NCBI RefSeq assembly: GCF_040214835.1 | Contig: NZ_CP157874.1 | Coordinates: 3,104,001-3,168,000 of the forward strand | DNA from: Pseudomonas asiatica | Lineage (GTDB): Bacteria > Pseudomonadota > Gammaproteobacteria > Pseudomonadales > Pseudomonadaceae | Length of the DNA stretch: 64,000 nt | Direction of reading: 5' to 3' | In this document: one piece after another, positions 1 to 64,000 of the stretch | How positions within the stretch are numbered: the stretch's first letter is position 1 | Layout of the letters: the number at the start of each line of letters is the position of its first letter | The notes under the pieces: generated by a model | Database searches by the model: none | The model's input: the letters and a program-made list of their open reading frames with translations, nothing else | Told to the model about the DNA's origin: nothing | Position numbers and translations under genes: made by a program

Positions 1-2
1 CC

Positions 3-263
3 TCAGGCGATCGCCTTGAGTGGCGCCGGGTGGCTGTCACGCAGCGCGTGCAGCTGCCCCACCAGGTTGACCAGGTCGCGGCAACTGTTGAGGCTATGCA
101 GGGGGACCCCGCTCAGGGTCACGCCCTCGTCGAGACTCTGGCCCTGACCCAGGCGGATGGTCAGGTTGGCGCCGTCCGTGCAGCTGACTTCGCAACGGTC
201 GGGCAGGCAGGCCTGCTCGATCATCTGCCGCATTTCTAGCATCGAAACTCCTATCAACGACAT
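3..263 (-). CDS. DUF1652 domain-containing small protein
   Basis: An 86-residue protein whose start I set at ATG 261-263, because family members begin close to the MLEMRQMIEQ block; a longer reading to 377 adds 38 residues that look non-coding. The pattern is that of the Pseudomonas DUF1652 family: a helix (MLEMRQMIEQACLPDRCEVS), a strand with DGANLTIRL, then a C-terminal SCRDLVNLVGQLHALR helix. The family has no established function. It lies downstream of the divergently spaced alkA-like gene on the same strand, with a 184-base gap in between. Family assignment is fairly safe; the role is unknown. Confidence 0.72.
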   Translation of the reverse strand: MSLIGVSMLEMRQMIEQACLPDRCEVSCTDGANLTIRLGQGQSLDEGVTLSGVPLHSLNSCRDLVNLVGQLHALRDSHPAPLKAIA

Positions 264-447
264 GGTACGACCCTCTCTTTGGGATGGCCTGTTGTGTGAG
301 TACGCCTTTGTCGGGCGAGGCGCCAATTGATATTGCGCATGCCGGAGCAGGCGTCCATGCGCCTGGGCAATGATCATGCGGGGAATCCTCTAGCACCTTA
401 GTGGAAGATCGCCTGCGCAGTTCGAGTGTTCGAACGCGATGGCAGAC

Positions 448-1377
448 TTAGCGACGAGCGGTGCCGGCAGGCCCCAGCGATGCCCACAGATGCTGCGCCG
501 CATAGGCTCGCCACGGTCGCCAGGCCAAAGCTCGTTGCGCCAGTTGGGCGTCGTCGCCTTCGAGCAGGCGCAACGCCTTGACCAGCGCCACGTCGCCCAG
601 CGGCAAGGCATCGGCCGCGCCGGCCTGGCGCAACGCCAGGTAGTGCGCGCTCCAGGGGCCGATCCCCTTGAGTTGGCACAGGTTGCGCAGCAGTTCATCC
701 AGCACTTGCCCGCGGCGTAGCAGCCCGGGCTCGGCCAGCAAGGCGCTGGCCAGCGTGCCCAGGGTGGCGGCGCGCGCCCGCGGCATGCCCATACCGTCGA
801 ACTGCGCAGCCGCCAATACCGGCAGCGCCGGAAACACGTGGCTCAGGCCCGGTGCGGGCCAGCGCAAGGGCACGCCGTGGCGTTGCACCAGGCGGCCGGC
901 CAGGGTCATGGCCCCGGCCACACTGACCTGCTGGCCCAGCACAGTGCGCATGGCCTGCTCGCAGGCGTCCCAGCCTTGTGGCACGCGCAGGCCCGGGCGC
1001 TCCTGTAGCAGGCGGGCCATCAGCGGATCGCGGGACAGTTCTGCATTGATGCGCGCGGGGTCGGCATCAAGGTCGAAGACCCGCCTCAGCCTGGCGGTCA
1101 GGCCGGGTAGCGCGTGGGCCGGGACGCCTTCAAGGCGGACCCGCAGGTACTGGCTGCCCGAAGGTGTGGCGTGCAAGACGGCGTGGCGGCCGGCAATTAC
1201 CAGAGTACGGCGGTAGGTGCCGTCGAGGCAGGTCTCGATGCCGGGGATGCAGCGGGCAGCGAGGAAGGCCAGCGTCGAGGGCCAGTGGTAAGGGGCGCGG
1301 TAGCGCAGCCACAAGGTGTGGTGGCCGGGGGTGGGCAATGATCGGCGCACGGCGTGCAAGGGGGTGAGCTTGGGCAT
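448..1377 (-). CDS. alkA: AlkA-type DNA-3-methyladenine glycosylase
   Basis: A 309-residue base-excision repair glycosylase that removes alkylated bases such as 3-methyladenine. Order of parts: an N-terminal AlkA_N-like beta domain (about 15-100), then a helical HhH-GPD domain. The segment VLGQQVSVAGA (about 146-156) is typical. The helix-hairpin-helix is LKGIGPWSAHYLALR (about 236-250), and the catalytic aspartate is probably D262 in LPLGDVAL. The C-terminal WRPWRAYAAQHLW motif is also that of AlkA. There is no Ada methyltransferase domain. It is transcribed alone and ends with TAA at 448-450. Family certain; substrate range not visible. Confidence 0.88.
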   Translation of the reverse strand: MPKLTPLHAVRRSLPTPGHHTLWLRYRAPYHWPSTLAFLAARCIPGIETCLDGTYRRTLVIAGRHAVLHATPSGSQYLRVRLEGVPAHALPGLTARLRRVFDLDADPARINAELSRDPLMARLLQERPGLRVPQGWDACEQAMRTVLGQQVSVAGAMTLAGRLVQRHGVPLRWPAPGLSHVFPALPVLAAAQFDGMGMPRARAATLGTLASALLAEPGLLRRGQVLDELLRNLCQLKGIGPWSAHYLALRQAGAADALPLGDVALVKALRLLEGDDAQLAQRALAWRPWRAYAAQHLWASLGPAGTARR

Positions 1378-1434
1378 GGGGTGATCATGCCAGTAATGCC
1401 AATGGTTTCAATCCGGACGTGGCTTTTGAGTGCT

Positions 1435-1539
1435 GGGGGCGCTTTGCGCCCCTATCGCGACACAAGGCCGCTCCTACAGGGGATCGTGCTTCCCTGTAGG
1501 AGCGGCCCTGTGTCGCGATAGGGCTGCAACGCAGCCCCA
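1435..1539. repeat. REP pair (BIME), inverted
   Basis: Two inverted copies of the P. putida REP unit. GGGGCGCTTTGCGCCCC is followed by ATCGCGACACAAGGCCGC and CTCCTACAGG; a short spacer follows, then the reverse complement and GGGCTGCAACGCAGCCC. It sits between the alkA-like gene and the pirin gene. Such elements are mobilised by RAYT transposases and often cap 3' ends. Confidence 0.9.
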
Positions 1540-1556
1540 GCTTTTTCAGTCAAGGA

Positions 1557-2444
1557 TCAATGCGCTGCACCGCCCCGTGCATCCTGCATCTGCCCGAACC
1601 GCCCGGCATGGAAGTCGTCGAACGACTCGGCAATTTCTGCCTGGCTGTTCATCACGAACGGGCCATAGCCCACGATCGGCTCGTCGATCGGTTCACCGCT
1701 GAGCAGCAGCAGGCTGGCACCTTCCAGCGCTTCGACGGCAACATCCTCACCGCCGCGGTCAAGCAGCACCAGGCTGGATGGGCCGGCTTCGCGCTCGCCG
1801 TTGATCCGCACATTGCCACGCAACACCACCAGCGCCGCATTGCGACCGGCGGCAACCGGCAGCTGCAAGGTTGCACCGGCATTCAGGCGCATGTCCCAGA
1901 CATCCATGGCGGTAAAGGTTCGCGCCGGCCCCGAATGCCCACGATATTCACCTGCAATCACCCGCAGGCTGCCGCCCTCGCCGTCCAGCGCCACCACCGG
2001 GATGTCCTCGGCCAGCAGCGTCTGGTAGCCAGCCGCTGCGCGCTTGTCCCGTGCCGGCAGGTTGACCCACAGCTGTACCATCTCCAGCGTACCGCCAGTG
2101 CGGGCGAAGCCCGGGGAGTGGAACTCTTCATGGATGATGCCGTTGGCAGCAGTCATCCACTGCACGTCACCGGGGCCGATCAAGCCGCCAGCGCCGGTAG
2201 AGTCGCGGTGCTCCAGTTCGCCCTGGTAAACGATGGTCACGGTCTCGAAGCCGCGGTGCGGGTGCTGGCCAACGCCGCGCCGCGCACTGGTCGGGGTGAA
2301 GTCATGAGGGCCGGCATAGTCCAGCAGCAGGAACGGGCTGATCTTGCTGGCCAGGTTGTCGTAGGTGAACAGGCTGCGCACCGGGAAACCATCACCTACC
2401 CAGTGGGCGTGGGGGCTGCGGTGAATACCCAGAACCGTTTTCAT
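1557..2444 (-). CDS. Pirin family protein
   Basis: A 295-residue bicupin of the pirin/YhhW family. The N-terminal cupin carries the metal-binding signature: HPHRGFETVTIVYQGE (about 61-76), GDVQWMTAANGIIHEEFH (about 91-108) with the iron-ligand histidines and glutamate. The family includes quercetin 2,3-dioxygenases in bacteria and transcription co-factors in eukaryotes; the substrate here cannot be told from sequence. The start at 2444 has a GAGAGGAG ribosome site just upstream. It is a single-gene unit flanked by a REP pair at its 3' side. Confidence 0.9.
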   Translation of the reverse strand: MKTVLGIHRSPHAHWVGDGFPVRSLFTYDNLASKISPFLLLDYAGPHDFTPTSARRGVGQHPHRGFETVTIVYQGELEHRDSTGAGGLIGPGDVQWMTAANGIIHEEFHSPGFARTGGTLEMVQLWVNLPARDKRAAAGYQTLLAEDIPVVALDGEGGSLRVIAGEYRGHSGPARTFTAMDVWDMRLNAGATLQLPVAAGRNAALVVLRGNVRINGEREAGPSSLVLLDRGGEDVAVEALEGASLLLLSGEPIDEPIVGYGPFVMNSQAEIAESFDDFHAGRFGQMQDARGGAAH

Positions 2445-2540
2445 GAGAAAGCTCCTCTCTTGGTTGAGATAACCTTATCAATGATGCCAATCAGGCGGTA
2501 GCAGGCCTGCTTGGCATTCATCGTTCCACCCATGGAACAG

Positions 2541-3413
2541 TCAGCCTTGCAAGAAACCGAGCACCTGTTCTGCAGCAATGACCGGGTCTTCCTGCATGAA
2601 GCAGTGCCCACCTGCAACTTGCCTGGCGGTCACCTGAGGGTTGAGCGCCGCCAGGCGGCTCACCGAATGGGGCACGAAGGGGTAGGTGTGCTCGCCGTAC
2701 AGCACCCGCGTGGGCGTGCGGATCGCCGTCAGGCTTGCCCACATGCGCTTGGGGAAGGAACTGAAGATTTCCACTTCGCGGCTGGGCCGGCACTTGAGCA
2801 CCACCGCTTCGCCACAGTCGCCGATGGCATGCTCGACGTAGGCCCGCAGCGCCGCATCGGTCCACCCCTTGAAGATACCCCGCCCATGCAGCGAAGCCAG
2901 GGCTGCCTCGCGGTCGGGCCAGTGGCTGCGACGGCTGGCGGCCTTGCGCGCCAAGGCGTGACGCTGATGCAAGCCGACCAGGGCCGCCACCCCCATAACA
3001 CCCAGCATGCGCCGGCTGAACAGTACCGGGTCAAGCAGCACGGCACGGGTGAACAGCTGCGGTTCACTGGCCAGGATCAGGCCGGTGAGCACGCCACCGA
3101 AGCTGTGCCCGACGGCAAAGCGCGGTACGTCGCCATACTCGCCCCGCCCGGCTGCGAAAGCCTCCACCGCCAGCGCAGCGGTGCGGTTCCAGCCACGAAA
3201 AACCCCGCCATGGTCACTGTCACCATGGCCCTGGACATCGCTGAGCCACAGGTCGAAATGTTCGCCCAGGCGCATCAGCAATGGCTGGTAGGCAAGGCAG
3301 CAGAAGCCGTTGCCGTGCAGAAAATGCAGCAGCGGCTTGCCACTGGCCGGGGTTCGCCAGCCACGCAGGGTGAAGCCTTCGGCGCATTCGTGGGACCAGG
3401 GGATCAACTGCAT
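2541..3413 (-). CDS. Alpha/beta hydrolase
   Basis: A 290-residue cytosolic alpha/beta hydrolase. The oxyanion-hole loop is HGNGF (33-37), the nucleophile elbow is GHSFGG with Ser104, and the catalytic His is probably in VAGGHCFMQEDP near the C terminus. No signal peptide. It follows the LysE-type exporter gene on the same strand with a 21-base gap, so the two probably share a transcript. The substrate is unknown. Confidence 0.85.
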   Translation of the reverse strand: MQLIPWSHECAEGFTLRGWRTPASGKPLLHFLHGNGFCCLAYQPLLMRLGEHFDLWLSDVQGHGDSDHGGVFRGWNRTAALAVEAFAAGRGEYGDVPRFAVGHSFGGVLTGLILASEPQLFTRAVLLDPVLFSRRMLGVMGVAALVGLHQRHALARKAASRRSHWPDREAALASLHGRGIFKGWTDAALRAYVEHAIGDCGEAVVLKCRPSREVEIFSSFPKRMWASLTAIRTPTRVLYGEHTYPFVPHSVSRLAALNPQVTARQVAGGHCFMQEDPVIAAEQVLGFLQG

Positions 3414-3434
3414 CGGCTTGCTGTACTCGCGGGG

Positions 3435-4064
3435 TCAGGAAAACGCCGATTCTACAAACAGCAACGGGTACAGTGAAATCACCAGCAACAAGGCCATCAG
3501 GACATTGAACAGCATCAGCCAGCGCGGGTTCTGCAACAGGTTGCGCAGGGCGCTGCCGAACATCACCCACACCCCCACGCTGGGCAGGTTGACCAGGGCA
3601 AACAAGGCGGCAATGACAATGACGTTGGTCACATAGCCTTGCGCCGGCGTGTAGGTGGTGATTGCACCGACTGCCATCACCCAGGCCTTGGGGTTGACCC
3701 ACTGGAATGCCGCCGCTCCCCAGAAGCCCAGCGGTTTGCGGGCACTGGACGAGGCTGTGCCGACCGGCCCGGAGGTGGCGATCTTCCAGGCGAGGTAAAG
3801 CAGGTAGGCGGCGCCGGTGTAGCGCAGTACCGTGTACAGCGGCGGCCAGGCCTTGAACACCTCGCCCAGGCCCAGGCCAACGGCCAGCACCATTACCATG
3901 AAACCGACGCTGATCCCCATGGCGTGCGGGATGGAGCGGCGCACACCGAAGTTGACGCCCGAGGCCAGCAGCATGGTGTTGTTGGGGCCAGGGGTGATGG
4001 AGGACACGAAGGCAAACAGCACGAAGGCGGTGAGCAGGTCGGCAGAGGCAAGCATGGCAGGCAT
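3435..4064 (-). CDS. LysE/RhtB family exporter
   Basis: A 209-residue inner-membrane protein with about six predicted membrane helices. The family signature SSITPGPNNTMLLASGVNFG lies at about 21-40, followed by GAAYLLYLAWKI and FQWVNPKAW. LysE/RhtB proteins export amino acids or similar small metabolites. It is first in a probable two-gene unit with the downstream hydrolase, and divergent from the GNAT gene. Substrate unknown; family assignment is firm. Confidence 0.9.
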   Translation of the reverse strand: MPAMLASADLLTAFVLFAFVSSITPGPNNTMLLASGVNFGVRRSIPHAMGISVGFMVMVLAVGLGLGEVFKAWPPLYTVLRYTGAAYLLYLAWKIATSGPVGTASSSARKPLGFWGAAAFQWVNPKAWVMAVGAITTYTPAQGYVTNVIVIAALFALVNLPSVGVWVMFGSALRNLLQNPRWLMLFNVLMALLLVISLYPLLFVESAFS

Positions 4065-4189
4065 TCCACATTCTTTATGGGTGGTGTCACACTAACGGAG
4101 TCGCCCTCCTCTGCGACCGATACAGTTTCACTAAATTGTGTAGATACACATCGCTGTACCGCTACCACCAGATCAAGGAAGCCGTCACC

Positions 4190-4669
4190 ATGAGCCTTAC
4201 CATTCGCCCTGCCGTTCGCGCCGATGCCGAGCAGATCCTGGCCTTCATCACCGAACTGGCCGAGTACGAACGCGCTCGCCACGAGGTGATCGCGAGCGTT
4301 GCCGATATCGAGCGCAGCCTTTTTGGCGAGGGCAGCACCGTGCACAGCCTGATTTGCGAGCGCGATGGCCGGGCAATCGGCTTTGCCGTGTATTTCTACA
4401 GCTACTCGACCTGGCTCGGGCGCAACGGCATCTACCTGGAAGACCTGTACATAACGCCCGAGCAGCGCGGCGACGGTGCCGGGCGGCAATTGCTGCAGCA
4501 TATTGCCCGCGAAGCGGTGGCGAATGATTGCGGGCGGCTGGAATGGAGCGTGCTGGACTGGAACGAGCCCGCGATCGGCTTCTATCAGAAGCTGGGGGCC
4601 GAAGCGCAGGATGAGTGGGTGCGCTACCGGCTGGACGGGGAGAAGCTGGCGACGTTTGCCCGGGGCTGA
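4190..4669 (+). CDS. GNAT N-acetyltransferase, diamine-acetyltransferase-like
   Basis: A 159-residue acetyl-CoA-dependent N-acetyltransferase. The start is ATG 4190 (MSLTIRPAV) with AAGGAA about 10 bases upstream; the longer reading from 4136 has no support. The segment IYLEDLYITPEQRGDGAG (about 85-102) holds the acetyl-CoA binding motif A, and WNEPAIGFYQKLGA the C-terminal motif. The pattern RLEWSVLDWNEPAIGFY closely resembles eukaryotic SSAT/thialysine acetyltransferases, so a polyamine or diamine-like amine is a fair guess for the acceptor. It is a single gene, divergent from the LysE exporter. Confidence 0.85.
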   Translation: MSLTIRPAVRADAEQILAFITELAEYERARHEVIASVADIERSLFGEGSTVHSLICERDGRAIGFAVYFYSYSTWLGRNGIYLEDLYITPEQRGDGAGRQLLQHIAREAVANDCGRLEWSVLDWNEPAIGFYQKLGAEAQDEWVRYRLDGEKLATFARG

Positions 4670-4760
4670 CCAGGTGGATGCTTACGGCATAGACCACTAC
4701 AGGCCGAACCGGCTTGCATGAGGGCTTGAGTGCGCTTGCCTTGAACTTTCCAGCGCCTGT

Positions 4761-4794
4761 GAGATCGAGCGCCGCGCGGGCGGCGCTCGATCTC
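4761..4794. repeat. Perfect 15-bp-arm palindrome (second REP-like family)
   Basis: GAGATCGAGCGCCGC is followed by GCGG and then the exact reverse complement. No T-run follows, so it is not a standard terminator. Related sequences occur at 35270-35290 and 36741-36765, indicating a second repeated palindrome family distinct from the TGTCGCGA REP type. It lies between the GNAT gene and the cobalamin riboswitch. Confidence 0.75.
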
Positions 4795-4867
4795 CCAGGC
4801 ACTGCAAAACCAAAGCCCTACCATCAGGGCAATTGACGGCAGCCCCGCCCCATGGTCTCCTTATGCC

Positions 4868-5070
4868 TCGCGTTCAGGTGCCCCCGATGGGGGTGAAACG
4901 GGAAACCGGTGCGTCACAGGCCCTCAAGCAGGGCCGGACAAGGCCGGTGCTGCCCCCGCAACGGTAAGCGAGCGAAGCGTCTGTACCACTGTGCCCGGTC
5001 ACCCGGCATGGGAAGGTGACGCCTTCCAGGAGCCTGGCTCCTCCTCGCAAGCCCGGAGACCGGCCTGGCG
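4868..5070 (+). promoter_or_regulatory. Cobalamin (adenosylcobalamin) riboswitch
   Basis: A B12-binding leader RNA upstream of cbtB. Visible conserved blocks are GGGAAACCGGTGC (about 4910-4922), GCTGCCCCCGCAACGGTAAG (about 4949-4968), the GGAAGGTGACGCC helix (about 5011-5023), and the B12 box GCCCGGAGACCGGCC (about 5051-5065). Order and spacing match the family. In this class ligand binding usually lowers expression of cobalt uptake or B12 synthesis genes. The expression platform lies between 5070 and 5175; I could not decide between terminator and start-site sequestration. Confidence 0.92.
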
Positions 5071-5175
5071 TTCATGAACACCCCGCGGTGGGCGGGCGCT
5101 GTTGCATTCCCCTGGGCTGCCACGCTCGGGGCTGCCGCGCTTGCCCGTTGCCCACAAAAAGCAGAGGAACGCGTC

Positions 5176-5364
5176 ATGCCCGTCACCAGCGCCAAGCAAC
5201 ACAGCATCACCACCCCCGTCACCCTCAGCCAGCGTGTCGTCATCGCCGTCGGCGCCAGCCTGCTGGGCCTGTGCCTGGTGTACTTCGCCGGCTTCTCGCA
5301 CATCGAAGCCGTGCACAACGCCGCCCACGACACCCGCCACAGCGCCGCCTTCCCCTGCCACTGA
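5176..5364 (+). CDS. cbtB: CbtB, cobalt transporter small subunit
   Basis: A 62-residue protein with one membrane helix (about 20-38, VVIAVGASLLGLCLVYFAGF) and a C-terminal His-rich tail (HIEAVHNAAHDTRHSAAFPCH), the pattern of CbtB. CbtB works with CbtA in a cobalt uptake system predicted from its link to B12 riboswitches. The start at 5176 (MPVTSAKQH) is preceded by GCAGAGGAA; upstream in-frame residues lie in the leader RNA. First gene of the riboswitch-controlled unit; 9 bases separate it from cbtA. Confidence 0.9.
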   Translation: MPVTSAKQHSITTPVTLSQRVVIAVGASLLGLCLVYFAGFSHIEAVHNAAHDTRHSAAFPCH

Positions 5365-5373
5365 GTACGCCCG

Positions 5374-6060
5374 ATGATCACACGCATTGCCCGTACCGCG
5401 GGCTTCAGCGGGTTGCTGGCGGCCTTGCTGCTGACCTTGCTGCAAAGCTTCTGGGTCGCCCCGCTGATCCTCGAGGCAGAAACCTACGAATCCTCGGCCC
5501 CGGTCGCCCAGCACGAGCATGCCGGCGAAGTGGCCGCCCATGAACACAGCGCCGAAGCCTGGTCGCCGGAAGACGGCTGGCAGCGGGTGCTGTCCACCAC
5601 TGGCGGCAACCTGGTGGTCGCGGTCGGCTTCGCCCTGATCCTCACCGCCCTGTACAGCCTGCGCGAACCCAAGCGTGCCGGCACCGGCGCACTGTGGGGG
5701 CTGGCCGGCTTCGCCGTGTTCTGCCTGGCCCCGACCCTGGGCCTGCCGCCGGAACTGCCAGGTACTGCAGCCGCCGACCTGGGGCAACGCCAGGCCTGGT
5801 GGATCGGCACCGCCAGCGCCACCGCGCTGGGCCTTGCCCTGCTGGTATTCGCCCGCCACTGGTTGCTGAAGGCGCTGGGCGCCGTGCTGCTGGTCATTCC
5901 CCATGTGATCGGTGCGCCGCAACCCGAGGTGCACGAGAGCCTGGCCCCCGCCGCACTGGAAACCCAGTTCAAAGTGGCCTCCTGGCTGACCAACGCCGCC
6001 TTCTGGCTGGCCCTGGGCCTGCTCAGCGCCTGGCTGTTCCGGCGCTCCAGCCAGGCCTGA
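5374..6060 (+). CDS. cbtA: CbtA, cobalt transporter membrane subunit
   Basis: A 228-residue inner-membrane protein with about five predicted membrane helices: near residues 8-30, 75-95, 105-122, 140-160 and 200-222. A His-rich loop after helix 1 (QHEHAGEVAAHEHS, about 46-59) is a likely metal-gathering segment, as in the CbtA family. It follows cbtB directly and its TGA stop overlaps the cobE start (TGATG), which points to translational coupling. Role: cobalt entry for B12 synthesis, inferred from family and riboswitch. Confidence 0.9.
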   Translation: MITRIARTAGFSGLLAALLLTLLQSFWVAPLILEAETYESSAPVAQHEHAGEVAAHEHSAEAWSPEDGWQRVLSTTGGNLVVAVGFALILTALYSLREPKRAGTGALWGLAGFAVFCLAPTLGLPPELPGTAAADLGQRQAWWIGTASATALGLALLVFARHWLLKALGAVLLVIPHVIGAPQPEVHESLAPAALETQFKVASWLTNAAFWLALGLLSAWLFRRSSQA

Positions 6061-6446
6061 TGCCTGCCTTTTACGCCGGCTTCGGCTGCCGCCGGGGTTG
6101 CCCGGCGGATACGCTGGAAACCTTGCTACGCCAGGCCCTGGCCAACCAGGGCCTGGCGTTGGCCGGCCTGCACGGTATCGCCAGCATCAGCCTGAAGGCC
6201 GACGAACCCGGCTTGCAGCAACTGGCCGAACGCCTCGGCGTGCCCTTGGTGTTGTACGATACCGCGCAATTGCAACCCTACGAACTCCAGCTCAGCCACC
6301 GCTCCGCCGCTGCCCATGCCCACTGCGGCTGCTGGGGCGTGGCGGAGAGCGCGGCTTTGGCCCTGGCCAGCGAGCGGCTCGGCACGGCCAGGTTGCTGCT
6401 GACGCGCCAGGTACTGGGCCCGGCTACCCTCGCCCTGGCCTGTTGA
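6060..6446 (+). CDS. cobE: CobE/CbiG C-terminal domain, cobalamin biosynthesis
   Basis: A 128-residue protein starting at ATG 6060 inside the cbtA stop codon. It begins MPAFYAGFGCRRGCPADTLE, the glycine/cysteine-rich N terminus of CobE/CbiG_C, and continues with IASISLKADEPGLQQLAERL and VAESAALALA. CobE acts in aerobic cobalamin synthesis near the ring-contraction steps, and its exact chemistry is unsettled. A longer in-frame reading from 5694 only overlaps cbtA and is rejected. cobM follows after 31 bases. Confidence 0.85.
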   Translation: MPAFYAGFGCRRGCPADTLETLLRQALANQGLALAGLHGIASISLKADEPGLQQLAERLGVPLVLYDTAQLQPYELQLSHRSAAAHAHCGCWGVAESAALALASERLGTARLLLTRQVLGPATLALAC

Positions 6447-6477
6447 ACGTTTCCCCTCTTTCCTGCAAGGACTTTCC

Positions 6478-7230
6478 ATGACGGTCTACTTCATCGGCGC
6501 CGGCCCCGGCGACCCGGAACTGATCACAATCAAGGGCCAACGGCTGATCCGCCAGTGCCCGGTGATCATCTATGCCGGTTCGCTGGTGCCGGCCGCCGTG
6601 CTCGAGGGCCACCAGGCCGAGACCATGATCAATAGCGCCGAACTGCACCTGGAGCAGATCATTGCCGCCATGCGCAGTGCGCATGAGCAAGGCCTGGATG
6701 TGGCCCGGGTACACAGTGGCGACCCCAGCCTGTACGGCGCCATCGGCGAGCAGATCCGCCATCTGCAGGCGCTGGGCATCGATTACCAGATCATCCCCGG
6801 GGTCACCGCCACGGCGGCCAGCGCCGCCCTGCTCGGCTGCGAACTGACCCTGCCCCAGGTAGCGCAGACCGTTATCCTTACCCGCTATGGCGACAGTTCG
6901 CCGATGCCGCCCGGCGAGCAACTTGGCGACCTGGCGCGCCATGGCAGCACCCTGGCGATCCACCTGGGGGTCAAGCACCTGTCGCGAATCGTCGAAGAAC
7001 TGCTGCCGCACTACGGCGCGCACTGCCCAGTGGCGGTGGTGCATCGCGCCACCTGGCCGGATCAGGACTGGGTGCGCGGCACCCTCGGCGATATCGTCGA
7101 ACGCGTCGCGGCCAAGGGCTTCCGGCGCACGGCGCTGATCCTGGTGGGCCATGTGCTGGGCGACACACCGTTTGCCGAATCGGCCTTGTACCGCGCCGGG
7201 CATGCCCACCTCTATCGCCCTGGCGACTGA
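6478..7230 (+). CDS. cobM: Precorrin-4 C(11)-methyltransferase
   Basis: A 250-residue SAM-dependent tetrapyrrole methyltransferase. It converts precorrin-4 to precorrin-5 in the aerobic B12 pathway. Motifs: VYFIGAGPGDPELITIKG (about 3-20), the GSLVP loop, ARVHSGDPSLYGAIGEQ (about 76-92) and PGVTATAASAALLGCELT (about 107-124). These match CobM/CbiF. Length is normal. It ends the riboswitch-controlled run cbtB-cbtA-cobE-cobM; the remaining cob genes are not in this window. Confidence 0.95.
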   Translation: MTVYFIGAGPGDPELITIKGQRLIRQCPVIIYAGSLVPAAVLEGHQAETMINSAELHLEQIIAAMRSAHEQGLDVARVHSGDPSLYGAIGEQIRHLQALGIDYQIIPGVTATAASAALLGCELTLPQVAQTVILTRYGDSSPMPPGEQLGDLARHGSTLAIHLGVKHLSRIVEELLPHYGAHCPVAVVHRATWPDQDWVRGTLGDIVERVAAKGFRRTALILVGHVLGDTPFAESALYRAGHAHLYRPGD

Positions 7231-7296
7231 ACATTGCCAGGTTCGCCACGGGCGTAGCAGACTCCGGTTTCCCGCCTGCAAACAGGAGTCATGCCC

Positions 7297-7539
7297 ATGC
7301 TGGACCTACGCCCAAACTGCGAGTGCTGCGATACCGACCTGCCGGGTGACAGCCCCGATGCGCTGATCTGCTCCTTCGAATGCACCTTCTGCCGTACCTG
7401 CGCCGAAACCCGTTTCCAGGGCCGCTGCCCGAACTGCACCGGCCAGTTGGTGGCACGCCCGACACGGGTTGGCCAGGCGCTGGCCAACAACCCCGCCTCG
7501 ACCCAGCGCGTGAGCAAAGTACACTCCGCCTGCGCATGA
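7297..7539 (+). CDS. DUF1272 small zinc-binding-like protein
   Basis: An 80-residue protein of the DUF1272 family. Paired cysteines (LRPNCECC at the N terminus, then CSFECTFCRTC and CPNC) suggest binding of one or more metal ions. ATG 7297 is preferred to ATG 7291, because the AGGAG at 7284-7288 is 8 bases from the former and only 2 from the latter, and because the family usually starts MLELRPNCECC. Function unknown. It stands alone after cobM, with a candidate terminator downstream. Confidence 0.85.
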   Translation: MLDLRPNCECCDTDLPGDSPDALICSFECTFCRTCAETRFQGRCPNCTGQLVARPTRVGQALANNPASTQRVSKVHSACA

Positions 7540-7564
7540 TCTACTTCAAAACATTCAAAAAAAC

Positions 7565-7606
7565 AGACATCGCCGCTTTGTCAGGGTGATGTCTTTCCCA
7601 CTTTTT
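7565..7606 (+). terminator. Candidate rho-independent terminator after DUF1272 gene
   Basis: AGACATC (7565-7571) pairs with GATGTCT (7588-7594) across a 16-base loop that has extra CC/GG pairing. T-rich sequence (TTCCCACTTTTT) follows. The stem is modest, so confidence is limited. Confidence 0.35.
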
Positions 7607-7770
7607 GTAGGACTTTTCAACAACTAGCCCGGGGACTTTCAACACTTCTATACTCGGCATTACCAAATTTCGGGAATGGTCGTATCGTGCAGCGCTTCCG
7701 ATAACCCTACTTGCAGACGTATTCCTGAGTGATCCAGGAAGCGGACCACATCCTGACAGGAGTTTTCTTC

Positions 7771-8385
7771 ATGACTACCGTGCTGATCGTCGACGACCAC
7801 CCCATAGTGCGACTGTCCTTGAAAATGTTGCTCGAACGCGAGCGCTTCCAGGTCGTCGGCGAAGTCGGCGATGGCAGTGAAGTCACTCAGGTGGTCCGCA
7901 CACTGCGCCCGAACGTGGTCATCCTTGACATCGGGCTTCCGGGCCTGGACGGCATGGAAGTCATCAAGCGCCTCCAAAGCCTGGAACCGGCCCCCAAGAT
8001 CATGGTACTGACCGGCCAGGCCACCGACCTGTATGTACGGCGCTGCCTGGATGCCGGCATCGGAGCCTTCGTCACCAAGGACGAGGACCACGAGGCCTTG
8101 CTGTTCGCCCTGAAGGCCTTGGTCAAAGGCTACTCGACCTTCCCGCAGATGTCGGTCAACAGCAACTCGCTGGAAAGCGAGCCGGTGCGTCTGGCGAGCC
8201 TGTCCAACCGGGAAATGGAAGTGCTCAGGCGCCTGTCACGCGGCGAGAACAACAAGAATATCGGCACCTGCATGAACCTCAGTGCCAAGACCATCAGCAC
8301 CTACCGGGGCCGCATCATGGAAAAGCTCAAGACCGAATCGCTGGTTGAGATGGTCGACCTGGCCAAGCGCAACAGCGTCTACTGA
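7771..8385 (+). CDS. LuxR/NarL-type response regulator (BvgA/EvgA-like)
   Basis: A 204-residue regulator starting at ATG 7771 with ACAGGAG upstream. The receiver domain (1-120) has DD at 8-9, the phospho-acceptor Asp53 in VVILDIGLPG, and Lys near VTKDEDHE. The DNA-binding domain is LSNREMEVLRRLSRGENNKNIG (about 145-166) with the recognition helix in LSAKTISTYRGRIMEKL. The next gene, only 13 bases away, encodes a BvgS/EvgS-like sensor, so the two form an unorthodox phosphorelay pair. Target genes are not evident here. Confidence 0.92.
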   Translation: MTTVLIVDDHPIVRLSLKMLLERERFQVVGEVGDGSEVTQVVRTLRPNVVILDIGLPGLDGMEVIKRLQSLEPAPKIMVLTGQATDLYVRRCLDAGIGAFVTKDEDHEALLFALKALVKGYSTFPQMSVNSNSLESEPVRLASLSNREMEVLRRLSRGENNKNIGTCMNLSAKTISTYRGRIMEKLKTESLVEMVDLAKRNSVY

Positions 8386-8398
8386 GCGCTTGGTGACA

Positions 8399-11300
8399 AT
8401 GAAGCGCCTGCTGGCAAGCGCCCTTCTGGTCATCGGCCTGGCCAATTCCGGCGCGCTGCTGGCCAACAGCGAACCCCGCCAGTTGCTGGCGCGCTCGGTC
8501 AGCGCCGCCGCCCCGCTGGCGCTGTCCAGCGAAGAGCGGCAATGGCTCCAGCAACGCCAGCACCTGGTGCTTGGCAGCTCGCGGCCCGACTACCCACCGC
8601 TGGAAATCAATGTCAGCCAACGCGACTATGAAGGCCTCAGCGCCGATTACGCTGGCATCATCGCTGAACAGCTGGGCACCACCATCGAAGTACGACGCTA
8701 CGACAGCCGCCACGAAGCCATCGCTGCGCTACGTGACGGCCGTATCGACCTGCTGGGCAGCTCCAACGCCTTCGAGGCAGCGGATGCCCAGCTCAGCCTC
8801 AGTGCGAGCTACGCCGACGACCTGCCGGTCATCGTCACCCGCGAGGGGCACAGCCTGAAGAACACCCCCGACCTCGCCGGCCTGCGCCTGGCCATGGTCG
8901 ATCATTACCTGCCGGCCAGCAGCGTTCGCAGCCTGTACCCCAAGGCGCAACTGAGCCTGTATCGCTCGACGCTGAGCGGGCTGGCCGCCGTCGAACTGGG
9001 CGAGGCCGACGCCTACCTGGGCGATGCCATCAGTACCGACTTCGCGATTGGCAAGAGTTATCAGGGCACACTGAAGATCGACCACTTCTGCCAGGTTGCC
9101 CCCGGTGCGTTTGCCTTTGCCCTGGCCAATGACAACCCGCGCCTGCGCCAGTTGGTCGACAAGGCGCTGGCGCGCATCAGCGAAAGCGAACGCCTGAACA
9201 TCCTGCGCCGCTGGAGCAGTGGCAACACCAGCCTGCTGCTGCAACGCCACCTCACCGCCCTTACCGCCGAAGAAGAAGCCTGGATCGCCGCCAACCCCAG
9301 CATCAGCGTGCTGGTCAACACATCGCTGGCACCACTGACCTTCAATGACGCCCAGCACCGCCCCAGCGGCATTACCCTCGACCTGCTCAAGCAAATCTCG
9401 CTGCGCACAGGGCTGCATTTCAAGCCGGTCGAAAGCCCGTCGGCGCAGGCAATGGTCGAGCGCCTGGCGCGCGGCGATGCGCAGATGATCGGCGCATTGG
9501 GCTATAGCGCAGACCGTTCGAAACAACTGCGCTATACCCGCCCCTACCTGGTCAGCCCGCGGGTGCTGGTCACCCGTGGCGACAATGCATTACCGGCGCA
9601 GGCCATGGCGCTGGATGGCCAGCGCATCGCCCTGGTGCGCGGCTCGCCGCAACGGGCCGTGCTGCAACAACGCTACCCGCAGGCCAGGATGGTCGAAGTG
9701 GACAACCCGCTAGGCCTGATGGAAGCCGTGGCCAACGGTGCCGCCGACGTCGCCTTGAGCAGCCATATCAATGCCGCCTACTACATCAGCCATGTGTTCA
9801 AGGACCGCCTGCGCATTGCCAGCGTGCTCGACGACGACCCGGCCATCGCCGCCTTCGCCGTGGCCGCCGACCAGCCGCAGTTGCAGGCAATCCTCGACAA
9901 GGCGCTGCTGAGCATTCCGCCCGAAGAGCTGGACCAGTTGATCAACCGCTGGCGCACCACCACCCTGGTCAGTGACAGCCCTTGGCGCGACTACCGCACC
10001 CTGGCCTTGCAGGTGCTCGTGCTGTCGGCCTTGCTGCTGGCCGGGGTGGTGTTCTGGAACAGCTACCTGCGCAAGCTGATCAACCAGCGCACCGAGGCCC
10101 AGCATGCCCTGCAAGCGCAGCTGGCGCTCAGCCGCGGCCTGCTCGAGCAGCTGCGCCAGGCCAAGGACGACGCCGAACAGGCCAGCCAGACCAAAAGTAC
10201 CTTCCTGGCCACCATGAGCCATGAAATACGTACCCCGATGAATGCCGTGATCGGCCTGCTGGAGTTGGCCCTGGAAGACAGCCGCGGTGGCCGTTGCGAC
10301 ACCCAGACCTTGCAGACCGCCCACGATTCGGCCATCGGCCTGCTTGAGCTGATTGGCGATATTCTCGACATTTCCCGCATCGAATCCGGGCACATCACCC
10401 TGCAGCCGGTGCCCACCAACCTGGTCGAACTGGTACGCGCCACCGTACGGGTGTTCGAAGGCAATGCACGGGCCAAAGGCCTGCACTTGCACAGCGAGCT
10501 GCCCGCTGCGCCGGTCTGGGTACTGGCTGATCCGCTGCGCCTCAAGCAAGTCTTGTCCAACCTGATCAGCAACGCCATCAAGTTCACCGACCGCGGCGAA
10601 GTCCAGGCCAGCCTGCTGCTCTCGCCCGCCGACAATGACAGCCTGGCAGTGGAACTGAATGTGCGAGACACCGGTATCGGCATCGGCCCAGCCGACCAGG
10701 CCCGGCTGTTCAATGCCTTCGTCCAGGCCGATGGCCCCCGGGCACGCCAGGGTGCCGGCCTGGGGCTGGTCATCAGCCGCACCCTGGCCGAGTTGATGGG
10801 CGGCACCTTGAGCCTGCAGAGCGTCGAAGGCGTAGGTACCAAGGTGCAGGTCAGCGTGCGGCTGCCCGCGTGCGCAGCACCGGTACAGGTCGAACACAAC
10901 GCCCCGGAGCTGGAAAGCAGCAGCGGCCCGCTGAACATACTGGTGGTCGACGACTACCCCGCCAACCTGCTGCTGCTGGAGCGGCAACTGCATACCCTGG
11001 GGCATCGGGTGACGCTGGCAGAGAACGGGGAAATCGCGCTGGCACGCTGGCAGGCAGCGCGCTTCGACCTGGTGATCACCGACTGCAGCATGCCGGTCAT
11101 GGACGGCCACGAACTGACCCGCCGCATCCGCAGCCTCGAGGGCGAACGCGGCCTGGCGGCATGCCGCATTCTCGGCGTCACCGCCAACGCCCAGGCCGAG
11201 GAGCGTGCCCGCTGCCTGGCCAGCGGCATGGACGAATGCCTGTTCAAACCCATTGGCCTGCGTACGCTCAAGGCCCACCTGCCCCACGCTCACCCCCGGC

Positions 11301-11668
11301 AACAGCCGCCAGCGCGGCGCGCCAGCGGGTTCAACCTTGGCGAACTGCGGCACCTGACCCAGGACGACGAACAACTGACGCGGAATCTGCTGGAACAGCT
11401 GGCACAAAGCGTCAGCGAAGACCTTGCGACCTTGCGCGCACTGGCAGCCGATGCCCCCGGCGAGGCTGTGCGCGCCCTGGCTCACAGGATCAAGGGCGGG
11501 GCGAAGATGCTCAAGGTACGCACGCTGGTCCACGATTGCGAAGCCATCGAACAGGCCCACGGCCAAGGCCTGCCGACGGTTGACCTGCGCCTGCAATTGC
11601 AGGCCAGCCTGGAGACCCTGCTGGACGAGTTGGGCGATGCGCTCAATGCAATTGCAGCGTCGAACTGA
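8399..11668 (+). CDS. Unorthodox BvgS/EvgS-like sensor kinase
   Basis: A 1089-residue multi-domain sensor starting at ATG 8399. A signal peptide (1-22) is followed by two periplasmic solute-binding (PBPb) domains (about 50-270 and 290-520), one membrane helix (about 534-556), a HisKA domain with His608 in [15 protein letters not shown], an HATPase with DTGIGIG and [10 protein letters not shown], a receiver with Asp895 in [13 protein letters not shown], and an Hpt domain with His1029 in [10 protein letters not shown]. This is the classical BvgS layout, though no PAS domain is evident between the membrane helix and HisKA. The signal probably binds the venus-flytrap domains; which one is unknown. 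The last 26 bases overlap the convergent transducer gene. Confidence 0.93.
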
Positions 11669-12962
11669 TCTGGCTGATGGCGTTTACCACGTGCCGTGAA
11701 CCCTGCTGGATTTCCATGATCACCGTGCCGGCCTCATTGGCCAGCGCCACGCCATGATCGGTGCGTTTCAAGCTTGACTGCATGCTGGCCACGGCCAACA
11801 GCGACAGGTCGTGGTTCTGCCGCACCACGTCGACGATTTCCACGGTGGCCTTGCTGGTTCGCGCCGCCAGGTTGCGCACCTCGTCGGCCACCACGGCAAA
11901 ACCGCGCCCGTGCTCGCCGGCGCGGGCCGCCTCGATGGCCGCGTTCAAAGCCAGCAAGTTGGTCTGGTCGGCAATACCACGGATGGTCAGCACGATCTGC
12001 CCGATCACATCCGACTGCTTGCTCACCGCATCGATGCTGCGGGCCGCGTCGTTGAGCTCATGGGAAATCTGCTCGATCACCTGTACCGCCTGCTGTACCA
12101 CCTCGGTGCCCTTGCGCGCGCAGGCATCGGTCTGCACCGAACTGGCATGGGCAGCATCGGCGGCGCTTTGCTGGGTGCTGATCTGGCGGGTGATGTCGCT
12201 GGCGAACTTCACCACCTTGTACAAGCGGCCCTTGCTGTCGAAGATCGGGTTGTAGGACGCCTCCAGGTAGACCGTCCGGCCATGTTTGTCGACGCGCTCG
12301 AAACGGTGCGAATGGTATTCGCCGCGGTTGAGCGAAGCCCAGAACTCGCGGTACTCCGCCGATTCGCGCTCATGCGCCAGGCAGAACAGCCCGTGATGGC
12401 GGCCGACCACCTCGTCCAGGCGATAGCCCATGGTGTCGAGGAAGTTCTGGTTGGCCTTGATCACCCGGCCTTGCGGGGTGAATTCGATCACCGCCATGGA
12501 GCGGCTGATGGCCTTGAGCAGGCTTTCGCTCTCGTGCTCCTCCATCACCCGCTGGCTGATGTCGGATGCCACCTTGATCACGCTGGTGACCTGGCGCTGC
12601 TCGTCCAGTACCGGCATGTAGCTGGCTTCCAGCCAGACTTCGCGGCCGGCCTTGTCGATGCGCTCGAAGGTACCGCTGATGGCCTTGCCCTGCCCCAGTT
12701 CACGCCACAGTTGCTGGTATTCGGCGCTTTTCGCGTAGCCAGGGTCGCAGAACAGACGGTGGTGCTTGCCGCGCAACTCCTCGGCGCTGTAGCCCATGGC
12801 CTGGCAGAAGCGCTCATTGGCATCGAGGATCGTGCCGTCGGGGGTGAACTCGATCATTGCCATGGAGCGGCTGATCGCCGCCAGCTTGGCCTGCAAGCTG
12901 GCCAAGGCCTCATGACTGCGCTGGATCTCGACCAGATCGGACTTGCGGTGGAAATCGAACAT
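11643..12962 (-). CDS. Soluble double-PAS methyl-accepting transducer (BdlA-like)
   Basis: A 439-residue cytosolic chemotaxis-type protein without membrane helices. The start is ATG 12962 ([10 protein letters not shown]) with AGGAG 9 bases upstream. It has two PAS domains in tandem (about 22-145 and 150-265), each with ISRSMA(M/V)IEFTP and a heme-or-flavin-like fold, then a short MCP signalling domain ending in the hairpin tip [20 protein letters not shown] and [17 protein letters not shown]. The architecture matches P. aeruginosa BdlA (biofilm dispersion), but the orthology is inference. It overlaps the 3' end of the sensor gene by 26 bases. Confidence 0.85.
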
Positions 12963-13100
12963 GACGCCGGGCTCCTGTATGCGCGGTGTCCTGAGCATAG
13001 ATCGCCGTTAGCGCCATGCAAGCACAGTGCTATCACCTTGTAATTAATGCATTCATAGTACGGAGCGCGCTTCTTGACCAGGATGGGCAAGCGTCCGGGC

Positions 13101-14120
13101 TCAGGAACTCTCCCGCACCATCAACTCGAAGCCCAGGTCCTGCTGCGCATTCGGCACCCGCTTGCCATCGAGCAACGCCAGCAGCGCCTGTGCAGCACCG
13201 CGCCCCACGGCGGCCCGAGGCGTGCGAATCGAGGTCAGCCGCGGCACCATGTGCGCCGAGGCCGGCAGGTCGTTGAAACCGACCATCGCCACCTGCCGCG
13301 GCACCTCCACCCCTTGGCGCAATGCCTGCAGCACCGCGCCCTGGGCCAGGTCGTCGTTGCAGAAGAAGATACCGTCGACATCCGGCGCCTGTTGCAGCAG
13401 CTGGCTGAACAACGCGCTGCCCAGGGCAATGGAAGAAGGCTCCGGCGCCAGCACTTCCAGCTCGGCCGCCTGCAAGCCGGCCTCGGCCAACGCCTGGCGG
13501 AACCCTTCGGCACGCTGCATCACCCGCGGGTCGAGCTGCGCGGCGATGAACGCCAGGCGCTTGCGCCCGCGCTCGATCAGGTGGCGGGCCGCGGCGCGCC
13601 CGGCCTGCTGCTGCGAGAAGCCGACCGACAACGCCCCTGCCTCGCCATTCAGTTCCATCATGTGCACACAGGGCACGCCACTGGCCGCCAGCATCTGCCG
13701 CGATGCCTCGCTGCGCTCGAAACCGGTCAGCAGCATGCCGCAGGGCTGGTAGGCCAGGTAGTTGCGGATGAGGTTCTCTTCTTCGGCAAGATCGTAGTGA
13801 TAGTTGCCGATCAGCACCTCGAGCCCGCGCGGGCGCATGACCTCATGAATGGCTTCCAGCGTATCGATGAACAGCTGGTTGGACAGCGACGGGATCAACA
13901 CCACCACCGACTGGCTGCGCGCCGACGCCAAGGCACGGGCCGCCGGGTTGGCCACGTAGCCAAGGCTCGCTGCGGCAGCAACGACCTTTTCCACCAGCTC
14001 CGGCGCAACCGTGCTGACCCCGCGCAGGGCGCGCGAGGCGGTAATCGGGGAAACCCCGGAAAGCCTGGCAACTTCTGCCAGGGTGGGACGACCTGTGGTA
14101 CGGGAGCCGGTGCGGGACAT
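13101..14120 (-). CDS. gntR: LacI-family gluconate repressor GntR
   Basis: A 339-residue LacI/GalR regulator. The N-terminal helix-turn-helix is PTLAEVARLSGVSPITASRA (about 13-32), followed by a hinge helix (NPAARALASARS) and a periplasmic-binding-protein-like effector domain. It is divergent from gntK-gntT and shares with them the 206-base region holding two matching candidate operators. In Pseudomonas, GntR represses gluconate uptake and phosphorylation and is released by gluconate or 6-phosphogluconate; that comes from known biology, not from this sequence. Confidence 0.9.
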   Translation of the reverse strand: MSRTGSRTTGRPTLAEVARLSGVSPITASRALRGVSTVAPELVEKVVAAAASLGYVANPAARALASARSQSVVVLIPSLSNQLFIDTLEAIHEVMRPRGLEVLIGNYHYDLAEEENLIRNYLAYQPCGMLLTGFERSEASRQMLAASGVPCVHMMELNGEAGALSVGFSQQQAGRAAARHLIERGRKRLAFIAAQLDPRVMQRAEGFRQALAEAGLQAAELEVLAPEPSSIALGSALFSQLLQQAPDVDGIFFCNDDLAQGAVLQALRQGVEVPRQVAMVGFNDLPASAHMVPRLTSIRTPRAAVGRGAAQALLALLDGKRVPNAQQDLGFELMVRESS

Positions 14121-14161
14121 GGATGTTGTAATTTTACTACTTGCAAGGAAAGGGAACGGCC

Positions 14162-14180
14162 ACTAAGGTAGCGCTGTCTC
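14162..14180. promoter_or_regulatory. Candidate GntR operator 1
   Basis: ACTAAGGTAGCGCTGTCTC fits the pattern AC-N-AAG-N-TAGCGCT that I recall being reported for a Pseudomonas GntR. It lies 42 bases upstream of the gntR start, so it would serve autoregulation. It shares GAGACAGCGCTA with operator 2. Confidence 0.65.
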
Positions 14181-14293
14181 AGGACGCAGGCAATGTAATC
14201 TTTGGTAGCAGCCACCGCGCGCTCGCCGCCAAGCGTCCATACTGCGTAAGGACAAGATCAATAACACCGGGGAGGTGACTGTTCGTCGACGAC

Positions 14294-14309
14294 GAGACAG
14301 CGCTATCTC
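14294..14309. promoter_or_regulatory. Candidate GntR operator 2
   Basis: GAGACAGCGCTATCTC is a 16-base palindrome with a single mismatched pair, ending 17 bases before the gntK start. The core AGCGCT and flank match operator 1 in inverse orientation. The position would block gntK-gntT transcription. Confidence 0.65.
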
Positions 14310-14326
14310 ACCCGCAGGAGGTACTG

Positions 14327-14866
14327 ATGAATTCTCCCCTGTCCGCCATCGTGGTGATGGGCGTGGCCGGTTGCGGCAAAAGCTGCATCGGCGCTGCCAT
14401 CGCCGCCCGAAGCGGCGGCCGCCTGATCGAAGGCGACGCTTTCCACCCTGCCGAAAACATCCGCAAGATGAGCGCTGGCATCCCCCTGGACGACAGCGAC
14501 CGTGCCGGCTGGCTGGTGCGTCTTGGTCAGGAGCTGCAAGCCACGACCCAGGCCGGGGAACGTCCGATCCTGACCTGTTCGGCCCTCAAACGCCGCTATC
14601 GCGACTCCCTGCGCGATGCCATGCCCGGGCTGGTGTTCGTGTTCCTCGAGCTGTCACCCGCCGAGGCGGAAAAACGCGTGCTGGCCCGCCCCGGGCATTT
14701 CATGCCGGCGAGCCTCATCGACAGCCAGTTCGCTGCCCTCGAGGCGCCACACGGCGAACCCCTGACTATCGCGCTTGACGCCACCCAGCCCATCGAAGCG
14801 CTTGCCGAAGCGGTGGACAGCTGGCTAAAGGGCCGCGGTGAGCCGGGCCTGGCACAAACCGCCTGA
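14327..14866 (+). CDS. gntK: Gluconokinase
   Basis: A 179-residue cytosolic kinase that phosphorylates D-gluconate to 6-phosphogluconate, feeding the Entner-Doudoroff pathway. The Walker A loop is GVAGCGKS (about 12-19). GDAFHPAENIRKMSAGIPLD (about 36-55) and CSALKRRYRD (about 84-93) are gluconokinase signatures. The start at 14327 follows GCAGGAG at a suitable distance. It is first of gntK-gntT. Confidence 0.95.
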   Translation: MNSPLSAIVVMGVAGCGKSCIGAAIAARSGGRLIEGDAFHPAENIRKMSAGIPLDDSDRAGWLVRLGQELQATTQAGERPILTCSALKRRYRDSLRDAMPGLVFVFLELSPAEAEKRVLARPGHFMPASLIDSQFAALEAPHGEPLTIALDATQPIEALAEAVDSWLKGRGEPGLAQTA

Positions 14867-14977
14867 CCGTGGCGGCTTTCCCGGCCCACCCAAGACAGCG
14901 CTACCCTGCCCCATAAGCGCAAGCAAAGTTACAAAAAAGCTACGCCAAAACAACGATAAGACCGAGGCCTTCAAACC

Positions 14978-16330
14978 ATGTTCGGACTGGCTACTGATAC
15001 CTTCCTGCTGCTCGACGCGCTGGTTACCATCGTCGGGCTGATCCTGCTGATCACCCACTTCAAAGTCCACCCCTTCGTCGCCCTGACCATCGCGGCCGGC
15101 TTCCTTGGCCTGACCTCCGGCATGCCGGTGGCCAAGGTCATGAAATCGTTCCAGGACGGTTTTGGCGGCGTGCTGGGCTTCGTCGGCATCGTGCTTGCCC
15201 TGGGCACCATGCTTGGCAAGCTGATGGCCGACTCCGGGGGGGCCGACCAGATCGCGCAAACCCTCATCCGTGCCTTCGGCAAGAAGAACGTGCACTGGGC
15301 GATGATGTTCGCCGCCTTCCTGGTGGGCATCCCGCTGTTCTTCGAGATCGGCTTCGTGCTGCTGATTCCGCTGGTGTTCATCGTCGCCCGGCGTTCCGGC
15401 GTGTCGCTGATCAAGATCGGCATTCCACTGCTGGCCGGCCTGTCGGTGGTGCACGGCCTGGTGCCCCCGCATCCGGGCCCGCTGCTGGCGATCGGCATCT
15501 TCCATGCCGACATCGGCAAGACCATCTTCTATGGCCTGATCGTGGCGCTGCCTACCGCCATCATCGCCGGCCCGCTGTTCGGTAACTTCATTTCCCGCTA
15601 CATCCCGGGCACCCCGTCCCAGGAGCTGATGGACCAGATCGCCAAGGAGTCCGACCAGGGCAACCTGCCGAGCTTCACCATCACCCTGGTCACCGTGCTG
15701 CTGCCGGTGGTGCTGATGCTGCTGAAGACCTTCGCCGACGTGGTGCTGCCAGCCGAGCACATCGTGCGCCAGTGGATGGACCTGATCGGCCACCCCATCA
15801 CCGCCCTGCTCGCTGCCCTGCTGCTGGCCTTCTACACCTTCGGCTCGGCCCGTGGCTTCAACCGCCAGCAGATCATGAAGATGCTCGACCAGAGCCTGGC
15901 ACCAACCGCGGCGATCGTGCTGATCGTGGGTGCCGGCGGCGGCTTCAAGCAGATGCTGGTAGACACCGGCGTGGGCAACGTGATCGGGCAGATGGCCGTG
16001 CAGGCGGAGATTTCGCCGATCATGCTGGCCTGGCTGGTAGCGGCGGTAATCCGCATTGCCACCGGTTCCGCGACGGTCGCCACCATCACCGGCGCGGGCA
16101 TCGTCGCACCGGTGATCGACCTGGTGCCTGGGGTCAACCGTGAGCTGCTGGTGCTGGCCACCGGCGCCGGCTCGTTGATCCTGTCCCATGTCAACGACGC
16201 CGGTTTCTGGCTGGTGAAGCAGTACTTCAACATGACCGTGGCGGAAACCTTCAAGACCTGGAGCATGATGGAGACCATCCTGTCGATCGTCGGCATCATC
16301 TTCATCATGTTGCTGTCGCTGGTGGTGTAA
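14978..16330 (+). CDS. gntT: Gluconate:H+ symporter (GntP family)
   Basis: A 450-residue inner-membrane permease with about twelve predicted helices. Family features are GMPVAKVMKSFQDGFGGVLG (about 48-67), PHPGPLLAIGIFHADIGKT, AAVIRIATGSATVATITGAG and ILSHVNDAGFWLVKQYF. It imports gluconate for the upstream kinase; the 111-base gap has no clear terminator, so co-transcription is likely. The GntR operators upstream should control both. Confidence 0.94.
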   Translation: MFGLATDTFLLLDALVTIVGLILLITHFKVHPFVALTIAAGFLGLTSGMPVAKVMKSFQDGFGGVLGFVGIVLALGTMLGKLMADSGGADQIAQTLIRAFGKKNVHWAMMFAAFLVGIPLFFEIGFVLLIPLVFIVARRSGVSLIKIGIPLLAGLSVVHGLVPPHPGPLLAIGIFHADIGKTIFYGLIVALPTAIIAGPLFGNFISRYIPGTPSQELMDQIAKESDQGNLPSFTITLVTVLLPVVLMLLKTFADVVLPAEHIVRQWMDLIGHPITALLAALLLAFYTFGSARGFNRQQIMKMLDQSLAPTAAIVLIVGAGGGFKQMLVDTGVGNVIGQMAVQAEISPIMLAWLVAAVIRIATGSATVATITGAGIVAPVIDLVPGVNRELLVLATGAGSLILSHVNDAGFWLVKQYFNMTVAETFKTWSMMETILSIVGIIFIMLLSLVV

Positions 16331-16364
16331 CCGTTGATCGGGGTAATGGCACCTTGAAGCTTCG

Positions 16365-16395
16365 GGTAGGGCCGAACGGAAGTATCAGCCCTACC
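16365..16395. other. 8-bp-arm hairpin after gntT
   Basis: GGTAGGGC and GCCCTACC are exact reverse complements across 15 bases. No T-run follows in either direction, and the ribosome site of the next small gene comes right after it. It may be an mRNA-stabilising stem or a rho-linked end. Confidence 0.4.
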
Positions 16396-16414
16396 AGAAG
16401 CAAAGGAGCCTGCC

Positions 16415-16708
16415 ATGCCCCGCTCAAGCATCCTGCTGATTGCCCTGCTCGCCACGCCATTGGCCATCGCTGCCGGCACCGGCCCCACCTACCCCGACGA
16501 CCCGCACAACCCGGCGCCCAAGCCGGGCGCGGACAGCACCCTCAACCCGATCGAAAAGCCCATGCCGCGGGACACCGACCCACGCATAAAAGGCAACGAC
16601 CCGGACAGCCCGCCCGCTGAACAGAATGACAACCGGGATTTGCCGGGTATGGATGGCAGTGGCTCGGAAGGTACCGGGCGACAGGGAGCAGCCGATAATC
16701 AGCGTTGA
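16415..16708 (+). CDS. Small secreted Pro/Asp-rich hypothetical protein
   Basis: A 97-residue protein that I do not recognise. A signal peptide (MPRSSILLIALLATPLAIAA) is followed by a low-complexity, proline-, aspartate- and asparagine-rich mature part (TYPDDPHNPAPKPGADSTLN and so on), probably disordered and periplasmic. AAAGGAG lies 9 bases upstream of the start. It is followed at once by a REP composite. No function can be assigned; codon use is ordinary for the region. Confidence 0.65.
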   Translation: MPRSSILLIALLATPLAIAAGTGPTYPDDPHNPAPKPGADSTLNPIEKPMPRDTDPRIKGNDPDSPPAEQNDNRDLPGMDGSGSEGTGRQGAADNQR

Positions 16709-16715
16709 TCAATGC

Positions 16716-16861
16716 GCTCAAATTCTAAAAGTTGCCGCAATCCCTGTAGGAGCGGCCTTGTGTCGCGAAAGGGCTGCAAAGCAGCCCCAGCAATTTCAAC
16801 TGTTGCGCATCAATCCCGGGGCCGCGTTGCGGCCCTTTCGCGACACAAGGCCGCTCCTACA
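16716..16861. repeat. Composite REP element (BIME), copy 1
   Basis: A REP pair in inverted orientation, with a conserved left flank (GCTCAAATTCTAAAAGTTG) and inner spacer (CAATTTCAACTGTTGCGCAT). The same 146-base unit, with a few substitutions, occurs at 58780-58925, so flank and spacer moved together with the REP arms. Confidence 0.88.
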
Positions 16862-16884
16862 AACGCCGCTCCCACAAAGGGGGC

Positions 16885-18312
16885 TCACCACTGGCGCTTG
16901 TCCGGCCTGGTCAGCCCCAGTTTCTCGATCCGGTAACGCAGCATGTCCCGCGACAGCCCGAGCATGCGCGCCGACTTGGTCACGTTCCAGTCCGTGCGGT
17001 CCAGGGTCTTGCACACCAGGTCGCGCTCCATGTCCGGCAGGCTGGTGCCGGGCTCGGGTTCGTGCCGAGGCATTTCGAACACCGCAGGCGCCGCCTGTTG
17101 CACCAGCGGCTCGTCGATCAGGGTCATGCACAGGTTGAGCTGATGCGCCTGCACCACCTCGTTCGGTGCCAGCAGCACGGTCTGCTCCAGCATGTTGCGC
17201 AGTTCGCGCACATTGCCTGGCCAGCTGTAACCGAGCATCAGGTTTTCCGCCTCGGCGGAAAAGCGCAGGTTCGGCTTGCCATAACGCCGGCCATGATGGG
17301 CCAGGAAATGCCGCGCCAGCAGCAATACGTCCTGCCCGCGGGCATACAGGCGCGGGACCTTCAGGGCGATGATGCGCAGGCGGAAGAACAGGTCGCGGCG
17401 GAACTTGCCCTGCTGCACCATCTGCTCCAGGTTGCAGTTGGTAGCGCTGATCACCCGCAGGTCGACCTTGCGCTCCTTCACCGCGCCGATGCGGCGGATA
17501 CTGCGGTCTTCCAGCAACTTGAGCAGCTTGGCCTGCAGCACCAGGTCCATCTCGCCAATCTCGTCGAGGAACAAGGTGCCGCCATCGGCAGCCTCCACCA
17601 GGCCCACCCGGCGCTCCTTGGCATCGGTAAAGGCGCCCTTCTCGTGGCCGAACAGCTCGGCCTCCAGCAGGTTGGCCGGGATCGAGGCACAGTTGAATTC
17701 GATGAACGGCCCCTTGCTGCGCGAACCATCGAAATGCAGGGCGCGGGCCACCAGCTCCTTGCCGGTACCGGTCTCGCCTTCGATCAGCACCGGTGGCAAG
17801 TCGTCACTGGCCATGCGCCGCTCGGCATCCAGCACCTGGCGCAGGGTGTGCTTGAGGGTGAGCATCGTCGGTGATTCGCCGATCAACGCCTGCAACCCGG
17901 ACTTCTGCGCCTCGCGCTCCTGGTAGAACGACAACGTGCGCTCCATGCGTTCGGCAGCCAGTGCCTTGTCCAGGGTCAGCTTGAGCTCGGCCAGCACCAC
18001 CGGCTTGGTCAGGTAATGGAAGGCGCCCTCCTTCATTGCCTGCACGGCATCTTCGACATTGCCGTAGCCGGTCATCATGATCACTTTCAGGTCCGGCACC
18101 TGCGCCACCAAGGTACGCAGCAGGTCGTGCCCGCTCATGCCCGGCAGCGAGTTGTCGGTCAGCACCGCATCGGGCTGGCCCCGCTTGATCTGCTCCAGCG
18201 CCAGTTCCGCGCTGTGGCACACGGTGACCTCGAAGCCCTTGAGGCTGAGGTAGGTGCGAATATTGTCGGCGAGAATTTCATCATCCTCGACTACCAGGAT
18301 GCTGTGCTCCAT
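16885..18312 (-). CDS. Sigma-54-dependent response regulator (NtrC family)
   Basis: A 475-residue regulator. The receiver (1-120) has the phospho-acceptor Asp53 in [12 protein letters not shown] and Lys103. The AAA+ domain has Walker A GETGTGKE (179-186), the sigma-54 contact loop GAFTDA (226-231) instead of the usual GAFTGA, and Walker B GGTLFLDE (244-251). The C-terminal Fis-type helix-turn-helix is about 435-465 ([20 protein letters not shown]). Its start overlaps the upstream sensor gene by 32 bases, so they are co-translated. Candidate targets are its own operon and the transglycosylase/gspGF genes. Confidence 0.93.
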
Positions 18313-19774
18313 GGTCCCCTCCCGCTGCGATATTGAATGTGAGGCTGACGCGGGTTCCTTCCTCTTCGCGGCTGCTCAGGCTGACCGAGCCGCCAAAACG
18401 TTCCATGATGCGTTTGACCAGGGCCAGGCCTACGCCGAGGCCGCCCTGCTTGGTGGTGTAGAACGGCTTGAACACCATCCGTTCCTGCTGTTGGCTCATG
18501 CCCTTGCCGGTATCGCTGAGGACGAACTCGGCACGCTGCCCATCCTGCACATTGACCTGGGCACGCAGCATGCCGCCTTCGGGCATGGCTTCCAGGGCAT
18601 TGGAGAACAGGGTGTTGAGAATTTGCGTGAGTTGTAGCGGCTGGCTGGCCACCCATTGTGCCCCGGGGCCTTCGTAGCAGAAGCGCACGCCGTTGCGTTC
18701 GATCTGCTGGGCGAAGGCCAGGTGGGTGTCCTCGATGGCCGTCACCAGGTCCACGGCCTCGGCGTCGTCACTGGTCGGGCGCAGCGACACCAGCAAGTCA
18801 CGCACCCAGCGCGACATGCGGTCGACCTGGCTGATGATGTCGGTGATGTTCTTCTGTGCTGCGGGGTTGGCGATTTCCTGGGCCAGTTCGGCGCTGGAGC
18901 GGATGTTGGCCAGCGGGTTGCGCAAGCTATGCGCCACCGCCGAGGACATCTCGCCCAGGGCCACATAGGTTTCACTGGCCACCAGCCGATCCTGCTGCAA
19001 ATGCAATAGCTGCGCCGCGCGGCGCACGATCCAGAACAGGCCGAAGTAGACCAGCGCCCCGCCCACCAGGGTCGAGGCCCAGATCAGCACGTAGCCGCGC
19101 TGGATGCGCCGCACCAGGTCTTGCGGCTCCTTGTAGATCTCCACCATCGCCAGCACCTGCTCGCCCTGGCTGTCGAACAGCGGGATGTAGTTCTCGATGA
19201 ACAGGTAACGCGGCTCACGCTGGAACTTCTGCTCTTCGCGGTCATCGTCGGCCTGGTGGTAGCTGGCCGACACCGCCTTGCGCGAGCGGAAGGCGCGGTC
19301 GAGGTCGCCATCGGCCTCGATGCGCTTGCCGATCAGCTCCCGGTTGGTCGACCAGACGATGGTGCGGTCGCGTGCATAGACATTGGCCAGCAAGGTGTCC
19401 GGCAGGTGCTCGACATGGTCGAGGAACTCGACCCGGGTAGATTCAGCCAGGTCCGGGGTGAACTGCAGGTGCTGCTGGTCCAGGCGCGGATCAAGCAACT
19501 CGCCCATGGTGGTGCCCGGCGGCAACTGCGAATGGCGCACTTCGGCCTGGGCCATGGCCTGGATGAACTGGGCGGTGAGCATGGCATCGCGCTCGACGCT
19601 GTCGCGCACCACGAAACGCGTCGACACATAACCCAGCCCGCCTGCCACCGAGGCGATGATCAGCAGGCTGATGACCGAGAACCAGCGCAGCAGGTTGAAT
19701 TCGCGCAATGGCACGGCCACACCGCTGGCGGTAGTACTGGCCTTGTCTGGCACTTCATTATCCAGCATCTGCAT
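18281..19774 (-). CDS. Sensor histidine kinase 1
   Basis: A 497-residue inner-membrane kinase. TM1 is about 30-51 and TM2 about 229-250, enclosing a periplasmic double-Cache-like region with FIENYIPLFDSQGEQ. The cytoplasmic H-box is SSAVAHSLRNPLANI with His282; the ATPase domain has N-box SNALEAMPEGG, DTGKGM and QGGLGVGLALVKRI. The start at 19774 has GGGAAG 6 bases upstream; ATG 19768 is an alternative. It overlaps the sigma-54 regulator gene. It is a gap-free paralogue of the kinase at 20070-21530 over the first 290 residues. The ligand is unknown. Confidence 0.92.
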   Translation of the reverse strand: MQMLDNEVPDKASTTASGVAVPLREFNLLRWFSVISLLIIASVAGGLGYVSTRFVVRDSVERDAMLTAQFIQAMAQAEVRHSQLPPGTTMGELLDPRLDQQHLQFTPDLAESTRVEFLDHVEHLPDTLLANVYARDRTIVWSTNRELIGKRIEADGDLDRAFRSRKAVSASYHQADDDREEQKFQREPRYLFIENYIPLFDSQGEQVLAMVEIYKEPQDLVRRIQRGYVLIWASTLVGGALVYFGLFWIVRRAAQLLHLQQDRLVASETYVALGEMSSAVAHSLRNPLANIRSSAELAQEIANPAAQKNITDIISQVDRMSRWVRDLLVSLRPTSDDAEAVDLVTAIEDTHLAFAQQIERNGVRFCYEGPGAQWVASQPLQLTQILNTLFSNALEAMPEGGMLRAQVNVQDGQRAEFVLSDTGKGMSQQQERMVFKPFYTTKQGGLGVGLALVKRIMERFGGSVSLSSREEEGTRVSLTFNIAAGGDHGAQHPGSRG

Positions 19775-19899
19775 CGCGTGCTTCCCGCGCTGGGCGTCCG
19801 TTCAGAAATGCATCAAGGCGACGAACAGTAGCCAATTGATAGCACTCCACCCGTGCAGCCGCAGCTGCCATTTGTCGTGTTGCACTCCGCCTGTCACGT

Positions 19900-19915
19900 T
19901 GCAAGAACCCAGCCA
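19900..19915 (-). promoter_or_regulatory. Candidate sigma-54 promoter of the sensor 1/regulator operon
   Basis: Read on the minus strand the site is TGGCTGGGTTCTTGCA. The GG (-24) and GC (-12) pairs are intact with exact spacing to the consensus TGGCACG-N4-TTGCW; the mismatches are at positions 5 and 6. The predicted start near 19889 leaves a 115-base leader. Confidence 0.55.
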
Positions 19916-19987
19916 GCCATCTGATTGATTTGATTAGTTCTTTATAATCAATAGGTTAATGAATTTTCCTAGATTCGTATGGAGGAT

Positions 19988-20020
19988 TATCCCCCACATT
20001 TGGGGATTTTCACCCCAAAA
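19988..20020. promoter_or_regulatory. Palindromic candidate activator site A
   Basis: CCCCCACATTTGGGGA is followed by TTTTCACCCCAAAA; TTTGGGG/CCCCAAA also forms a second 7-base-arm inverted repeat. The centre is about 110 bases upstream of the predicted sigma-54 start near 19889, a normal enhancer distance. It resembles site B (22463-22478) and site C (21563-21582). The surrounding 19775-20069 is an AT-rich intergenic region with no gene. Confidence 0.5.
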
Positions 20021-20069
20021 AACATAGATCCTTTATAAACAATAAGATACGAAGATTTATCAATGTAAA

Positions 20070-21530
20070 TCATGAGGACTCGATCAGCCGGAAACTCAAC
20101 GAAACCCGGGTGCCATGGCCTTCACTGCTGCTGAGCCGGACGCTGCCACCGAAGCGTTCCATGATGCGTTTCACCAACACCAGGCCCACACCCAACCCAC
20201 CCTGCTTGGTGGTGAAGAAAGGCCGGAAGGCCATGCGCTGCCGCTCTTCGTTCATGCCTTTGCCGTTGTCGGACAGGCGCAGGGTCAGGTTACGACGGTC
20301 ATGGCGCACCACCTCGACACGCAACCGCCCACCCTGCTCCATCGACTCCAGGGCGTTGGCGATCAGGCTGCTGAAAATCTGCCGCAGTAACACCGGGTGC
20401 CCCAGCACCTGCACCGCCGGTAACGGTTGCAGGTCCAGGCTCACGCCGCCACGCGCCAGCAGCACCGCGTAGGTCTGCAGGCTTTCCTGCAATGCCAGCG
20501 GCAAATCCACCGCCACTGCCTCATCGTTGAGCGGGCGCAATGACTGCAACATCTGGCGGATCCACTGCGACATGCGGTCGACCTGGCTGATGATGTCGTT
20601 GACATTGCGCTGCGCCGGGCCGTCGTCGAACGCCTGGGCCAGCTCGGCACTGGAACGGATGCTGGCAAGCGGGTTGCGCAGGCTGTGGGCTACCGCCGAG
20701 GACACCTCGCCCAGTGCCACGTAGGTTTCGTTGCTGATCAGCCGTTTCTGCTGCACCGACAGCAGGCGCGCGGCGCGGTGCATGATGCCGTACAGGCCGA
20801 CGTAGACCAGCCCGGCACCGACGGTGATCGCCAGCCAGATCAGGATCAGGCCATGCTCGATGCGCACGATCAGGTCATGGGGCTCCTTGTAGATCTCGAC
20901 CATCGCCGTGACCTGCTCGCCATCGGCATCGAACAGCGGAATGTAGTTCTCGATGAACAACTGCTCGGGTGGGATGACGAACTTCTGCTCGGCGCGGGCC
21001 TGTTCGAAGTTGTGGTAGCTGGCCGAGACTCGCATCTTGTATTCGAAGGCCTGCTCCAGGTCCTGGTCGCCTTCGATCAGCTTGCCGACCAGCGCCGGGT
21101 TGCTGGACCAGATCACCGTACGGTCCGGGGCATAGATGTTGGCCAGCAGCATGTCGGGCAGGTGGGCGATGTGGTCGAGGAACTCGCCACGCGCCCTGCG
21201 CCGGGCGTCCGGGTCGACATCGAGCAGGTTGGCGCGGTCGATGCGCGGGTCGAGCAGTTCACCCATGGTGCGCACATTGGGGATCGACACATGGCGCACT
21301 TCGGCATCGGCGATGGAGGTAATGAATTGCGCGGTGAGCAAGGCATCGCGCTCGATGCTCTCGTCAATGATGAAACGGCTGGAAATCAACCCCAGCCCGA
21401 CCGCTACCGAGAGGATGATGGCCAGGCTGACCCAGGCGTACCAGCGCAGCAGGTTGAACGGCTTGCGTGGGGTGGCCAGTTCGTTACCGGCGGGTACTTC
21501 AATAGCGTCGGAACGAGGGGCGATGTCCAT
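20070..21530 (-). CDS. Sensor histidine kinase 2 (paralogue of kinase 1)
   Basis: A 486-residue kinase starting at ATG 21530 with GGAG 6 bases upstream; the GTG at 21542 is less likely. TM1 is about 29-50 and TM2 about 229-250. The sensor region shares FIENYIPLFDADGEQ and VEIYKEP with kinase 1, and the catalytic H-box SSAVAHSLRNPLAS places His at 282, the same number as in kinase 1. The ATPase domain has LSDNGKGM and QGGLGVGLVLVKRI. No regulator of its own lies next to it, so it may feed the sigma-54 regulator at 16885-18312. It ends 295 bases before kinase 1. Confidence 0.91.
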   Translation of the reverse strand: MDIAPRSDAIEVPAGNELATPRKPFNLLRWYAWVSLAIILSVAVGLGLISSRFIIDESIERDALLTAQFITSIADAEVRHVSIPNVRTMGELLDPRIDRANLLDVDPDARRRARGEFLDHIAHLPDMLLANIYAPDRTVIWSSNPALVGKLIEGDQDLEQAFEYKMRVSASYHNFEQARAEQKFVIPPEQLFIENYIPLFDADGEQVTAMVEIYKEPHDLIVRIEHGLILIWLAITVGAGLVYVGLYGIMHRAARLLSVQQKRLISNETYVALGEVSSAVAHSLRNPLASIRSSAELAQAFDDGPAQRNVNDIISQVDRMSQWIRQMLQSLRPLNDEAVAVDLPLALQESLQTYAVLLARGGVSLDLQPLPAVQVLGHPVLLRQIFSSLIANALESMEQGGRLRVEVVRHDRRNLTLRLSDNGKGMNEERQRMAFRPFFTTKQGGLGVGLVLVKRIMERFGGSVRLSSSEGHGTRVSLSFRLIESS

Positions 21531-21562
21531 GGCGGACTCCACAACTGGGCACCTTCAGAAGG

Positions 21563-21582
21563 TTATAGCCCAGAGTTGGGGA
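21563..21582. promoter_or_regulatory. Weak candidate activator site C
   Basis: TTATAGCCCAGAGTTGGGGA matches site A (TTATCCCCCACATTTGGGGA) at 16 of 20 positions. It lies about 33 bases before the kinase 2 start. No sigma-54 promoter was found next to it, so this is tentative. The rest of 21531-21856 holds only this site and a REP pair. Confidence 0.3.
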
Positions 21583-21679
21583 AACCATCGGGTCAGCTTG
21601 GTGGCATCCGCCGAAGGGTATTGTTTTGTTTCCCGTACTGAACGCACCTGCCTTGCAAAAATCCAGATGCTCACACGGT

Positions 21680-21770
21680 CCCTGTGGGAGCGGCTTTAGC
21701 CGCGAACACCGGCGCAGCCGGTGCCATGCACCGCGTTGGATTGTTCGCGGCTAAAGCCGCTCCCACAGGG
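21680..21770. repeat. REP pair, variant with TTTAGCCGCGAA arms
   Basis: CCCTGTGGGAGCGGCTTTAG and CGCGAACACC face the reverse complement at the right side, around a spacer that includes GGCGCAGCCGGTGCC. This is a different REP subtype from the TGTCGCGA form. It lies between kinase 2 and the lytic transglycosylase gene. Confidence 0.88.
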
Positions 21771-21856
21771 TACGTGGATTGCTTGCAATTTCAGTTATCT
21801 ACGCGACAGCGCAGCCCAAAGGGCTGGGCCATCTCCCACAGGGAAAATTGCAAAGG

Positions 21857-22441
21857 CTAATCACCCGTCAACCCCTGCAACCGGCGGTACTCCCGCAGCA
21901 CATTCGGTACATAGCGCCGGGTCTCGGCAAACGGCGGTACCGCACCACGGCGCAACACAGCTTCGGGGCCGGCGTTGTAGGCCGCCACGGCCAGGGTGAT
22001 GTCATTGTCGAACAAGTTGAGCATGCGCTTGAGGTAGCGGGCCCCGCCCTGCACGTTGTCTTCCGGGTCCAGGCGGTTTTCCACGCCCATCTCGCGGGCG
22101 GTATCCGGCATCAGTTGCATCAGCCCCACGGCGCCCGCCGGTGAACGGGCCTTGGGGTTGTAGCCGGACTCGGCCTTGATCACCGCATGCAGCAACGCCG
22201 GGGGGACGTCGTGGGTACGCGCCGCGGCGGCGACCAGCTTGGCGTAGGGGCGGCCGGTGATGAGCTGCGCGTTGGCCGGGCCGGCCTGGGCCTTCGGCTC
22301 GCTGATCACCGTTTCATAGAGGCGCCCGGGTCGATGGACGTTGGTCAGTATGTAGCTGCCTTTGGCGTCGATGGAAATGTACACATCGGCCTGGGCAGCA
22401 CCTGCCACCAGCCAGATCAAACCGAGAATGAGTCCACGCAT
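21857..22441 (-). CDS. Lytic transglycosylase (SLT fold), exported
   Basis: A 194-residue periplasmic muramidase-like enzyme that cleaves peptidoglycan glycan strands to 1,6-anhydro products. A signal peptide (1-18, ending AAQA) precedes a DUF4124-like strand region (VYISIDAKGSYILTNV) and the SLT domain. Catalytic Glu is in VIKAESGYNPKARSPAGAVG; GLMQLMPDTA and AVAAYNAGPEAV are the other SLT motifs. The start is ATG 22441 with AGAGG upstream. It is divergent from gspG-gspF, where such enzymes open the wall for pilus or secretion complexes; that link is inferred. Confidence 0.9.
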   Translation of the reverse strand: MRGLILGLIWLVAGAAQADVYISIDAKGSYILTNVHRPGRLYETVISEPKAQAGPANAQLITGRPYAKLVAAAARTHDVPPALLHAVIKAESGYNPKARSPAGAVGLMQLMPDTAREMGVENRLDPEDNVQGGARYLKRMLNLFDNDITLAVAAYNAGPEAVLRRGAVPPFAETRRYVPNVLREYRRLQGLTGD

Positions 22442-22462
22442 GTCGGTCGCCTCTTCGTGGTA

Positions 22463-22478
22463 CCCCCAAATTTGGGGG
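22463..22478. promoter_or_regulatory. Perfect 16-bp palindrome, candidate activator site B
   Basis: CCCCCAAATTTGGGGG is followed by ATATACCCC, as in site A. It lies 22 bases before the transglycosylase start and about 123 bases upstream of the predicted gspG transcription start. Probable binding site for the sigma-54 regulator encoded at 16885-18312; inferred from similarity and position. Confidence 0.5.
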
Positions 22479-22513
22479 ATATACCCCGGAAAACCCGAGG
22501 TCGATGACCACGA

Positions 22514-22529
22514 CGCAAGCACTGTGCCG
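22514..22529 (-). promoter_or_regulatory. Candidate sigma-54 promoter of the transglycosylase
   Basis: On the minus strand the site is CGGCACAGTGCTTGCG. GGCAC and TTGC sit at the right distance (GG and GC intact); T, G and W positions deviate. The predicted start near 22503 gives a leader of about 60 bases that contains site B. Confidence 0.45.
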
Positions 22530-22566
22530 CTTTGCGTACCGCATGGTGCAAGGCGCCAGCACGGGC

Positions 22567-22582
22567 GTGCACGGCTGTTGCA
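22567..22582 (+). promoter_or_regulatory. Candidate sigma-54 promoter of gspG-gspF
   Basis: GTGCACGGCTGTTGCA has GCACG-N4-TTGCA at exact spacing, but the first G of the -24 pair is replaced by T, which weakens the match. The predicted start near 22594 is 33 bases before gspG. Confidence 0.35.
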
Positions 22583-22626
22583 TGGAGCCTGCAAAAGCTT
22601 GTCCCCATGCAGCGGAGGGCTTCACC

Positions 22627-23052
22627 ATGCAGCGCAGAACCAACCCTCAACGTGGCTTCACCCTGCTTGAACTCCTGGTGGTGCTGGTGGTGCTCGGCCT
22701 GTTGGCCGGTATCGTCGCGCCCAAGTACTTCAGCCAGCTAGGCCGCTCCGAGGCCAAGGTGGCGCGGGCGCAGATAGAGGGGCTGAGCAAGGCCCTGGAC
22801 CTGTACCGCCTCGAAGTCGGCCACTACCCCAGCAGTGAGCAAGGCCTGCAGGCCCTGGTGATCGCCCCCAGTGGCGAAGCGCGCTGGACCGGCCCGTACC
22901 TGCAGAAGGCCGTGCCGCAAGACCCGTGGGGCCGCCCGTACATCTACCGGCAACCTGGCGAGAACGGCGGCGAGTACGACCTGCTGTCGATGGGCAAGGA
23001 CGGCCAGCCCGGTGGCGACGGGGAAAACGCCGAAATCACCAGTTGGCAGTAG
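22627..23052 (+). CDS. gspG: Type II secretion major pseudopilin GspG
   Basis: A 141-residue pseudopilin starting at ATG 22627 with GGAGG upstream. The prepilin peptidase site is RG|FTLLELLVVLVVLGLLAG, with Glu at position 5 of the mature protein and a long hydrophobic helix. The C-terminal part (YPSSEQGLQALV, WTGPYL, DPWGRPY, GENAEITSW) is that of GspG, including the calcium-loop area. It is followed by gspF 11 bases later. No secretin, ATPase or inner-membrane platform genes other than gspF lie nearby, so it is an orphan set. Confidence 0.93.
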   Translation: MQRRTNPQRGFTLLELLVVLVVLGLLAGIVAPKYFSQLGRSEAKVARAQIEGLSKALDLYRLEVGHYPSSEQGLQALVIAPSGEARWTGPYLQKAVPQDPWGRPYIYRQPGENGGEYDLLSMGKDGQPGGDGENAEITSWQ

Positions 23053-23063
23053 GGAGAACGACC

Positions 23064-24254
23064 ATGCGCTACAGCCTCAAGGCCCTGGGCAGGCAGGGTG
23101 TGGTGCAGTTGCAGATCGACGCCGAGGACGCCGACCAGGCCCGCCGCCAGGCCGAGGACCAGGGCCTGCGCGTGCTCAGCCTGCGCGGCCACGGCGGCGC
23201 CTTGCGCGGCATGGCCTGGCGCCGCGAAGCAAGCTTTGACCTGGTGCTGTTCAGCCAGGAACTTTCAACCCTGCTCAACGCCGGCCTGCCGCTGATCGAC
23301 GCGCTGGAGAGCCTGGCGGAAAAGGCCCCCGCAGCGGCAACGCGCAAAGTGCTCGCCGAACTGGTCCGCCAACTGTACGAAGGCCGCTCGCTGTCTCAGG
23401 CCCTGGGCCAGCAGCCACGGGTATTCCCGCCGCTGTACGTGGCGCTGGTGCAATCCAGCGAGCGTACCGGCGCACTGGGCGACGCCCTCGCCCGCTACAT
23501 CAGCTACCGCCAGCGCCTGGACCTGGTACGGCAGAAGCTGGTGGGCGCCTCGGTGTACCCGTTGCTGCTATTGCTGGTGGGCGGTGGCGTGGTGCTGTTC
23601 CTGCTTGGCTACGTGGTGCCGCGTTTCAGCCAGGTATTCGAGGGCATGGGCACCGAGTTGCCCTGGCTGTCTCGGCTACTGATGCAGATCGGCCTGTTCC
23701 TGCATGCCCAGCAACTGCCACTGGCGTTGGGCACCCTCGGCGTGGTCATGGCGCTGTGGCTGCTGCGCCGCCAGCCACGGGTGCGGCGTTGGGCAGCCTG
23801 CCAGCTGCGGCGCCTGCCGGCACTGCACCAACGCCTGATGATGTACGAACTGGCGCGCTTCTACCGCTCGTTGGGCATCCTGCTGCAAGGCGGCATCCCC
23901 ATCCTCACCGCCATGGGCATGGCCCGCGGCCTGCTCGGCAGCGCGGCGGCCCAGGGCCTGGAGCACGCCAGCCAGCGGGTCGGCGAAGGGCTGCCGTTGT
24001 CCGACGCGCTGGAGGCCGGGCAACTGGTCACGCCGGTATCGCTGCGCCTGCTACGGGCCGGCGAGCAGTCCGGCAACCTGGGCGAGATGCTGGAGCGCTG
24101 CGCCGACTTCCATGACCAGGAAATCGGCCGCTGGGTGGAATGGTTCGTCAAACTGTTCGAACCACTGCTGATGACCTTCATCGGCCTGCTGATCGGCCTG
24201 ATCGTGATCCTGATGTACATGCCGATCTTCGAACTGGCCTCGAGCATTCACTGA
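23064..24254 (+). CDS. gspF: Type II secretion inner-membrane protein GspF
   Basis: A 396-residue polytopic inner-membrane protein of the GspF/PilC family, with two T2SSF cytoplasmic domains (about 65-190 and 270-390) and three membrane helices. Signatures are LFSQELSTLLNAGLPLIDAL, ALVQSSERTGALGDALARY and the repeated counterpart LLRAGEQSGNLGEMLER. It starts at ATG 23064 with AGGGAGA upstream. It would anchor a pseudopilus assembly ATPase that is not encoded here. Its last 7 bases overlap the convergent monooxygenase gene, which marks the border to the sulfur module. Confidence 0.93.
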   Translation: MRYSLKALGRQGVVQLQIDAEDADQARRQAEDQGLRVLSLRGHGGALRGMAWRREASFDLVLFSQELSTLLNAGLPLIDALESLAEKAPAAATRKVLAELVRQLYEGRSLSQALGQQPRVFPPLYVALVQSSERTGALGDALARYISYRQRLDLVRQKLVGASVYPLLLLLVGGGVVLFLLGYVVPRFSQVFEGMGTELPWLSRLLMQIGLFLHAQQLPLALGTLGVVMALWLLRRQPRVRRWAACQLRRLPALHQRLMMYELARFYRSLGILLQGGIPILTAMGMARGLLGSAAAQGLEHASQRVGEGLPLSDALEAGQLVTPVSLRLLRAGEQSGNLGEMLERCADFHDQEIGRWVEWFVKLFEPLLMTFIGLLIGLIVILMYMPIFELASSIH

Positions 24255-25555
24255 ATGGCCAGGCCCAGGCTTTCGCGCAGGGTGGTGCCCTCGTAGGCGG
24301 TGCGGTATACCCCGCGTTCCTGCAGCAGCGGCACCACTTGCTCGGTAAAGCGGCGGAACTGCCCGGGGTGGCCGATATAGATGTTGAAACCATCCAGCGC
24401 CCGCGCCTCGAACCACTCGGCCATTCTGGCCGCTACCGTTGCCGGCGAACCGACGAAGGCCCCCGGCCGCAACTGGCGGCCGAATTCCACCGCCTGGCGC
24501 AAGCTCAAGCCCTGCTCCCGTGCCTGGTCGGCAATACGCCTGGCGTTGGTGAAGAAGCTGCTGCGCGCGTGCTCCAGGCTTTCTTGCGGGAATGGCGCAT
24601 CGAGGTCGTACTGGCTGAAGTCGTGCCAGCCGAAGTTGCGCCCGAACTCCTTGAGCGCCAGCTCGAAGCTGTGGTCCTGCTGGTGGTAATGGCGCTCGAT
24701 CTCGCGGGCGTGTTCGTCGGTGTCGCCGACATAGATCTCGGCCCCGGGCAATACCAGCAACTGCTCGGGGTCACGCCCCAGCCGCGCGGCGCGGCCCTTC
24801 ACATCACGGTAGAACGCCTGGCCCTGCTCAATGCTGGCGGCGTGGGTGAAGATTACATCCGCGGTGGCAGCCCCAAGGTCACGCCCTTGCTGCGAATCGC
24901 CGGCCTGGAAGATGACCGGCTGGCCCTGTGGCGAGCGCTGGATGTTCAACGGCCCCACCACCGAGAAGTGCTCGCCCTTGTGGTTCAGGGCATGCATCCG
25001 GCTGGGGTCGAGGAACTGCCCGGTGGCCCGGTTGCGCGGGAAGGCGCCGTCTTCATAGGAGCGCCACAGGCCCTGCACCACCGCGACGTGCTCCTGGGCG
25101 CGGGCATAGCGGGTGTCGTAGTCGTAGTGCTCGTCACGGCCATAGTTGCCGGCGGTGCCGGCGTCGCCACTGGTGACCACGTTCCAGCCGGCGCGGCCCT
25201 TGCTGATCAGGTCCAGCGAGGCAAGGCGGCGGGCGACGTTGAACGGTTCGTTGTAGGAAGTGGTCAGGGTGCCGACCAGGCCGATGTGGCGTGTGCTTAC
25301 CGCCAGCGCCGAGAGCAGGGTCAGCGGCTCCAGGCGGTTGAGGTAATGGGACGGCGAGCCGGGGGTGATGTACTGGCTGTCGACGATGAACATCAGGTCG
25401 AACAACGCCGCCTCGGCCTGACGGGCGATGTCGATGTACCAATCGATATTGACGCTGGCGTCGGCAGGCAGCTCCGGGTCGAGCCACAGGTTGTGCCGGC
25501 CAGGGCCGCCGCAGCCCATGGTCAGGGCACCGAGCTTGATCTTGCGGGTGGTCAT
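24248..25555 (-). CDS. LLM-class flavin-dependent monooxygenase (NtaA/DszA/SnaA type)
   Basis: A 435-residue bacterial-luciferase-like monooxygenase that uses FMNH2 from a separate reductase. It starts at ATG 25555 (MTTRKIKLGALTMGCGGPGRHN) with GAGGA upstream. Family features are WYIDIARQAEAALFDLMFI, LEPLTLLSALAVSTRHIGL, GTLTTSYNEPFNVARRLASL and NVVTSGDAG. Members oxidise aminopolycarboxylates, dibenzothiophene sulfone or alkyl sulfones. The neighbours (sulfonate-type binding protein, thiol dioxygenase, rhodanese) favour an organosulfur substrate. No flavin reductase is adjacent. Confidence 0.9.
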   Translation of the reverse strand: MTTRKIKLGALTMGCGGPGRHNLWLDPELPADASVNIDWYIDIARQAEAALFDLMFIVDSQYITPGSPSHYLNRLEPLTLLSALAVSTRHIGLVGTLTTSYNEPFNVARRLASLDLISKGRAGWNVVTSGDAGTAGNYGRDEHYDYDTRYARAQEHVAVVQGLWRSYEDGAFPRNRATGQFLDPSRMHALNHKGEHFSVVGPLNIQRSPQGQPVIFQAGDSQQGRDLGAATADVIFTHAASIEQGQAFYRDVKGRAARLGRDPEQLLVLPGAEIYVGDTDEHAREIERHYHQQDHSFELALKEFGRNFGWHDFSQYDLDAPFPQESLEHARSSFFTNARRIADQAREQGLSLRQAVEFGRQLRPGAFVGSPATVAARMAEWFEARALDGFNIYIGHPGQFRRFTEQVVPLLQERGVYRTAYEGTTLRESLGLAIQ

Positions 25556-25584
25556 GGGTATTCCTCGGAAATGGTGGTGGCTGG

Positions 25585-25684
25585 GCCGGCCTCTTCGCGG
25601 GTAAACCCGCTCCCACAGGAATTGCGCAGTATTCGAGTGCTGCACTGCCCCTGTGGGAGCGGGTTTACCCGCGAAAGGGCCGGT
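25585..25684. repeat. REP pair, variant with CGCGGGTAAACCCGC arms
   Basis: CTTCGCGGGTAAACCCGCTC and CCACAGG face the inverted copy ending in TTTACCCGCGAAAGGGCC. It sits between the binding-protein and monooxygenase genes and may limit read-through between them. Confidence 0.88.
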
Positions 25685-25694
25685 ACAGGCGTAA

Positions 25695-26630
25695 TCAGTG
25701 CTCGAACGCCGCCGCGAACGAGGTATCGAACAGGCTGGCCGCCGGGTAGGCCTTGATCAGCCCCAGCCCGGCAAAGAAGTCCACGGTCTTCTGCGCCTCC
25801 ACGATCACCTGCGGGTTCAGTGCCGCCACATCGGTACGCGCCCTGGCAAACCAGGCCCGGGCGATGTCGCGGTCGGCACGGGTGCGCTTGGCCCAGGCAT
25901 CGGCATACGCCTCGGTGTGGGCGGGGTCGCTCAGGGTCCAGTCACGGGCCTTCTTCAGGCGCTGGAGAAAATCACTGATCTGCGCCCGCTTGACCTCCAC
26001 CGCCTTGGCATTGGCCACCACGAAACTCTGCGCCGGGATCAGCCCTTCGGCCGTGGCCAGCACCCGCGCCCCTTGGCGCTCCTGCTGGGTGACATAGGGT
26101 TCCCAGGTGGCGATCACATCCACCGAACCACCATCCAGGGCATGCGACGCATCCAGGGCGCTGAGGTAGCGCAGCTCCAGGGCGTCACGCGGCACCGCCG
26201 CCTTGTCCAGCGCGCTGAACAGCAGTTGCTGGCTCCAGGAACCCTTCCAGATCGCCGCACGCTTGCCACGCAGGTCTTCGAGGCGGTGAATGTTCGAGTC
26301 CTTGCGTGCCAGGATGGCCACGCCCTCCAGGTTCTGCCGGCTGACCGCAATCACCTTGATCGGCGCACCCAGCGCACCGAGGAACAACGGCGGCGCATCG
26401 CCCAGCAGGCCGATGTCCAGGCTGCCCACGTTCAGCGCCTCGGCCACCGGCGAGCCGGCGGTGAACTGCTTCCATTCCAGGGTATAGGGCAGGTCGTCGA
26501 GCACGCCGGCCGCTTCCATCACGGCGCGGGCATTGAAGCTCTGGTCGCCAACCACCAGGGTTTGCGCGGCGGCCGCCAGGCTGAGGGAGCTGGCCAGCAC
26601 ACCGGCGGCCAATTGCTTGAGGTATCGCAC
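25695..26630 (-). CDS. ABC transporter substrate-binding protein, aliphatic sulfonate type
   Basis: A 311-residue periplasmic binding protein (SsuA/TauA/NrtA family). The signal peptide is 1-22. Typical parts are VGDQSFNARAVMEAAGVLDD, GSLDIGLLGDAPPLFLGALG, RLEDLRGKRAAIWKGSWSQQ and GGSVDVIATWEPYV. The start is GTG 26630 with GGAG upstream. No ATPase or permease gene is in the window, so it must use components encoded elsewhere. It is divergent from the thiol dioxygenase gene and in line with the monooxygenase gene. The substrate is inferred as a sulfonate or sulfone. Confidence 0.87.
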   Translation of the reverse strand: MRYLKQLAAGVLASSLSLAAAAQTLVVGDQSFNARAVMEAAGVLDDLPYTLEWKQFTAGSPVAEALNVGSLDIGLLGDAPPLFLGALGAPIKVIAVSRQNLEGVAILARKDSNIHRLEDLRGKRAAIWKGSWSQQLLFSALDKAAVPRDALELRYLSALDASHALDGGSVDVIATWEPYVTQQERQGARVLATAEGLIPAQSFVVANAKAVEVKRAQISDFLQRLKKARDWTLSDPAHTEAYADAWAKRTRADRDIARAWFARARTDVAALNPQVIVEAQKTVDFFAGLGLIKAYPAASLFDTSFAAAFEH

Positions 26631-26748
26631 GTTCGTCTCCAGGTACCGTCGAGGTACATAAGGCCGATCCGCGCGTGCGGTCTCGTGGGGTAATCGCGGG
26701 GCTTGCTGTTCGTTGCGCCCATTTCAAAACAGATCAGCCAAGCTGTAA

Positions 26749-26763
26749 ATGCATTTTTTGCAT
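26749..26763. promoter_or_regulatory. AT-rich inverted repeat between divergent sulfur genes
   Basis: ATGCA and TGCAT are separated by five T residues, in the 215-base AT-rich region between the binding-protein and dioxygenase genes. It could be part of a regulator site (for example for a CysB-like sulfur regulator), but there is no direct proof. Confidence 0.25.
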
Positions 26764-26845
26764 ATTAGCTTATGAATATTTTTACTTTTAAGAATACTCA
26801 CCGCATTTGCTAGGGTTTAACCAAACCGTCAGCCGAGCCTGAACC

Positions 26846-27454
26846 ATGAGCCAACCCCTGCGCCTCGAGCGCCTGCGCCACTTCATCGACGCACTTTCGC
26901 AACTGCTGGACCGGGAAACCGACGAAGCCACCCTCCTCGACCAGGGCCAGGGCCTGCTGCGCAGCCTGGTCGCCCATGACGACTGGCTGCCCGAGGCGCT
27001 GGCGCAGCCGGACCCGGCCCGTTACCATCAATACCTGCTGCATTGCGATTCGCGCCAGCGCTTTTCCATCGTCAGTTTCGTATGGGGGCCAGGCCAGCAG
27101 ACGCCGATCCACGACCACCGGGTGTGGGGCCTGATTGGCATGTTGCGTGGCGCCGAATACTCGCAAGGCTTTGTCCGTAGCGAGCACGGTACGTTGCTGC
27201 CGGCAGGCGAGCCGGTGCGCATCGACCCCGGCCACGTGGAGGCCGTATCGCCGCGCATCGGTGATATCCATCAGGTCAGCAACGCCTTCGCCGACCAGGT
27301 CTCGATCAGCATTCACGTGTATGGCGCCAACATCGGCGCCGTCAGCCGTGCCGTGTACCTGCCCGACGGCAGCGAGAAACCGTTCATTTCCGGCTATTCC
27401 AACACCCTTCTGCCCAATATCTGGGACCTGTCCAAAGAGAACCCTGCCCCATGA
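26846..27454 (+). CDS. Cysteine dioxygenase family protein (thiol dioxygenase)
   Basis: A 202-residue cupin that oxidises a thiol to a sulfinate with a mononuclear iron. The metal ligands are probably His89 and His91 in TPIHDHRVWGLIG and His142 in IGDIHQVSN. Bacterial members act on cysteine or 3-mercaptopropionate; the sequence does not decide. Its stop overlaps the rhodanese start (ATGA), a clear translational coupling. The ribosome site is poor and the upstream region is AT-rich. Confidence 0.88.
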   Translation: MSQPLRLERLRHFIDALSQLLDRETDEATLLDQGQGLLRSLVAHDDWLPEALAQPDPARYHQYLLHCDSRQRFSIVSFVWGPGQQTPIHDHRVWGLIGMLRGAEYSQGFVRSEHGTLLPAGEPVRIDPGHVEAVSPRIGDIHQVSNAFADQVSISIHVYGANIGAVSRAVYLPDGSEKPFISGYSNTLLPNIWDLSKENPAP

Positions 27455-29037
27455 GTACCGTAGCCACCCGCGCCTTCCACGACATTCGTCGGGCATTGCT
27501 GGCCCATGAAGAACTGGCGCTGATCGATGTACGCGAGGAAGACCCGTTCGCCCAGGCACACCCGTTGTTCGCCGCCAACATTCCGTTGTCGAAACTGGAG
27601 CTGGAGGTGTTTGCCCGGGTCCCCCGGCGCGACACCGCCATCACCCTGTATGACGACGGCGAAGGCCTGGCGGCCCAGGCCGGCCAGCGTCTGACGGCAC
27701 TGGGCTACAGCGATGTGGCACTGCTCGAAGGTGGCCTGGCCGGCTGGCGCGCAGCAGGCGGCGAACTGTTCCGCGACGTCAACGTGCCAAGCAAGGCCTT
27801 TGGCGAACTGGTGGAAAGCGTGCGACACACCCCATCGCTGGCGGCCGAACAGGTGCAAGCGCTGCTGGATGCCAAGGCCGATGTGGTGGTGCTCGACGCC
27901 CGCCGCTTCGACGAATACCAGACCATGAGCATCCCGGGTGGCATCAGCGTCCCGGGTGCCGAACTGGTGCTGCGGGTGGCCGAGCTGGCGCCCGACCCTG
28001 CCACCCAGGTGATCGTCAATTGCGCCGGGCGCACCCGCAGCATCATCGGCACCCAGTCGCTGGTCAACGCCGGCATCCCCAACCCGGTGGCCGCCCTGCG
28101 CAACGGCACCATTGGCTGGACCCTGGCCGGGCAAACCCTGGCCCACGGCCAGCAACGGCGCTTCGCCGAGGTTACCGACAGCACCCGTGCCGATGCCGCA
28201 CAGCGCGCGCGCAGCGTGGCCGACCGCGCCGGCGTGGCCCGCCTGGAGCCCGAAGGCCTGGCCGCCTGGCAGGCTGATACCAGCCGCACCACCTACCTGT
28301 TCGACGTACGCACGCCCGAGGAATACGCCCAGGGCCACCTGCCGGCCAGCCGCAGCGTGCCGGGCGGGCAGCTGGTGCAGGAAACCGACCATGTCGCCAG
28401 CGTACGCGGGGCGCGCATCGTGCTGGTGGACGATGACGGCGTGCGGGCCAACATGAGCGCTTCGTGGCTGGCGCAGATGGGCTGGCAGGTGGCAGTGCTG
28501 GACGGTTTGTCAGCGGCAGACTTCAGTGCAGCCGGCGAGTGGCAGGCGCCGCAGCCGGCGTTGCCAGCGGTGACCGAAATCGGTGTCGAGCAGCTGGAGG
28601 ACTGGCTGCAAGCGCCAGGCACCGTGCTGCTGGACTTCACCAGCAGTGCCAACTATGTGAAACGGCATATTCCAGGCGCTTACTGGGCGATCCGCGCGCA
28701 GTTGCCACAGGTGCTGGAGCGCTTGCCGGTAGCCGAGCGCTATGTGCTGACCTGCGGCAGCAGCCTGCTGGCGCGCTTTGCGGCGCTGGACTTGCAGGCA
28801 CTGACGCAAACCCCGGTGTACGTGCTGGACGGTGGCACCGCGCGCTGGATCGCGGCGGGCAAGGCGCTGGAGAGCGGCGAAACGCGCTTGGCCGTGGCGC
28901 GTACCGACCGTTATCGCCGGCCTTATGAAGGGACGGACAACCCGCACGAAGCGATGCAGGGGTATCTGGACTGGGAGTTCGGCTTGATTGCCCAGCTGGA
29001 GCGCGATGGCACCCATGGGTTCCGCGTATCGAGCTGA
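27451..29037 (+). CDS. Four-domain rhodanese sulfurtransferase
   Basis: A 528-residue cytosolic protein with four rhodanese-like domains: about 5-108, 125-232, 262-362 and 375-478. Domain 2 has the active-site loop NCAGRTRS with Cys191 and domain 4 has TCGSSLLA with Cys435. In domains 1 and 3 the equivalent loops are YDDGEG and VDDDGVRA, with Asp in place of Cys, so those two are probably non-catalytic. Such proteins move sulfane sulfur from thiosulfate or persulfides. Coupling to a thiol dioxygenase suggests handling of sulfite or sulfane sulfur released from organosulfur compounds. Confidence 0.92.
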   Translation: MSTVATRAFHDIRRALLAHEELALIDVREEDPFAQAHPLFAANIPLSKLELEVFARVPRRDTAITLYDDGEGLAAQAGQRLTALGYSDVALLEGGLAGWRAAGGELFRDVNVPSKAFGELVESVRHTPSLAAEQVQALLDAKADVVVLDARRFDEYQTMSIPGGISVPGAELVLRVAELAPDPATQVIVNCAGRTRSIIGTQSLVNAGIPNPVAALRNGTIGWTLAGQTLAHGQQRRFAEVTDSTRADAAQRARSVADRAGVARLEPEGLAAWQADTSRTTYLFDVRTPEEYAQGHLPASRSVPGGQLVQETDHVASVRGARIVLVDDDGVRANMSASWLAQMGWQVAVLDGLSAADFSAAGEWQAPQPALPAVTEIGVEQLEDWLQAPGTVLLDFTSSANYVKRHIPGAYWAIRAQLPQVLERLPVAERYVLTCGSSLLARFAALDLQALTQTPVYVLDGGTARWIAAGKALESGETRLAVARTDRYRRPYEGTDNPHEAMQGYLDWEFGLIAQLERDGTHGFRVSS

Positions 29038-29044
29038 GATTGCC

Positions 29045-29146
29045 GGGGGCGCGTTGCGCCCCTTTCGCGACACAAGGCCGCTCCTACAGGGGAACGCGTA
29101 AGCTGTAGGAGCGGCCTTGTGTCGCGATGGGCTGCAACGCAGCCCC
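29045..29146. repeat. REP pair (TGTCGCGA type)
   Basis: GGGGCGCGTTGCGCCCC is followed by TTTCGCGACACAAGGCCGC and CTCCTACAGG, then the inverted copy ending in GCTGCAACGCAGCCCC. It lies directly after the rhodanese stop and separates the sulfur module from the efflux operon. Confidence 0.9.
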
Positions 29147-29170
29147 AGAAATCCCAACCATGCCGCAAAT

Positions 29171-29200
29171 CGATGAACGACTCACACATATCATTCATCG
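29171..29200. promoter_or_regulatory. Inverted repeat upstream of mexE-like gene
   Basis: CGATGAA and TTCATCG form a 7-base-arm inverted repeat with a 16-base spacer, 89 bases before the adaptor start. The size and position would suit a LysR-type activator such as MexT, but I could not match the exact nod-box pattern. Confidence 0.3.
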
Positions 29201-29288
29201 TGATAATAACCTTCGTCCCGTTCGATTCGTGCCTCACGCGCAAGACACTCACACTCCGCCCACTACTAATACATTGGCGGAGTTCTCC

Positions 29289-30530
29289 ATGGAACAATCA
29301 TTCAAACCCTTGCGCTTCCCCCTCGCTGCCCTGGCAGTGGTGGTGATCAGCGCTTGTGGCCGAACCCCAGACGCAGTGCAGGCTCCCACCGCGCCGAAGG
29401 TCAGCGTGGCCAAGGTGATCGAGCAACCGATCAATGAATGGGACGAGTTCACCGGCCGCCTCGAAGCGCCGGAAACCGTCGAGGTACGCCCACGGGTCTC
29501 CGGCCAGATCGACCTGGTAGCCTTCACCGAAGGCGCCCAGGTCAAGAAAGGCGACCTGCTGTTCCAGATCGATCCACGCCCGTTCCAGGCAGAGGTCCGC
29601 CGCCTCGAAGCCCAACTGCAGCAGGCCAAGGCCACCGCCATTCGCAGCGCCAACGAAGCCCGCCGTGGCGAACGCCTGCGTGACAGCAACGCCATTTCCG
29701 CAGAACTGGCCGAATCGCGTAGCAGCGCCGCCGCCGAAGCCCGCGCCGGGGTCGACGCGATCCAGGCCCAGCTCGACCTGGCACGCCTGAACCTCAGTTT
29801 CACCCGTGTCACCGCGCCCATCAGCGGCCGTGTCAGCCGCGCCCAGTTCACCGCCGGCAACATCGTCACCGCCGATGTCACCCCGCTGACCAGCGTGGTC
29901 TCCACCGACAAGGTCTACGCCTACTTCGACGCCGACGAGCGCGTGTACCTCAAGTACACCCAGCTGGCCCGCGAAGGCCAGCGCGGCCAGAGCACCCCGG
30001 TGTACCTGGGCCTGACCAACGAAACCGGCAACCCGCACCTGGGCCAGATGAACTTCGTCGACAACCAGGTCAACCCGCGCACCGGCACCATCCGTGGCCG
30101 TGCGGTGTTCGACAACAGCGACGGCCAGTTCACCCCAGGCCTGTATGCACGCCTGAAGCTGGTAGGCAGCGCCCAGTACCAGGCCGTACTGATCAACGAC
30201 GAAGCCGTGGGCACCGACCTTGGCAAGAAGTTCGTGCTGGTCATGGACAAGGACAACAAGGCCGCCTACCGCGCCGTGGAGCTGGGGCCGAAGCTGGAAG
30301 GCCTGCGCATCGTGCGCAGCGGCCTGGGCAAGGACGACCGCATCGTGGTCAAGGGCCTGCAGCGTGTGCGCCCTGGCTCACCGGTCACCCCGGAAGAGAC
30401 ACCGATGGCCAGCGAACAGACCCTCGCCGCCCTCGCCCAGCAGCGCCAGGCCCTGGAGGCCAGCAACCCGGCGCCGAAGGTGGCGGGCAACAACGTGAAA
30501 GTCGCCAGCGCCCAGGCGCCACGCGGTTAA
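29289..30530 (+). CDS. mexE: RND efflux periplasmic adaptor (MexE-like)
   Basis: A 413-residue membrane-fusion lipoprotein. The lipobox ISAC places the lipid anchor at Cys23. Barrel-sandwich parts are GRLEAPETVEVRPRVSGQID and FTRVTAPISGRVSRAQFTAG, with an alpha-hairpin between them (about 105-170). The start at 29289 follows GGAG; a longer reading from 29127 runs through REP-proximal DNA. First gene of mexE-mexF-oprN; 12 bases to mexF. The family exports chloramphenicol, quinolones and related drugs. The gene name rests on operon type and similarity. Confidence 0.9.
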   Translation: MEQSFKPLRFPLAALAVVVISACGRTPDAVQAPTAPKVSVAKVIEQPINEWDEFTGRLEAPETVEVRPRVSGQIDLVAFTEGAQVKKGDLLFQIDPRPFQAEVRRLEAQLQQAKATAIRSANEARRGERLRDSNAISAELAESRSSAAAEARAGVDAIQAQLDLARLNLSFTRVTAPISGRVSRAQFTAGNIVTADVTPLTSVVSTDKVYAYFDADERVYLKYTQLAREGQRGQSTPVYLGLTNETGNPHLGQMNFVDNQVNPRTGTIRGRAVFDNSDGQFTPGLYARLKLVGSAQYQAVLINDEAVGTDLGKKFVLVMDKDNKAAYRAVELGPKLEGLRIVRSGLGKDDRIVVKGLQRVRPGSPVTPEETPMASEQTLAALAQQRQALEASNPAPKVAGNNVKVASAQAPRG

Positions 30531-30542
30531 GGGACCACACCG

Positions 30543-33500
30543 ATGAACTTCTCGAAATTCTTCATTACCCGGCCAATCTTCGCCGCGGTGCTGTCGCTGG
30601 TGCTGCTGATCGCGGGTTCGATCTCGCTGTTCCAGCTGCCGATCAGCGAATACCCCGAAGTGGTGCCGCCCACCGTGGTGGTGCGCGCCAACTTCCCAGG
30701 CGCCAACCCCAAGGTCATCGGCGAAACCGTCGCCGCGCCACTGGAGCAGGCGATTACCGGCGTGGAGAACATGCTGTACATGTCCTCCCAGTCCACCGCT
30801 GACGGCAAGCTGACGCTGACCATCACCTTCGCCCTGGGCACCGACCTGGACAACGCCCAGGTGCAGGTGCAGAACCGCGTCACCCGTACCCAGCCCAAGC
30901 TGCCCGAGGAAGTGACCCGCATTGGTATCACGGTCGACAAGGCCTCGCCCGACCTGACCATGGTCGTGCACCTGACCTCGCCGGACAACCGCTACGACAT
31001 GCTCTACCTGTCCAACTACGCCATCCTCAACATCAAGGACGAGCTGGCGCGCCTGGGCGGCGTGGGCGATGTGCAGCTGTTCGGCATGGGCGACTACTCG
31101 CTGCGCGTGTGGCTGGACCCGAACAAGACCGCTTCGCGCAACCTCACCGCCAGTGATGTGGTGGCTGCAATCCGCGAGCAGAACCGCCAGGTAGCCGCCG
31201 GCCAGCTGGGCGCCCCACCCGCCCCCGGTTCGACCAGCTTCCAGCTGTCGATCAACACCCAGGGTCGCCTGGTCAATGAGGAAGAGTTCGAGAACATCAT
31301 CATCCGCGCCGGTGCCGATGGCGAAATCACCCGCCTGAAGGACATCGCCCGGGTCGAACTCGGCTCCAGCCAGTACGCCCTGCGTTCGCTGCTGAACAAC
31401 CAGCCGGCGGTGGCCATTCCGATCTTCCAGCGCCCAGGCTCCAACGCCATCGAGATCTCCGACGAAGTGCGGGCGAAGATGGCCGAGCTGAAGAAGGACT
31501 TCCCCGAGGGCATGGACTACAGCATCGTCTATGACCCGACCGTGTTCGTCCGTGGGTCCATCGAAGCCGTGGTACACACCCTGTTCGAAGCGCTGGTGCT
31601 GGTCGTGCTGGTCGTCATCCTGTTCCTGCAGACCTGGCGTGCCTCGATCATCCCGCTGATGGCCGTGCCGGTATCGCTGATCGGTACCTTCGCCGTGATG
31701 CACCTGTTCGGCTTCTCGCTCAACGCGCTGTCATTGTTCGGCCTGGTCCTGGCCATCGGTATCGTGGTGGACGATGCCATCGTCGTGGTGGAGAACGTCG
31801 AGCGCAACATCGGCCTGGGCCTGAAACCGCTGGAAGCCACGCAAAAGGCCATGGGCGAAGTGACCGGCCCGATCATCGCCACCGCCCTGGTGCTGTGCGC
31901 GGTGTTCGTACCTGCTGCGTTCATTTCCGGCCTCACCGGGCAGTTCTACAAGCAGTTCGCCCTGACCATCGCGATCTCGACCGTGATCTCGGCGTTCAAC
32001 TCGCTGACCCTGTCGCCGGCCCTGGCTGCCGTGCTGCTGAAGGACCACCATGCGCCCAAGGACCGGTTCTCGCGGTTCCTGGAAAAACTGCTGGGCAGCT
32101 GGCTGTTCGCCCCGTTCAACCGCTTCTTCGACCGCGCTTCCAACCGCTACGTCGGCGGCGTGCGTCGGGTCATCCGCTCCAGCGGCATCGCCCTGTTCGT
32201 GTATGCCGGCCTGATGGGCCTGACCTACCTGGGCTTCTCGTCCACCCCGACCGGTTTCGTACCGGCCCAGGACAAGCAGTACCTGGTGGCGTTCGCCCAG
32301 CTGCCTGACGCGGCCAGCCTCGACCGCACCGAAGCAGTGATCAAGCGCATGAGCGAAATCGCCCTGAAGCAGCCTGGCGTGGCCGACTCGGTAGCCTTCC
32401 CAGGCCTGTCGATCAACGGTTTCACCAACAGCCCGAACAGCGGCATCGTGTTCACCCCGCTCAAGCCGTTCGACGAGCGCAAGGACCCGAGCCAGTCGGC
32501 GGCGGCCATCGCTGCTGCACTGAATGCCCAGTTCGCCGACATCCAGGACGCCTACATCGCGATCTTCCCGCCACCGCCGGTACAAGGCCTGGGCACCATC
32601 GGCGGCTTCCGCCTGCAGATCGAAGACCGTGGCAACCTGGGCTACGAGGCGCTGTACAAGGAAACCCAGAATATCATCGCCAAGAGCCACAACGTGCCGG
32701 AACTGGCGGGCCTGTTCACCAGCTACCAGGTCAACGTGCCGCAGGTCGATGCCGCCATCGACCGGGAAAAGGCCAAGACCCACGGCGTGGCGATCACCGA
32801 CATCTTCGACACCCTGCAGGTCTACCTGGGCTCGCTGTACACCAACGACTTCAACCGCTTTGGCCGTACCTACCAGGTCAACGTCCAGGCCGAGCAGCAG
32901 TTCCGCCTCGATGCCGAGCAGATCGGCCAGCTGAAGGTGCGCAACAACCTCGGCGAGATGATCCCGCTGGCGACCTTCCTCAAGGTCAGCGACACCTCCG
33001 GGCCTGACCGGGTGATGCACTACAACGGTTTCATCACCGCCGAGATCAACGGCGCAGCGGCACCGGGCTACAGCTCCGGCCAGGCCGAAGCTGCAATCGA
33101 GAAGCTGCTGAAAGAGGAACTGCCCAACGGCATGACCTTCGAGTGGACCGACCTGACCTACCAGCAGATCCTCTCGGGCAACACTGCGCTGTTCGTGTTC
33201 CCGCTGTGCGTACTGCTGGCCTTCCTGGTGCTTGCCGCCCAGTACGAAAGCTGGAGTCTGCCGCTGGCGGTGATTCTGATCGTGCCGATGACGCTGCTGT
33301 CGGCCATCACCGGGGTGATCGTGTCGGGTGGTGACAACAACATCTTCACCCAGATCGGCCTGATCGTACTGGTGGGCCTGGCGTGCAAGAACGCGATCCT
33401 GATCGTCGAGTTCGCCAAGGACGAACAGGCCAAGGGGCTCGACCCGCTGGCAGCGGTACTGGAAGCCTGCCGCCTGCGCCTGCGGCCGATCCTGATGACC

Positions 33501-33722
33501 TCGATCGCCTTCATCATGGGTGTGGTTCCACTGGTGTTCAGCTCCGGTGCAGGTTCTGAAATGCGCCATGCCATGGGTGTGGCGGTGTTCTCGGGGATGA
33601 TCGGCGTGACCGTGTTCGGCTTGTTCCTGACCCCGGTGTTCTTCTTCCTGATTCGCCGTTTCGTCGAGCGTCGCCAGGCCCGCAAGGCCGAACGCGCCCA
33701 CTCGCTGGAGAGCCATGCATGA
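30543..33722 (+). CDS. mexF: RND efflux inner-membrane pump (MexF-like)
   Basis: A 1059-residue proton-driven transporter of the HAE1 RND family with twelve membrane helices and two large periplasmic loops. Signatures are FFITRPIFAAVLSLVLLIAG at the N terminus, GIVVDDAIVVVENVER (about 403-418, proton-relay Asp pair in TM4), PTGFVPAQDKQYLVAFAQLP and LVGLACKNAILIVEFAKDEQ. Length is normal. Its stop overlaps the oprN start (ATGA). It pumps drugs from periplasm and inner membrane through MexE and OprN. Confidence 0.95.
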   Translation: MNFSKFFITRPIFAAVLSLVLLIAGSISLFQLPISEYPEVVPPTVVVRANFPGANPKVIGETVAAPLEQAITGVENMLYMSSQSTADGKLTLTITFALGTDLDNAQVQVQNRVTRTQPKLPEEVTRIGITVDKASPDLTMVVHLTSPDNRYDMLYLSNYAILNIKDELARLGGVGDVQLFGMGDYSLRVWLDPNKTASRNLTASDVVAAIREQNRQVAAGQLGAPPAPGSTSFQLSINTQGRLVNEEEFENIIIRAGADGEITRLKDIARVELGSSQYALRSLLNNQPAVAIPIFQRPGSNAIEISDEVRAKMAELKKDFPEGMDYSIVYDPTVFVRGSIEAVVHTLFEALVLVVLVVILFLQTWRASIIPLMAVPVSLIGTFAVMHLFGFSLNALSLFGLVLAIGIVVDDAIVVVENVERNIGLGLKPLEATQKAMGEVTGPIIATALVLCAVFVPAAFISGLTGQFYKQFALTIAISTVISAFNSLTLSPALAAVLLKDHHAPKDRFSRFLEKLLGSWLFAPFNRFFDRASNRYVGGVRRVIRSSGIALFVYAGLMGLTYLGFSSTPTGFVPAQDKQYLVAFAQLPDAASLDRTEAVIKRMSEIALKQPGVADSVAFPGLSINGFTNSPNSGIVFTPLKPFDERKDPSQSAAAIAAALNAQFADIQDAYIAIFPPPPVQGLGTIGGFRLQIEDRGNLGYEALYKETQNIIAKSHNVPELAGLFTSYQVNVPQVDAAIDREKAKTHGVAITDIFDTLQVYLGSLYTNDFNRFGRTYQVNVQAEQQFRLDAEQIGQLKVRNNLGEMIPLATFLKVSDTSGPDRVMHYNGFITAEINGAAAPGYSSGQAEAAIEKLLKEELPNGMTFEWTDLTYQQILSGNTALFVFPLCVLLAFLVLAAQYESWSLPLAVILIVPMTLLSAITGVIVSGGDNNIFTQIGLIVLVGLACKNAILIVEFAKDEQAKGLDPLAAVLEACRLRLRPILMTSIAFIMGVVPLVFSSGAGSEMRHAMGVAVFSGMIGVTVFGLFLTPVFFFLIRRFVERRQARKAERAHSLESHA

Positions 33723-35134
33723 ACCTGCTCAAACCCTTGACCCCGAGCCTGCTGGCGCTGGCCCTGGCGGCCTGCGCGGTAGGCCCGGACTACCAGGCGC
33801 CAGCCACCGAGCCTGCGCAGCTGGCCAGCGATGTACAGGCCAAGGCCTACGACCGTAGCCGTTTCGAGAGCCTGTGGTGGAAGCAGTTCGACGACCCGGT
33901 ACTGAACCAGCTGGTGCAGGCTTCGCTGGACGGCAACCGTGACCTGCGCGTGGCCTTCGCCCGCCTGAAGTCGGCCCGTTCGATCCGTGAAGACGCCGAG
34001 AACGATCAGTTCCCGGTGGTCACCAGCCGCGCCAGCAGCGACATCGGCAAGGGCCAGATCCCCGGCCAGACCACGCAACGGGTGAACAGCGAGCGCTACG
34101 ACCTGGGCCTGGACATGGCCTGGGAGCTTGACCTGTTCGGCCGCATCCAGCGCCAGATCGAAGCCAGCGAAGCCCAGGAAGCGGTAGCCGCGGCCGACCT
34201 GCAGCAGCTGCAGGTCAGCCTGATCGCCGAGCTGGTCGATGCCTACGGCCAGCTGCGCGGCGCGCAGTTGCGCGAGAAGATCGCCCTGGCCAACCTCAAG
34301 ACCCAGCAGGAATCGCGGGCCATCACCGAAACCCTGCGCGATGCCGGGGTGGGCAACGACCTTGACGTGGTACGGGCCGACGCGCGCCTGGCCGGGGTCG
34401 AAGCCACCGTGCCGCAACTGCAGGCGGAACAGGCGCGGGCCCGGCATCGCATCGCCACCCTGCTCGGCCAGCGCCCCGAGGCGCTCAGCGTCGACCTGTC
34501 GCCCAAGGCCCTGCCGGCCATCGCCAAGGCGCTACCGGTGGGTGACCCGGGTGAACTGCTGCGCCGCCGCCCGGACATCCGCAGCGCCGAACGCCAGTTG
34601 GCGGCTGCCACTGCCAACGTCGGCGTGGCCACGGCCGACCTGTTCCCCCGCGTCAGCCTCAGCGGCTTCCTCGGCTTTACTGCTGCCCGTGGCTCGCAGA
34701 TCGGCTCCTCGGCAGCCAATGCATGGGCGCTGGGCCCGAGCATCACCTGGGCGGCCTTCGACCTGGGCAGCGTGCGCGCCCGCCTGCGCGGTGCCAAGGC
34801 CGATGCCGAAGGGGCACTGGCCAACTATGAACAGCAGGTGTTGCTGGCCCTGGAAGAATCGGCCAACGCCTTCAGCGACTACGACAAGACCCAGCAGCGG
34901 CTGCTGTCGCTGATGCGCCAGAGCGATGCCAGCCGCAAGGCGGCTGAACTGGCCTCGATTCGTTATCGCGAGGGTACGGTGGACTACCTGGTGCTGCTCG
35001 ATGCCGAGCGTGAGCGGCTGAGCGCCGAAGATGCTCAAGCCCAGGGCGAGGTCGAGCTGTACCGCGGCATCGTCTCCATCTACAAGGCCCTGGGCGGCGG
35101 CTGGCAGCCGGAGACTGTAGCCAGCGCGCGCTGA
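33719..35134 (+). CDS. oprN: Outer-membrane efflux channel (OprN-like, TolC family)
   Basis: A 471-residue outer-membrane lipoprotein. The lipobox LAAC gives Cys19, followed by AVGPDYQAP as in NodT-type channels. Two OEP repeats are visible: WWKQFDDPVLNQLVQASLDG (about 54-73) with LGLDMAWELDLFGRI, and the second half with RRRPDIRSAERQLAAATANV. The gene overlaps mexF by four bases and is followed by a strong terminator. It completes the tripartite pump. Confidence 0.93.
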   Translation: MNLLKPLTPSLLALALAACAVGPDYQAPATEPAQLASDVQAKAYDRSRFESLWWKQFDDPVLNQLVQASLDGNRDLRVAFARLKSARSIREDAENDQFPVVTSRASSDIGKGQIPGQTTQRVNSERYDLGLDMAWELDLFGRIQRQIEASEAQEAVAAADLQQLQVSLIAELVDAYGQLRGAQLREKIALANLKTQQESRAITETLRDAGVGNDLDVVRADARLAGVEATVPQLQAEQARARHRIATLLGQRPEALSVDLSPKALPAIAKALPVGDPGELLRRRPDIRSAERQLAAATANVGVATADLFPRVSLSGFLGFTAARGSQIGSSAANAWALGPSITWAAFDLGSVRARLRGAKADAEGALANYEQQVLLALEESANAFSDYDKTQQRLLSLMRQSDASRKAAELASIRYREGTVDYLVLLDAERERLSAEDAQAQGEVELYRGIVSIYKALGGGWQPETVASAR

Positions 35135-35182
35135 TACACCCGTTTCAACGACTCCTTTGGTTGGCTCCTCCCCCAACCGTTT

Positions 35183-35214
35183 GCCCCGCAGGCCTTGGTC
35201 CGCGGGGCTTTTTT
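35183..35214 (+). terminator. Rho-independent terminator of mexEF-oprN
   Basis: GCCCCGC (35183-35189) pairs with GCGGGGC (35202-35208) across a 12-base loop, followed by six T residues. It lies 49 bases after the oprN stop. Confidence 0.85.
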
Positions 35215-35815
35215 ATGCTGATTGAGGGTGTGTGCAGGGTGCATGCCTCTGAATCTTCAGTGCCTATGAGATCGAGCGCCGCCCGCGCGGTGCATCGCCG
35301 GCAAGCCAGCTCCCACAGGTACTCCACCGCTTTTGAGACCTGTGGTTCACCTGTGGTAGCTGGCTTGTGCATGCCTTGAAGTTGGTGCGGACCATGTAGG
35401 AGCTGGCTTGCTGGCGATCGAGGGCAAAGCCCTCGCCTAGGTTCTAGAGCTGTAAGACATTTCCGAACCAGAAACCAAATGCTTCAGTTCGAACGCCCTG
35501 TCGAATTATCCTACAGCACCTGTCGGAAGGTGCTGTCTTGGCTGGGAAGCACACCAGGTTTAATGTCCTCGGCTCGCCTTTTCAGGTGAGTTGCCTCACT
35601 TCTGTTGCCCATTCCTTTCTGTTTTAGTCGGTGTCGATAATGGACATTTACAGGCTTGAGGTTATATCGGTATCGATATAATTTGTGTGCAGGCTCCTGG
35701 AATCTGTGCATTGCCATGTACGCCAGAAAGGTGCAGCGGCATGACCAAACACACGGGTGAGGCATGAGGCGCAAGCGCAGCTGGCGATTGGAGCGATGGC
35801 GAAGGGGTATGCGTC
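35215..35815. other. 601-base intergenic region with REP remnants and TA operator
   Basis: No gene is supported here. Degenerate REP-like pieces occupy 35263-35410 (ATCGAGCGCCGCCCGCGCGG, CCGGCAAGCCAGCTCCCACA and inverted GTAGGAGCTGGCTTGC). An 8-base-arm hairpin, CAGCACCT/AGGTGCTG, lies at 35514-35535, and the candidate toxin-antitoxin operator at 35662-35681. GC content falls towards the toxin gene, which suggests imported DNA. The minus-strand open frames 35511-35774 and 35648-36259 look like chance frames. Confidence 0.6.
35662..35681. promoter_or_regulatory. Palindrome, candidate toxin-antitoxin operator
   Basis: TTATATCG-GTAT-CGATATAA is a perfect 8-base-arm palindrome, 135 bases before the toxin start. 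XRE antitoxins of HigA type bind such AT-rich palindromes at their own promoter. Binding here is inferred. Confidence 0.4.
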
Positions 35816-36142
35816 ATGTGGGACGGTCAGAAGCCTATCGAATGGGTAGGCGGCAGCAAGGATGATGTGCGCAGGTTTCCACCAGTGGCGAGGCAGCGGG
35901 CTGGGTATCAGCTGGACTTGATCCAGTCCGGTGAAGAACCTACCGACTGGAAGTCGATGGAGAATGTGGGGCGGGGTGTGCGGGAGATCCGCATCAAGTG
36001 TAAAGACGGTGCTTTTCGCGTGTTGTATGTTGTGAACCGCCCGGAAGCTGTCTATGTCCTGCATGCATTCCGCAAGACAACTGAAAAGACGGATAAGCGC
36101 GATATTGATGTGGCGAAAGCCCGTTTCAAGTCGCTGGACTGA
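35816..36142 (+). CDS. RelE/ParE superfamily toxin (Gp49/HigB-like)
   Basis: A 108-residue small basic protein of the phage-Gp49/HigB-like RelE family. Core features are KPIEWVGGSKDDVRRFPPVA, DWKSMENVGRGVREIRIKCK, DGAFRVLYVVNRPEAVYVLH and AFRKTTEKTDKRDID. Such toxins usually cut mRNA in the ribosome. It comes before the antitoxin gene, 13 bases apart, the toxin-first order of higBA-type modules. Base composition is less GC-rich than the neighbours, in line with transfer. Family call good; activity not shown. Confidence 0.85.
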   Translation: MWDGQKPIEWVGGSKDDVRRFPPVARQRAGYQLDLIQSGEEPTDWKSMENVGRGVREIRIKCKDGAFRVLYVVNRPEAVYVLHAFRKTTEKTDKRDIDVAKARFKSLD

Positions 36143-36155
36143 GAGGTGATCAACA

Positions 36156-36440
36156 ATGGCGAATGAACGCTCGGCATCTGTATGGGACGCGTTGGCTGAT
36201 ACGCCAGAAGAGGCCGACAACCTTAGGCTGCGCTCGCAGTTGATGCGGATTTTGGTCAAGACGGTGCGTGCCTGGGATCTACCTCAGAAGGATGCGGCGC
36301 GTCGGCTACATGTCACTCAACCGCGCTTGAGTGAGCTGTTGAATGGGAAGATTGACAAGTTTTCCCTGGATGCCTTGGTAAATCTGCTGGCCAATGCCGA
36401 TCTGGAAGTGGATTTCACGGTGAAGGAAAAGCTCGCCTGA
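36156..36440 (+). CDS. XRE-family antitoxin (HigA-like)
   Basis: A 94-residue DNA-binding antitoxin with a helix-turn-helix at about 38-75 (LPQKDAARRLHVTQPRLSEL, then NGKIDKFSLDALVNLLANAD). AGAGGTGAT lies upstream of ATG 36156. It neutralises the upstream toxin and probably represses the pair via the palindrome at 35662-35681. Together the two form an isolated module between oprN and a HEAT/TPR gene. Confidence 0.87.
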   Translation: MANERSASVWDALADTPEEADNLRLRSQLMRILVKTVRAWDLPQKDAARRLHVTQPRLSELLNGKIDKFSLDALVNLLANADLEVDFTVKEKLA

Positions 36441-36856
36441 ATCGGTGGCTGGACCATGAAGGCCAGGCCTTGCCGTTTTCAACCCGCACCGAACTGAGGC
36501 GAACGAGGATCGATTCTCTACTAATGCGGAAAATAAATTTCTAAAGACAGTTGCTCCCACATCTGTTTCGGGCCAGTTACTCCTGGCTCCTGCGCACTCG
36601 CACCCTGGGTGCATGTCTGGAGAATGCAGAAGAGCAGCAGCGCTACCTTCGATATCGTGTCGTACAAACAAGGGGTCGCGCGCGCCAGGCACAGAAGAGA
36701 CTGGCCCGAAACAGATGTGGGAGCTGGCTTGCCGGCGATGCGCCGCGCGGGCGGCGCTCGGTCTCACAGGCGCAGAAAATGTCGAGACAGGCACCTGGTT
36801 GCATTTACCCCCCAGCTAGCCCAAGCTCTGCCCTTCCCGCCGCCACGGATCGTCCG
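36441..36856. other. 416-base intergenic region with a REP-like element
   Basis: The open reading frame that starts at 36551 is only an upstream extension of the next gene without support. A REP-like unit at 36717-36770 joins TGTGGGAGCTGGCTTGCC with a GCGCCGCGCGGGCGGCGC palindrome related to 4761-4794. AT-rich sequence follows the antitoxin gene (36515-36550). I see nothing else. Confidence 0.55.
36717..36770. repeat. REP-like element, GCCGCGCGGGCGGC type
   Basis: TGTGGGAGCTGGCTTGCC is followed by GCGATGCGCCGCGCGGGCGG and CGCTCGGTCTCACAGG. It shares the second half with the palindrome at 4761-4794. Confidence 0.7.
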
Positions 36857-37912
36857 ATGCCCAGACGCCACCGCTACCTGATCGCCCTGCTGCTGTTGAT
36901 CCTGGTATCGGCCCTGTTCGGCTACCTGTGGCGCGACACTCCGCCAGCCCCGCCAACCCTGCCCGCGCACAGCTACGCCAAGGCCCTGCGCCAGGCCCAT
37001 GAGGGCCAACCCGGCGCTGCACGGGTGCTGTACCAACAATTGCAGCGCACCGACCTACCGCCCATCCGCCGAGCGGCCTTGTATGCCGAACTGCCCAACT
37101 ACCCTTCGCCCCAGGCATTGAAACTCGCCCGCCAGGACCTGGAACATGCCGACCCGCTGGTGCGCCGTGCAGCCATTGCCGGCATCCGCCGCCTGCTGCC
37201 GGCGGCGCAGCGCAGCCTGGTACTCGGCCCGCTGCTGGATGACGACGAGCAAAGCGTACGCTTTGCCGCGGTAGATGCCCTGCTCGGCCTTGCCCCGGAT
37301 GACATCGGCCTGTATTTCGGCCCGCTGCAGGTCGCCCTGGAGCAATACCAGCAGGCCCTGGAGCAACAACCCGAAGACCCAGACGCCCAGGTCCACCTGG
37401 CGCGCCTGTATCTGCACGAAAACGACTACACCCTGGCCGCCACAGCCCTGCAACGGGCCCTGACGGTAGCGCCAGGCAACCTCGACGCACTGGCGACCCA
37501 GGTACGCCTGCTGGAACGCCAGGGCCATCACGACGCCTCGCGTCAGGTACTGGGCAAAGCCCTGGCGCTGAGCCCCGACTCGGCCTTTCTGCAGTACGAA
37601 CTGGGGCTCTGGCTGAACCGCCACGAGCAGCGCGAATACGCCTTGCTGGCCTTGTCCCGCGCCGTCGAACTGGACCCGGATAACGCCGACTACCGCTATA
37701 CACTGGCGGTCACCCTGCATGAACTGGAACAACTCGACGCCGCGCAAAAGCAACTGGAAACCGTGCTCAGCCGCCAGCCGGCCAATCGCCGGGCACGGGT
37801 GTTGCTGATCCAGTACTGGAAGGAAACCGGCCAGTTGCAGAACGTGCAGGTACTGCTGGCCGAACTGGAGCGGCAGAACCCGGACGACCCCGTGCTGCAA
37901 CAGGGCCTGTAG
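36857..37912 (+). CDS. HEAT/TPR repeat protein with membrane anchor
   Basis: A 351-residue protein starting at ATG 36857 (MPRRHRYLIALLLLILVSAL), which gives one N-terminal membrane helix (about 7-25) and a periplasmic body. A HEAT-like part (HADPLVRRAAIAGIRRLLPA, DDDEQSVRFAAVDALLGLAP; about 95-150) is followed by four or five TPR units (about 160-345) such as PDAQVHLARLYLHENDYTLA and LQYELGLWLNRHEQREYALL. The layout resembles the repeat part of cytochrome-c TPR proteins, but no CXXCH is present. A scaffold role is likely; the partner is unknown. Confidence 0.8.
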   Translation: MPRRHRYLIALLLLILVSALFGYLWRDTPPAPPTLPAHSYAKALRQAHEGQPGAARVLYQQLQRTDLPPIRRAALYAELPNYPSPQALKLARQDLEHADPLVRRAAIAGIRRLLPAAQRSLVLGPLLDDDEQSVRFAAVDALLGLAPDDIGLYFGPLQVALEQYQQALEQQPEDPDAQVHLARLYLHENDYTLAATALQRALTVAPGNLDALATQVRLLERQGHHDASRQVLGKALALSPDSAFLQYELGLWLNRHEQREYALLALSRAVELDPDNADYRYTLAVTLHELEQLDAAQKQLETVLSRQPANRRARVLLIQYWKETGQLQNVQVLLAELERQNPDDPVLQQGL

Positions 37913-37992
37913 GCAACGTCCGAAAATTTGTTGAACCCTGGGGCTGTGCCCAAGGTCCAGTGGATATCAGACCACCCTGCAGGAGAGTCGTT

Positions 37993-39609
37993 TTGGCCAG
38001 TTCGTTGGCGCTGGACGAACGTGCATTGATCCTGGCGCCCCCGCCAATAGCCGCGGATACTGCTCGCCTGCTCGCTTCTGCGGGCATCGACAGCCTGTGC
38101 GCGGTCGACCTGGCCAACCTGCAAGCCTGCCTGGCCGAAGGCGCGGGCGTGGCGATCATTGCCGAGCAAGTGTTCAAACAGGGCCCAAGCGCGTTGCTGC
38201 AGGCATTCATCGACCAGCAACCGTGCTGGTCGGACCTGCCCATCGTGCTGCTCGGTCAAGGGAGCCAAGCGGCCAAGGGCTCGACCAACTATCCAGTGGG
38301 CAACCTGGTCCTGCTGGTCGCACCATTCGAAAACGCCCAGCTGCTGCACACGACCCGGTCCGCCCTGCGCAACCGGCGCCGGCAGTACCTGGCGCGCGAC
38401 CAGCTGCAGGACCTGCAGCAACGCCTTGACGCCCAGGCCGCGCCTCCCGGCGAAGACCAGCAACGTAGCGAGTTCGCCCGCCACCAGACGCGCAAGATGG
38501 AGGCCATCGGCCAACTGGCCGGGGGGGTCGCCCATGACTTCAACAACCTGCTCACCAGCATTGGCGGCAGCTTCGAGCTGATCGACCGGCGCTTGCGCCA
38601 GGGCCGCAGCGATGGCCTGGACAACGTGCTGCGCATGGGCCGCGAGGCAGTGTCACGCGCCGCCCGCTTGACCCATCGCCTGCTGGCTTTCTCTTCCCGG
38701 CAATCGCTGCACAGCCAGCAGGTCGACCTGCACGACCTGCTCCAGGCCAAGCGCCTGAAGGCTTGCTTGAGCCCGGCCGTGAACCTGCACCTGCAAATCG
38801 CCAAGGGCCTGTGGTCGGTCGAAGCCGATGACCAGCAGTTGCAGGAAGCCCTCGACAACGTGCTGCTCAATGCCTGCGAAGCCATGCCCAGCGGCGGCCA
38901 GCTGCGCATCGAGGCAAGTAACCAGCACATCGGCGCCGGGCAATTCCCCGGCGGTGCCCAGTGCGCCGGCGACTATGTACGCCTGCGAATCGTCGATGAC
39001 GGCCAGGGCATGGCGCAAAGCACGCTGGAGCATGCCTTCGAGCCGTTCTTCAGCACCAAGGCGATCGGCCAGGGCATCGGCCTGGGCCTGTCGATGGTGT
39101 ACGGCTTCAGCAAGCAATCCCACGGCCATGTCACCCTGCACAGCCAGATCGGCCAAGGCACCCGGGTGGACCTGTACCTGCCGCGCCATGTCGACCAGGA
39201 CCAGGCACCGGTCAAACCCGTGCAGCCCGTGCGAGGCTACCAGGGCAATCACGTGCTGGTGGTCGAGGACGACCCGCATGTACGCCAATTGCTATGCCAG
39301 GCCCTGCGCGAGGATGGCTTCGCCTGCCACAGTGCCGCCGACGCCAACGAGGGCCTTAAGGTTCTGCGTTCGACACAACCGGTGGATCTGCTGGTCAGCG
39401 ATGTCGGCTTGCCCGGCATGAATGGCCGCCAGCTGGCCGAGATTGCACGCAACCTGCGCCCACGCTTGCCAGTACTGTTCATCACCGGCTATGCGGAAAC
39501 GGCCATGGCCCGCGAGGGTTTCCTGGAGGCGGGCATGCACCTGATCTGCAAGCCCTTCGAGCTGAAGCAGCTGCAGGCCCAGGTGACCCAGATACTGGGC
39601 AAGCCCTGA
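37993..39609 (+). CDS. Hybrid sensor histidine kinase/response regulator A
   Basis: A 538-residue cytosolic hybrid kinase. I place the start at TTG 37993, because GCAGGAGAG lies just before it; GTG 37960 is the alternative. An N-terminal receiver-like domain without a clear phospho-site (about 5-120) and a coiled region precede the H-box GGVAHDFNNLLTSIGGS with His181, the ATPase (NVLLNACEAMPSGG, DDGQGMA, GQGIGLGLSMVYGF), and a C-terminal receiver with Asp470 in LLVSDVGLPGMNG. It is convergent with a similar hybrid kinase 6 bases away. Signal and output are unknown. Confidence 0.88.
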   Translation: MASSLALDERALILAPPPIAADTARLLASAGIDSLCAVDLANLQACLAEGAGVAIIAEQVFKQGPSALLQAFIDQQPCWSDLPIVLLGQGSQAAKGSTNYPVGNLVLLVAPFENAQLLHTTRSALRNRRRQYLARDQLQDLQQRLDAQAAPPGEDQQRSEFARHQTRKMEAIGQLAGGVAHDFNNLLTSIGGSFELIDRRLRQGRSDGLDNVLRMGREAVSRAARLTHRLLAFSSRQSLHSQQVDLHDLLQAKRLKACLSPAVNLHLQIAKGLWSVEADDQQLQEALDNVLLNACEAMPSGGQLRIEASNQHIGAGQFPGGAQCAGDYVRLRIVDDGQGMAQSTLEHAFEPFFSTKAIGQGIGLGLSMVYGFSKQSHGHVTLHSQIGQGTRVDLYLPRHVDQDQAPVKPVQPVRGYQGNHVLVVEDDPHVRQLLCQALREDGFACHSAADANEGLKVLRSTQPVDLLVSDVGLPGMNGRQLAEIARNLRPRLPVLFITGYAETAMAREGFLEAGMHLICKPFELKQLQAQVTQILGKP

Positions 39610-39615
39610 ACCGCT

Positions 39616-41682
39616 TCACTCCTCCAGCATGCGTAGCGCCTCATCCACCAGGTCCGCCAGCGCGAACGGCTTGTTCATCAATGCCGTGCCCGGCTGCTCG
39701 AGCAACTGCGCTTCGATCGGCTGACCCGCATAGCCGGTGATGAACAGGATCTTCTGCAACGGCAGCTGCATGCGCATGGCCTTGGCCACCTGGCGGCCAC
39801 TGAAACCACCCGGCAAGCCGATGTCGGTGATTACCAGGTCGAACGGGCCGTCATGGCGGAAGCGCTCCAGCGCACTATTGGCGTCGCCCACATCAATGAC
39901 CTCGAAACCACGCTCGGTCAGGTACTCGCGCATCACCGCACGCAAACCGAGCTCGTCATCGACCAGCAACAGGCGCTGCCCCCCGGCCAGGCGCTGCGAG
40001 CGCTGCACCAGCGCGGGCGCCTCGGGTACCGGGTCATGGCACCTTGGGAAAAGCATGCAGACCTTGGTGCCCTGGTTCGGCTCCGACTCGATCCAGGCGT
40101 AGCCCCCCGACTGGCCGACAAACCCATACACCATCGACAAGCCAAGCCCTGAGCCACGCCCGACCGGCTTGGTGGTGAAGAACGGTTCAAAGGCCCTGGC
40201 AATGTCCACCGCCGGCATGCCGCAGCCATCATCCTCCACATGCAAGGCCACGTAGTCGCCTGGCGGCAGGCCGCCCTCATCCGGGAAACACGCCGTCAGC
40301 CGCTGGTTGACACTGCGCAGCGTGACATTGCCGCGATCCAGGCACGCTTCGCGGGCGTTGGTGCAAAGATTGATCAAGGCATTTTCAAGCTGGGAAACAT
40401 CAAGGTTCACCGCCCACGGTGTGACATCCAGCTGCCAGTGCAAACGCATCTCGGCGCCCAGCGTGCTGCGCAGCAGTGGTTCGCTCAAGCGCAATTGCCG
40501 GTTGAAATCCAGCGGCCTGGGCGCCAAAGGTTGATGACGGGAAAACGCCAGCAAGCGATGGGTCAGCTCCATGGCACGCTGCACCGAATCACGCGCCACC
40601 TCGACATAGGTCTCCACGCGCTCCAGCCGTCCTTCCTGCAGGCGCCGTTGCAGCAACTCCAGGCTGCCGCCGATGCCGGACAACAAGTTGTTCAGTTCAT
40701 GGCCCATGCCCCCGGCCAACTGGCCAACCACTTCCAGGCGTTCGTTGTTGCGCATCAGGGCTTCGGATTGACGCGCGGCCTCTTCATGCTCCTCGGTGAT
40801 GTCCCGGCCAACGGCAGTCAGCAGGCTGCCATCGAACCGCGCACTCCAGCGAAAACAGTGGTAATGGCCATCGCAGTGACGCAGGCGCGTCTCAATCTGC
40901 TCGGCATTGCGGTATTGCAGGCACCCGGAAACCGCCACCTCAACCTCGGCGCGATCGGCCGGATGTACCAGATCCAATACCGGAACACCCTGTACCTGCT
41001 CCTCGGCCCAGCCCAGAATGCGGTACCAGGCGGGGTTGGCGGCATGCACCTTCAGCTCGGGCGTAACCGTCATCATCGCATCACGCGACAACTGCCAGAA
41101 CTGCTCGCGCTCCACCAGGTGTCGCTCGACCTGCTGCTCGAAGCTTTGCGCCTGCTCGCGCCAGTGGCGGTGCGCCTCGACGCTGGCCGTGGTCTCGATC
41201 ACCGCGTGCAGAAAACCTGCCACGTTGCCCAGTTCATCGCGCAACGGTGTGTAGCCGAACGCATACCACAACGGCTCCCCGCCTTCGCCGCAGGCAAGAC
41301 GCAGTGGTGGGTCCTCGACAAAACTCGAGTGCCCTTCGAGCGCCTTGAATACCCACGGCCCCATCGCCGGCCATACATCGCTCCAAAGCGCATCGAAGGC
41401 CATGCCCAATGCATCCGGGGCAACCGGCCGCAACGCCCGGTAGCCAGCATTGTGGACAACGTTGAGGTCTGGCCCCCAGACCACGGCACACGGGAACGGT
41501 GTCAAGTGCATCATGTCGACGGCAATGCGCAATGAGGCCGGCCAGCGCGGCAGCGGCCCGAGCGATGTGCGCCCCCAGTCGAACTGTACAATCCGTTCGC
41601 CCATGAGGTCGGCCGGTGCCAGTACAGGCGCCTGCAGAATGACCGTCGACGCAGGCTCGCGCGGCGTACCGTTTTCGACCAC
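39616..41682 (-). CDS. PAS-PAS hybrid sensor histidine kinase/response regulator B
   Basis: A 688-residue hybrid kinase if it starts at GTG 41682 (GGAG 8 bases upstream); ATG 41796 would add 38 residues. It has two PAS-type sensor domains (about 35-165 and 205-310), the H-box GGMGHELNNLLSGIGGS with His328, an ATPase domain (INLCTNAREACLDRG, DDGCGMP, GRGSGLGLSMVYGF) and a C-terminal receiver with Asp620 in LVITDIGLPGGFSG. There is no membrane helix. It shares the GHELNNLL/AHDFNNLL and receiver style with kinase A, which suggests common origin. Targets are not visible. Confidence 0.87.
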   Translation of the reverse strand: MVENGTPREPASTVILQAPVLAPADLMGERIVQFDWGRTSLGPLPRWPASLRIAVDMMHLTPFPCAVVWGPDLNVVHNAGYRALRPVAPDALGMAFDALWSDVWPAMGPWVFKALEGHSSFVEDPPLRLACGEGGEPLWYAFGYTPLRDELGNVAGFLHAVIETTASVEAHRHWREQAQSFEQQVERHLVEREQFWQLSRDAMMTVTPELKVHAANPAWYRILGWAEEQVQGVPVLDLVHPADRAEVEVAVSGCLQYRNAEQIETRLRHCDGHYHCFRWSARFDGSLLTAVGRDITEEHEEAARQSEALMRNNERLEVVGQLAGGMGHELNNLLSGIGGSLELLQRRLQEGRLERVETYVEVARDSVQRAMELTHRLLAFSRHQPLAPRPLDFNRQLRLSEPLLRSTLGAEMRLHWQLDVTPWAVNLDVSQLENALINLCTNAREACLDRGNVTLRSVNQRLTACFPDEGGLPPGDYVALHVEDDGCGMPAVDIARAFEPFFTTKPVGRGSGLGLSMVYGFVGQSGGYAWIESEPNQGTKVCMLFPRCHDPVPEAPALVQRSQRLAGGQRLLLVDDELGLRAVMREYLTERGFEVIDVGDANSALERFRHDGPFDLVITDIGLPGGFSGRQVAKAMRMQLPLQKILFITGYAGQPIEAQLLEQPGTALMNKPFALADLVDEALRMLEE

Positions 41683-41856
41683 TATCGTGACTCCAGCATG
41701 GTTCAGGAAAAGTATGGGCGCCCCGTGAATGTGGTTCACGGTAGCACAACACACGCCACGCAATATGGCGTACTTGCACCTGAGAGCTATGCTCATTAGG
41801 TTTTCCCTCGGGCCAGGGAGCAACGGCCCATTCAGGTTGCCGACGGGAGCGTGGTC

Positions 41857-42537
41857 ATGAGCAAGAAAATGCTGGTGGTGCTGACCAATACAGCCAAGTA
41901 TCCGACCCTCAAACGGGCGACCGGGTTGTGGCTGGGGGAAGCCGTGCACTTTGTCGAAAAAGTCGAGAAAGCCGGTTATACGGTCGATTATGTCAGCCCG
42001 CTGGGCGGCTACGTACCCGTCGACCCGCATAGCCTGCAAATGGCCCCCGACCTGGACTGGCAGTGGTATGACGACAAGCGCTTCATGACCCGCCTGGGCA
42101 CCACCTTGAGCCCTGGCCAGGTAAAGGCCGAAGAGTACCGCGTCATCTACTACACCGGCGGGCACGGGGTGATGTATGACTTTCCCGACAACCAGCCGCT
42201 GCAAGACCTGGCACGCCGGGTCTACGAGAACAAGGGCATAGTCGCAGCGGTCTGCCATGGTGTTGTCGGGCTGCTGAACATCAAGCTCAGCGATAACAGC
42301 CTGTTGCTCAAGGATCGTCAGGTGACCGGCTTCTCCAATACCGAGGAGAAACTGGTCGAACTGGACAAGGTGGTCCCCTTCCTGACGGAAAACGAGCTGG
42401 GCGCGCGCGGCGGTATCTACAGCAAGCATGAAGACCCGTGGCAGCCGTTCGCGGTGGCCGATGATCGGCTGATCACCGGGCAGAACCCGGCCTCCACGGC
42501 ACTACTGGCCGAAAAAGTGCTCGCCAAGCTGAAGTAA
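41857..42537 (+). CDS. DJ-1/PfpI family protein (Hsp31-like)
   Basis: A 226-residue class I glutamine-amidotransferase-fold protein starting at ATG 41857 (GGGAG 7 bases upstream). The nucleophile elbow AAVCHGVVGLL gives Cys133 with His134, and Glu28 in TGLWLGE is the partner acid, as in Hsp31-type DJ-1 proteins. The family acts as glyoxalase III, chaperone or protein deglycase. It is divergent from kinase B. The reaction here is inferred only at family level. Confidence 0.88.
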   Translation: MSKKMLVVLTNTAKYPTLKRATGLWLGEAVHFVEKVEKAGYTVDYVSPLGGYVPVDPHSLQMAPDLDWQWYDDKRFMTRLGTTLSPGQVKAEEYRVIYYTGGHGVMYDFPDNQPLQDLARRVYENKGIVAAVCHGVVGLLNIKLSDNSLLLKDRQVTGFSNTEEKLVELDKVVPFLTENELGARGGIYSKHEDPWQPFAVADDRLITGQNPASTALLAEKVLAKLK

Positions 42538-42670
42538 AGCCGACAACGAGGTTCTGCTTTTCTGTAAAACTGCAACACTTTTGGCCTACAGCCGGGGGCG
42601 TCATCAAGCACATAGGATCAGCGCTGACCTGTTCAACCCGAACAGCAAGGTTCAACGGAGCGGCGGTCCT

Positions 42671-43456
42671 ATGGCAGCAATACCGAGTGTCGGCATCAAC
42701 TGGCGGAAACTACTGCTGATATTGTCCATCGGCGCAATACCGGTGCTATCCGGGTTACTGATGATGGACTATCAGTTGGAAAGAAAACTTGAGGAGAATG
42801 CCAAGGTTTCTGTTCAAGAGGCGGTTTTCAGCATCGACCAGGCACTGGGCCGCATGGAAGGCGATCTGGACCTGATCCTGCCATTGGCAGGCAAGCCCTG
42901 TGACGAAGTGCTCGGTACGCTGGAGCAGAGAGTCGCCAACAGCCCGCACCTTCGCTCTTTGATACTCACCCGCGACCAACAAGCGTATTGTGCGACGGAC
43001 ATGGACCCTTTGGCGTACAACTCGGCATTTGCCCTGTCCGGACGGCAGACAGAGCTGGCATTCGACGCGCCATCGTCGCCTAACGCGGCGATCATCAAGA
43101 TCCAGAGACCGCACAGCGACCCCGGGATAATCGCAACCGCATACGGTCGGCAGTTGCGTGACGAACTGCGTGCTTTCCAGGACGGGCTGACATTGCTTCT
43201 GGAGTTCAACGACCTGTATATCTGGAGCGAGGGAGACAGCCGCGACGCACGACGCCCCTCCCAGGCCGAATTCACCGAGCGAACGGTGTCCCAGAAATAT
43301 GGCTACATGGTGATCGGCGGCTACCCAAAAGGGTACGCCGCCCAGGAGTTTCGCCTATCCCTTCACCAGGTGCTGCCCTCGCTGGTACTGGTCGGGGTCG
43401 CCAGCATGTTCATCATGTACCTGGGCCTGACCATTTCGGGCAAGAAGAAGGGTTGA
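42671..43456 (+). CDS. Stand-alone CSS-motif sensor domain protein (no EAL output)
   Basis: A 261-residue membrane protein starting at ATG 42671. TM1 is about 13-31 and TM2 about 235-255, with a periplasmic loop carrying the CSS-type cysteines: AGKPCDEVLG (about Cys77) and QAYCATDMD (about Cys109). The domain normally precedes an EAL phosphodiesterase, as in the gene at 44873-46459 (DSPCDEAQ, LYCTSLF). Here only a short basic tail (ISGKKKG) follows TM2, so there is no catalytic part. In family enzymes the two cysteines form a redox-sensitive disulfide. It may act through a partner protein. Confidence 0.78.
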   Translation: MAAIPSVGINWRKLLLILSIGAIPVLSGLLMMDYQLERKLEENAKVSVQEAVFSIDQALGRMEGDLDLILPLAGKPCDEVLGTLEQRVANSPHLRSLILTRDQQAYCATDMDPLAYNSAFALSGRQTELAFDAPSSPNAAIIKIQRPHSDPGIIATAYGRQLRDELRAFQDGLTLLLEFNDLYIWSEGDSRDARRPSQAEFTERTVSQKYGYMVIGGYPKGYAAQEFRLSLHQVLPSLVLVGVASMFIMYLGLTISGKKKG

Positions 43457-43483
43457 TACCGCCGCCATCGAGTCGTGACGGCG
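43457..43483. other. Hairpin between the convergent CSS and hpd genes
   Basis: TACCGCC and GGCGGTA pair across 13 bases in the 40-base gap. No T-run follows on either strand. It could still end transcripts in both directions weakly. Confidence 0.35.
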
Positions 43484-43496
43484 GTACTCTCGGGGA

Positions 43497-44573
43497 TCAG
43501 TCGGTGCTCAGCACACCACGGCGTACCTGGTCGCGCTCGATCGATTCGAACAGGGCCTTGAAGTTGCCCTCGCCAAAGCCGTCGTCACCCTTGCGCTGGA
43601 TGAACTCGAAGAACACCGGGCCGAGCAAGGTCTCGGAGAAGATCTGCAGCAGCAGGCGCTTGTCGTCAGGCTGGGAGGCGCCATCGAGGAGGATGCCGCG
43701 TGCTTTCAGCTGATCTACCGGCTCGCCGTGACCTGGCAAGCGCTCCTCGAGCATCTCGTAGTAGGTTTGCGGCGGTGCCGTCATGAAACGCATGCCGAAG
43801 CCCTTGAGGGCGTCCCAGGTCTTGAGCAGGTCATCGGTCAGGAAGGCGACGTGCTGGATGCCTTCGCCGTTGAACTGCATCAGGAACTCTTCGATCTGCC
43901 CGGAGCCCTTGGACGATTCTTCGTTCAGCGGGATACGGATCATGCCATCCGGTGCGGTCATGGCACGCGAAGTCAGGCCGGTGTACTCACCCTTGATGTC
44001 GAAGTAGCGGATTTCGCGGAAGTTGAACAGCTTCTCGTAGAAGCCGGCCCAGTACGACATGCGCCCGCGATAAACGTTGTGGGTGAGGTGGTCGATGATC
44101 TTCAGGCCGGCACCCACCGGGTTGCGGTCCACACCCTCGATGAACTTGAAGTCGATGTCGTAGATCGAGCTGCCTTCCTCGAAACGGTCGATCAGGTACA
44201 GCGGCGCACCGCCGATACCCTTGATCGCCGGCAGGCGCAGCTCCATCGGCCCGGTTTCGATTTCCACCGGCTGGGCGCCCAGTTCGAGGGCGCGGGCATA
44301 GGCCTCGTGGGCGTTGCGCACGCGGAACGCCATGCCGCATACCGACGGGCCGTGTTCGGCGGCGAAGTACGAGGCGATGCTCTTGGGTTCGTTGTTCAGG
44401 ATCAGGTTGATGTCACCCTGGCGATACAGGTGCACATCCTTGGAACGGTGGGTAGCCACCTTGGTGAAGCCCAGCATCTGGAATACCGGCTCGAGTACGC
44501 CAGGGGTCGGCGAAGCCAGTTCGATGAATTCGAAGCCCATCAGGCCCATTGGATTGTCGAAGATATCAGCCAT
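43497..44573 (-). CDS. hpd: 4-Hydroxyphenylpyruvate dioxygenase
   Basis: A 358-residue non-heme iron enzyme that turns 4-hydroxyphenylpyruvate into homogentisate in tyrosine breakdown. It has two VOC-type barrels. The iron ligands are His162 ([10 protein letters not shown]), His241 (GIQHVAF) and Glu323 ([10 protein letters not shown]), and the C-terminal [15 protein letters not shown] helix gates the active site. Length is as usual. Monocistronic, convergent with the CSS gene. Downstream homogentisate genes are not in the window. Confidence 0.97.
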
Positions 44574-44734
44574 GTTCGTGTCCTCATCTGCAGCGAAAAA
44601 TTATTGATTGCGTGGGATGTGGCACGGAAACGGCGGTGAGCACGGGATACCCCGCACGCTGCGGGCGAGGAAGTCACCTATTATCAGCTTGAACCCATGG
44701 TATGTCATATGGACCCATTCTCGGCGGGCTTGAT

Positions 44735-44750
44735 CCTTCGGTATCGAAGG
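44735..44750. promoter_or_regulatory. Palindrome upstream of hpd, candidate operator
   Basis: CCTTCG-GTAT-CGAAGG, with near-symmetric flanks (GATC and GACC), about 160 bases upstream of hpd and 125 bases upstream of the EAL gene. It is a candidate regulator site for either. The 299-base region 44574-44872 holds no gene. Confidence 0.35.
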
Positions 44751-44872
44751 ACCTTATTGTTGTATTCGTAAATCGATTCTACATTGCGTAAAATGGTTTG
44801 TCGCGCTTTAGTTGCTCACGGCTTCCGACAAGCGGCTATCCTCTCGTAATCCTTCCTACAGATCAGGTCAGC

Positions 44873-46459
44873 ATGCCCCTTACCGTCAAACGCCGCGCCG
44901 GCTTCGGCTGGCGCACCCTGTTGCCCTGGGTCGTCGGCGTGCTGCCGGTGGCGTGCGGCCTGACCGTGATGAACTGGCAGATCGAGCGCGAAATGCAGGC
45001 CAGCAGCCAGGCCACCGCCCGCCAGGTGGTGGAACACGTCGAGCGCATTCTCGACAACCTGTCCAGCGCTGCCAATGCCCTGCTGCCACTTGTCGACAGC
45101 CCGTGCGACGAGGCCCAGCTCATGCTGCGCGCCCAGGTCACGCGCAAAGCCTTCGTGCGCTCGACCAACCTGTTCCGGCACAACGCCCTTTATTGCACCT
45201 CGCTGTTCGGCGCATTCGACGAGCCGGTCAACCCCGGCGACTACATCGACGGCAAGCTGTGGCTGATGGATGGCAACTCGGTCACCCCAGGCCACCCGCT
45301 GCTGGTGTATCGGGCCAGCGATGGCGACCGCGGCGCGATCAGTACGGTGGATGGCGAACACCTGCTGACGGCGCTGCGCCTGATCGGCCCCGATGAAGAG
45401 CTGCAGATCCGCGTGGGCGATGCCTGGCTGGGCAAGGATGGCATCGTGCACAAGGGCGTGCCCCCTGCCGCGGCCAGCGCGAATGTGCAGCTGGGCTCGA
45501 CCCGTTACCCGTTCAGCGTGCATGGCGGCTACGGCGCCGACAAGCAGGGCCAGCTGTGGCGCAGCCACTACCCCGCCCTGTTCGGCTTGCTGCTGGTACT
45601 GGGCGCGGTGGCCGCCCTGGTGTGCCGCTGGCAGGTTCGCCGCGCCACCTCGCCCCGTGCCGAACTGCGTCGGGCCCTGGAGGCCGACGAGTTCCTGCCG
45701 TACTTCCAGCCGGTGGTGCGCAAGGGCGACTACCGCTGGGCCGGCGCCGAAGTGCTGATGCGCTGGAACCACCCGCGCGAAGGCCTGGTACGCCCCGACC
45801 TGTTCATCCCCTACGCCGAACACAGCGGGCAGATCGTCGCCATGACCCGTGCGCTGATGATGCACACCGCGCAGAACCTGGCACCCTATGCCGGGCTGCT
45901 GGAGGACGGTTTCCATATCGGCATCAACATCACTGCCGACCACTGCCGCGACTTCAGCCTGCTGGACGACTGCCGCACCTTCCTTCAGCACTTCCCGCCA
46001 GGCCGGGTGGTGCTGACCCTGGAGCTGACCGAGCGCAAGCTGATCGAGGCCACGCCGGTGGCTCTGGAACTGTTCGAAAAGCTCGACGCCATGGGTGTGA
46101 AGATTGCCCTGGACGACTTCGGCACCGGCCAGTCGAGCCTCAACTACCTGCGCCAGTTCAAGGTCGACTACCTGAAGATCGACCAGAGCTTCGTCGCCAT
46201 GATCGGTGCCGACGCGCTGTCGGTACACATCCTCGAGACCATCATCGAGCTGTCGGCCAAGCTGGGCCTGGGCATCGTTGCCGAGGGCGTGGAAACCGAA
46301 GCCCAGCGCGACTACCTGGCCCGTCACGAGGTGGACTTCCAGCAGGGCTACCTGTTCGCCAGGCCCATGCCGGCTGCTCAATTCCTCGAGGCGCTGGCGG
46401 CACGCCCGGCTGCGTCGCGGTTGCCGCAAGCCGCGCCCCCTGAGATCATGCGCGGCTGA
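44873..46459 (+). CDS. CSS-EAL cyclic-di-GMP phosphodiesterase
   Basis: A 528-residue inner-membrane protein starting at ATG 44873. TM1 is about 15-33 and TM2 about 238-257. The periplasmic CSS domain has cysteines in DSPCDEAQ and LYCTSLF. The EAL domain (about 270-510) has all key motifs: AEVLMRW (Glu293), NITADHCRD, LELTERK, the metal pair DDFGTG (Asp414-415), LKIDQSF and EGVETEAQ. It therefore should hydrolyse c-di-GMP. It resembles the E. coli PdeB/C/D group, where redox state of the CSS cysteines controls activity and processing. Confidence 0.93.
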   Translation: MPLTVKRRAGFGWRTLLPWVVGVLPVACGLTVMNWQIEREMQASSQATARQVVEHVERILDNLSSAANALLPLVDSPCDEAQLMLRAQVTRKAFVRSTNLFRHNALYCTSLFGAFDEPVNPGDYIDGKLWLMDGNSVTPGHPLLVYRASDGDRGAISTVDGEHLLTALRLIGPDEELQIRVGDAWLGKDGIVHKGVPPAAASANVQLGSTRYPFSVHGGYGADKQGQLWRSHYPALFGLLLVLGAVAALVCRWQVRRATSPRAELRRALEADEFLPYFQPVVRKGDYRWAGAEVLMRWNHPREGLVRPDLFIPYAEHSGQIVAMTRALMMHTAQNLAPYAGLLEDGFHIGINITADHCRDFSLLDDCRTFLQHFPPGRVVLTLELTERKLIEATPVALELFEKLDAMGVKIALDDFGTGQSSLNYLRQFKVDYLKIDQSFVAMIGADALSVHILETIIELSAKLGLGIVAEGVETEAQRDYLARHEVDFQQGYLFARPMPAAQFLEALAARPAASRLPQAAPPEIMRG

Positions 46460-46491
46460 TCCACCCGCTCAATTCCCTATTCGAGGCATTC

Positions 46492-47379
46492 GTGTCAAAA
46501 GGCATTCTTTCGTCGGTCATGGCGTCCTGTCTGTTCGCCGTGATGTACTTCTATACCTCTCTGCTCACGCCGCTCGATGGCGAAGAGATCTTTGGCTGGC
46601 GCACCCTGTTGACGCTGCCCTGCCTGACCCTGTTCATGCTTGTCTCGAAAGACTGGAAACGGGTGGGTGAACTGCTTGCCCGGGTAAAACGCACGCCGCT
46701 GCTGTTACTGGGCATGGTCGCCACATCGTGGCTGATGGGCGTGCAGCTGTGGCTGTTCCTCTGGGCACCCCTGCACGGGCGCAGCCTGGAAGTGTCGATG
46801 GGCTACTTCCTGCTGCCGCTGGCCATGGTCCTGACCGGGCGCCTGGTGTATGGCGAGCGCCTGTCACGCCTGCAGAAGGTGGCCGTGGCCTGCGCCGCGC
46901 TGGGCGTGGGCCACGAGCTGTACCAGCATGGCAGTTTCGCCTGGGAAACCCTGGTGGTGACGATCGGCTACCCGATCTACTTCGTGTTGCGCAAGCGCTG
47001 CCGCACCGAACACCTGGGCGGCCTGTGGTGCGACATGTGCCTGCTGTTGCCCTGGGCGTTGTACTTCGTGATCCAGGGCCCGCTTTCCCCTGCCGATCTG
47101 CAGGCACACCCCGGGCTGTATGCGTTGATCCCGATCCTCGGGGCGATCAGCGCCTCGGCCCTGATCGCCTACGTGCTGGCCAGCCGCCTGCTGCCGTTCA
47201 GCCTGTTCGGCCTGCTCAGCTACGTCGAACCGGTGCTGCTGGTGGGCGTGGCGCTGCTGCTGGGCGAAACCATCGGCCCGGATCAGTGGCTGACCTACCT
47301 GCCGATCTGGGCCGCGGTGCTGGTGCTGGTGATCGAGGGCTTCAAGCACCTGCTGCGTCAACGTCGCCGCTCGGTGTAA
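46492..47379 (+). CDS. rarD: RarD-type EamA family transporter
   Basis: A 295-residue inner-membrane protein with ten predicted helices. It starts at GTG 46492. Signatures are [40 protein letters not shown], and the C-terminal [20 protein letters not shown]. RarD proteins carry small metabolites, and the substrate is poorly known. It follows the EAL gene by 32 bases, so partial co-transcription is possible. Its 3' end overlaps the convergent TerC-CBS gene by 38 bases. Confidence 0.9.
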
Positions 47380-48913
47380 GCCGAACCTGGCGCACCCGCC
47401 GCTCCTCGACCGCCTCCACGGTCAGCGTCCAGCCATTCCAGGCCAGGCGGTCACCCACCATGGGCAGGCGGTCGAGCAGGCTCATCACCAGGCCCGCGAG
47501 GGTCTGGTAGTCCTCGGTGGCGCGGGCGCTGAAGCCGGTACGCGCCTGCACCTGGCTCAGGTTCAACGCACCGCTGACCACAAAGCCTTCACCTTCCTGG
47601 ACGATGCCCGGGCCTTCGACCTCGCTGGCATCCGGCAGCTCGCCGGCAATCGACTCGAGGATATCGGTCATGGTCAGCAGGCCGGTGAAGTCACCGAACT
47701 CGTTGACGACGAAGGCGATGTGCGTCGACTGGCCTCGCATCTGCTCCAGGGCGTTGAGGATGCTGAAGCTTTCCAGCAGGTTCAGCGGTACCCGGGCCAT
47801 GCCTTCCAGATCGGGCTGGCTACCCGACAGCAGTTCCTTGAGCAGCTCCTTCTTGTGCACGAAGCCCAGCGGCTCGTCCACGCGGCCATCGCGGATCAAT
47901 GGCAGGCGCGAGTACGGCGAATTGGCCAGGGCCAGGGCAATCGCGTCGGCCGGCTGCGCCAGGTCGATCACATCGACCTCGGCGCGGGCGGTCATCACCG
48001 TGCGGATCGGCCGCTCGGCCAGGTTCAGCACGCCACTGATCATCACCCGTTCACGGCGGTCGAACAGCACCTGCTCCTCACCGCCTTCGACCAAGTCGGC
48101 GATTTCCTCGCCCACCTCGTCCGCCTCGACCCGGCGGCCACCCAGCAGGCGCAGCACGGCATGCGCGGTGCGCTCACGCAGCGGCCGGTGCTGCTGCAGG
48201 CTGCGCTTGCGGCGGGCACGGGCCAGCTGGTTGAACAGCTCGATCAGGATCGAGAAGCCGATGGCCGCGTACAAGTAGCCTTTCGGGATATGGAAGCCCA
48301 GGCCTTCGGCGGTAAGGCTGAAGCCGATCATCATCAGGAAGCCCAGGCACAGCATGATCACCGTAGGGTGGGCGTTGACGAAGCGGGTCAGCGGCTTGCT
48401 GGCAACGATCATGATGCCGATCGAGAAGATCACCGCGATCATCATCACCGACAAATGCTCGACCATGCCCACCGCGGTAATCACCGCGTCCAGCGAGAAC
48501 ACCGCATCGAGCACCACGATCTGCGCAACGATCGGCCAGAACGCAGCGTGGCGCACCGCGCCACTGGCCTGGGTCACATGGCCTTCCAGGCGCTCGTGCA
48601 GCTCCATGGTGGCCTTGAACAGCAGGAACACGCCACCGAACAGCATGATCAGGTCACGGCCGGAGAAGCTCTTGTCGAACACCTCGAACAATGGCGCGGT
48701 CAGCGTGACCATCCACGAGATACTGGCCAACAGGCCCAGACGCATGATCAACGCCAGGCTCAGGCCAATGACCCGCGCGCGGTCGCGCTGATGCGGCGGC
48801 AGCTTGTCGGCGAGGATGGCGATGAACACCAGGTTGTCGATACCCAGCACCAGCTCGAGGACGATAAGCGTCAACAGGCCCAGCCAGGCCGTGGGGTCGG
48901 CTAGCCATTCCAT
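47342..48913 (-). CDS. TerC-CBS-CorC fusion membrane protein
   Basis: A 523-residue protein. The N-terminal TerC domain (about 1-235) has seven helices with [20 protein letters not shown] and [20 protein letters not shown]. Two CBS domains follow (about 305-425, [20 protein letters not shown] and [20 protein letters not shown]), then a CorC/HlyC transporter-associated domain (about 440-520). Related proteins (YegH/YoaE group) are linked to metal or metalloid handling and to envelope functions; recent family work suggests metal export. Substrate unknown. Confidence 0.9.
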
Positions 48914-49307
48914 TAGCGGGTACTCACGAGGGCAGCGTCACGAGGACGGGAGAAGGAAGGCCTTGAAGGCCGGGGACTGGGGGGCTCCGCGAAGGTGCTC
49001 ATATGGACCTTGATAGCAAATTGGGAAAATGATCCTACAAGCACAGCAGCTTTCCGTAATAGCGCAAAACTATTACAAAACCTGTAACAACCTTGTAGGA
49101 GCGGCCTTGTGTCGCGATCGGGCCGCACAGCGGCCCCAGCTGTTGATGCAGCGCTGCTGAAACCCGGGGGCCTTGTGCGGCCCGATCGCGACACAAGGCC
49201 GCTCCTACACAAAAATGCGCTGGCCGGGCGTGAGGTACTTTTCTTCAATACCGCAGGCTGTCGATGCCCGAGCATGGAGGCCACCCTCAACCAAACGGAT
49301 CCCCCTC
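48914..49307. other. 394-base intergenic region with REP pair
   Basis: The region between the TerC-CBS gene and the LysE gene holds an AT-rich stretch (about 49005-49090), probably carrying the promoter of the TerC-CBS gene. A REP pair (49093-49208) and a short promoter-sized segment before the LysE gene follow. No gene is supported. Confidence 0.6.
49093..49208. repeat. REP pair (TGTCGCGA type)
   Basis: TTGTAGGAGCGGCCTTGTGT and CGCGATCGGGCCGC face the inverted copy ending in GCCGCTCCTACA, around a spacer with GTTGATGCAGCGCTGC. Confidence 0.9.
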
Positions 49308-49895
49308 ATGAGCCTGTCCCTGTCCATGGCCGCTTTCGCACTGGCGGCCTCGATCTCCCCCGGCCCGGTCAACATCGTTGCGCTGGGCAGCGGTGCCCGC
49401 CATGGCCTGCGTGCCAGCCTGGCGCATGTGGCTGGCGCCACGCTGGGCTTCTGCCTGTTGCTGGTGCTGGTCGGGCTGGGCCTGCATCAGTTGTTGCTGC
49501 GCTGGCCTTTGCTGGGCCTGCTGTTGCACTGGGGCGGCGTGGCGTTCCTGCTGTACATGGCATGGAGGCTGGCCAGCGACGATGGGCAGCTGGGCAGTGC
49601 CCATCCCGCCCAGGCCCCCTCGGCCTGGCACGGCGCGGCGATGCAATGGCTCAACCCCAAGGCGTGGCTGGCAGCGGTGGCCGGGGTGGGTGCCTACACC
49701 GGCGGCGAGCAGCAGTTGCTGTGGCTGTTTGCCTGGATCTACGGGCCGATCTGCTTCATTTCGGTGGCCTGCTGGGCGTGGGCCGGGAGCGTGGTTCGCC
49801 AGTACCTGGGCAACCCACGGCACATGCGCCTACTGAATCGGGGCTTGGCGGTGCTGCTAGTGGGCAGTGCGGTTTATCTGGTCATTCAAGGCTAG
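49308..49895 (+). CDS. LysE family translocator
   Basis: A 195-residue inner-membrane exporter with about six helices. It starts at ATG 49308 (MSLSLSMAAFALAASISPGP). Family features are ISPGPVNIVALGSGARHGLR, GGVAFLLYMAWRLAS and MQWLNPKAWLAAVAGVGAY. It exports an amino acid or related compound. A convergent AraC-type regulator gene follows. The in-frame extension from 49173 is REP-derived and rejected. Confidence 0.88.
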   Translation: MSLSLSMAAFALAASISPGPVNIVALGSGARHGLRASLAHVAGATLGFCLLLVLVGLGLHQLLLRWPLLGLLLHWGGVAFLLYMAWRLASDDGQLGSAHPAQAPSAWHGAAMQWLNPKAWLAAVAGVGAYTGGEQQLLWLFAWIYGPICFISVACWAWAGSVVRQYLGNPRHMRLLNRGLAVLLVGSAVYLVIQG

Positions 49896-49935
49896 CTGCA
49901 CCAGCCCTATCGCTGCCCTCAAGACCTGCACTGTA

Positions 49936-49967
49936 CCTGTAGGAGCTGGCTTGCCGGCGATAGGGCC
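49936..49967. repeat. Single REP-like half unit
   Basis: CCTGTAGGAGCTGGCTTGCC and GGCGATAGGGCC, a single GCTGGCTTGCCGGCGA-type unit between the convergent LysE and AraC genes. It may serve as the bidirectional end of both transcripts. Confidence 0.6.
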
Positions 49968-49987
49968 ATCACAGCCAAAATGGCAAT

Positions 49988-50770
49988 TCAGCCGAATGCA
50001 TTGCGGTAATGCCCCGGCGTCGCCGCCAGGTGCTGCTTGAAGGCCCGCTGCAGGTGCGCCTGGTCGGCAAACCCAGCCTCCTGCGCAACTTCGGCGATTG
50101 CCCGGCCCTGGCGCAGTTGCGCCCTGGCCAGCTGCACGCGCTGGTCGAGCAGGTAGCCATGCGGTGTCAGGCCGAAGCGTTGGCGGAACGCGCGAATCAG
50201 GTAGGACCGCGACAGGCCGCAGGCCGCGCAGATGTCGTCCAGGCTCAGCGGGTCGCCACGATGGGCGCGTATGAACGCTGCCGCCGCGTCCAGTCGCGGG
50301 TTGCCCTCGTCGTTCACGCTGGCATTACCGCCAAGCATGCCAGGCAGTGCGCCAAACAGTGCCGCCAGGCGGCCTTCGCGGTCCGGCACGCTGGCGTCGA
50401 ACAGGTCGGCAAAGGCCTGCAGCAGGCACCGGTACAATACCGGCGAGCTACTCCAGGCCTGGGACGGCAAGGCAAACCCCAGCGCCTGCAACCAGGGCAT
50501 GTCGACGAACAACATCAGGTAGGACCATGGCTCCCCGGCGATGGGGTTGCAGGCGTGCACCACGCCTGGGCTCATCAATACCGTGGCACCAGCCGCCACC
50601 TCGATGCACTGGTCACCGTACAGGTAGGTGCTGCGCCCCCCCGTGATCACCCCGATGGAAAAGCTCTCGTGGGAATGCGCGGCGTAGCACACCTGGCGCC
50701 CGTCCCCTACCCGCCGGGCTTCGACGAAGGGCAACGCCGGGTCGCGCCAGAACCGTGATACTTCGATCAT
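49988..50770 (-). CDS. AraC-family transcriptional regulator
   Basis: A 260-residue regulator. An N-terminal AraC-binding cupin (about 20-150: HSHESFSIGVITGGRSTYLY) is followed by a C-terminal double helix-turn-helix (about 165-258: LSLDDICAACGLSRSYLIRA and EVAQEAGFADQAHLQRAFKQ). It lies convergent to the LysE-type exporter, a common regulator-transporter pairing in Pseudomonas (the regulator often senses the exported amino acid). The target is inferred. Confidence 0.9.
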   Translation of the reverse strand: MIEVSRFWRDPALPFVEARRVGDGRQVCYAAHSHESFSIGVITGGRSTYLYGDQCIEVAAGATVLMSPGVVHACNPIAGEPWSYLMLFVDMPWLQALGFALPSQAWSSSPVLYRCLLQAFADLFDASVPDREGRLAALFGALPGMLGGNASVNDEGNPRLDAAAAFIRAHRGDPLSLDDICAACGLSRSYLIRAFRQRFGLTPHGYLLDQRVQLARAQLRQGRAIAEVAQEAGFADQAHLQRAFKQHLAATPGHYRNAFG

Positions 50771-50932
50771 CCCTCACCCCGCTCGCCGCTGCCATGCGCC
50801 TGGATACTACACGCTTGTCACGGAATCAGCAGGCAACCGCAGGCCATATATCCAGCCCGCGTTATCCCATTACCACTTGGCCATCGATAAATACCGTTTG
50901 ATGCCCCCTCTTTGCATGAAAGGAGCATCGAC

Positions 50933-53900
50933 ATGCCAGCCATCAACCCTCATCAACCCTTGCTCGAGGCGCAGCTGCCGCACTGGGCACGCCAGGTAAC
51001 GCCCAATCAATGGGCCGCGTTGAAGCGAACCCAGATCGCCCCGTGGAAGGCGCAGGACTGGTTCGCCAATGCTGCCCCCGACCTGCGTGACACAGTGCAT
51101 GCCAGCCAGGCGCGCCTGATGCAGGCGCAAGCAGCCTTGGCCGGCTCGCTCAAAGGCCTGAAACAGATCACTGAATTCGCCGAGCCATTGCTGCAACGAC
51201 GTCTTGCCGAACAAGGCTTTCACGCGCCGCTGCGCAATAGCCAACTGCTGCGGGTCGAGCGCAACTGGCACTGGGCCGCCCTGCGCTATCTTTACCGCCA
51301 TCGTCGCGACAACCTGCTACAGGCCGCCCTGCAGAACTTCGCCAGCGACGAAGTGTTCACCGCTGAAAGTGCCATTGCCCTGGGCGACAACATTCAGGTG
51401 ACGCCGATTCTGGTGCAAGGCTCCGCCCCCTTCGGCATGCAATCACCCGTCGCGCACTTTCCATTGCAGTCGGAGCACTATCAGGTGGAACGGCTGCCAC
51501 TTGAGCCGGCCGCTTTCGCCACACAGTGCCGTGACCTGGACCTGGGTGAGGCTTACCAGACCCACCTGGAACAACACCTTGCCCAGCCCGCTACCCGAGC
51601 CTTGGCCATCAAGGTTCAGAAAGACCGCCTGCGCCTGGCGGCCGACCTTGCCTATCTGCGGCACCTGCTTGACGGCAGCACGCGCGATCAGGTCGAACAG
51701 CTGTTGCAGGGTGGTGCCGTGAGGTGCTGGCAACTGGCGCTGTTCGGCACGCCCCTGCACGAGGTCATGCTGATCGATGCCGGCAGTGCGGGGCTGGCGC
51801 TGTACCTGCCCGCCCATGACCCAGCCCTGCGTCAATGCAGCAACCTGGACGCGGTACACGACACGCTGGCGACCTTGCTGCTGGAGCCCGATGCCCGCCA
51901 AGCCTTCACTGCCTACATCAGGCAGGACCAACGCACGCACTTTCTCGACCTGTTGCAGCAGAACCTCGACGCCACAGGCAACACGGCCTTTGACCGCCCT
52001 TGGCAGCGCGCAGCGCAAGCGGACCTGCGCCCCACACGCGTGGCTATCACGGCCGAGCCTTTCGGCCACTACCAGGACCTGCACCTGGCCCGCCTCAAGC
52101 ACGAAGCCAGCCTGCTGGCGGTCCCGACAGCAATGGCCGATGCCAACGCGCGAACCAGGCGCCTGGAGGAATGGGAAAGCCTTGGCCTGGATGCACTCGG
52201 TATTGCCGCGTTCTTCGTTCCGGGTGCAGGCACCCTGATGCTGGCCGTCACTGCCTGCCAACTGCTCGGCGAGGCCTTCGAGGGCTACCAGGCCTGGCAT
52301 GAAGGCGACCGCCACCTGGCGCTGCGCCACCTGGAGGCGGTCGGCCTGAACCTAGCCCTGATCGGAGGGTTCGTGGCAGCGGGCAAGTTCGTGCCCAAGC
52401 TGTTCAACAGCCCGTTGATGGAAAGCCTGCAGCAAGTACGTGGCAACGACGGGCGCTACCGGCTCTGGAATGAAGACCTCACCCCCTACCGCAGTGCCGT
52501 GACACTGCCCGAAACCCTGCAGCCCAATGCACTTGGCCAGTACCTGTATCAGGGCCGGTATTTCATCCGCATGGACAGCCAGCTCTTCGAACAACGCTTC
52601 GATCACGACCTGCAGCAATGGCGGGTCATTCACCCCGACACGCCCGACGCCTGGCAGCCACCGCTGACGCACAATGCCCAAGGTGCCTGGCGCGGCCAGC
52701 ATGAACAGCCCGGCCAGTGGCCATTCGCGAAGCTGGCGCGCCGTCTCGGCCCTGCATATGCCGCTTTCACGCCAGAACAGCTGACGCAAGCCGGCCGCCT
52801 CTGCGGCATCGACGCCGCGCAGTTGTGCCGGGTGCACCTGGAAGGCCGAGCAACGCCCCCGCTGTTGCTCGATGCCCTGCAACGCATGGCGGCACAGGCC
52901 GAGGTAGAGGCGTTGGCCGACAGGGCCCCACCGGGCCTGTTCGAGCGCCTCTACAACGGCAGCGCGCCCACCACCCCGTCAACGCAGAAACTGCTCGCTG
53001 CCTATCCACGGCTTTCCCCTGCCCTGGCCACGCGTTTGCTGGCACCGCTGGGCGAGGCTGAATCGCTCGCCTGGCAACAGCAGGGTCAGCTACACATTCA
53101 GGTTCGCCAGGCACTGGAACAGGTGCACAGCGAGCTGCCCCTGGTTCGCGCCCTGGAGGGCGTGCTTCAGCCAGCCCGGGCCAGCAGCGACAGCGAACGC
53201 CTGCTGTTCAGCGCCTTGGATGCCATGCCCGACTGGCCTGCGGACCTGCGCCTGGAGCTGCATGGCGCAAGCCCCCAAGGCCCTTTGCTGGAGCATGTCG
53301 GCAGCGACCAGGCCAGCACCCTGCGCCGTGTGATCAAAACGACCGAAGGCTATGAGGTCGACCGGGGCGAGCGCCCTGCACCTGGACCGCGTGATCCGGA
53401 CCTCTGCCGTGCCATAGAGCAGGCACTGCCACGCTCGCATCGCGATACGCTGGGTATCCCGACGGCCGATGGCAGCTCGCTACGCCAGCGCGTACTGGGT
53501 TGGGTCGACCTGCACAGACAGACACTTGCCCAACGCCTCTGGGGTCATCGCGCGCTGCTGCGCAAGCCCATGGGCAGCTTGCGCGGCGGTCGGCCGCTTG
53601 ACCCCGAACCGCCTCAGCCGCGGCTGGAAGGCTCGCTGGCCGGGGCCTATCGGCGCTTGTTCCCCGACGCCACCGACTGGGAATTCGAAAACTGGCTCGG
53701 CAACGACGAGGACAACCCGTACGTCGATGACATTCGCTCACCCACACAGCGGCTGCACGACCTGCAGCAGCGTCTGGATACTTTGCGCCGCGACCTGCAT
53801 GAATGGGCCCGGCCCGATCCGCAGCGCCCGCACCAGCGGCACCTGGCCATCCGCCCCATCCTCAACGCCTGGCGGCGGCTGTCGACCGTAGCGCTTGAAG

Positions 53901-54760
53901 GGGGTGGCAGCCTGCACAGCCTGGACCTGTCCGGCCTGGAGCTGGACAACCAGGACTTGGCCAGCCTGGCCTTGCCAGACGACTTCACCCATGTGCAGCA
54001 CCTGTCACTCAGCTACAACCGTTCACTCAGCCAGTTGCCAACCGGGTTCTACGAGCGCTTCCCCAACCTCAATCGCCTGCTGCTGGCCGACTGCCGGTTC
54101 GACACCGTGCCCCGCCTGGGTAACCCTGAGCACCTCGCCTGGCTGGATCTGGAAGGCAACCGCATTACCTGGAGTAGCCAGGCCCAGCAGGCACTGAACC
54201 GCTGCTCCGGGCTTGTAGTACTGGACCTTTCGGGCAACCCACTGCTGCAGGCCCCGGACCTGCGCGGCCTGGCCTACCTGAGGACGCTGTTCCTGAACGA
54301 CTGTGCGCTCAGCGAATTGCCGCAAGGCCTGGACCAGATGATCGAGCCCATCATCGTGGATATTGCCGACAACCAGTTGCTGCGGCTGCCAGACGGTTTC
54401 ACCGTGCCAAGGCCAGTCGCAGAGGCGCTGCGCCTGGAAAGCGAATGGCTGGGCGCCCCCGTGGTTGCACAGATCGAGGCTTACAACGCTGCGCATCAGG
54501 TGGACCTGATGGTATGCGCAAGCGACTATCAGGAATTCTTCGAACAGACCGGCCCGGCAGAACTGGCCCTGTGGCAGCGTTTGCCGCTGCAGTATCGGCG
54601 CGACCTCAGGCCCTTGCTTGAACTTGAACCGTTCCTGTCCCACCCAAGGCAAGCCCGTGCAGAGTTCTGGCGGCGTCTGGCCCTGATCGAGGCAGACCCC
54701 GCCCTGCGTCAGCAATGGTTGACGCACCCACCGTACGACCTGTTCAACCTCCCGCTTTGA
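50933..54760 (+). CDS. Large LRR protein with DUF6543 (dermonecrotic-toxin-like) N terminus
   Basis: A 1275-residue protein starting at ATG 50933 (AGGAG 7 bases upstream). The N-terminal 400 residues look like a DUF6543 domain. A hydrophobic stretch (about 418-475, LGIAAFFVPGAGTLMLAVTA and LNLALIGGFVAAGKFVPKLF) could insert in a membrane. After a long helical middle, leucine-rich repeats run from about 990 to 1160 (LHSLDLSGLELDNQDLASLA, LAWLDLEGNRI, LVVLDLSGNPLLQAPDL). Pseudomonas relatives often end in a NEL ubiquitin-ligase domain with a catalytic Cys; here the protein stops soon after EFWRRLALIEADPALRQQWL and no CxD motif is seen. Likely a toxin or effector, or its relic. Confidence 0.75.
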   Translation: MPAINPHQPLLEAQLPHWARQVTPNQWAALKRTQIAPWKAQDWFANAAPDLRDTVHASQARLMQAQAALAGSLKGLKQITEFAEPLLQRRLAEQGFHAPLRNSQLLRVERNWHWAALRYLYRHRRDNLLQAALQNFASDEVFTAESAIALGDNIQVTPILVQGSAPFGMQSPVAHFPLQSEHYQVERLPLEPAAFATQCRDLDLGEAYQTHLEQHLAQPATRALAIKVQKDRLRLAADLAYLRHLLDGSTRDQVEQLLQGGAVRCWQLALFGTPLHEVMLIDAGSAGLALYLPAHDPALRQCSNLDAVHDTLATLLLEPDARQAFTAYIRQDQRTHFLDLLQQNLDATGNTAFDRPWQRAAQADLRPTRVAITAEPFGHYQDLHLARLKHEASLLAVPTAMADANARTRRLEEWESLGLDALGIAAFFVPGAGTLMLAVTACQLLGEAFEGYQAWHEGDRHLALRHLEAVGLNLALIGGFVAAGKFVPKLFNSPLMESLQQVRGNDGRYRLWNEDLTPYRSAVTLPETLQPNALGQYLYQGRYFIRMDSQLFEQRFDHDLQQWRVIHPDTPDAWQPPLTHNAQGAWRGQHEQPGQWPFAKLARRLGPAYAAFTPEQLTQAGRLCGIDAAQLCRVHLEGRATPPLLLDALQRMAAQAEVEALADRAPPGLFERLYNGSAPTTPSTQKLLAAYPRLSPALATRLLAPLGEAESLAWQQQGQLHIQVRQALEQVHSELPLVRALEGVLQPARASSDSERLLFSALDAMPDWPADLRLELHGASPQGPLLEHVGSDQASTLRRVIKTTEGYEVDRGERPAPGPRDPDLCRAIEQALPRSHRDTLGIPTADGSSLRQRVLGWVDLHRQTLAQRLWGHRALLRKPMGSLRGGRPLDPEPPQPRLEGSLAGAYRRLFPDATDWEFENWLGNDEDNPYVDDIRSPTQRLHDLQQRLDTLRRDLHEWARPDPQRPHQRHLAIRPILNAWRRLSTVALEGGGSLHSLDLSGLELDNQDLASLALPDDFTHVQHLSLSYNRSLSQLPTGFYERFPNLNRLLLADCRFDTVPRLGNPEHLAWLDLEGNRITWSSQAQQALNRCSGLVVLDLSGNPLLQAPDLRGLAYLRTLFLNDCALSELPQGLDQMIEPIIVDIADNQLLRLPDGFTVPRPVAEALRLESEWLGAPVVAQIEAYNAAHQVDLMVCASDYQEFFEQTGPAELALWQRLPLQYRRDLRPLLELEPFLSHPRQARAEFWRRLALIEADPALRQQWLTHPPYDLFNLPL

Positions 54761-54771
54761 CCGCCCCCGGG

Positions 54772-54799
54772 TGCCTGCCTGCACAACAGGCAGGCATTT
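54772..54799 (+). terminator. Candidate terminator after the LRR gene
   Basis: TGCCTGCCTG and CAGGCAGGCA form a perfect 10-base-pair stem with a 5-base loop, 11 bases after the stop, followed by only three T residues. Confidence 0.5.
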
Positions 54800-54908
54800 G
54801 CCGCCATGTTAAGCCAGACTGGTGTTTTTCCGGTGGCCGGTGCATGCTCCTAGCTGAAGCGATTCACCCCGGCTTGAAACCCGCCCAGCAATGTGAGGTG
54901 CAGTACCC

Positions 54909-56528
54909 ATGGACCGTCTGCTCGATTCACTCTTCCCCAGCGCCGAGAACATCCCGGAAACCTGGCGCCTGGAAGCCCCCCTGGAACAACGCGACTATCT
55001 GGTGAACGGCGAGCTCAGGCGCTGGGACGGACCTCTGGCCACGGTGCGCAGCCCGGTCTGGCTCAAGGAAGGCAACGATGAGCATCAGGTAGTGCTGGGC
55101 AGCGCCCCGCTGCTCGATGCCGACACCGCGCTCACCGCCCTCGATGCCGCCGTGCAGGCCTACGACAAAGGCCGTGGCGCCTGGCCGAACATGCGCGTGG
55201 CCGAGCGCATCCAGCATGTCGAGACCTTCCTGGCACGCATGCGTGAACAGCGCCAGGCCGTGGTCAAGCTGCTGATGTGGGAGATCGGCAAGAACCTCAA
55301 GGATTCGGAAAAGGAATTCGACCGCACCTGCGACTACATCGTCGACACCATCAACGCCCTCAAGGACCTCGACCGCCGTTCCAGCCGCTTCGAGCTGGAA
55401 CAGGGCACGCTGGGCCAGATCCGCCGTGCACCACTGGGCGTGGCCCTGTGCATGGGGCCATACAACTACCCGCTGAACGAAACCTTCACCACGCTGATCC
55501 CGGCGCTGATCATGGGCAACACCGTGGTGTTCAAGCCGGCCAAGTTCGGCGTGCTGCTGATTCGGCCGTTGCTCGAGGCCTTCCGTGACAGCTTCCCGCC
55601 AGGGGTGATCAACGTCATCTACGGCCGTGGCCGGGAAACGGTGAGCGCGCTGATGGCCAGCGGCAAGGTCGATGTGTTCGCCTTCATCGGCACGCACAAG
55701 GCCGCCAGCGACCTGAAGAAGCTGCACCCGCGCCCGCACCGGCTGCGCGCCGCGCTTGGGCTGGATGCCAAGAACCCGGGCATCGTGCTGCCCCAGGTGG
55801 ACCTCGACAACGCCGTCGAAGAGGCCGTCACCGGTGCGCTGTCGTTCAATGGCCAACGCTGCACGGCGCTGAAGATCCTGTTCGTCCACGAGGACGTGGT
55901 CGATGCCTTCCTCGACAAGTTCCAGCGCAAGCTGGCCGCGCTCAAGCCCGGCATGCCTTGGGAGCCAGGCGTTGCCCTGACGCCGCTGCCCGAGCCCGGC
56001 AAGGTCGACTACCTCGACGGCCTGGTCGCCGATGCCACAGCCAAAGGCGCACGCGTGCTCAACGAAGGCGGTGGGCACAGCCGTGGCTCGTTCTTCTACC
56101 CGGCCGTGCTGTACCCGGTGAAGAGCGACATGCGCGTGTACCACGAGGAGCAGTTCGGCCCGCTGGTGCCGGTAGTGCCCTACCGCGACCTGCAGACGGT
56201 GATCGACTATGTACTGGACTCCGACTACGGCCAGCAACTGAGCCTGTTCGGCAATGACCCGGCGACCATCGGCAGCCTGGTCGACATCTTCGCCAACCAG
56301 GTCGGGCGCATCAACATCAACGCGCAATGCCAGCGCGGCCCCGACACCTACCCGTTCAACGGCCGCAAGAACAGCGCCGAAGGCACCCTGTCGGTACATG
56401 ACGCCCTGCGTGTGTTCTCGATCCGCACCTTGGTCGCAACGCGCTTCCAGGAGGCCAACAAGGAACTGATCAGCGAGATCATTCGCAACCGGCAGTCGAG
56501 CTTCCTGACCACCGACTACATCTTCTGA
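54909..56528 (+). CDS. gapN: NADP-dependent non-phosphorylating glyceraldehyde-3-phosphate dehydrogenase (GapN-like)
   Basis: A 539-residue aldehyde dehydrogenase superfamily enzyme. The catalytic Cys is Cys318 in SFNGQRCTALKI. The cofactor segment is GPYNYPLNETFTTLIPALIM and the C-terminal GRININAQCQRGPDTYPFNG. The classical general-base Glu of the ELGGK motif is replaced (LGLDAKNPGIVL, Gly284, with Asp286 nearby), as I recall for a bacterial subgroup annotated as NADP-GAPDH. Likely reaction: glyceraldehyde 3-phosphate to 3-phosphoglycerate with NADPH. It is a single gene. Confidence 0.82.
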   Translation: MDRLLDSLFPSAENIPETWRLEAPLEQRDYLVNGELRRWDGPLATVRSPVWLKEGNDEHQVVLGSAPLLDADTALTALDAAVQAYDKGRGAWPNMRVAERIQHVETFLARMREQRQAVVKLLMWEIGKNLKDSEKEFDRTCDYIVDTINALKDLDRRSSRFELEQGTLGQIRRAPLGVALCMGPYNYPLNETFTTLIPALIMGNTVVFKPAKFGVLLIRPLLEAFRDSFPPGVINVIYGRGRETVSALMASGKVDVFAFIGTHKAASDLKKLHPRPHRLRAALGLDAKNPGIVLPQVDLDNAVEEAVTGALSFNGQRCTALKILFVHEDVVDAFLDKFQRKLAALKPGMPWEPGVALTPLPEPGKVDYLDGLVADATAKGARVLNEGGGHSRGSFFYPAVLYPVKSDMRVYHEEQFGPLVPVVPYRDLQTVIDYVLDSDYGQQLSLFGNDPATIGSLVDIFANQVGRININAQCQRGPDTYPFNGRKNSAEGTLSVHDALRVFSIRTLVATRFQEANKELISEIIRNRQSSFLTTDYIF

Positions 56529-56638
56529 CCGCCGCGTTTATAGAGAATCGGTCTATCGCCCCTGTCGATTTTCCATCCGCGCAAACGACTCTAAGCAACA
56601 GGGCGCCAACCGGCGCCCACTTCCAAGGAGAGTCGAAC

Positions 56639-57106
56639 ATGGCAGCCAAACCCATCCCCGAAGGCCAGCACAGCATCACGCCCTACCTGGCCATCAACGA
56701 CGCCGCCAAGGCCATCGAGTTCTACAAGAAGGCCTTTGGCGCAGTGGAAATGTTCCGCCTCGATGCCCCTGGCGGCCGCGTTGGCCATGCCGAGCTGAAA
56801 ATCGGTGATTCGTCGCTGATGCTGGGCGACCCCTGCGACATGGAAGGCGGCCTCACCGCCAGCCAGAAGCTCAGCGGCACAGGCGTGGGCCTGCACCTGT
56901 ATGTCGAAGACTGCGACAAGGTCTACGCCCAGGCCCTGGCCGCCGGCGGCACCCAGTTGCATCCCTTGACCGACCAGTTCTACGGCGACCGCAGCGGCAC
57001 CCTGAAAGACCCGTTCGGCAACATCTGGTTCGTTTCCACCCACAAGGAGGACCTGACCCCCGACGAAATTCGCGCCCGCGCAGCGAAGATGTTCGGTGGC
57101 AACTGA
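56639..57106 (+). CDS. VOC family protein (PhnB/glyoxalase-like)
   Basis: A 155-residue vicinal-oxygen-chelate protein. The start has AAGGAG 10 bases upstream. Signatures are ITPYLAINDAAKAIEFYKKA (about 13-32), GHAELKIGDSSLMLGDP, and KDPFGNIWFVSTHKEDL near the end, as in PhnB/YdcB-like glyoxalase superfamily members. The set of metal ligands is not certain from sequence. A role in resistance or detoxification is possible but not shown. Standing alone, downstream of the GapN gene. Confidence 0.85.
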   Translation: MAAKPIPEGQHSITPYLAINDAAKAIEFYKKAFGAVEMFRLDAPGGRVGHAELKIGDSSLMLGDPCDMEGGLTASQKLSGTGVGLHLYVEDCDKVYAQALAAGGTQLHPLTDQFYGDRSGTLKDPFGNIWFVSTHKEDLTPDEIRARAAKMFGGN

Positions 57107-57169
57107 GCGGTAAGTTGAAAGCGGCGCGACTTTGCTTGAAGCTTGGGGCTCGTAGCTGGGAGCTGCTTC

Positions 57170-58351
57170 ATGCGAATCATCGACAAAACCGCCGCACAGG
57201 TCCGTAGCCTGACCCCTGCAGAAGAGGAGCTGCTGGTCGGCTTTGCCACCGGCAGCCTCGCCGGCCCGCGCCTGCTGCAGGCCAACCAGTTGCTGATGAA
57301 GGTGCGCAACGCCAACCAGTGGCTGGCCTGCGACTGCCGCAACGATGCCTTGCCGGTACTCAATGTCACCCTCAACGGCAGCACCGGTACGCTGTTTCTC
57401 AAGAACAACCCGGGTACCGCCGAACACGCGCCCGGCTGCCCGTTCACCAAGGACGAGCGGGAAGCGGCCGAGCGCGAGAACGACCCCGCGCCACCCGCCG
57501 CCTGGCTGCCGCCTGACACACCGTTGCGCCTGATCGGCGATTTTCGCAGCGGCACCGCCGGTGCCGGCGGCGATGGTAGCGAGCGGCGCGACCAACAGCG
57601 CCTGCTGTCACTGCTGCTGACCTGGATCGAGACCAGCGGCCTGAACCTGTATGCCACGCATCTGAAAAAGGACCTGACCGGGCAGTTTGCCGAGTTGCGC
57701 AGCGTTGCCAGCCGCTATCCGCTGCTGGAACGGGTGCCCGCAAGCAACTACCTGGAAACCCGCCTGGACATGAAGCACATGATGATGCTCAAGTCCCGCC
57801 TGCGCGAAGCCACGGTGTTCGGCAACCACCGCCGCCACGGCCTGCTGCTGGACTGCGTGGACCAGATCAAAGGGCGCAAGCTGTTCAACAACCGCAGTGA
57901 AGACGGCTTCGACTTCCAGGGCCACCACCTGTACTGGGGCGGCAACCGCACCGCCGGGCCGTTGCTGGCCTTGGCGCTGTACTCGCCGACCAGTGCCGGC
58001 AGCCATTTCTACGAGCTGATCCATGTCGCCAGCGTACCGGTGCTGTCCCGCGCCCACCTGTTCCCGGTGTATCGCGACGAAGAGCGCGAGCCGCTCAAGG
58101 CCCTGGTATCGCTGGTCGACTGGATGGCCGGCAAAGGTGTGAAAGTACAGATGCGCCGCCCGGTGATCGGCGGCCAGGTGATGGATGAACTGGTAATGAC
58201 TTCGGACCAGGACCGGGTGTTGTCGGTATCGTTGCTGGAGCAGCCAATCGGCCCCGAACCGGATACCGAGAACTTCAAGCGCTACGCCGACTTCAAGAGC
58301 CTGGAAACCTTCCGCAAATTCGTTGCCGGTTTCTTCATGCGTGAGCGCTGA
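57170..58351 (+). CDS. Conserved hypothetical protein with Cys/His cluster
   Basis: A 393-residue protein starting at ATG 57170 (GGGAG 7 bases upstream). I do not recognise it. A CxC pair (WLACDCRND, about 58-60) and, 35 residues on, HAPGCPF form a compact C-x-C...H-x3-C pattern that could bind zinc or iron. The middle has DCVDQIKGRKLFNNRSEDGF and the C terminus LVSLVDWMAGKGVKVQMRRP. No signal peptide or membrane helix is evident. Its last 12 codons are duplicated 233 bases downstream, with mainly synonymous changes. Confidence 0.7.
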   Translation: MRIIDKTAAQVRSLTPAEEELLVGFATGSLAGPRLLQANQLLMKVRNANQWLACDCRNDALPVLNVTLNGSTGTLFLKNNPGTAEHAPGCPFTKDEREAAERENDPAPPAAWLPPDTPLRLIGDFRSGTAGAGGDGSERRDQQRLLSLLLTWIETSGLNLYATHLKKDLTGQFAELRSVASRYPLLERVPASNYLETRLDMKHMMMLKSRLREATVFGNHRRHGLLLDCVDQIKGRKLFNNRSEDGFDFQGHHLYWGGNRTAGPLLALALYSPTSAGSHFYELIHVASVPVLSRAHLFPVYRDEEREPLKALVSLVDWMAGKGVKVQMRRPVIGGQVMDELVMTSDQDRVLSVSLLEQPIGPEPDTENFKRYADFKSLETFRKFVAGFFMRER

Positions 58352-58377
58352 GCCCATCTACCGGCACACACAAAAAC

Positions 58378-58492
58378 TTGTAGGAGCGGCCTTGTGTCGC
58401 GATGGCTGCAAAGTAGCCCCGGCAAATCATGCACTAGTGCTGAAACCCAGGGGCCGCTTCGCGGCCCATCGCGACACAAGGCCGCTCCTACA
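58378..58492. repeat. REP pair 1 of the cluster
   Basis: TTGTAGGAGCGGCCTTGTGT and CGCGATGGCTGCAAAGTAGC face the inverted copy GGGGCCGCTTCGCGGCCC plus ATCGCGACACAAGG. One G is missing in the left loop compared with pair 2. Confidence 0.9.
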
Positions 58493-58610
58493 GGTACAGC
58501 GACAACCTCGAGATCAACGCTGCACCCGTGGGAGCTGCTTGCCGGCACAAACTCGTCGCTGGCTTCTTCATGCGTGAGCGCTGAGCACCATCTACCAGCA
58601 CACACAAAAC

Positions 58611-58728
58611 CTTGTAGGAGCGGCCTTGTGTCGCGATGGGCTGCAAAGCAGCCCCGGCAATTCATGCACTAGTGCTGAAACCCAGGGGCCGCTTCGCGGC
58701 CCATCGCGACACAAGGCCGCTCCTACAG
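58611..58728. repeat. REP pair 2 of the cluster
   Basis: Same arms and same spacer (CATGCACTAGTGCTGAAACC) as pair 1, so it arose by duplication together with the gene tail. Confidence 0.9.
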
Positions 58729-58779
58729 GTCCAGTGCATGCCTTGAGGGCGACGCTGGCCATGTGGAAGCAACTGTCTT

Positions 58780-58925
58780 GCTCAAATTCTAAAAGTTGGC
58801 GCGATCCCCTGTGGGAGCGGCCTTGTGTCGCGATGGGCTGCAAAGCAGCCCCAGCAATTTCAACTATTGCGCATCAATCCTGGGGCCGCGTTGCGGCCCT
58901 TTCGCGACACAAGGCCGCTCCCACA
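58780..58925. repeat. Composite REP element (BIME), copy 2
   Basis: The same 146-base unit as 16716-16861, including the flank GCTCAAATTCTAAAAGTTG and the spacer CAATTTCAACTATTGCGCAT. It is followed by GGTACAGCGACAACCTCGAG, which also follows REP pair 1 of this cluster (58493 onward). Confidence 0.88.
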
Positions 58926-59015
58926 GGTACAGCGACAACCTCGAGATCAACGCTACACCCGTGGGAGCTGGCTTGCCGGCGAAGAAGCCCGTACAGGCTG
59001 CATGAGGTTTGCGTA

Positions 59016-60575
59016 TCAACCCAGAAACAGCTTGTACGCCGGGTTGTCGGTCTCATCCCAGTACCGGTACCCCATCTCATCCAGCGCCAACGGCAACCCC
59101 GCCAACTCATCCCCCGGTACTTCCAGCGCCGCAAATACCCGTGCCTCCGCGGCACCATGGTTGCGGTAATGGAACAGGCTGATGTTCCAGCGCTTGCCAA
59201 GCCGCTCCAGAAAGCCCAGCAAGGCCCCCGGGCGCTCGGGGAATTCGAAGCGCAGCACCCGCTCGTCAGCGCCGGGCGCGGCACGGCCGCCAACGGTATG
59301 GCGCACATGCAGCTTGGCCAGTTCGTTGTCGGTCAGGTCCAGTACGCTGTAGCCCTGCTCGCGCAGGCTGGCCAGCAACTGATCGCGCGGGTCGTGCAGC
59401 GGGTGTGTCTGCACACCCACGAACAGCCGCGCCTCCTTGCCGGGGTAATAGCGGTAGTTGAACTCGGTGATCTGTCGCTTGCCCAGTGCCTGGCAAAAGG
59501 CGCGGAAGCTGCCCGGCTGTTCCGGAATGGTGACAGCGATGATCGCCTCGCGCTGCTCGCCCAGTTCGGCACGCTCGGCCACATGGCGCAGGCGGTCGAA
59601 ATTGACGTTGGCCCCGGAATCGATCGCCACCAGGGTCTGCCCCTGCACGCCGTCGCGCGCCACGTACTTCTTGATCCCGGCCACGGCCAGGGCCCCGGAC
59701 GGTTCGGTGATCGAGCGGGTATCGTCATAGATGTCCTTTATCGCCGCGCACAGCTCGTCGCTGCTCACCGTCACCACTTCGTCAACGAAGTGCCGGCACA
59801 GCTCGAAGCAATGGGCGCCGATCTGTGCCACCGCCACACCATCGGCGAAGGTGCCGACCTGCGGCAGGATCACCCGCTCACCAGCGGCCATGGCAGCCTG
59901 CAGGCAGTTGGAGTCCTCCGGCTCGACGCCGATCACCTTCACCTCAGGGCGCAGGTACTTCACATAGGCGGCAATGCCAGCGATCAGCCCACCGCCACCC
60001 ACCGGCACGAAGATGGCGTCCAGCGCCCCCGGGCGCTGGCGCAGGATCTCCATGGCCACGGTGCCCTGCCCGGCGATCACATCCGGGTCGTCGAACGGTG
60101 GCACGAAGGTGGCACCTTCGCTGTCGGCCAGTTTCAGCGCATGGGCCAAGGCGTGGGGGAAGCTCTCGCCGTGCAGCACTACATGGCCACCGCGCGAACG
60201 TACCCCTTCCACCTTCAGCGACGGCGTGGTGGTAGGCATGACGATGGTGGCCTTCATGCCCAGGTGCGATGCCGCCATGGCCACACCCTGGGCATGGTTG
60301 CCCGCGGAGGCGGTGATCACGCCGCGCTCGCGCTGCACGGTACTCAGGCGTGACAGGCGGGTGTACGCACCGCGGATCTTGAACGAGAAAGTAGGCTGCA
60401 GGTCTTCCCGCTTGAGCAACACCTGGTTGCCCAGGCTGGCAGACAACGCAGGCGCAGCTTGCAAGGGCGTTTCGATGGCCAGGTCGTACACCGGGGCGGC
60501 AAGAATGCGCCGCACCTGCTCCGACAGCAGTTGCTGGGGGGTGACGGTAGAACGAGGGCTGACGAAGCTGGTCAT
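59016..60575 (-). CDS. ilvA: Threonine ammonia-lyase (threonine deaminase), biosynthetic
   Basis: A 519-residue PLP enzyme that forms 2-oxobutanoate from threonine, the first step of isoleucine synthesis. The PLP lysine is Lys66 in PTFSFKIRGAY; the glycine loop is PVGGGGLIAGIA. Two ACT-like regulatory domains (about 335-420 and 430-519) bind isoleucine or valine, so this is the biosynthetic type. The start is ATG 60575 with AAGGAG 6 bases upstream. A leader peptide and attenuator upstream indicate control by charged tRNA-Ile. Confidence 0.95.
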   Translation of the reverse strand: MTSFVSPRSTVTPQQLLSEQVRRILAAPVYDLAIETPLQAAPALSASLGNQVLLKREDLQPTFSFKIRGAYTRLSRLSTVQRERGVITASAGNHAQGVAMAASHLGMKATIVMPTTTPSLKVEGVRSRGGHVVLHGESFPHALAHALKLADSEGATFVPPFDDPDVIAGQGTVAMEILRQRPGALDAIFVPVGGGGLIAGIAAYVKYLRPEVKVIGVEPEDSNCLQAAMAAGERVILPQVGTFADGVAVAQIGAHCFELCRHFVDEVVTVSSDELCAAIKDIYDDTRSITEPSGALAVAGIKKYVARDGVQGQTLVAIDSGANVNFDRLRHVAERAELGEQREAIIAVTIPEQPGSFRAFCQALGKRQITEFNYRYYPGKEARLFVGVQTHPLHDPRDQLLASLREQGYSVLDLTDNELAKLHVRHTVGGRAAPGADERVLRFEFPERPGALLGFLERLGKRWNISLFHYRNHGAAEARVFAALEVPGDELAGLPLALDEMGYRYWDETDNPAYKLFLG

Positions 60576-60613
60576 CGATGACTCCTTGGCTGTGTTCACG
60601 TTGCCCAGGAGTC

Positions 60614-60644
60614 AGAGAGAAGAAACCCGCCTCCAGGGCGGGTT
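60614..60644 (-). terminator. Attenuator terminator of ilvA
   Basis: On the minus strand AACCCGCC pairs with GGCGGGTT across the loop CTGGA, followed by TCTTCTCTCT. It lies between the leader peptide and ilvA. The 5' arm CCCGCC can alternatively pair with GGCGGG at the end of the leader peptide gene, giving an antiterminator. Confidence 0.75.
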
Positions 60645-60659
60645 CGGTGCACGTACGCG

Positions 60660-60722
60660 CTAGCCCGCCAAGCTGATAATGGCGGTAATAATAATGGCGT
60701 TGACGTGCTGGAAAGTATTCAT
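60660..60722 (-). CDS. Isoleucine-rich ilvA leader peptide
   Basis: A 20-codon reading frame, ATG 60722 to TAG 60660, too short for ordinary gene finding. The peptide contains the run IIITAII, that is five isoleucines and a threonine in seven residues, and a second Thr near the start. This is the mark of a transcription-attenuation leader for an isoleucine pathway gene. No ribosome site is seen; the likely promoter puts the transcript start only 2-3 bases before the ATG, so translation may be leaderless. Its 3' end (GGCGGGC before the stop) can pair with the attenuator arm. Confidence 0.72.
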   Translation of the reverse strand: MNTFQHVNAIIITAIISLAG

Positions 60723-60730
60723 GGGGTAGG

Positions 60731-60760
60731 AACTTAGCCGGTAGTGGAGCACAAAGTCAA
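60731..60760 (-). promoter_or_regulatory. Sigma-70-type promoter of the ilvA leader
   Basis: Minus strand: -35 TTGACT (60755-60760), 18-base spacer, -10 TAAGTT (60731-60736). The -35 box covers the stop codon of the upstream PACE gene. The predicted start is about 60724-60725. Confidence 0.6.
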
Positions 60761-61188
60761 CACTTCGCCTGCTGCGCCGAAAGCGGCACATCGAACACCT
60801 TGTCGAAGCCCCACTGGAAGACAAACGCGTAAGCGAAGAAGAACACGAACAACGCCAGGTTGGTCAGCAACGCTGCCCACAGGCTGACATCCAGCCAGTA
60901 CGCCACCAGCGGCAGCAGGATCAGCACCAGCCCGCCCTCGAAGCCCAGCGCATGCAGCAGGCGCCGCAGGAAAGTGCGCTCACGCCGGTGCTGGCGCGCT
61001 TCCCAGCGTTCGAACACCCAGTTGTAGGCCATGTTCCAGCTCATCGCGATGCCCGACATCAGCACCGACAGCACGGTCGACTGCGCCATGCCGGCACCGA
61101 ACGCCAGCTCCAGCGCGGGCGCCACGCAAGCGACGGCGATGGCTTCGTAAAGAATGGCCTGGACGATCTTGCGTGCCTTGCCTTGCAT
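60757..61188 (-). CDS. PACE-family efflux transporter
   Basis: A 143-residue inner-membrane protein with four helices forming two tandem bacterial-transmembrane-pair domains (PF05232), as in AceI. Conserved features are RKIVQAILYEAIAVACVAPA (Glu15 is the usual proton-coupling acid) and MSWNMAYNWVFERWE, repeated as LTNLALFVFFFAYAFVFQWG. The start is ATG 61188 with GGAG 7 bases upstream. The family exports biguanides or polyamines such as chlorhexidine or diamines. Its stop lies inside the ilvA promoter. Confidence 0.9.
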   Translation of the reverse strand: MQGKARKIVQAILYEAIAVACVAPALELAFGAGMAQSTVLSVLMSGIAMSWNMAYNWVFERWEARQHRRERTFLRRLLHALGFEGGLVLILLPLVAYWLDVSLWAALLTNLALFVFFFAYAFVFQWGFDKVFDVPLSAQQAKC

Positions 61189-61381
61189 GTTCAGCTCCCT
61201 GGGTAAACGACCTGTAAAACTACAAGAAGTGGCCCACAAGAAAAAGCCTGAAATTTGGACAACCCCGCGTTCGGCTGCTTGTATCTATCCAGTACAAACG
61301 GCGACAAGTCGTACAACTTCGTCCAGGGAATCGAACGAGGATATAGACGATGGCCCACCCCTTCCTGCCGGTGACCGGCAC

Positions 61382-63556
61382 ATGAGCCTGGCATTCATCG
61401 ATTTTCTCACCTATGTGCTGTTCGGCCTGAAGATCCTCGCGATCGTCCTGGCCACGCTGATGTTCCTGCTGGGCCTGGATGACCTGTTCATCGACCTTTG
61501 CTACTGGGGCCGCAAGCTGATCCGGCGGTTTCGCATCTACGACAAGTACGAAAAAGCCGACGAAAAACGCCTGTTCGAGGTACCAGAAAAGCCCCTGGCC
61601 ATCATGGTCCCGGCCTGGAACGAAGTGGGCGTGGTCGGCGAGATGGCGCGCCTGGCAGCCTCGACCATCGACTACGAGAACTACCAGATCTTCGTCGGCA
61701 CCTACCCCAACGACCCGCAAACCCAGGCCGACGTCGACGTGGTGTGCCTGCACTACCCCAACGTGCACAAGGTGGTCTGCGCTCGCCCCGGCCCCACCAG
61801 CAAGGCCGACTGCCTGAACAACATCATCGACGCGCTGCTGCGCTTCCAGCAGGACGCCGGCATCCAGTTCGCCGGCTTCATCCTGCACGACGCCGAAGAC
61901 GTGATCTCGCCCATGGAGCTGCGCCTGTTCAACTACCTGCTGCCGAACAAGGACATGATCCAGATCCCGGTGTACCCCTACGCACCGGAATGGAAAGGCT
62001 TCACCGCCGGCCACTATGTCGACGAGTTCGCCGAAAACCACGGCAAGGACGTGATCGTGCGCGAGGCCCTGACCGGCCAGGTGCCCAGCGCCGGGGTCGG
62101 CACCTGCTTCAGCCGCCGCGCCATCAGTGCGCTGCTCGAGGACGGCGATGGCATCGCCTTCGACGTACAGAGCCTCACCGAAGACTACGACATCGGCTTC
62201 CGCCTGAAGCAGAAGGGCATGAAGTGCATTTTCGCCCGCTACTCCATCACCGACCCGACGCTGACCCTGAAGCAGGAATGGCGCCCGGGCATGAGCCGCG
62301 AATTCTCCCAGGTGATCTGCGTGCGCGAGCACTTCCCGCGCGACTGGCAGCATGCCATCCGGCAGAAGTCGCGGTGGATCGTCGGCATCGTGTTCCAGGG
62401 CACCAGCAACCTCGGCTGGAGCCGCAAGGGCGCGCTCAACTACTTCCTCTGGCGTGACCGCCGCGGCCTGTTCGCCTACCTGCTGAGTTTCCTGGTCAAC
62501 CTGTTGCTGCTGGTGTTGCTGGCCATGTGGCTGGTCACGGTGATTGCGCCGGAGTCGTGGCGCTTCATGTCGATCCTCAGCGACAGCTGGCTGCTGACCA
62601 CCTTGCTGTGGCTGAACGGGCTGATGCTGTTCAACCGCCTGTTCCAGCGCGCCTGGTTCGTCACCCGCTTCTATGGCATCGGCGAAGGGCTGCTGTCGGC
62701 ACCGCGGATGATGTGGAGCAACTTCGTCAACTTCTTCGCCAACCTGCGCGCCCTGCGTCAGGTGATGGAAATGGGTGACTCGCGGCGCGTGGCCTGGGAC
62801 AAGACCACTCACGAATTCCCCGCCATCGCCGCCCCCGCCCGCACGCCGCTGGGCCAACGCCTGGTGGCCAAGGGCCTGATCAGCGACGAACAGCTGCAAC
62901 AGGCGATCACCAGCCCGGTACGCCGGCGCCTGGGCCGCGAGCTGCTGCTGCGCGGCTGGCTGAACAGCGAACAGCTGGTCGCGACCCTGGCCGAGCAGAT
63001 GGACCTGCCCTGGGCACCGCTCAACCCGTTCAAGCTCGACCCGCAGCTGATCGCCAAACTGCCGCGCAAGCTGGCGACGCACTATGGCGTACTGCCGGTG
63101 GCCGAAGACGGCGACACGCTGGTGCTGGCCAGCGAAAGCCCGGTCAGCCAGGTATCGCTGGGGGTAATCAGCCGCCACCTGAAGCGCCCGGTCAGCGCCC
63201 GCCTGGCGCCCCAGGGCCGGGTGACCCTGGGCCTGCGCTACCACTACCCAAGCCCCTGGCAGAAGCCGGAAACCCGCGACATGCTGGCCATCCTCGAGCG
63301 CCACCAGGACGACGAAGTGCTGCTGGAACAGGTCAGCCACCACCAGGTGATGCTCGGCGCCCTGCTACAGGTGCGCGGCATGGTCCCGGTCACTTTGTTC
63401 AACCAGGCGCTGATCGACTTCGACCCGGAACACCAGAGCCTCGGCGAGCACCTGATTGCCCGCGGCATCATCACCGAGCAGGTGCTGCAGCAGGCCCTGA
63501 TCGAACAGGCCAGCGAACAGCAGGCCGCCTTTGACCTGACCCGGGAGGTGGCATGA
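61382..63556 (+). CDS. nfrB: NfrB-like glycosyltransferase with MshEN c-di-GMP domain
   Basis: A 724-residue membrane glycosyltransferase starting at ATG 61382. TM1 is about 8-35. The GT2 domain (about 70-340) has VPAWNEVGVVGEMARLA, HDAEDVISPMELR, the TED triad (266-268) and QKSRW (328-332). Two or three more helices follow (about 360-460). The C-terminal MshEN-like part has motif copies at about 490, 516-539 (RLGRELLLRGWLNSEQLVAT and LAEQ, an exact fit to the c-di-GMP motif) and 686-709. E. coli NfrB with NfrA makes and exports an N-acetylmannosamine polymer under c-di-GMP control, and serves phage N4 entry. The stop overlaps nfrA (ATGA). Confidence 0.9.
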   Translation: MSLAFIDFLTYVLFGLKILAIVLATLMFLLGLDDLFIDLCYWGRKLIRRFRIYDKYEKADEKRLFEVPEKPLAIMVPAWNEVGVVGEMARLAASTIDYENYQIFVGTYPNDPQTQADVDVVCLHYPNVHKVVCARPGPTSKADCLNNIIDALLRFQQDAGIQFAGFILHDAEDVISPMELRLFNYLLPNKDMIQIPVYPYAPEWKGFTAGHYVDEFAENHGKDVIVREALTGQVPSAGVGTCFSRRAISALLEDGDGIAFDVQSLTEDYDIGFRLKQKGMKCIFARYSITDPTLTLKQEWRPGMSREFSQVICVREHFPRDWQHAIRQKSRWIVGIVFQGTSNLGWSRKGALNYFLWRDRRGLFAYLLSFLVNLLLLVLLAMWLVTVIAPESWRFMSILSDSWLLTTLLWLNGLMLFNRLFQRAWFVTRFYGIGEGLLSAPRMMWSNFVNFFANLRALRQVMEMGDSRRVAWDKTTHEFPAIAAPARTPLGQRLVAKGLISDEQLQQAITSPVRRRLGRELLLRGWLNSEQLVATLAEQMDLPWAPLNPFKLDPQLIAKLPRKLATHYGVLPVAEDGDTLVLASESPVSQVSLGVISRHLKRPVSARLAPQGRVTLGLRYHYPSPWQKPETRDMLAILERHQDDEVLLEQVSHHQVMLGALLQVRGMVPVTLFNQALIDFDPEHQSLGEHLIARGIITEQVLQQALIEQASEQQAAFDLTREVA

Positions 63557-64000
63557 AGCCGCGCTTTTCCCTCACCTTCACTGGCTTGTTGCTGTGCTCC
63601 GCCGCCCTGCCCTGCGCCGCTTCGGCGCCGATGACCGACTTTCAGCGGTTCACCAGCTACCCGTTCATGGAGCGCAGCTACCGCGAAGCGAAGAAGGACA
63701 ACTGGCCCGAGGTCGAACGCCTGACCCGCCACGTGCTGGGCCGGGTGCCGAACAACGACGAAGCCCGTGCGCTGCTGGTCGAGGCCCTGGCTCACCAGCG
63801 CCGCTACAAGGAGGCCGAGGCCCTTGCCGAACAGTTGGGCGACAGCCCCGAATACGCCAACGCCCTGCTTGAACTGCGCCTGACCTGGATCGAACAAGAC
63901 CCGCCGCCGGCCAGCCAGGTGGAACAGTGGCTGGCCAGCAGCGACGGCACCCACCGGGTGCGCCTGTGGCAGGCCTATAGCCTGAGCCTGGCCAAATTCG
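63553..64000 (+). CDS. nfrA: NfrA-like outer-membrane protein, N-terminal part
   Basis: The first 149 codons of a gene that continues past the window end. A signal peptide (MKPRFSLTFTGLLLCSAALP, cut near CAASA) precedes TDFQRFTSYPFMERSYREAK, close to the start of E. coli NfrA, and TPR-type helices (WPEVERLTRHVLGRVPNNDE, ALLVEALAHQRRYKEAEALA). It overlaps nfrB by four bases, so the two are made together. In E. coli NfrA carries TPRs and a beta-barrel and exports the polymer made by NfrB. Identification as nfrA rests mainly on context. Confidence 0.8.
   Translation, partial: MKPRFSLTFTGLLLCSAALPCAASAPMTDFQRFTSYPFMERSYREAKKDNWPEVERLTRHVLGRVPNNDEARALLVEALAHQRRYKEAEALAEQLGDSPEYANALLELRLTWIEQDPPPASQVEQWLASSDGTHRVRLWQAYSLSLAKF

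Follow-up and report, generated by a model that had tools for sequence, protein, structure and literature searches.

A probable isoleucine-responsive attenuator with a predicted leaderless leader peptide upstream of a second ilvA gene in Pseudomonas asiatica

How might a tiny isoleucine-rich reading frame with no visible ribosome-binding site control the ilvA gene that follows it? The question is raised by a minus-strand locus in the window, the 64,000-nucleotide stretch of Pseudomonas asiatica DNA analyzed here. Comparison and folding of related sequences indicate that the leader very probably senses isoleucine shortage via a tiny leader peptide. We consider it highly likely that the element is a ribosome-mediated transcription attenuator of the second ilvA, with a leaderless leader peptide and a response to Ile-tRNA.

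The ilvA leader and Rfam P9

The gene upstream of the leader encodes a PACE efflux transporter (NF033664), lies on the same minus strand and ends with a stop codon at 60759-60757. This stop codon is overlapped by the −35 sequence TTGACT (60760-60755), which is separated by an 18 nt spacer from the −10 sequence TAAGTT (60736-60731), 8 nt 5′ of the leader ATG. The leader ORF (60722-60660, ATG 60722-60720), supported by conservation of its frame, reads MNTFQHVNAIIITAIISLAG* and has 20 codons followed by TAG. Alignment pairing and a terminator scan define the two terminator arms, strand 3 (AACCCGCC, 60644-60637) and strand 4 (GGCGGGTT, 60631-60624), with the loop CTGGA between them, and the scan places a T-rich tail at 60612..60623. 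The ilvA gene (59016..60575, ATG 60575-60573) has a good Shine-Dalgarno sequence, AAGGAG (60582..60587), whereas none is visible 5′ of the leader ORF. It encodes a threonine ammonia-lyase of 519 aa (NF009130, 995 bits; TIGR01124, 783 bits) with the domains PF00291 and PF00585, that is, a catalytic part and two C-terminal regulatory stretches. The original prediction had placed a 20-codon Ile-rich frame between promoter and gene, with a terminator stem behind it; all of these elements lie where it had put them, and the stem was recovered as one terminator-like site where 0.3 were expected in shuffled sequences.

We found that the leader is covered by the Rfam family RF00624, "Pseudomonas sRNA P9" (60622..60695), with a score of 85 bits against a gathering cut-off of 43 and with all 74 model positions matched. 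The model begins at the Ile codons, so that the promoter, the AUG and the first half of the ORF lie outside it. By its name and type the Rfam entry is an sRNA gene, whereas here the match is part of the ilvA leader. P9 was reportedly first described by Livny in 2006. At gathering thresholds no other Rfam family was found at the leader, and elsewhere the window held only a Cobalamin riboswitch (4859-5082, plus strand, 97 bits). A T-box or another known leader family was rejected, since no covariance model of this kind matched over its gathering score. At 58360-59000, 3′ of ilvA, the motif GAALCRDG recurs in several ORF translations, which suggests intergenic repeats downstream of the gene.

Of 149 genomes from the genus, 109 contained an RF00624 match (105 above the cut-off), as did 71 of 148 from the family. 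The tool counted 8 of 19 genera; in one of them (g15) the matches were partial and judged to be chance, so the carrier genera number 7 rather than 8. We read 187 stretches with a match, the window included, which are part of all matches; removal of 8 chance matches in which the ORF is missing (L113-L117, L192-L194) and of 2 duplicates left 177 leaders. All 105 loci of the first set (the window and L001-L104) have an in-frame ATG 27, 30 or 33 nt upstream of where the RF00624 match begins. The reading frame and the Ile codons are conserved among the leaders, with I-I-T-A-I and L-A-G strongly kept in Pseudomonas. The conservation in Pseudomonas that the original prediction named as a check holds for frame, Ile codons and stems, and extends to several genera of the family. 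Many leaders have just 3 Ile codons, and in one genus the center of the peptide is Met-Ile-Ile or Met-Ile-Met, so the response there is possibly weak or mixed. In one genome a weaker second P9 match (G007:C18:100632-100695) lies 14 nt after the first; the pair is possibly a tandem duplication.

Directly downstream of the 177 leaders lies ilvA in 142 cases, and a SnoaL-like gene followed by ilvA in 11. Another 12 precede a SnoaL-like gene and then an AAA_33 kinase, 5 the kinase alone and 4 a SnoaL-like gene alone; for the remaining 3 (L005, L041, L056), whose downstream gene is unclassified, the leader is of the ilvA type, and we grouped them with the ilvA-linked leaders. A SnoaL/DUF4440 protein and/or an AAA_33 kinase follows the leader at L105-L112, L179-L191, L126, L135, L137, L140, L141, L154, L157, L159, L160, L168 and L172. 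The SnoaL-like gene separates leader and ilvA in some genera, with a stop/start overlap in L126 and L135.

The window genome has two full ilvA genes above the TIGR01124 cut-off and one RF00624 match, and no such leader was found in the upstream sequence read for the other ilvA. In each of 20 genomes picked for lacking an RF00624 match, a full ilvA over the TIGR01124 cut-off was single, whereas of 20 tested genomes that have one, 13 carried two ilvA matches at E 1e-120 or better. Among the 7 others, three (G003, G156, G220) carry the leader before a SnoaL-like gene instead. Among the 153 ilvA genes linked to a leader, 83 end early: 81 have a length that omits the regulatory C-terminus and 2 are apparently broken. 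Another 29 are full, 29 continue up to the edge of the fetched sequence with a length sufficient for a full gene, and 12 are undecidable. One short leader-linked IlvA that was checked (from the set that includes L032) consists of the catalytic domain alone. The window's own IlvA is full-length. The many leader-linked enzymes without a regulatory domain suggest a division of labor, in which an allosterically controlled ilvA would serve ordinary growth and an RNA-controlled ilvA would serve shortage.

Alternative RNA structures and simulated ribosome stalling

The leader RNA folds with −37.7 kcal/mol, compared with −28.9 kcal/mol for shuffled sequences (z −2.55; 4 of 200 shuffles were as good). 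The ribosome-free fold consists of a hairpin within the ORF, an outer helix and the terminator. The hairpin pairs CCGCCA (strand 1, 60680..60685, from alignment pairing) with UGGCGG of strand 2 (UGGCGGG, 60664..60670) and is absent from the original prediction; by default it hides GGCGGG (60669-60664). Strand 2 can pair either with strand 1 or, as antiterminator, with strand 3. The outer helix, GCACGU (60708-60703) with ACGUGC (60654-60649), spans 60649..60708 and is predicted by the minimum free energy fold.

Covariation was assessed in 49 representatives, less than 90% alike, out of the 177 leaders. Helices 1:2 and 3:4 together are paired in 98.0% of cells (97.6% for 1:2 alone). Four of their pairs changed on both sides, compared with 1.3 in shuffles (2 of 500 reached 4), and their covariation score was reached by 0 of 500 shuffles. 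The clearest change is a G-C to A-U exchange in the middle of helix 1:2 in 6 of the 49, all before genes other than ilvA; there CCGCC has become CCACC and GGCGGG has become GGUGGG, so strand 2 still pairs with CCCGCC of strand 3 via G-U. That GGCGGG at the end of the leader can pair with the CCCGCC arm had been predicted, and six pairs of helix 2:3 are possible in 49 of 49 representatives. Covariation of this helix was sought in the same 49 representatives and not found, with shuffles matching the score in 500 of 500, because its arms hardly vary.

We then simulated stalled ribosomes, masking bases to 12 nt past the first base of the A-site codon (an assumed footprint) and folding the RNA when strand 3 was just out. 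In the window leader, stalls at codons 10-14 (Ile Ile Ile Thr Ala; 60681..60695) gave the full 6-bp antiterminator, codon 15 (Ile) gave 4 bp, and codon 16 (Ile) and the stop codon gave none. In the simulation, the claim that a ribosome stalled at the Ile codons frees GGCGGG stands for codons 10-12; Ile 15 does so only in part and Ile 16 not at all. The simulation covered 165 distinct leaders, 148 from the family and 17 from outside it (2 of 167 were dropped because they did not match the pattern). Of these 165 leaders, 162 had at least one permissive Ile codon and none had a permissive stop codon; the latter agrees with the expectation that a ribosome at the stop masks GGCGGG. Ile makes up 27% of permissive codons in ilvA leaders and 11% of the others. 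The permissive window also holds Ser, Thr and Ala codons, which are frequent there; Thr and Ala are frequent because the stem is built of them.

These structures are consistent with the following mechanism. RNA polymerase would start at, or 1-2 nt from, the A of the leader AUG, and a ribosome could then load only at the free 5′ end, with no Shine-Dalgarno sequence. With no ribosome on the RNA, strand 1 would pair with strand 2, the 3:4 terminator would form and transcription would stop, leaving an RNA of about 110 nt, P9. When Ile-tRNA is ample, a ribosome at the stop codon would cover strand 2 and the terminator would form again. When Ile-tRNA is short, the ribosome would wait at Ile codons 10-12, covering strand 1 and leaving strand 2 free; strand 2 would then pair with the emerging strand 3, the terminator would be blocked and ilvA would be transcribed, to be translated from its own strong Shine-Dalgarno sequence.

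The trp, his and ilv attenuators of Escherichia coli consist of a short ORF with regulatory codons, a hairpin within the ORF, an antiterminator, a terminator and a pathway gene. The ilvA leader shares with this type the ORF, the hairpin within it, the antiterminator, the terminator and the gene for a pathway enzyme. In contrast to the E. coli type it has no Shine-Dalgarno sequence, is predicted to have no 5′ UTR and would control a second ilvA copy, and the residue common to the ilvA leaders is Ile rather than Ile, Val and Leu.

Promoter and predicted transcription start

The original prediction proposed a promoter TTGACT-18-TAAGTT that would start transcription 2-3 bases before the ATG. In all 154 distinct ilvA-linked leaders TTGAC starts 35-38 nt upstream of the ATG; as a control, the window contains 1816 ATGs, of which 5 are preceded by TTGAC at this distance and 13 by TTGAC or TTGAT. 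The best −10-like hexamer ends 6-8 nt 5′ of the ATG in all 154, and the spacer is 17-18 nt in 153, given the motif choice made by the script. A C precedes the ATG in 148 of 154 ilvA-linked leaders and in 168 of all 175 distinct Pseudomonadaceae leaders, compared with 38% of window ATGs. The DNA 5′ of the −35 is hardly conserved among the leaders. Of the 21 family leaders that belong to other genes, 18 lack TTGAC/T at that distance; the −10 is kept, and C precedes the ATG in 20 of the 21. A generic sigma-70 scan of the locus called no promoter, TAAGTT being a poor −10; the promoter call therefore rests on conservation. Positions, spacing and conservation thus speak for the proposed promoter, and the generic scan against it.

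Sigma-70 transcription usually starts 7-9 nt past the −10, at a step from pyrimidine to purine. Such a step lies at the usual distance here, at C(−1)A(+1) (60722..60723), and makes the A of the AUG the predicted +1. From the conserved spacing and the CA step we infer that the transcript starts at this A or within 1-2 nt of it, and is leaderless by prediction; the start 2-3 bases upstream is replaced by the A of the ATG itself.

Pairing with the anti-Shine-Dalgarno sequence is consistent with this. Its median was −2.4 kcal/mol for the 175 leaders, −1.7 for control DNA and −7.4 for 171 downstream genes, and the value for the window leader was −1.7. A Shine-Dalgarno-like core at −20 to −5 was present in 11 of 175 leaders, each time overlapping the −10 or directly preceding it. 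The claim that the leader lacks a ribosome site is upheld by this near-background pairing.

A leaderless leader peptide had been called unusual for an attenuator. It is not without precedent: in Sinorhizobium meliloti the trpL RNA begins directly with the start codon of its leader peptide (PMC7298713), and in Streptomyces the leader peptides of the leuL, trpL and ilvL attenuators are leaderless (PMC8079986), as given in the accessible portions of both papers. As far as these portions go, leaderless leader peptides are thus already known in Alphaproteobacteria and Actinobacteria; the present case differs in belonging to the Gammaproteobacteria, in its Ile codons and in having a predicted 5′ end. 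The Streptomyces lividans ilvL peptide, MRTRILVLGKRVG in the accessible portion of PMC8079986, is not alike to the Pseudomonas leader peptide. What we would call unusual is that the predicted leaderless start is conserved over a bacterial family, together with the breadth of genes under related leaders.

In the open-licence literature we found nothing that links P9 or a Pseudomonas ilvA leader with attenuation, nor a function for P9. There is no mention of ilvA in the accessible portion of Naville and Gautheret (2010), and the main texts of two start-site studies of P. aeruginosa and P. syringae (PMC3460626, PMC3247240) and of PMC3349714 mention neither ilvA nor leaderless transcripts nor a leader peptide.

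Related leaders and competing explanations

Leaders outside Pseudomonadaceae were collected with a model from the family alignment (R1), a model from 15 outside leaders (R2) and a pattern scan. Among 244 genomes of the order R1 matched 20, including 6 from Pseudomonadaceae; in the class there were matches in 6 of 274, one being the window's own genome. Four loci from the order and class searches (L243, L249, L250, L265) were judged to be chance, with 3 outside R1 matches among the chance calls. R2 matched 27 of 390 and 5 of 369 genomes, with the window's genome in both of these overlapping draws, and scored the window leader at 42 bits even though it was built without it; since the members of R2 were first found with R1, the two models are not independent. 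The pattern scan gave at least 80 loci, of which 11 were read, and 8 non-Pseudomonas records among the matches listed were added. We left out L267, L268 and L269 as unclear cases, as well as L305, which is the same leader as L258. The outside set came to 38 distinct leaders.

TTGAC/T lies 34-38 nt before the start codon in 32 of these 38 leaders and at 31 nt in 1; it is missing in 5. The best −10-like hexamer is 6-8 nt from the start in 18, and C precedes the start in 11. With −10 and C poorly kept, leaderlessness is less sure outside the family. Pairing with the anti-Shine-Dalgarno sequence is weak here too (median −1.8). In L241 and L244, both before ilvA, the TTGAC spacing is absent. In L261 a GTG apparently takes the place of the ATG at the usual spacing from TTGACT, so AUG is not required as the first codon. 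Many of the outside peptides end in runs such as RIIIIIP, and it is mainly the Ile run that they share with the family.

By motif, the gene downstream is an adenylate-kinase-like P-loop protein in 24 of the 38, ilvA in 7, SnoaL-like in 2, isoleucyl-tRNA synthetase in 2 (Marinomonas), and GNAT, CimA-like and untold in 1 each; thus 27 precede genes without a known isoleucine link. Two of the 7 ilvA loci are from Achromobacter, a member of the Betaproteobacteria. The P-loop protein of about 172 aa (L231-L240, L242, L248, L252-L260, L280, L282, L304) is often named adenylate kinase in databases and has a weak FlaR-type match and a weak PADLOC match (26 bits). In L264 an Ile-run leader, MKISKTHTKGIIIRL, precedes a CimA-like gene (611 bits against a cut-off of 950); no codon was permissive in the stall simulation, which makes this a weak case. 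In Marinomonas spartinae (L323) and Marinomonas rhodophyticola (L337) an Ile leader, M..RIIIIIPRSGGFVVE, precedes an IleS2-type isoleucyl-tRNA synthetase. The M. spartinae enzyme is of the longer, eukaryote-like kind, with cytoplasmic enzymes as its closest solved chains; against two bacterial chains it scores 712 bits to 8c8v (1032 aa) and 330 bits to 8c9e (921 aa), which we take to be IleS2 and IleS1, respectively. The same genome has a second full ileS, and no terminator of the leader's pattern was found in the stretch fetched for it. The leader-linked Marinomonas gene is possibly tied to tolerance of synthetase inhibitors.

An attenuator whose transcript starts further upstream, from a distal promoter or by read-through from the efflux gene, with the leader reached by coupled or internal initiation, would fit the negative generic scan and the poor keeping of the −10 and the CA start outside the family; the overlap of the −35 with the stop codon of a same-strand gene makes read-through possible. 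We nevertheless think it unlikely, given that the spacing of TTGAC, the −10 (behind a 17-18 nt spacer) and CATG is maintained in nearly all 154 ilvA leaders while the DNA further 5′ is hardly conserved, that the leaders pair with the anti-Shine-Dalgarno sequence at near background, and that TTGAC/T recurs in 32 of 38 outside leaders. It is quite improbable that the switch senses not Ile-tRNA but another ligand, an antibiotic or a metabolite, to which the conserved peptide itself would respond by arresting the ribosome. The strong keeping of I-I-T-A-I and L-A-G in Pseudomonas, and the kinase, SnoaL-like and GNAT genes behind such leaders, would suit peptide arrest, but the RNA stems explain the Thr-Ala and Ala-Gly residues and vary in step with the peptide (ACCGCC/GGCGGG to ACCACC/GGUGGG), what leaders outside the family have in common is mainly the Ile run, and ilvA and an IleS2-type synthetase are among the downstream genes.

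The Rfam type of P9 would suggest an independent trans-acting sRNA, or P9 might be just the terminator of the upstream gene, with ilvA served by its own downstream promoter. An attenuated transcript would itself resemble an sRNA. The in-frame ORF with its Ile codons is present in all 105 loci of the first set, and P9 stays before ilvA while the upstream sequence differs, so we hold either version to be extremely improbable. P9 might in addition act in trans, as does rnTrpL, an attenuator RNA of S. meliloti (accessible portion of PMC7298713).

With an Ile-tRNA-responsive attenuator as our preferred reading of the ilvA leader, a broader reading would place it in a family of leaderless Ile-tRNA sensors, widespread in Gamma- and Betaproteobacteria and apparently undescribed. 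Such sensors may form one isoleucine-starvation regulon with the IleS2-type synthetase, P-loop, SnoaL-like and GNAT genes. Mupirocin and thiomarinol are inhibitors of isoleucyl-tRNA synthetase; under the broader reading such inhibitors might also be a natural trigger, and the leaderless start might keep the switch working when ordinary initiation is disturbed. We put this forward tentatively and consider it rather doubtful as a whole; the weaker promoter evidence outside the family slightly lowered its odds.

If the attenuator reading is true, it would give a function to the Rfam small RNA P9. It would also mean that leader peptides can be used without a ribosome-binding site in a bacterial group in which, to our knowledge, leaderless mRNAs are thought to be rare. 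Finally, it would provide a sequence signature for possible isoleucine-starvation genes in many proteobacteria, including those for P-loop kinases and SnoaL-like proteins.
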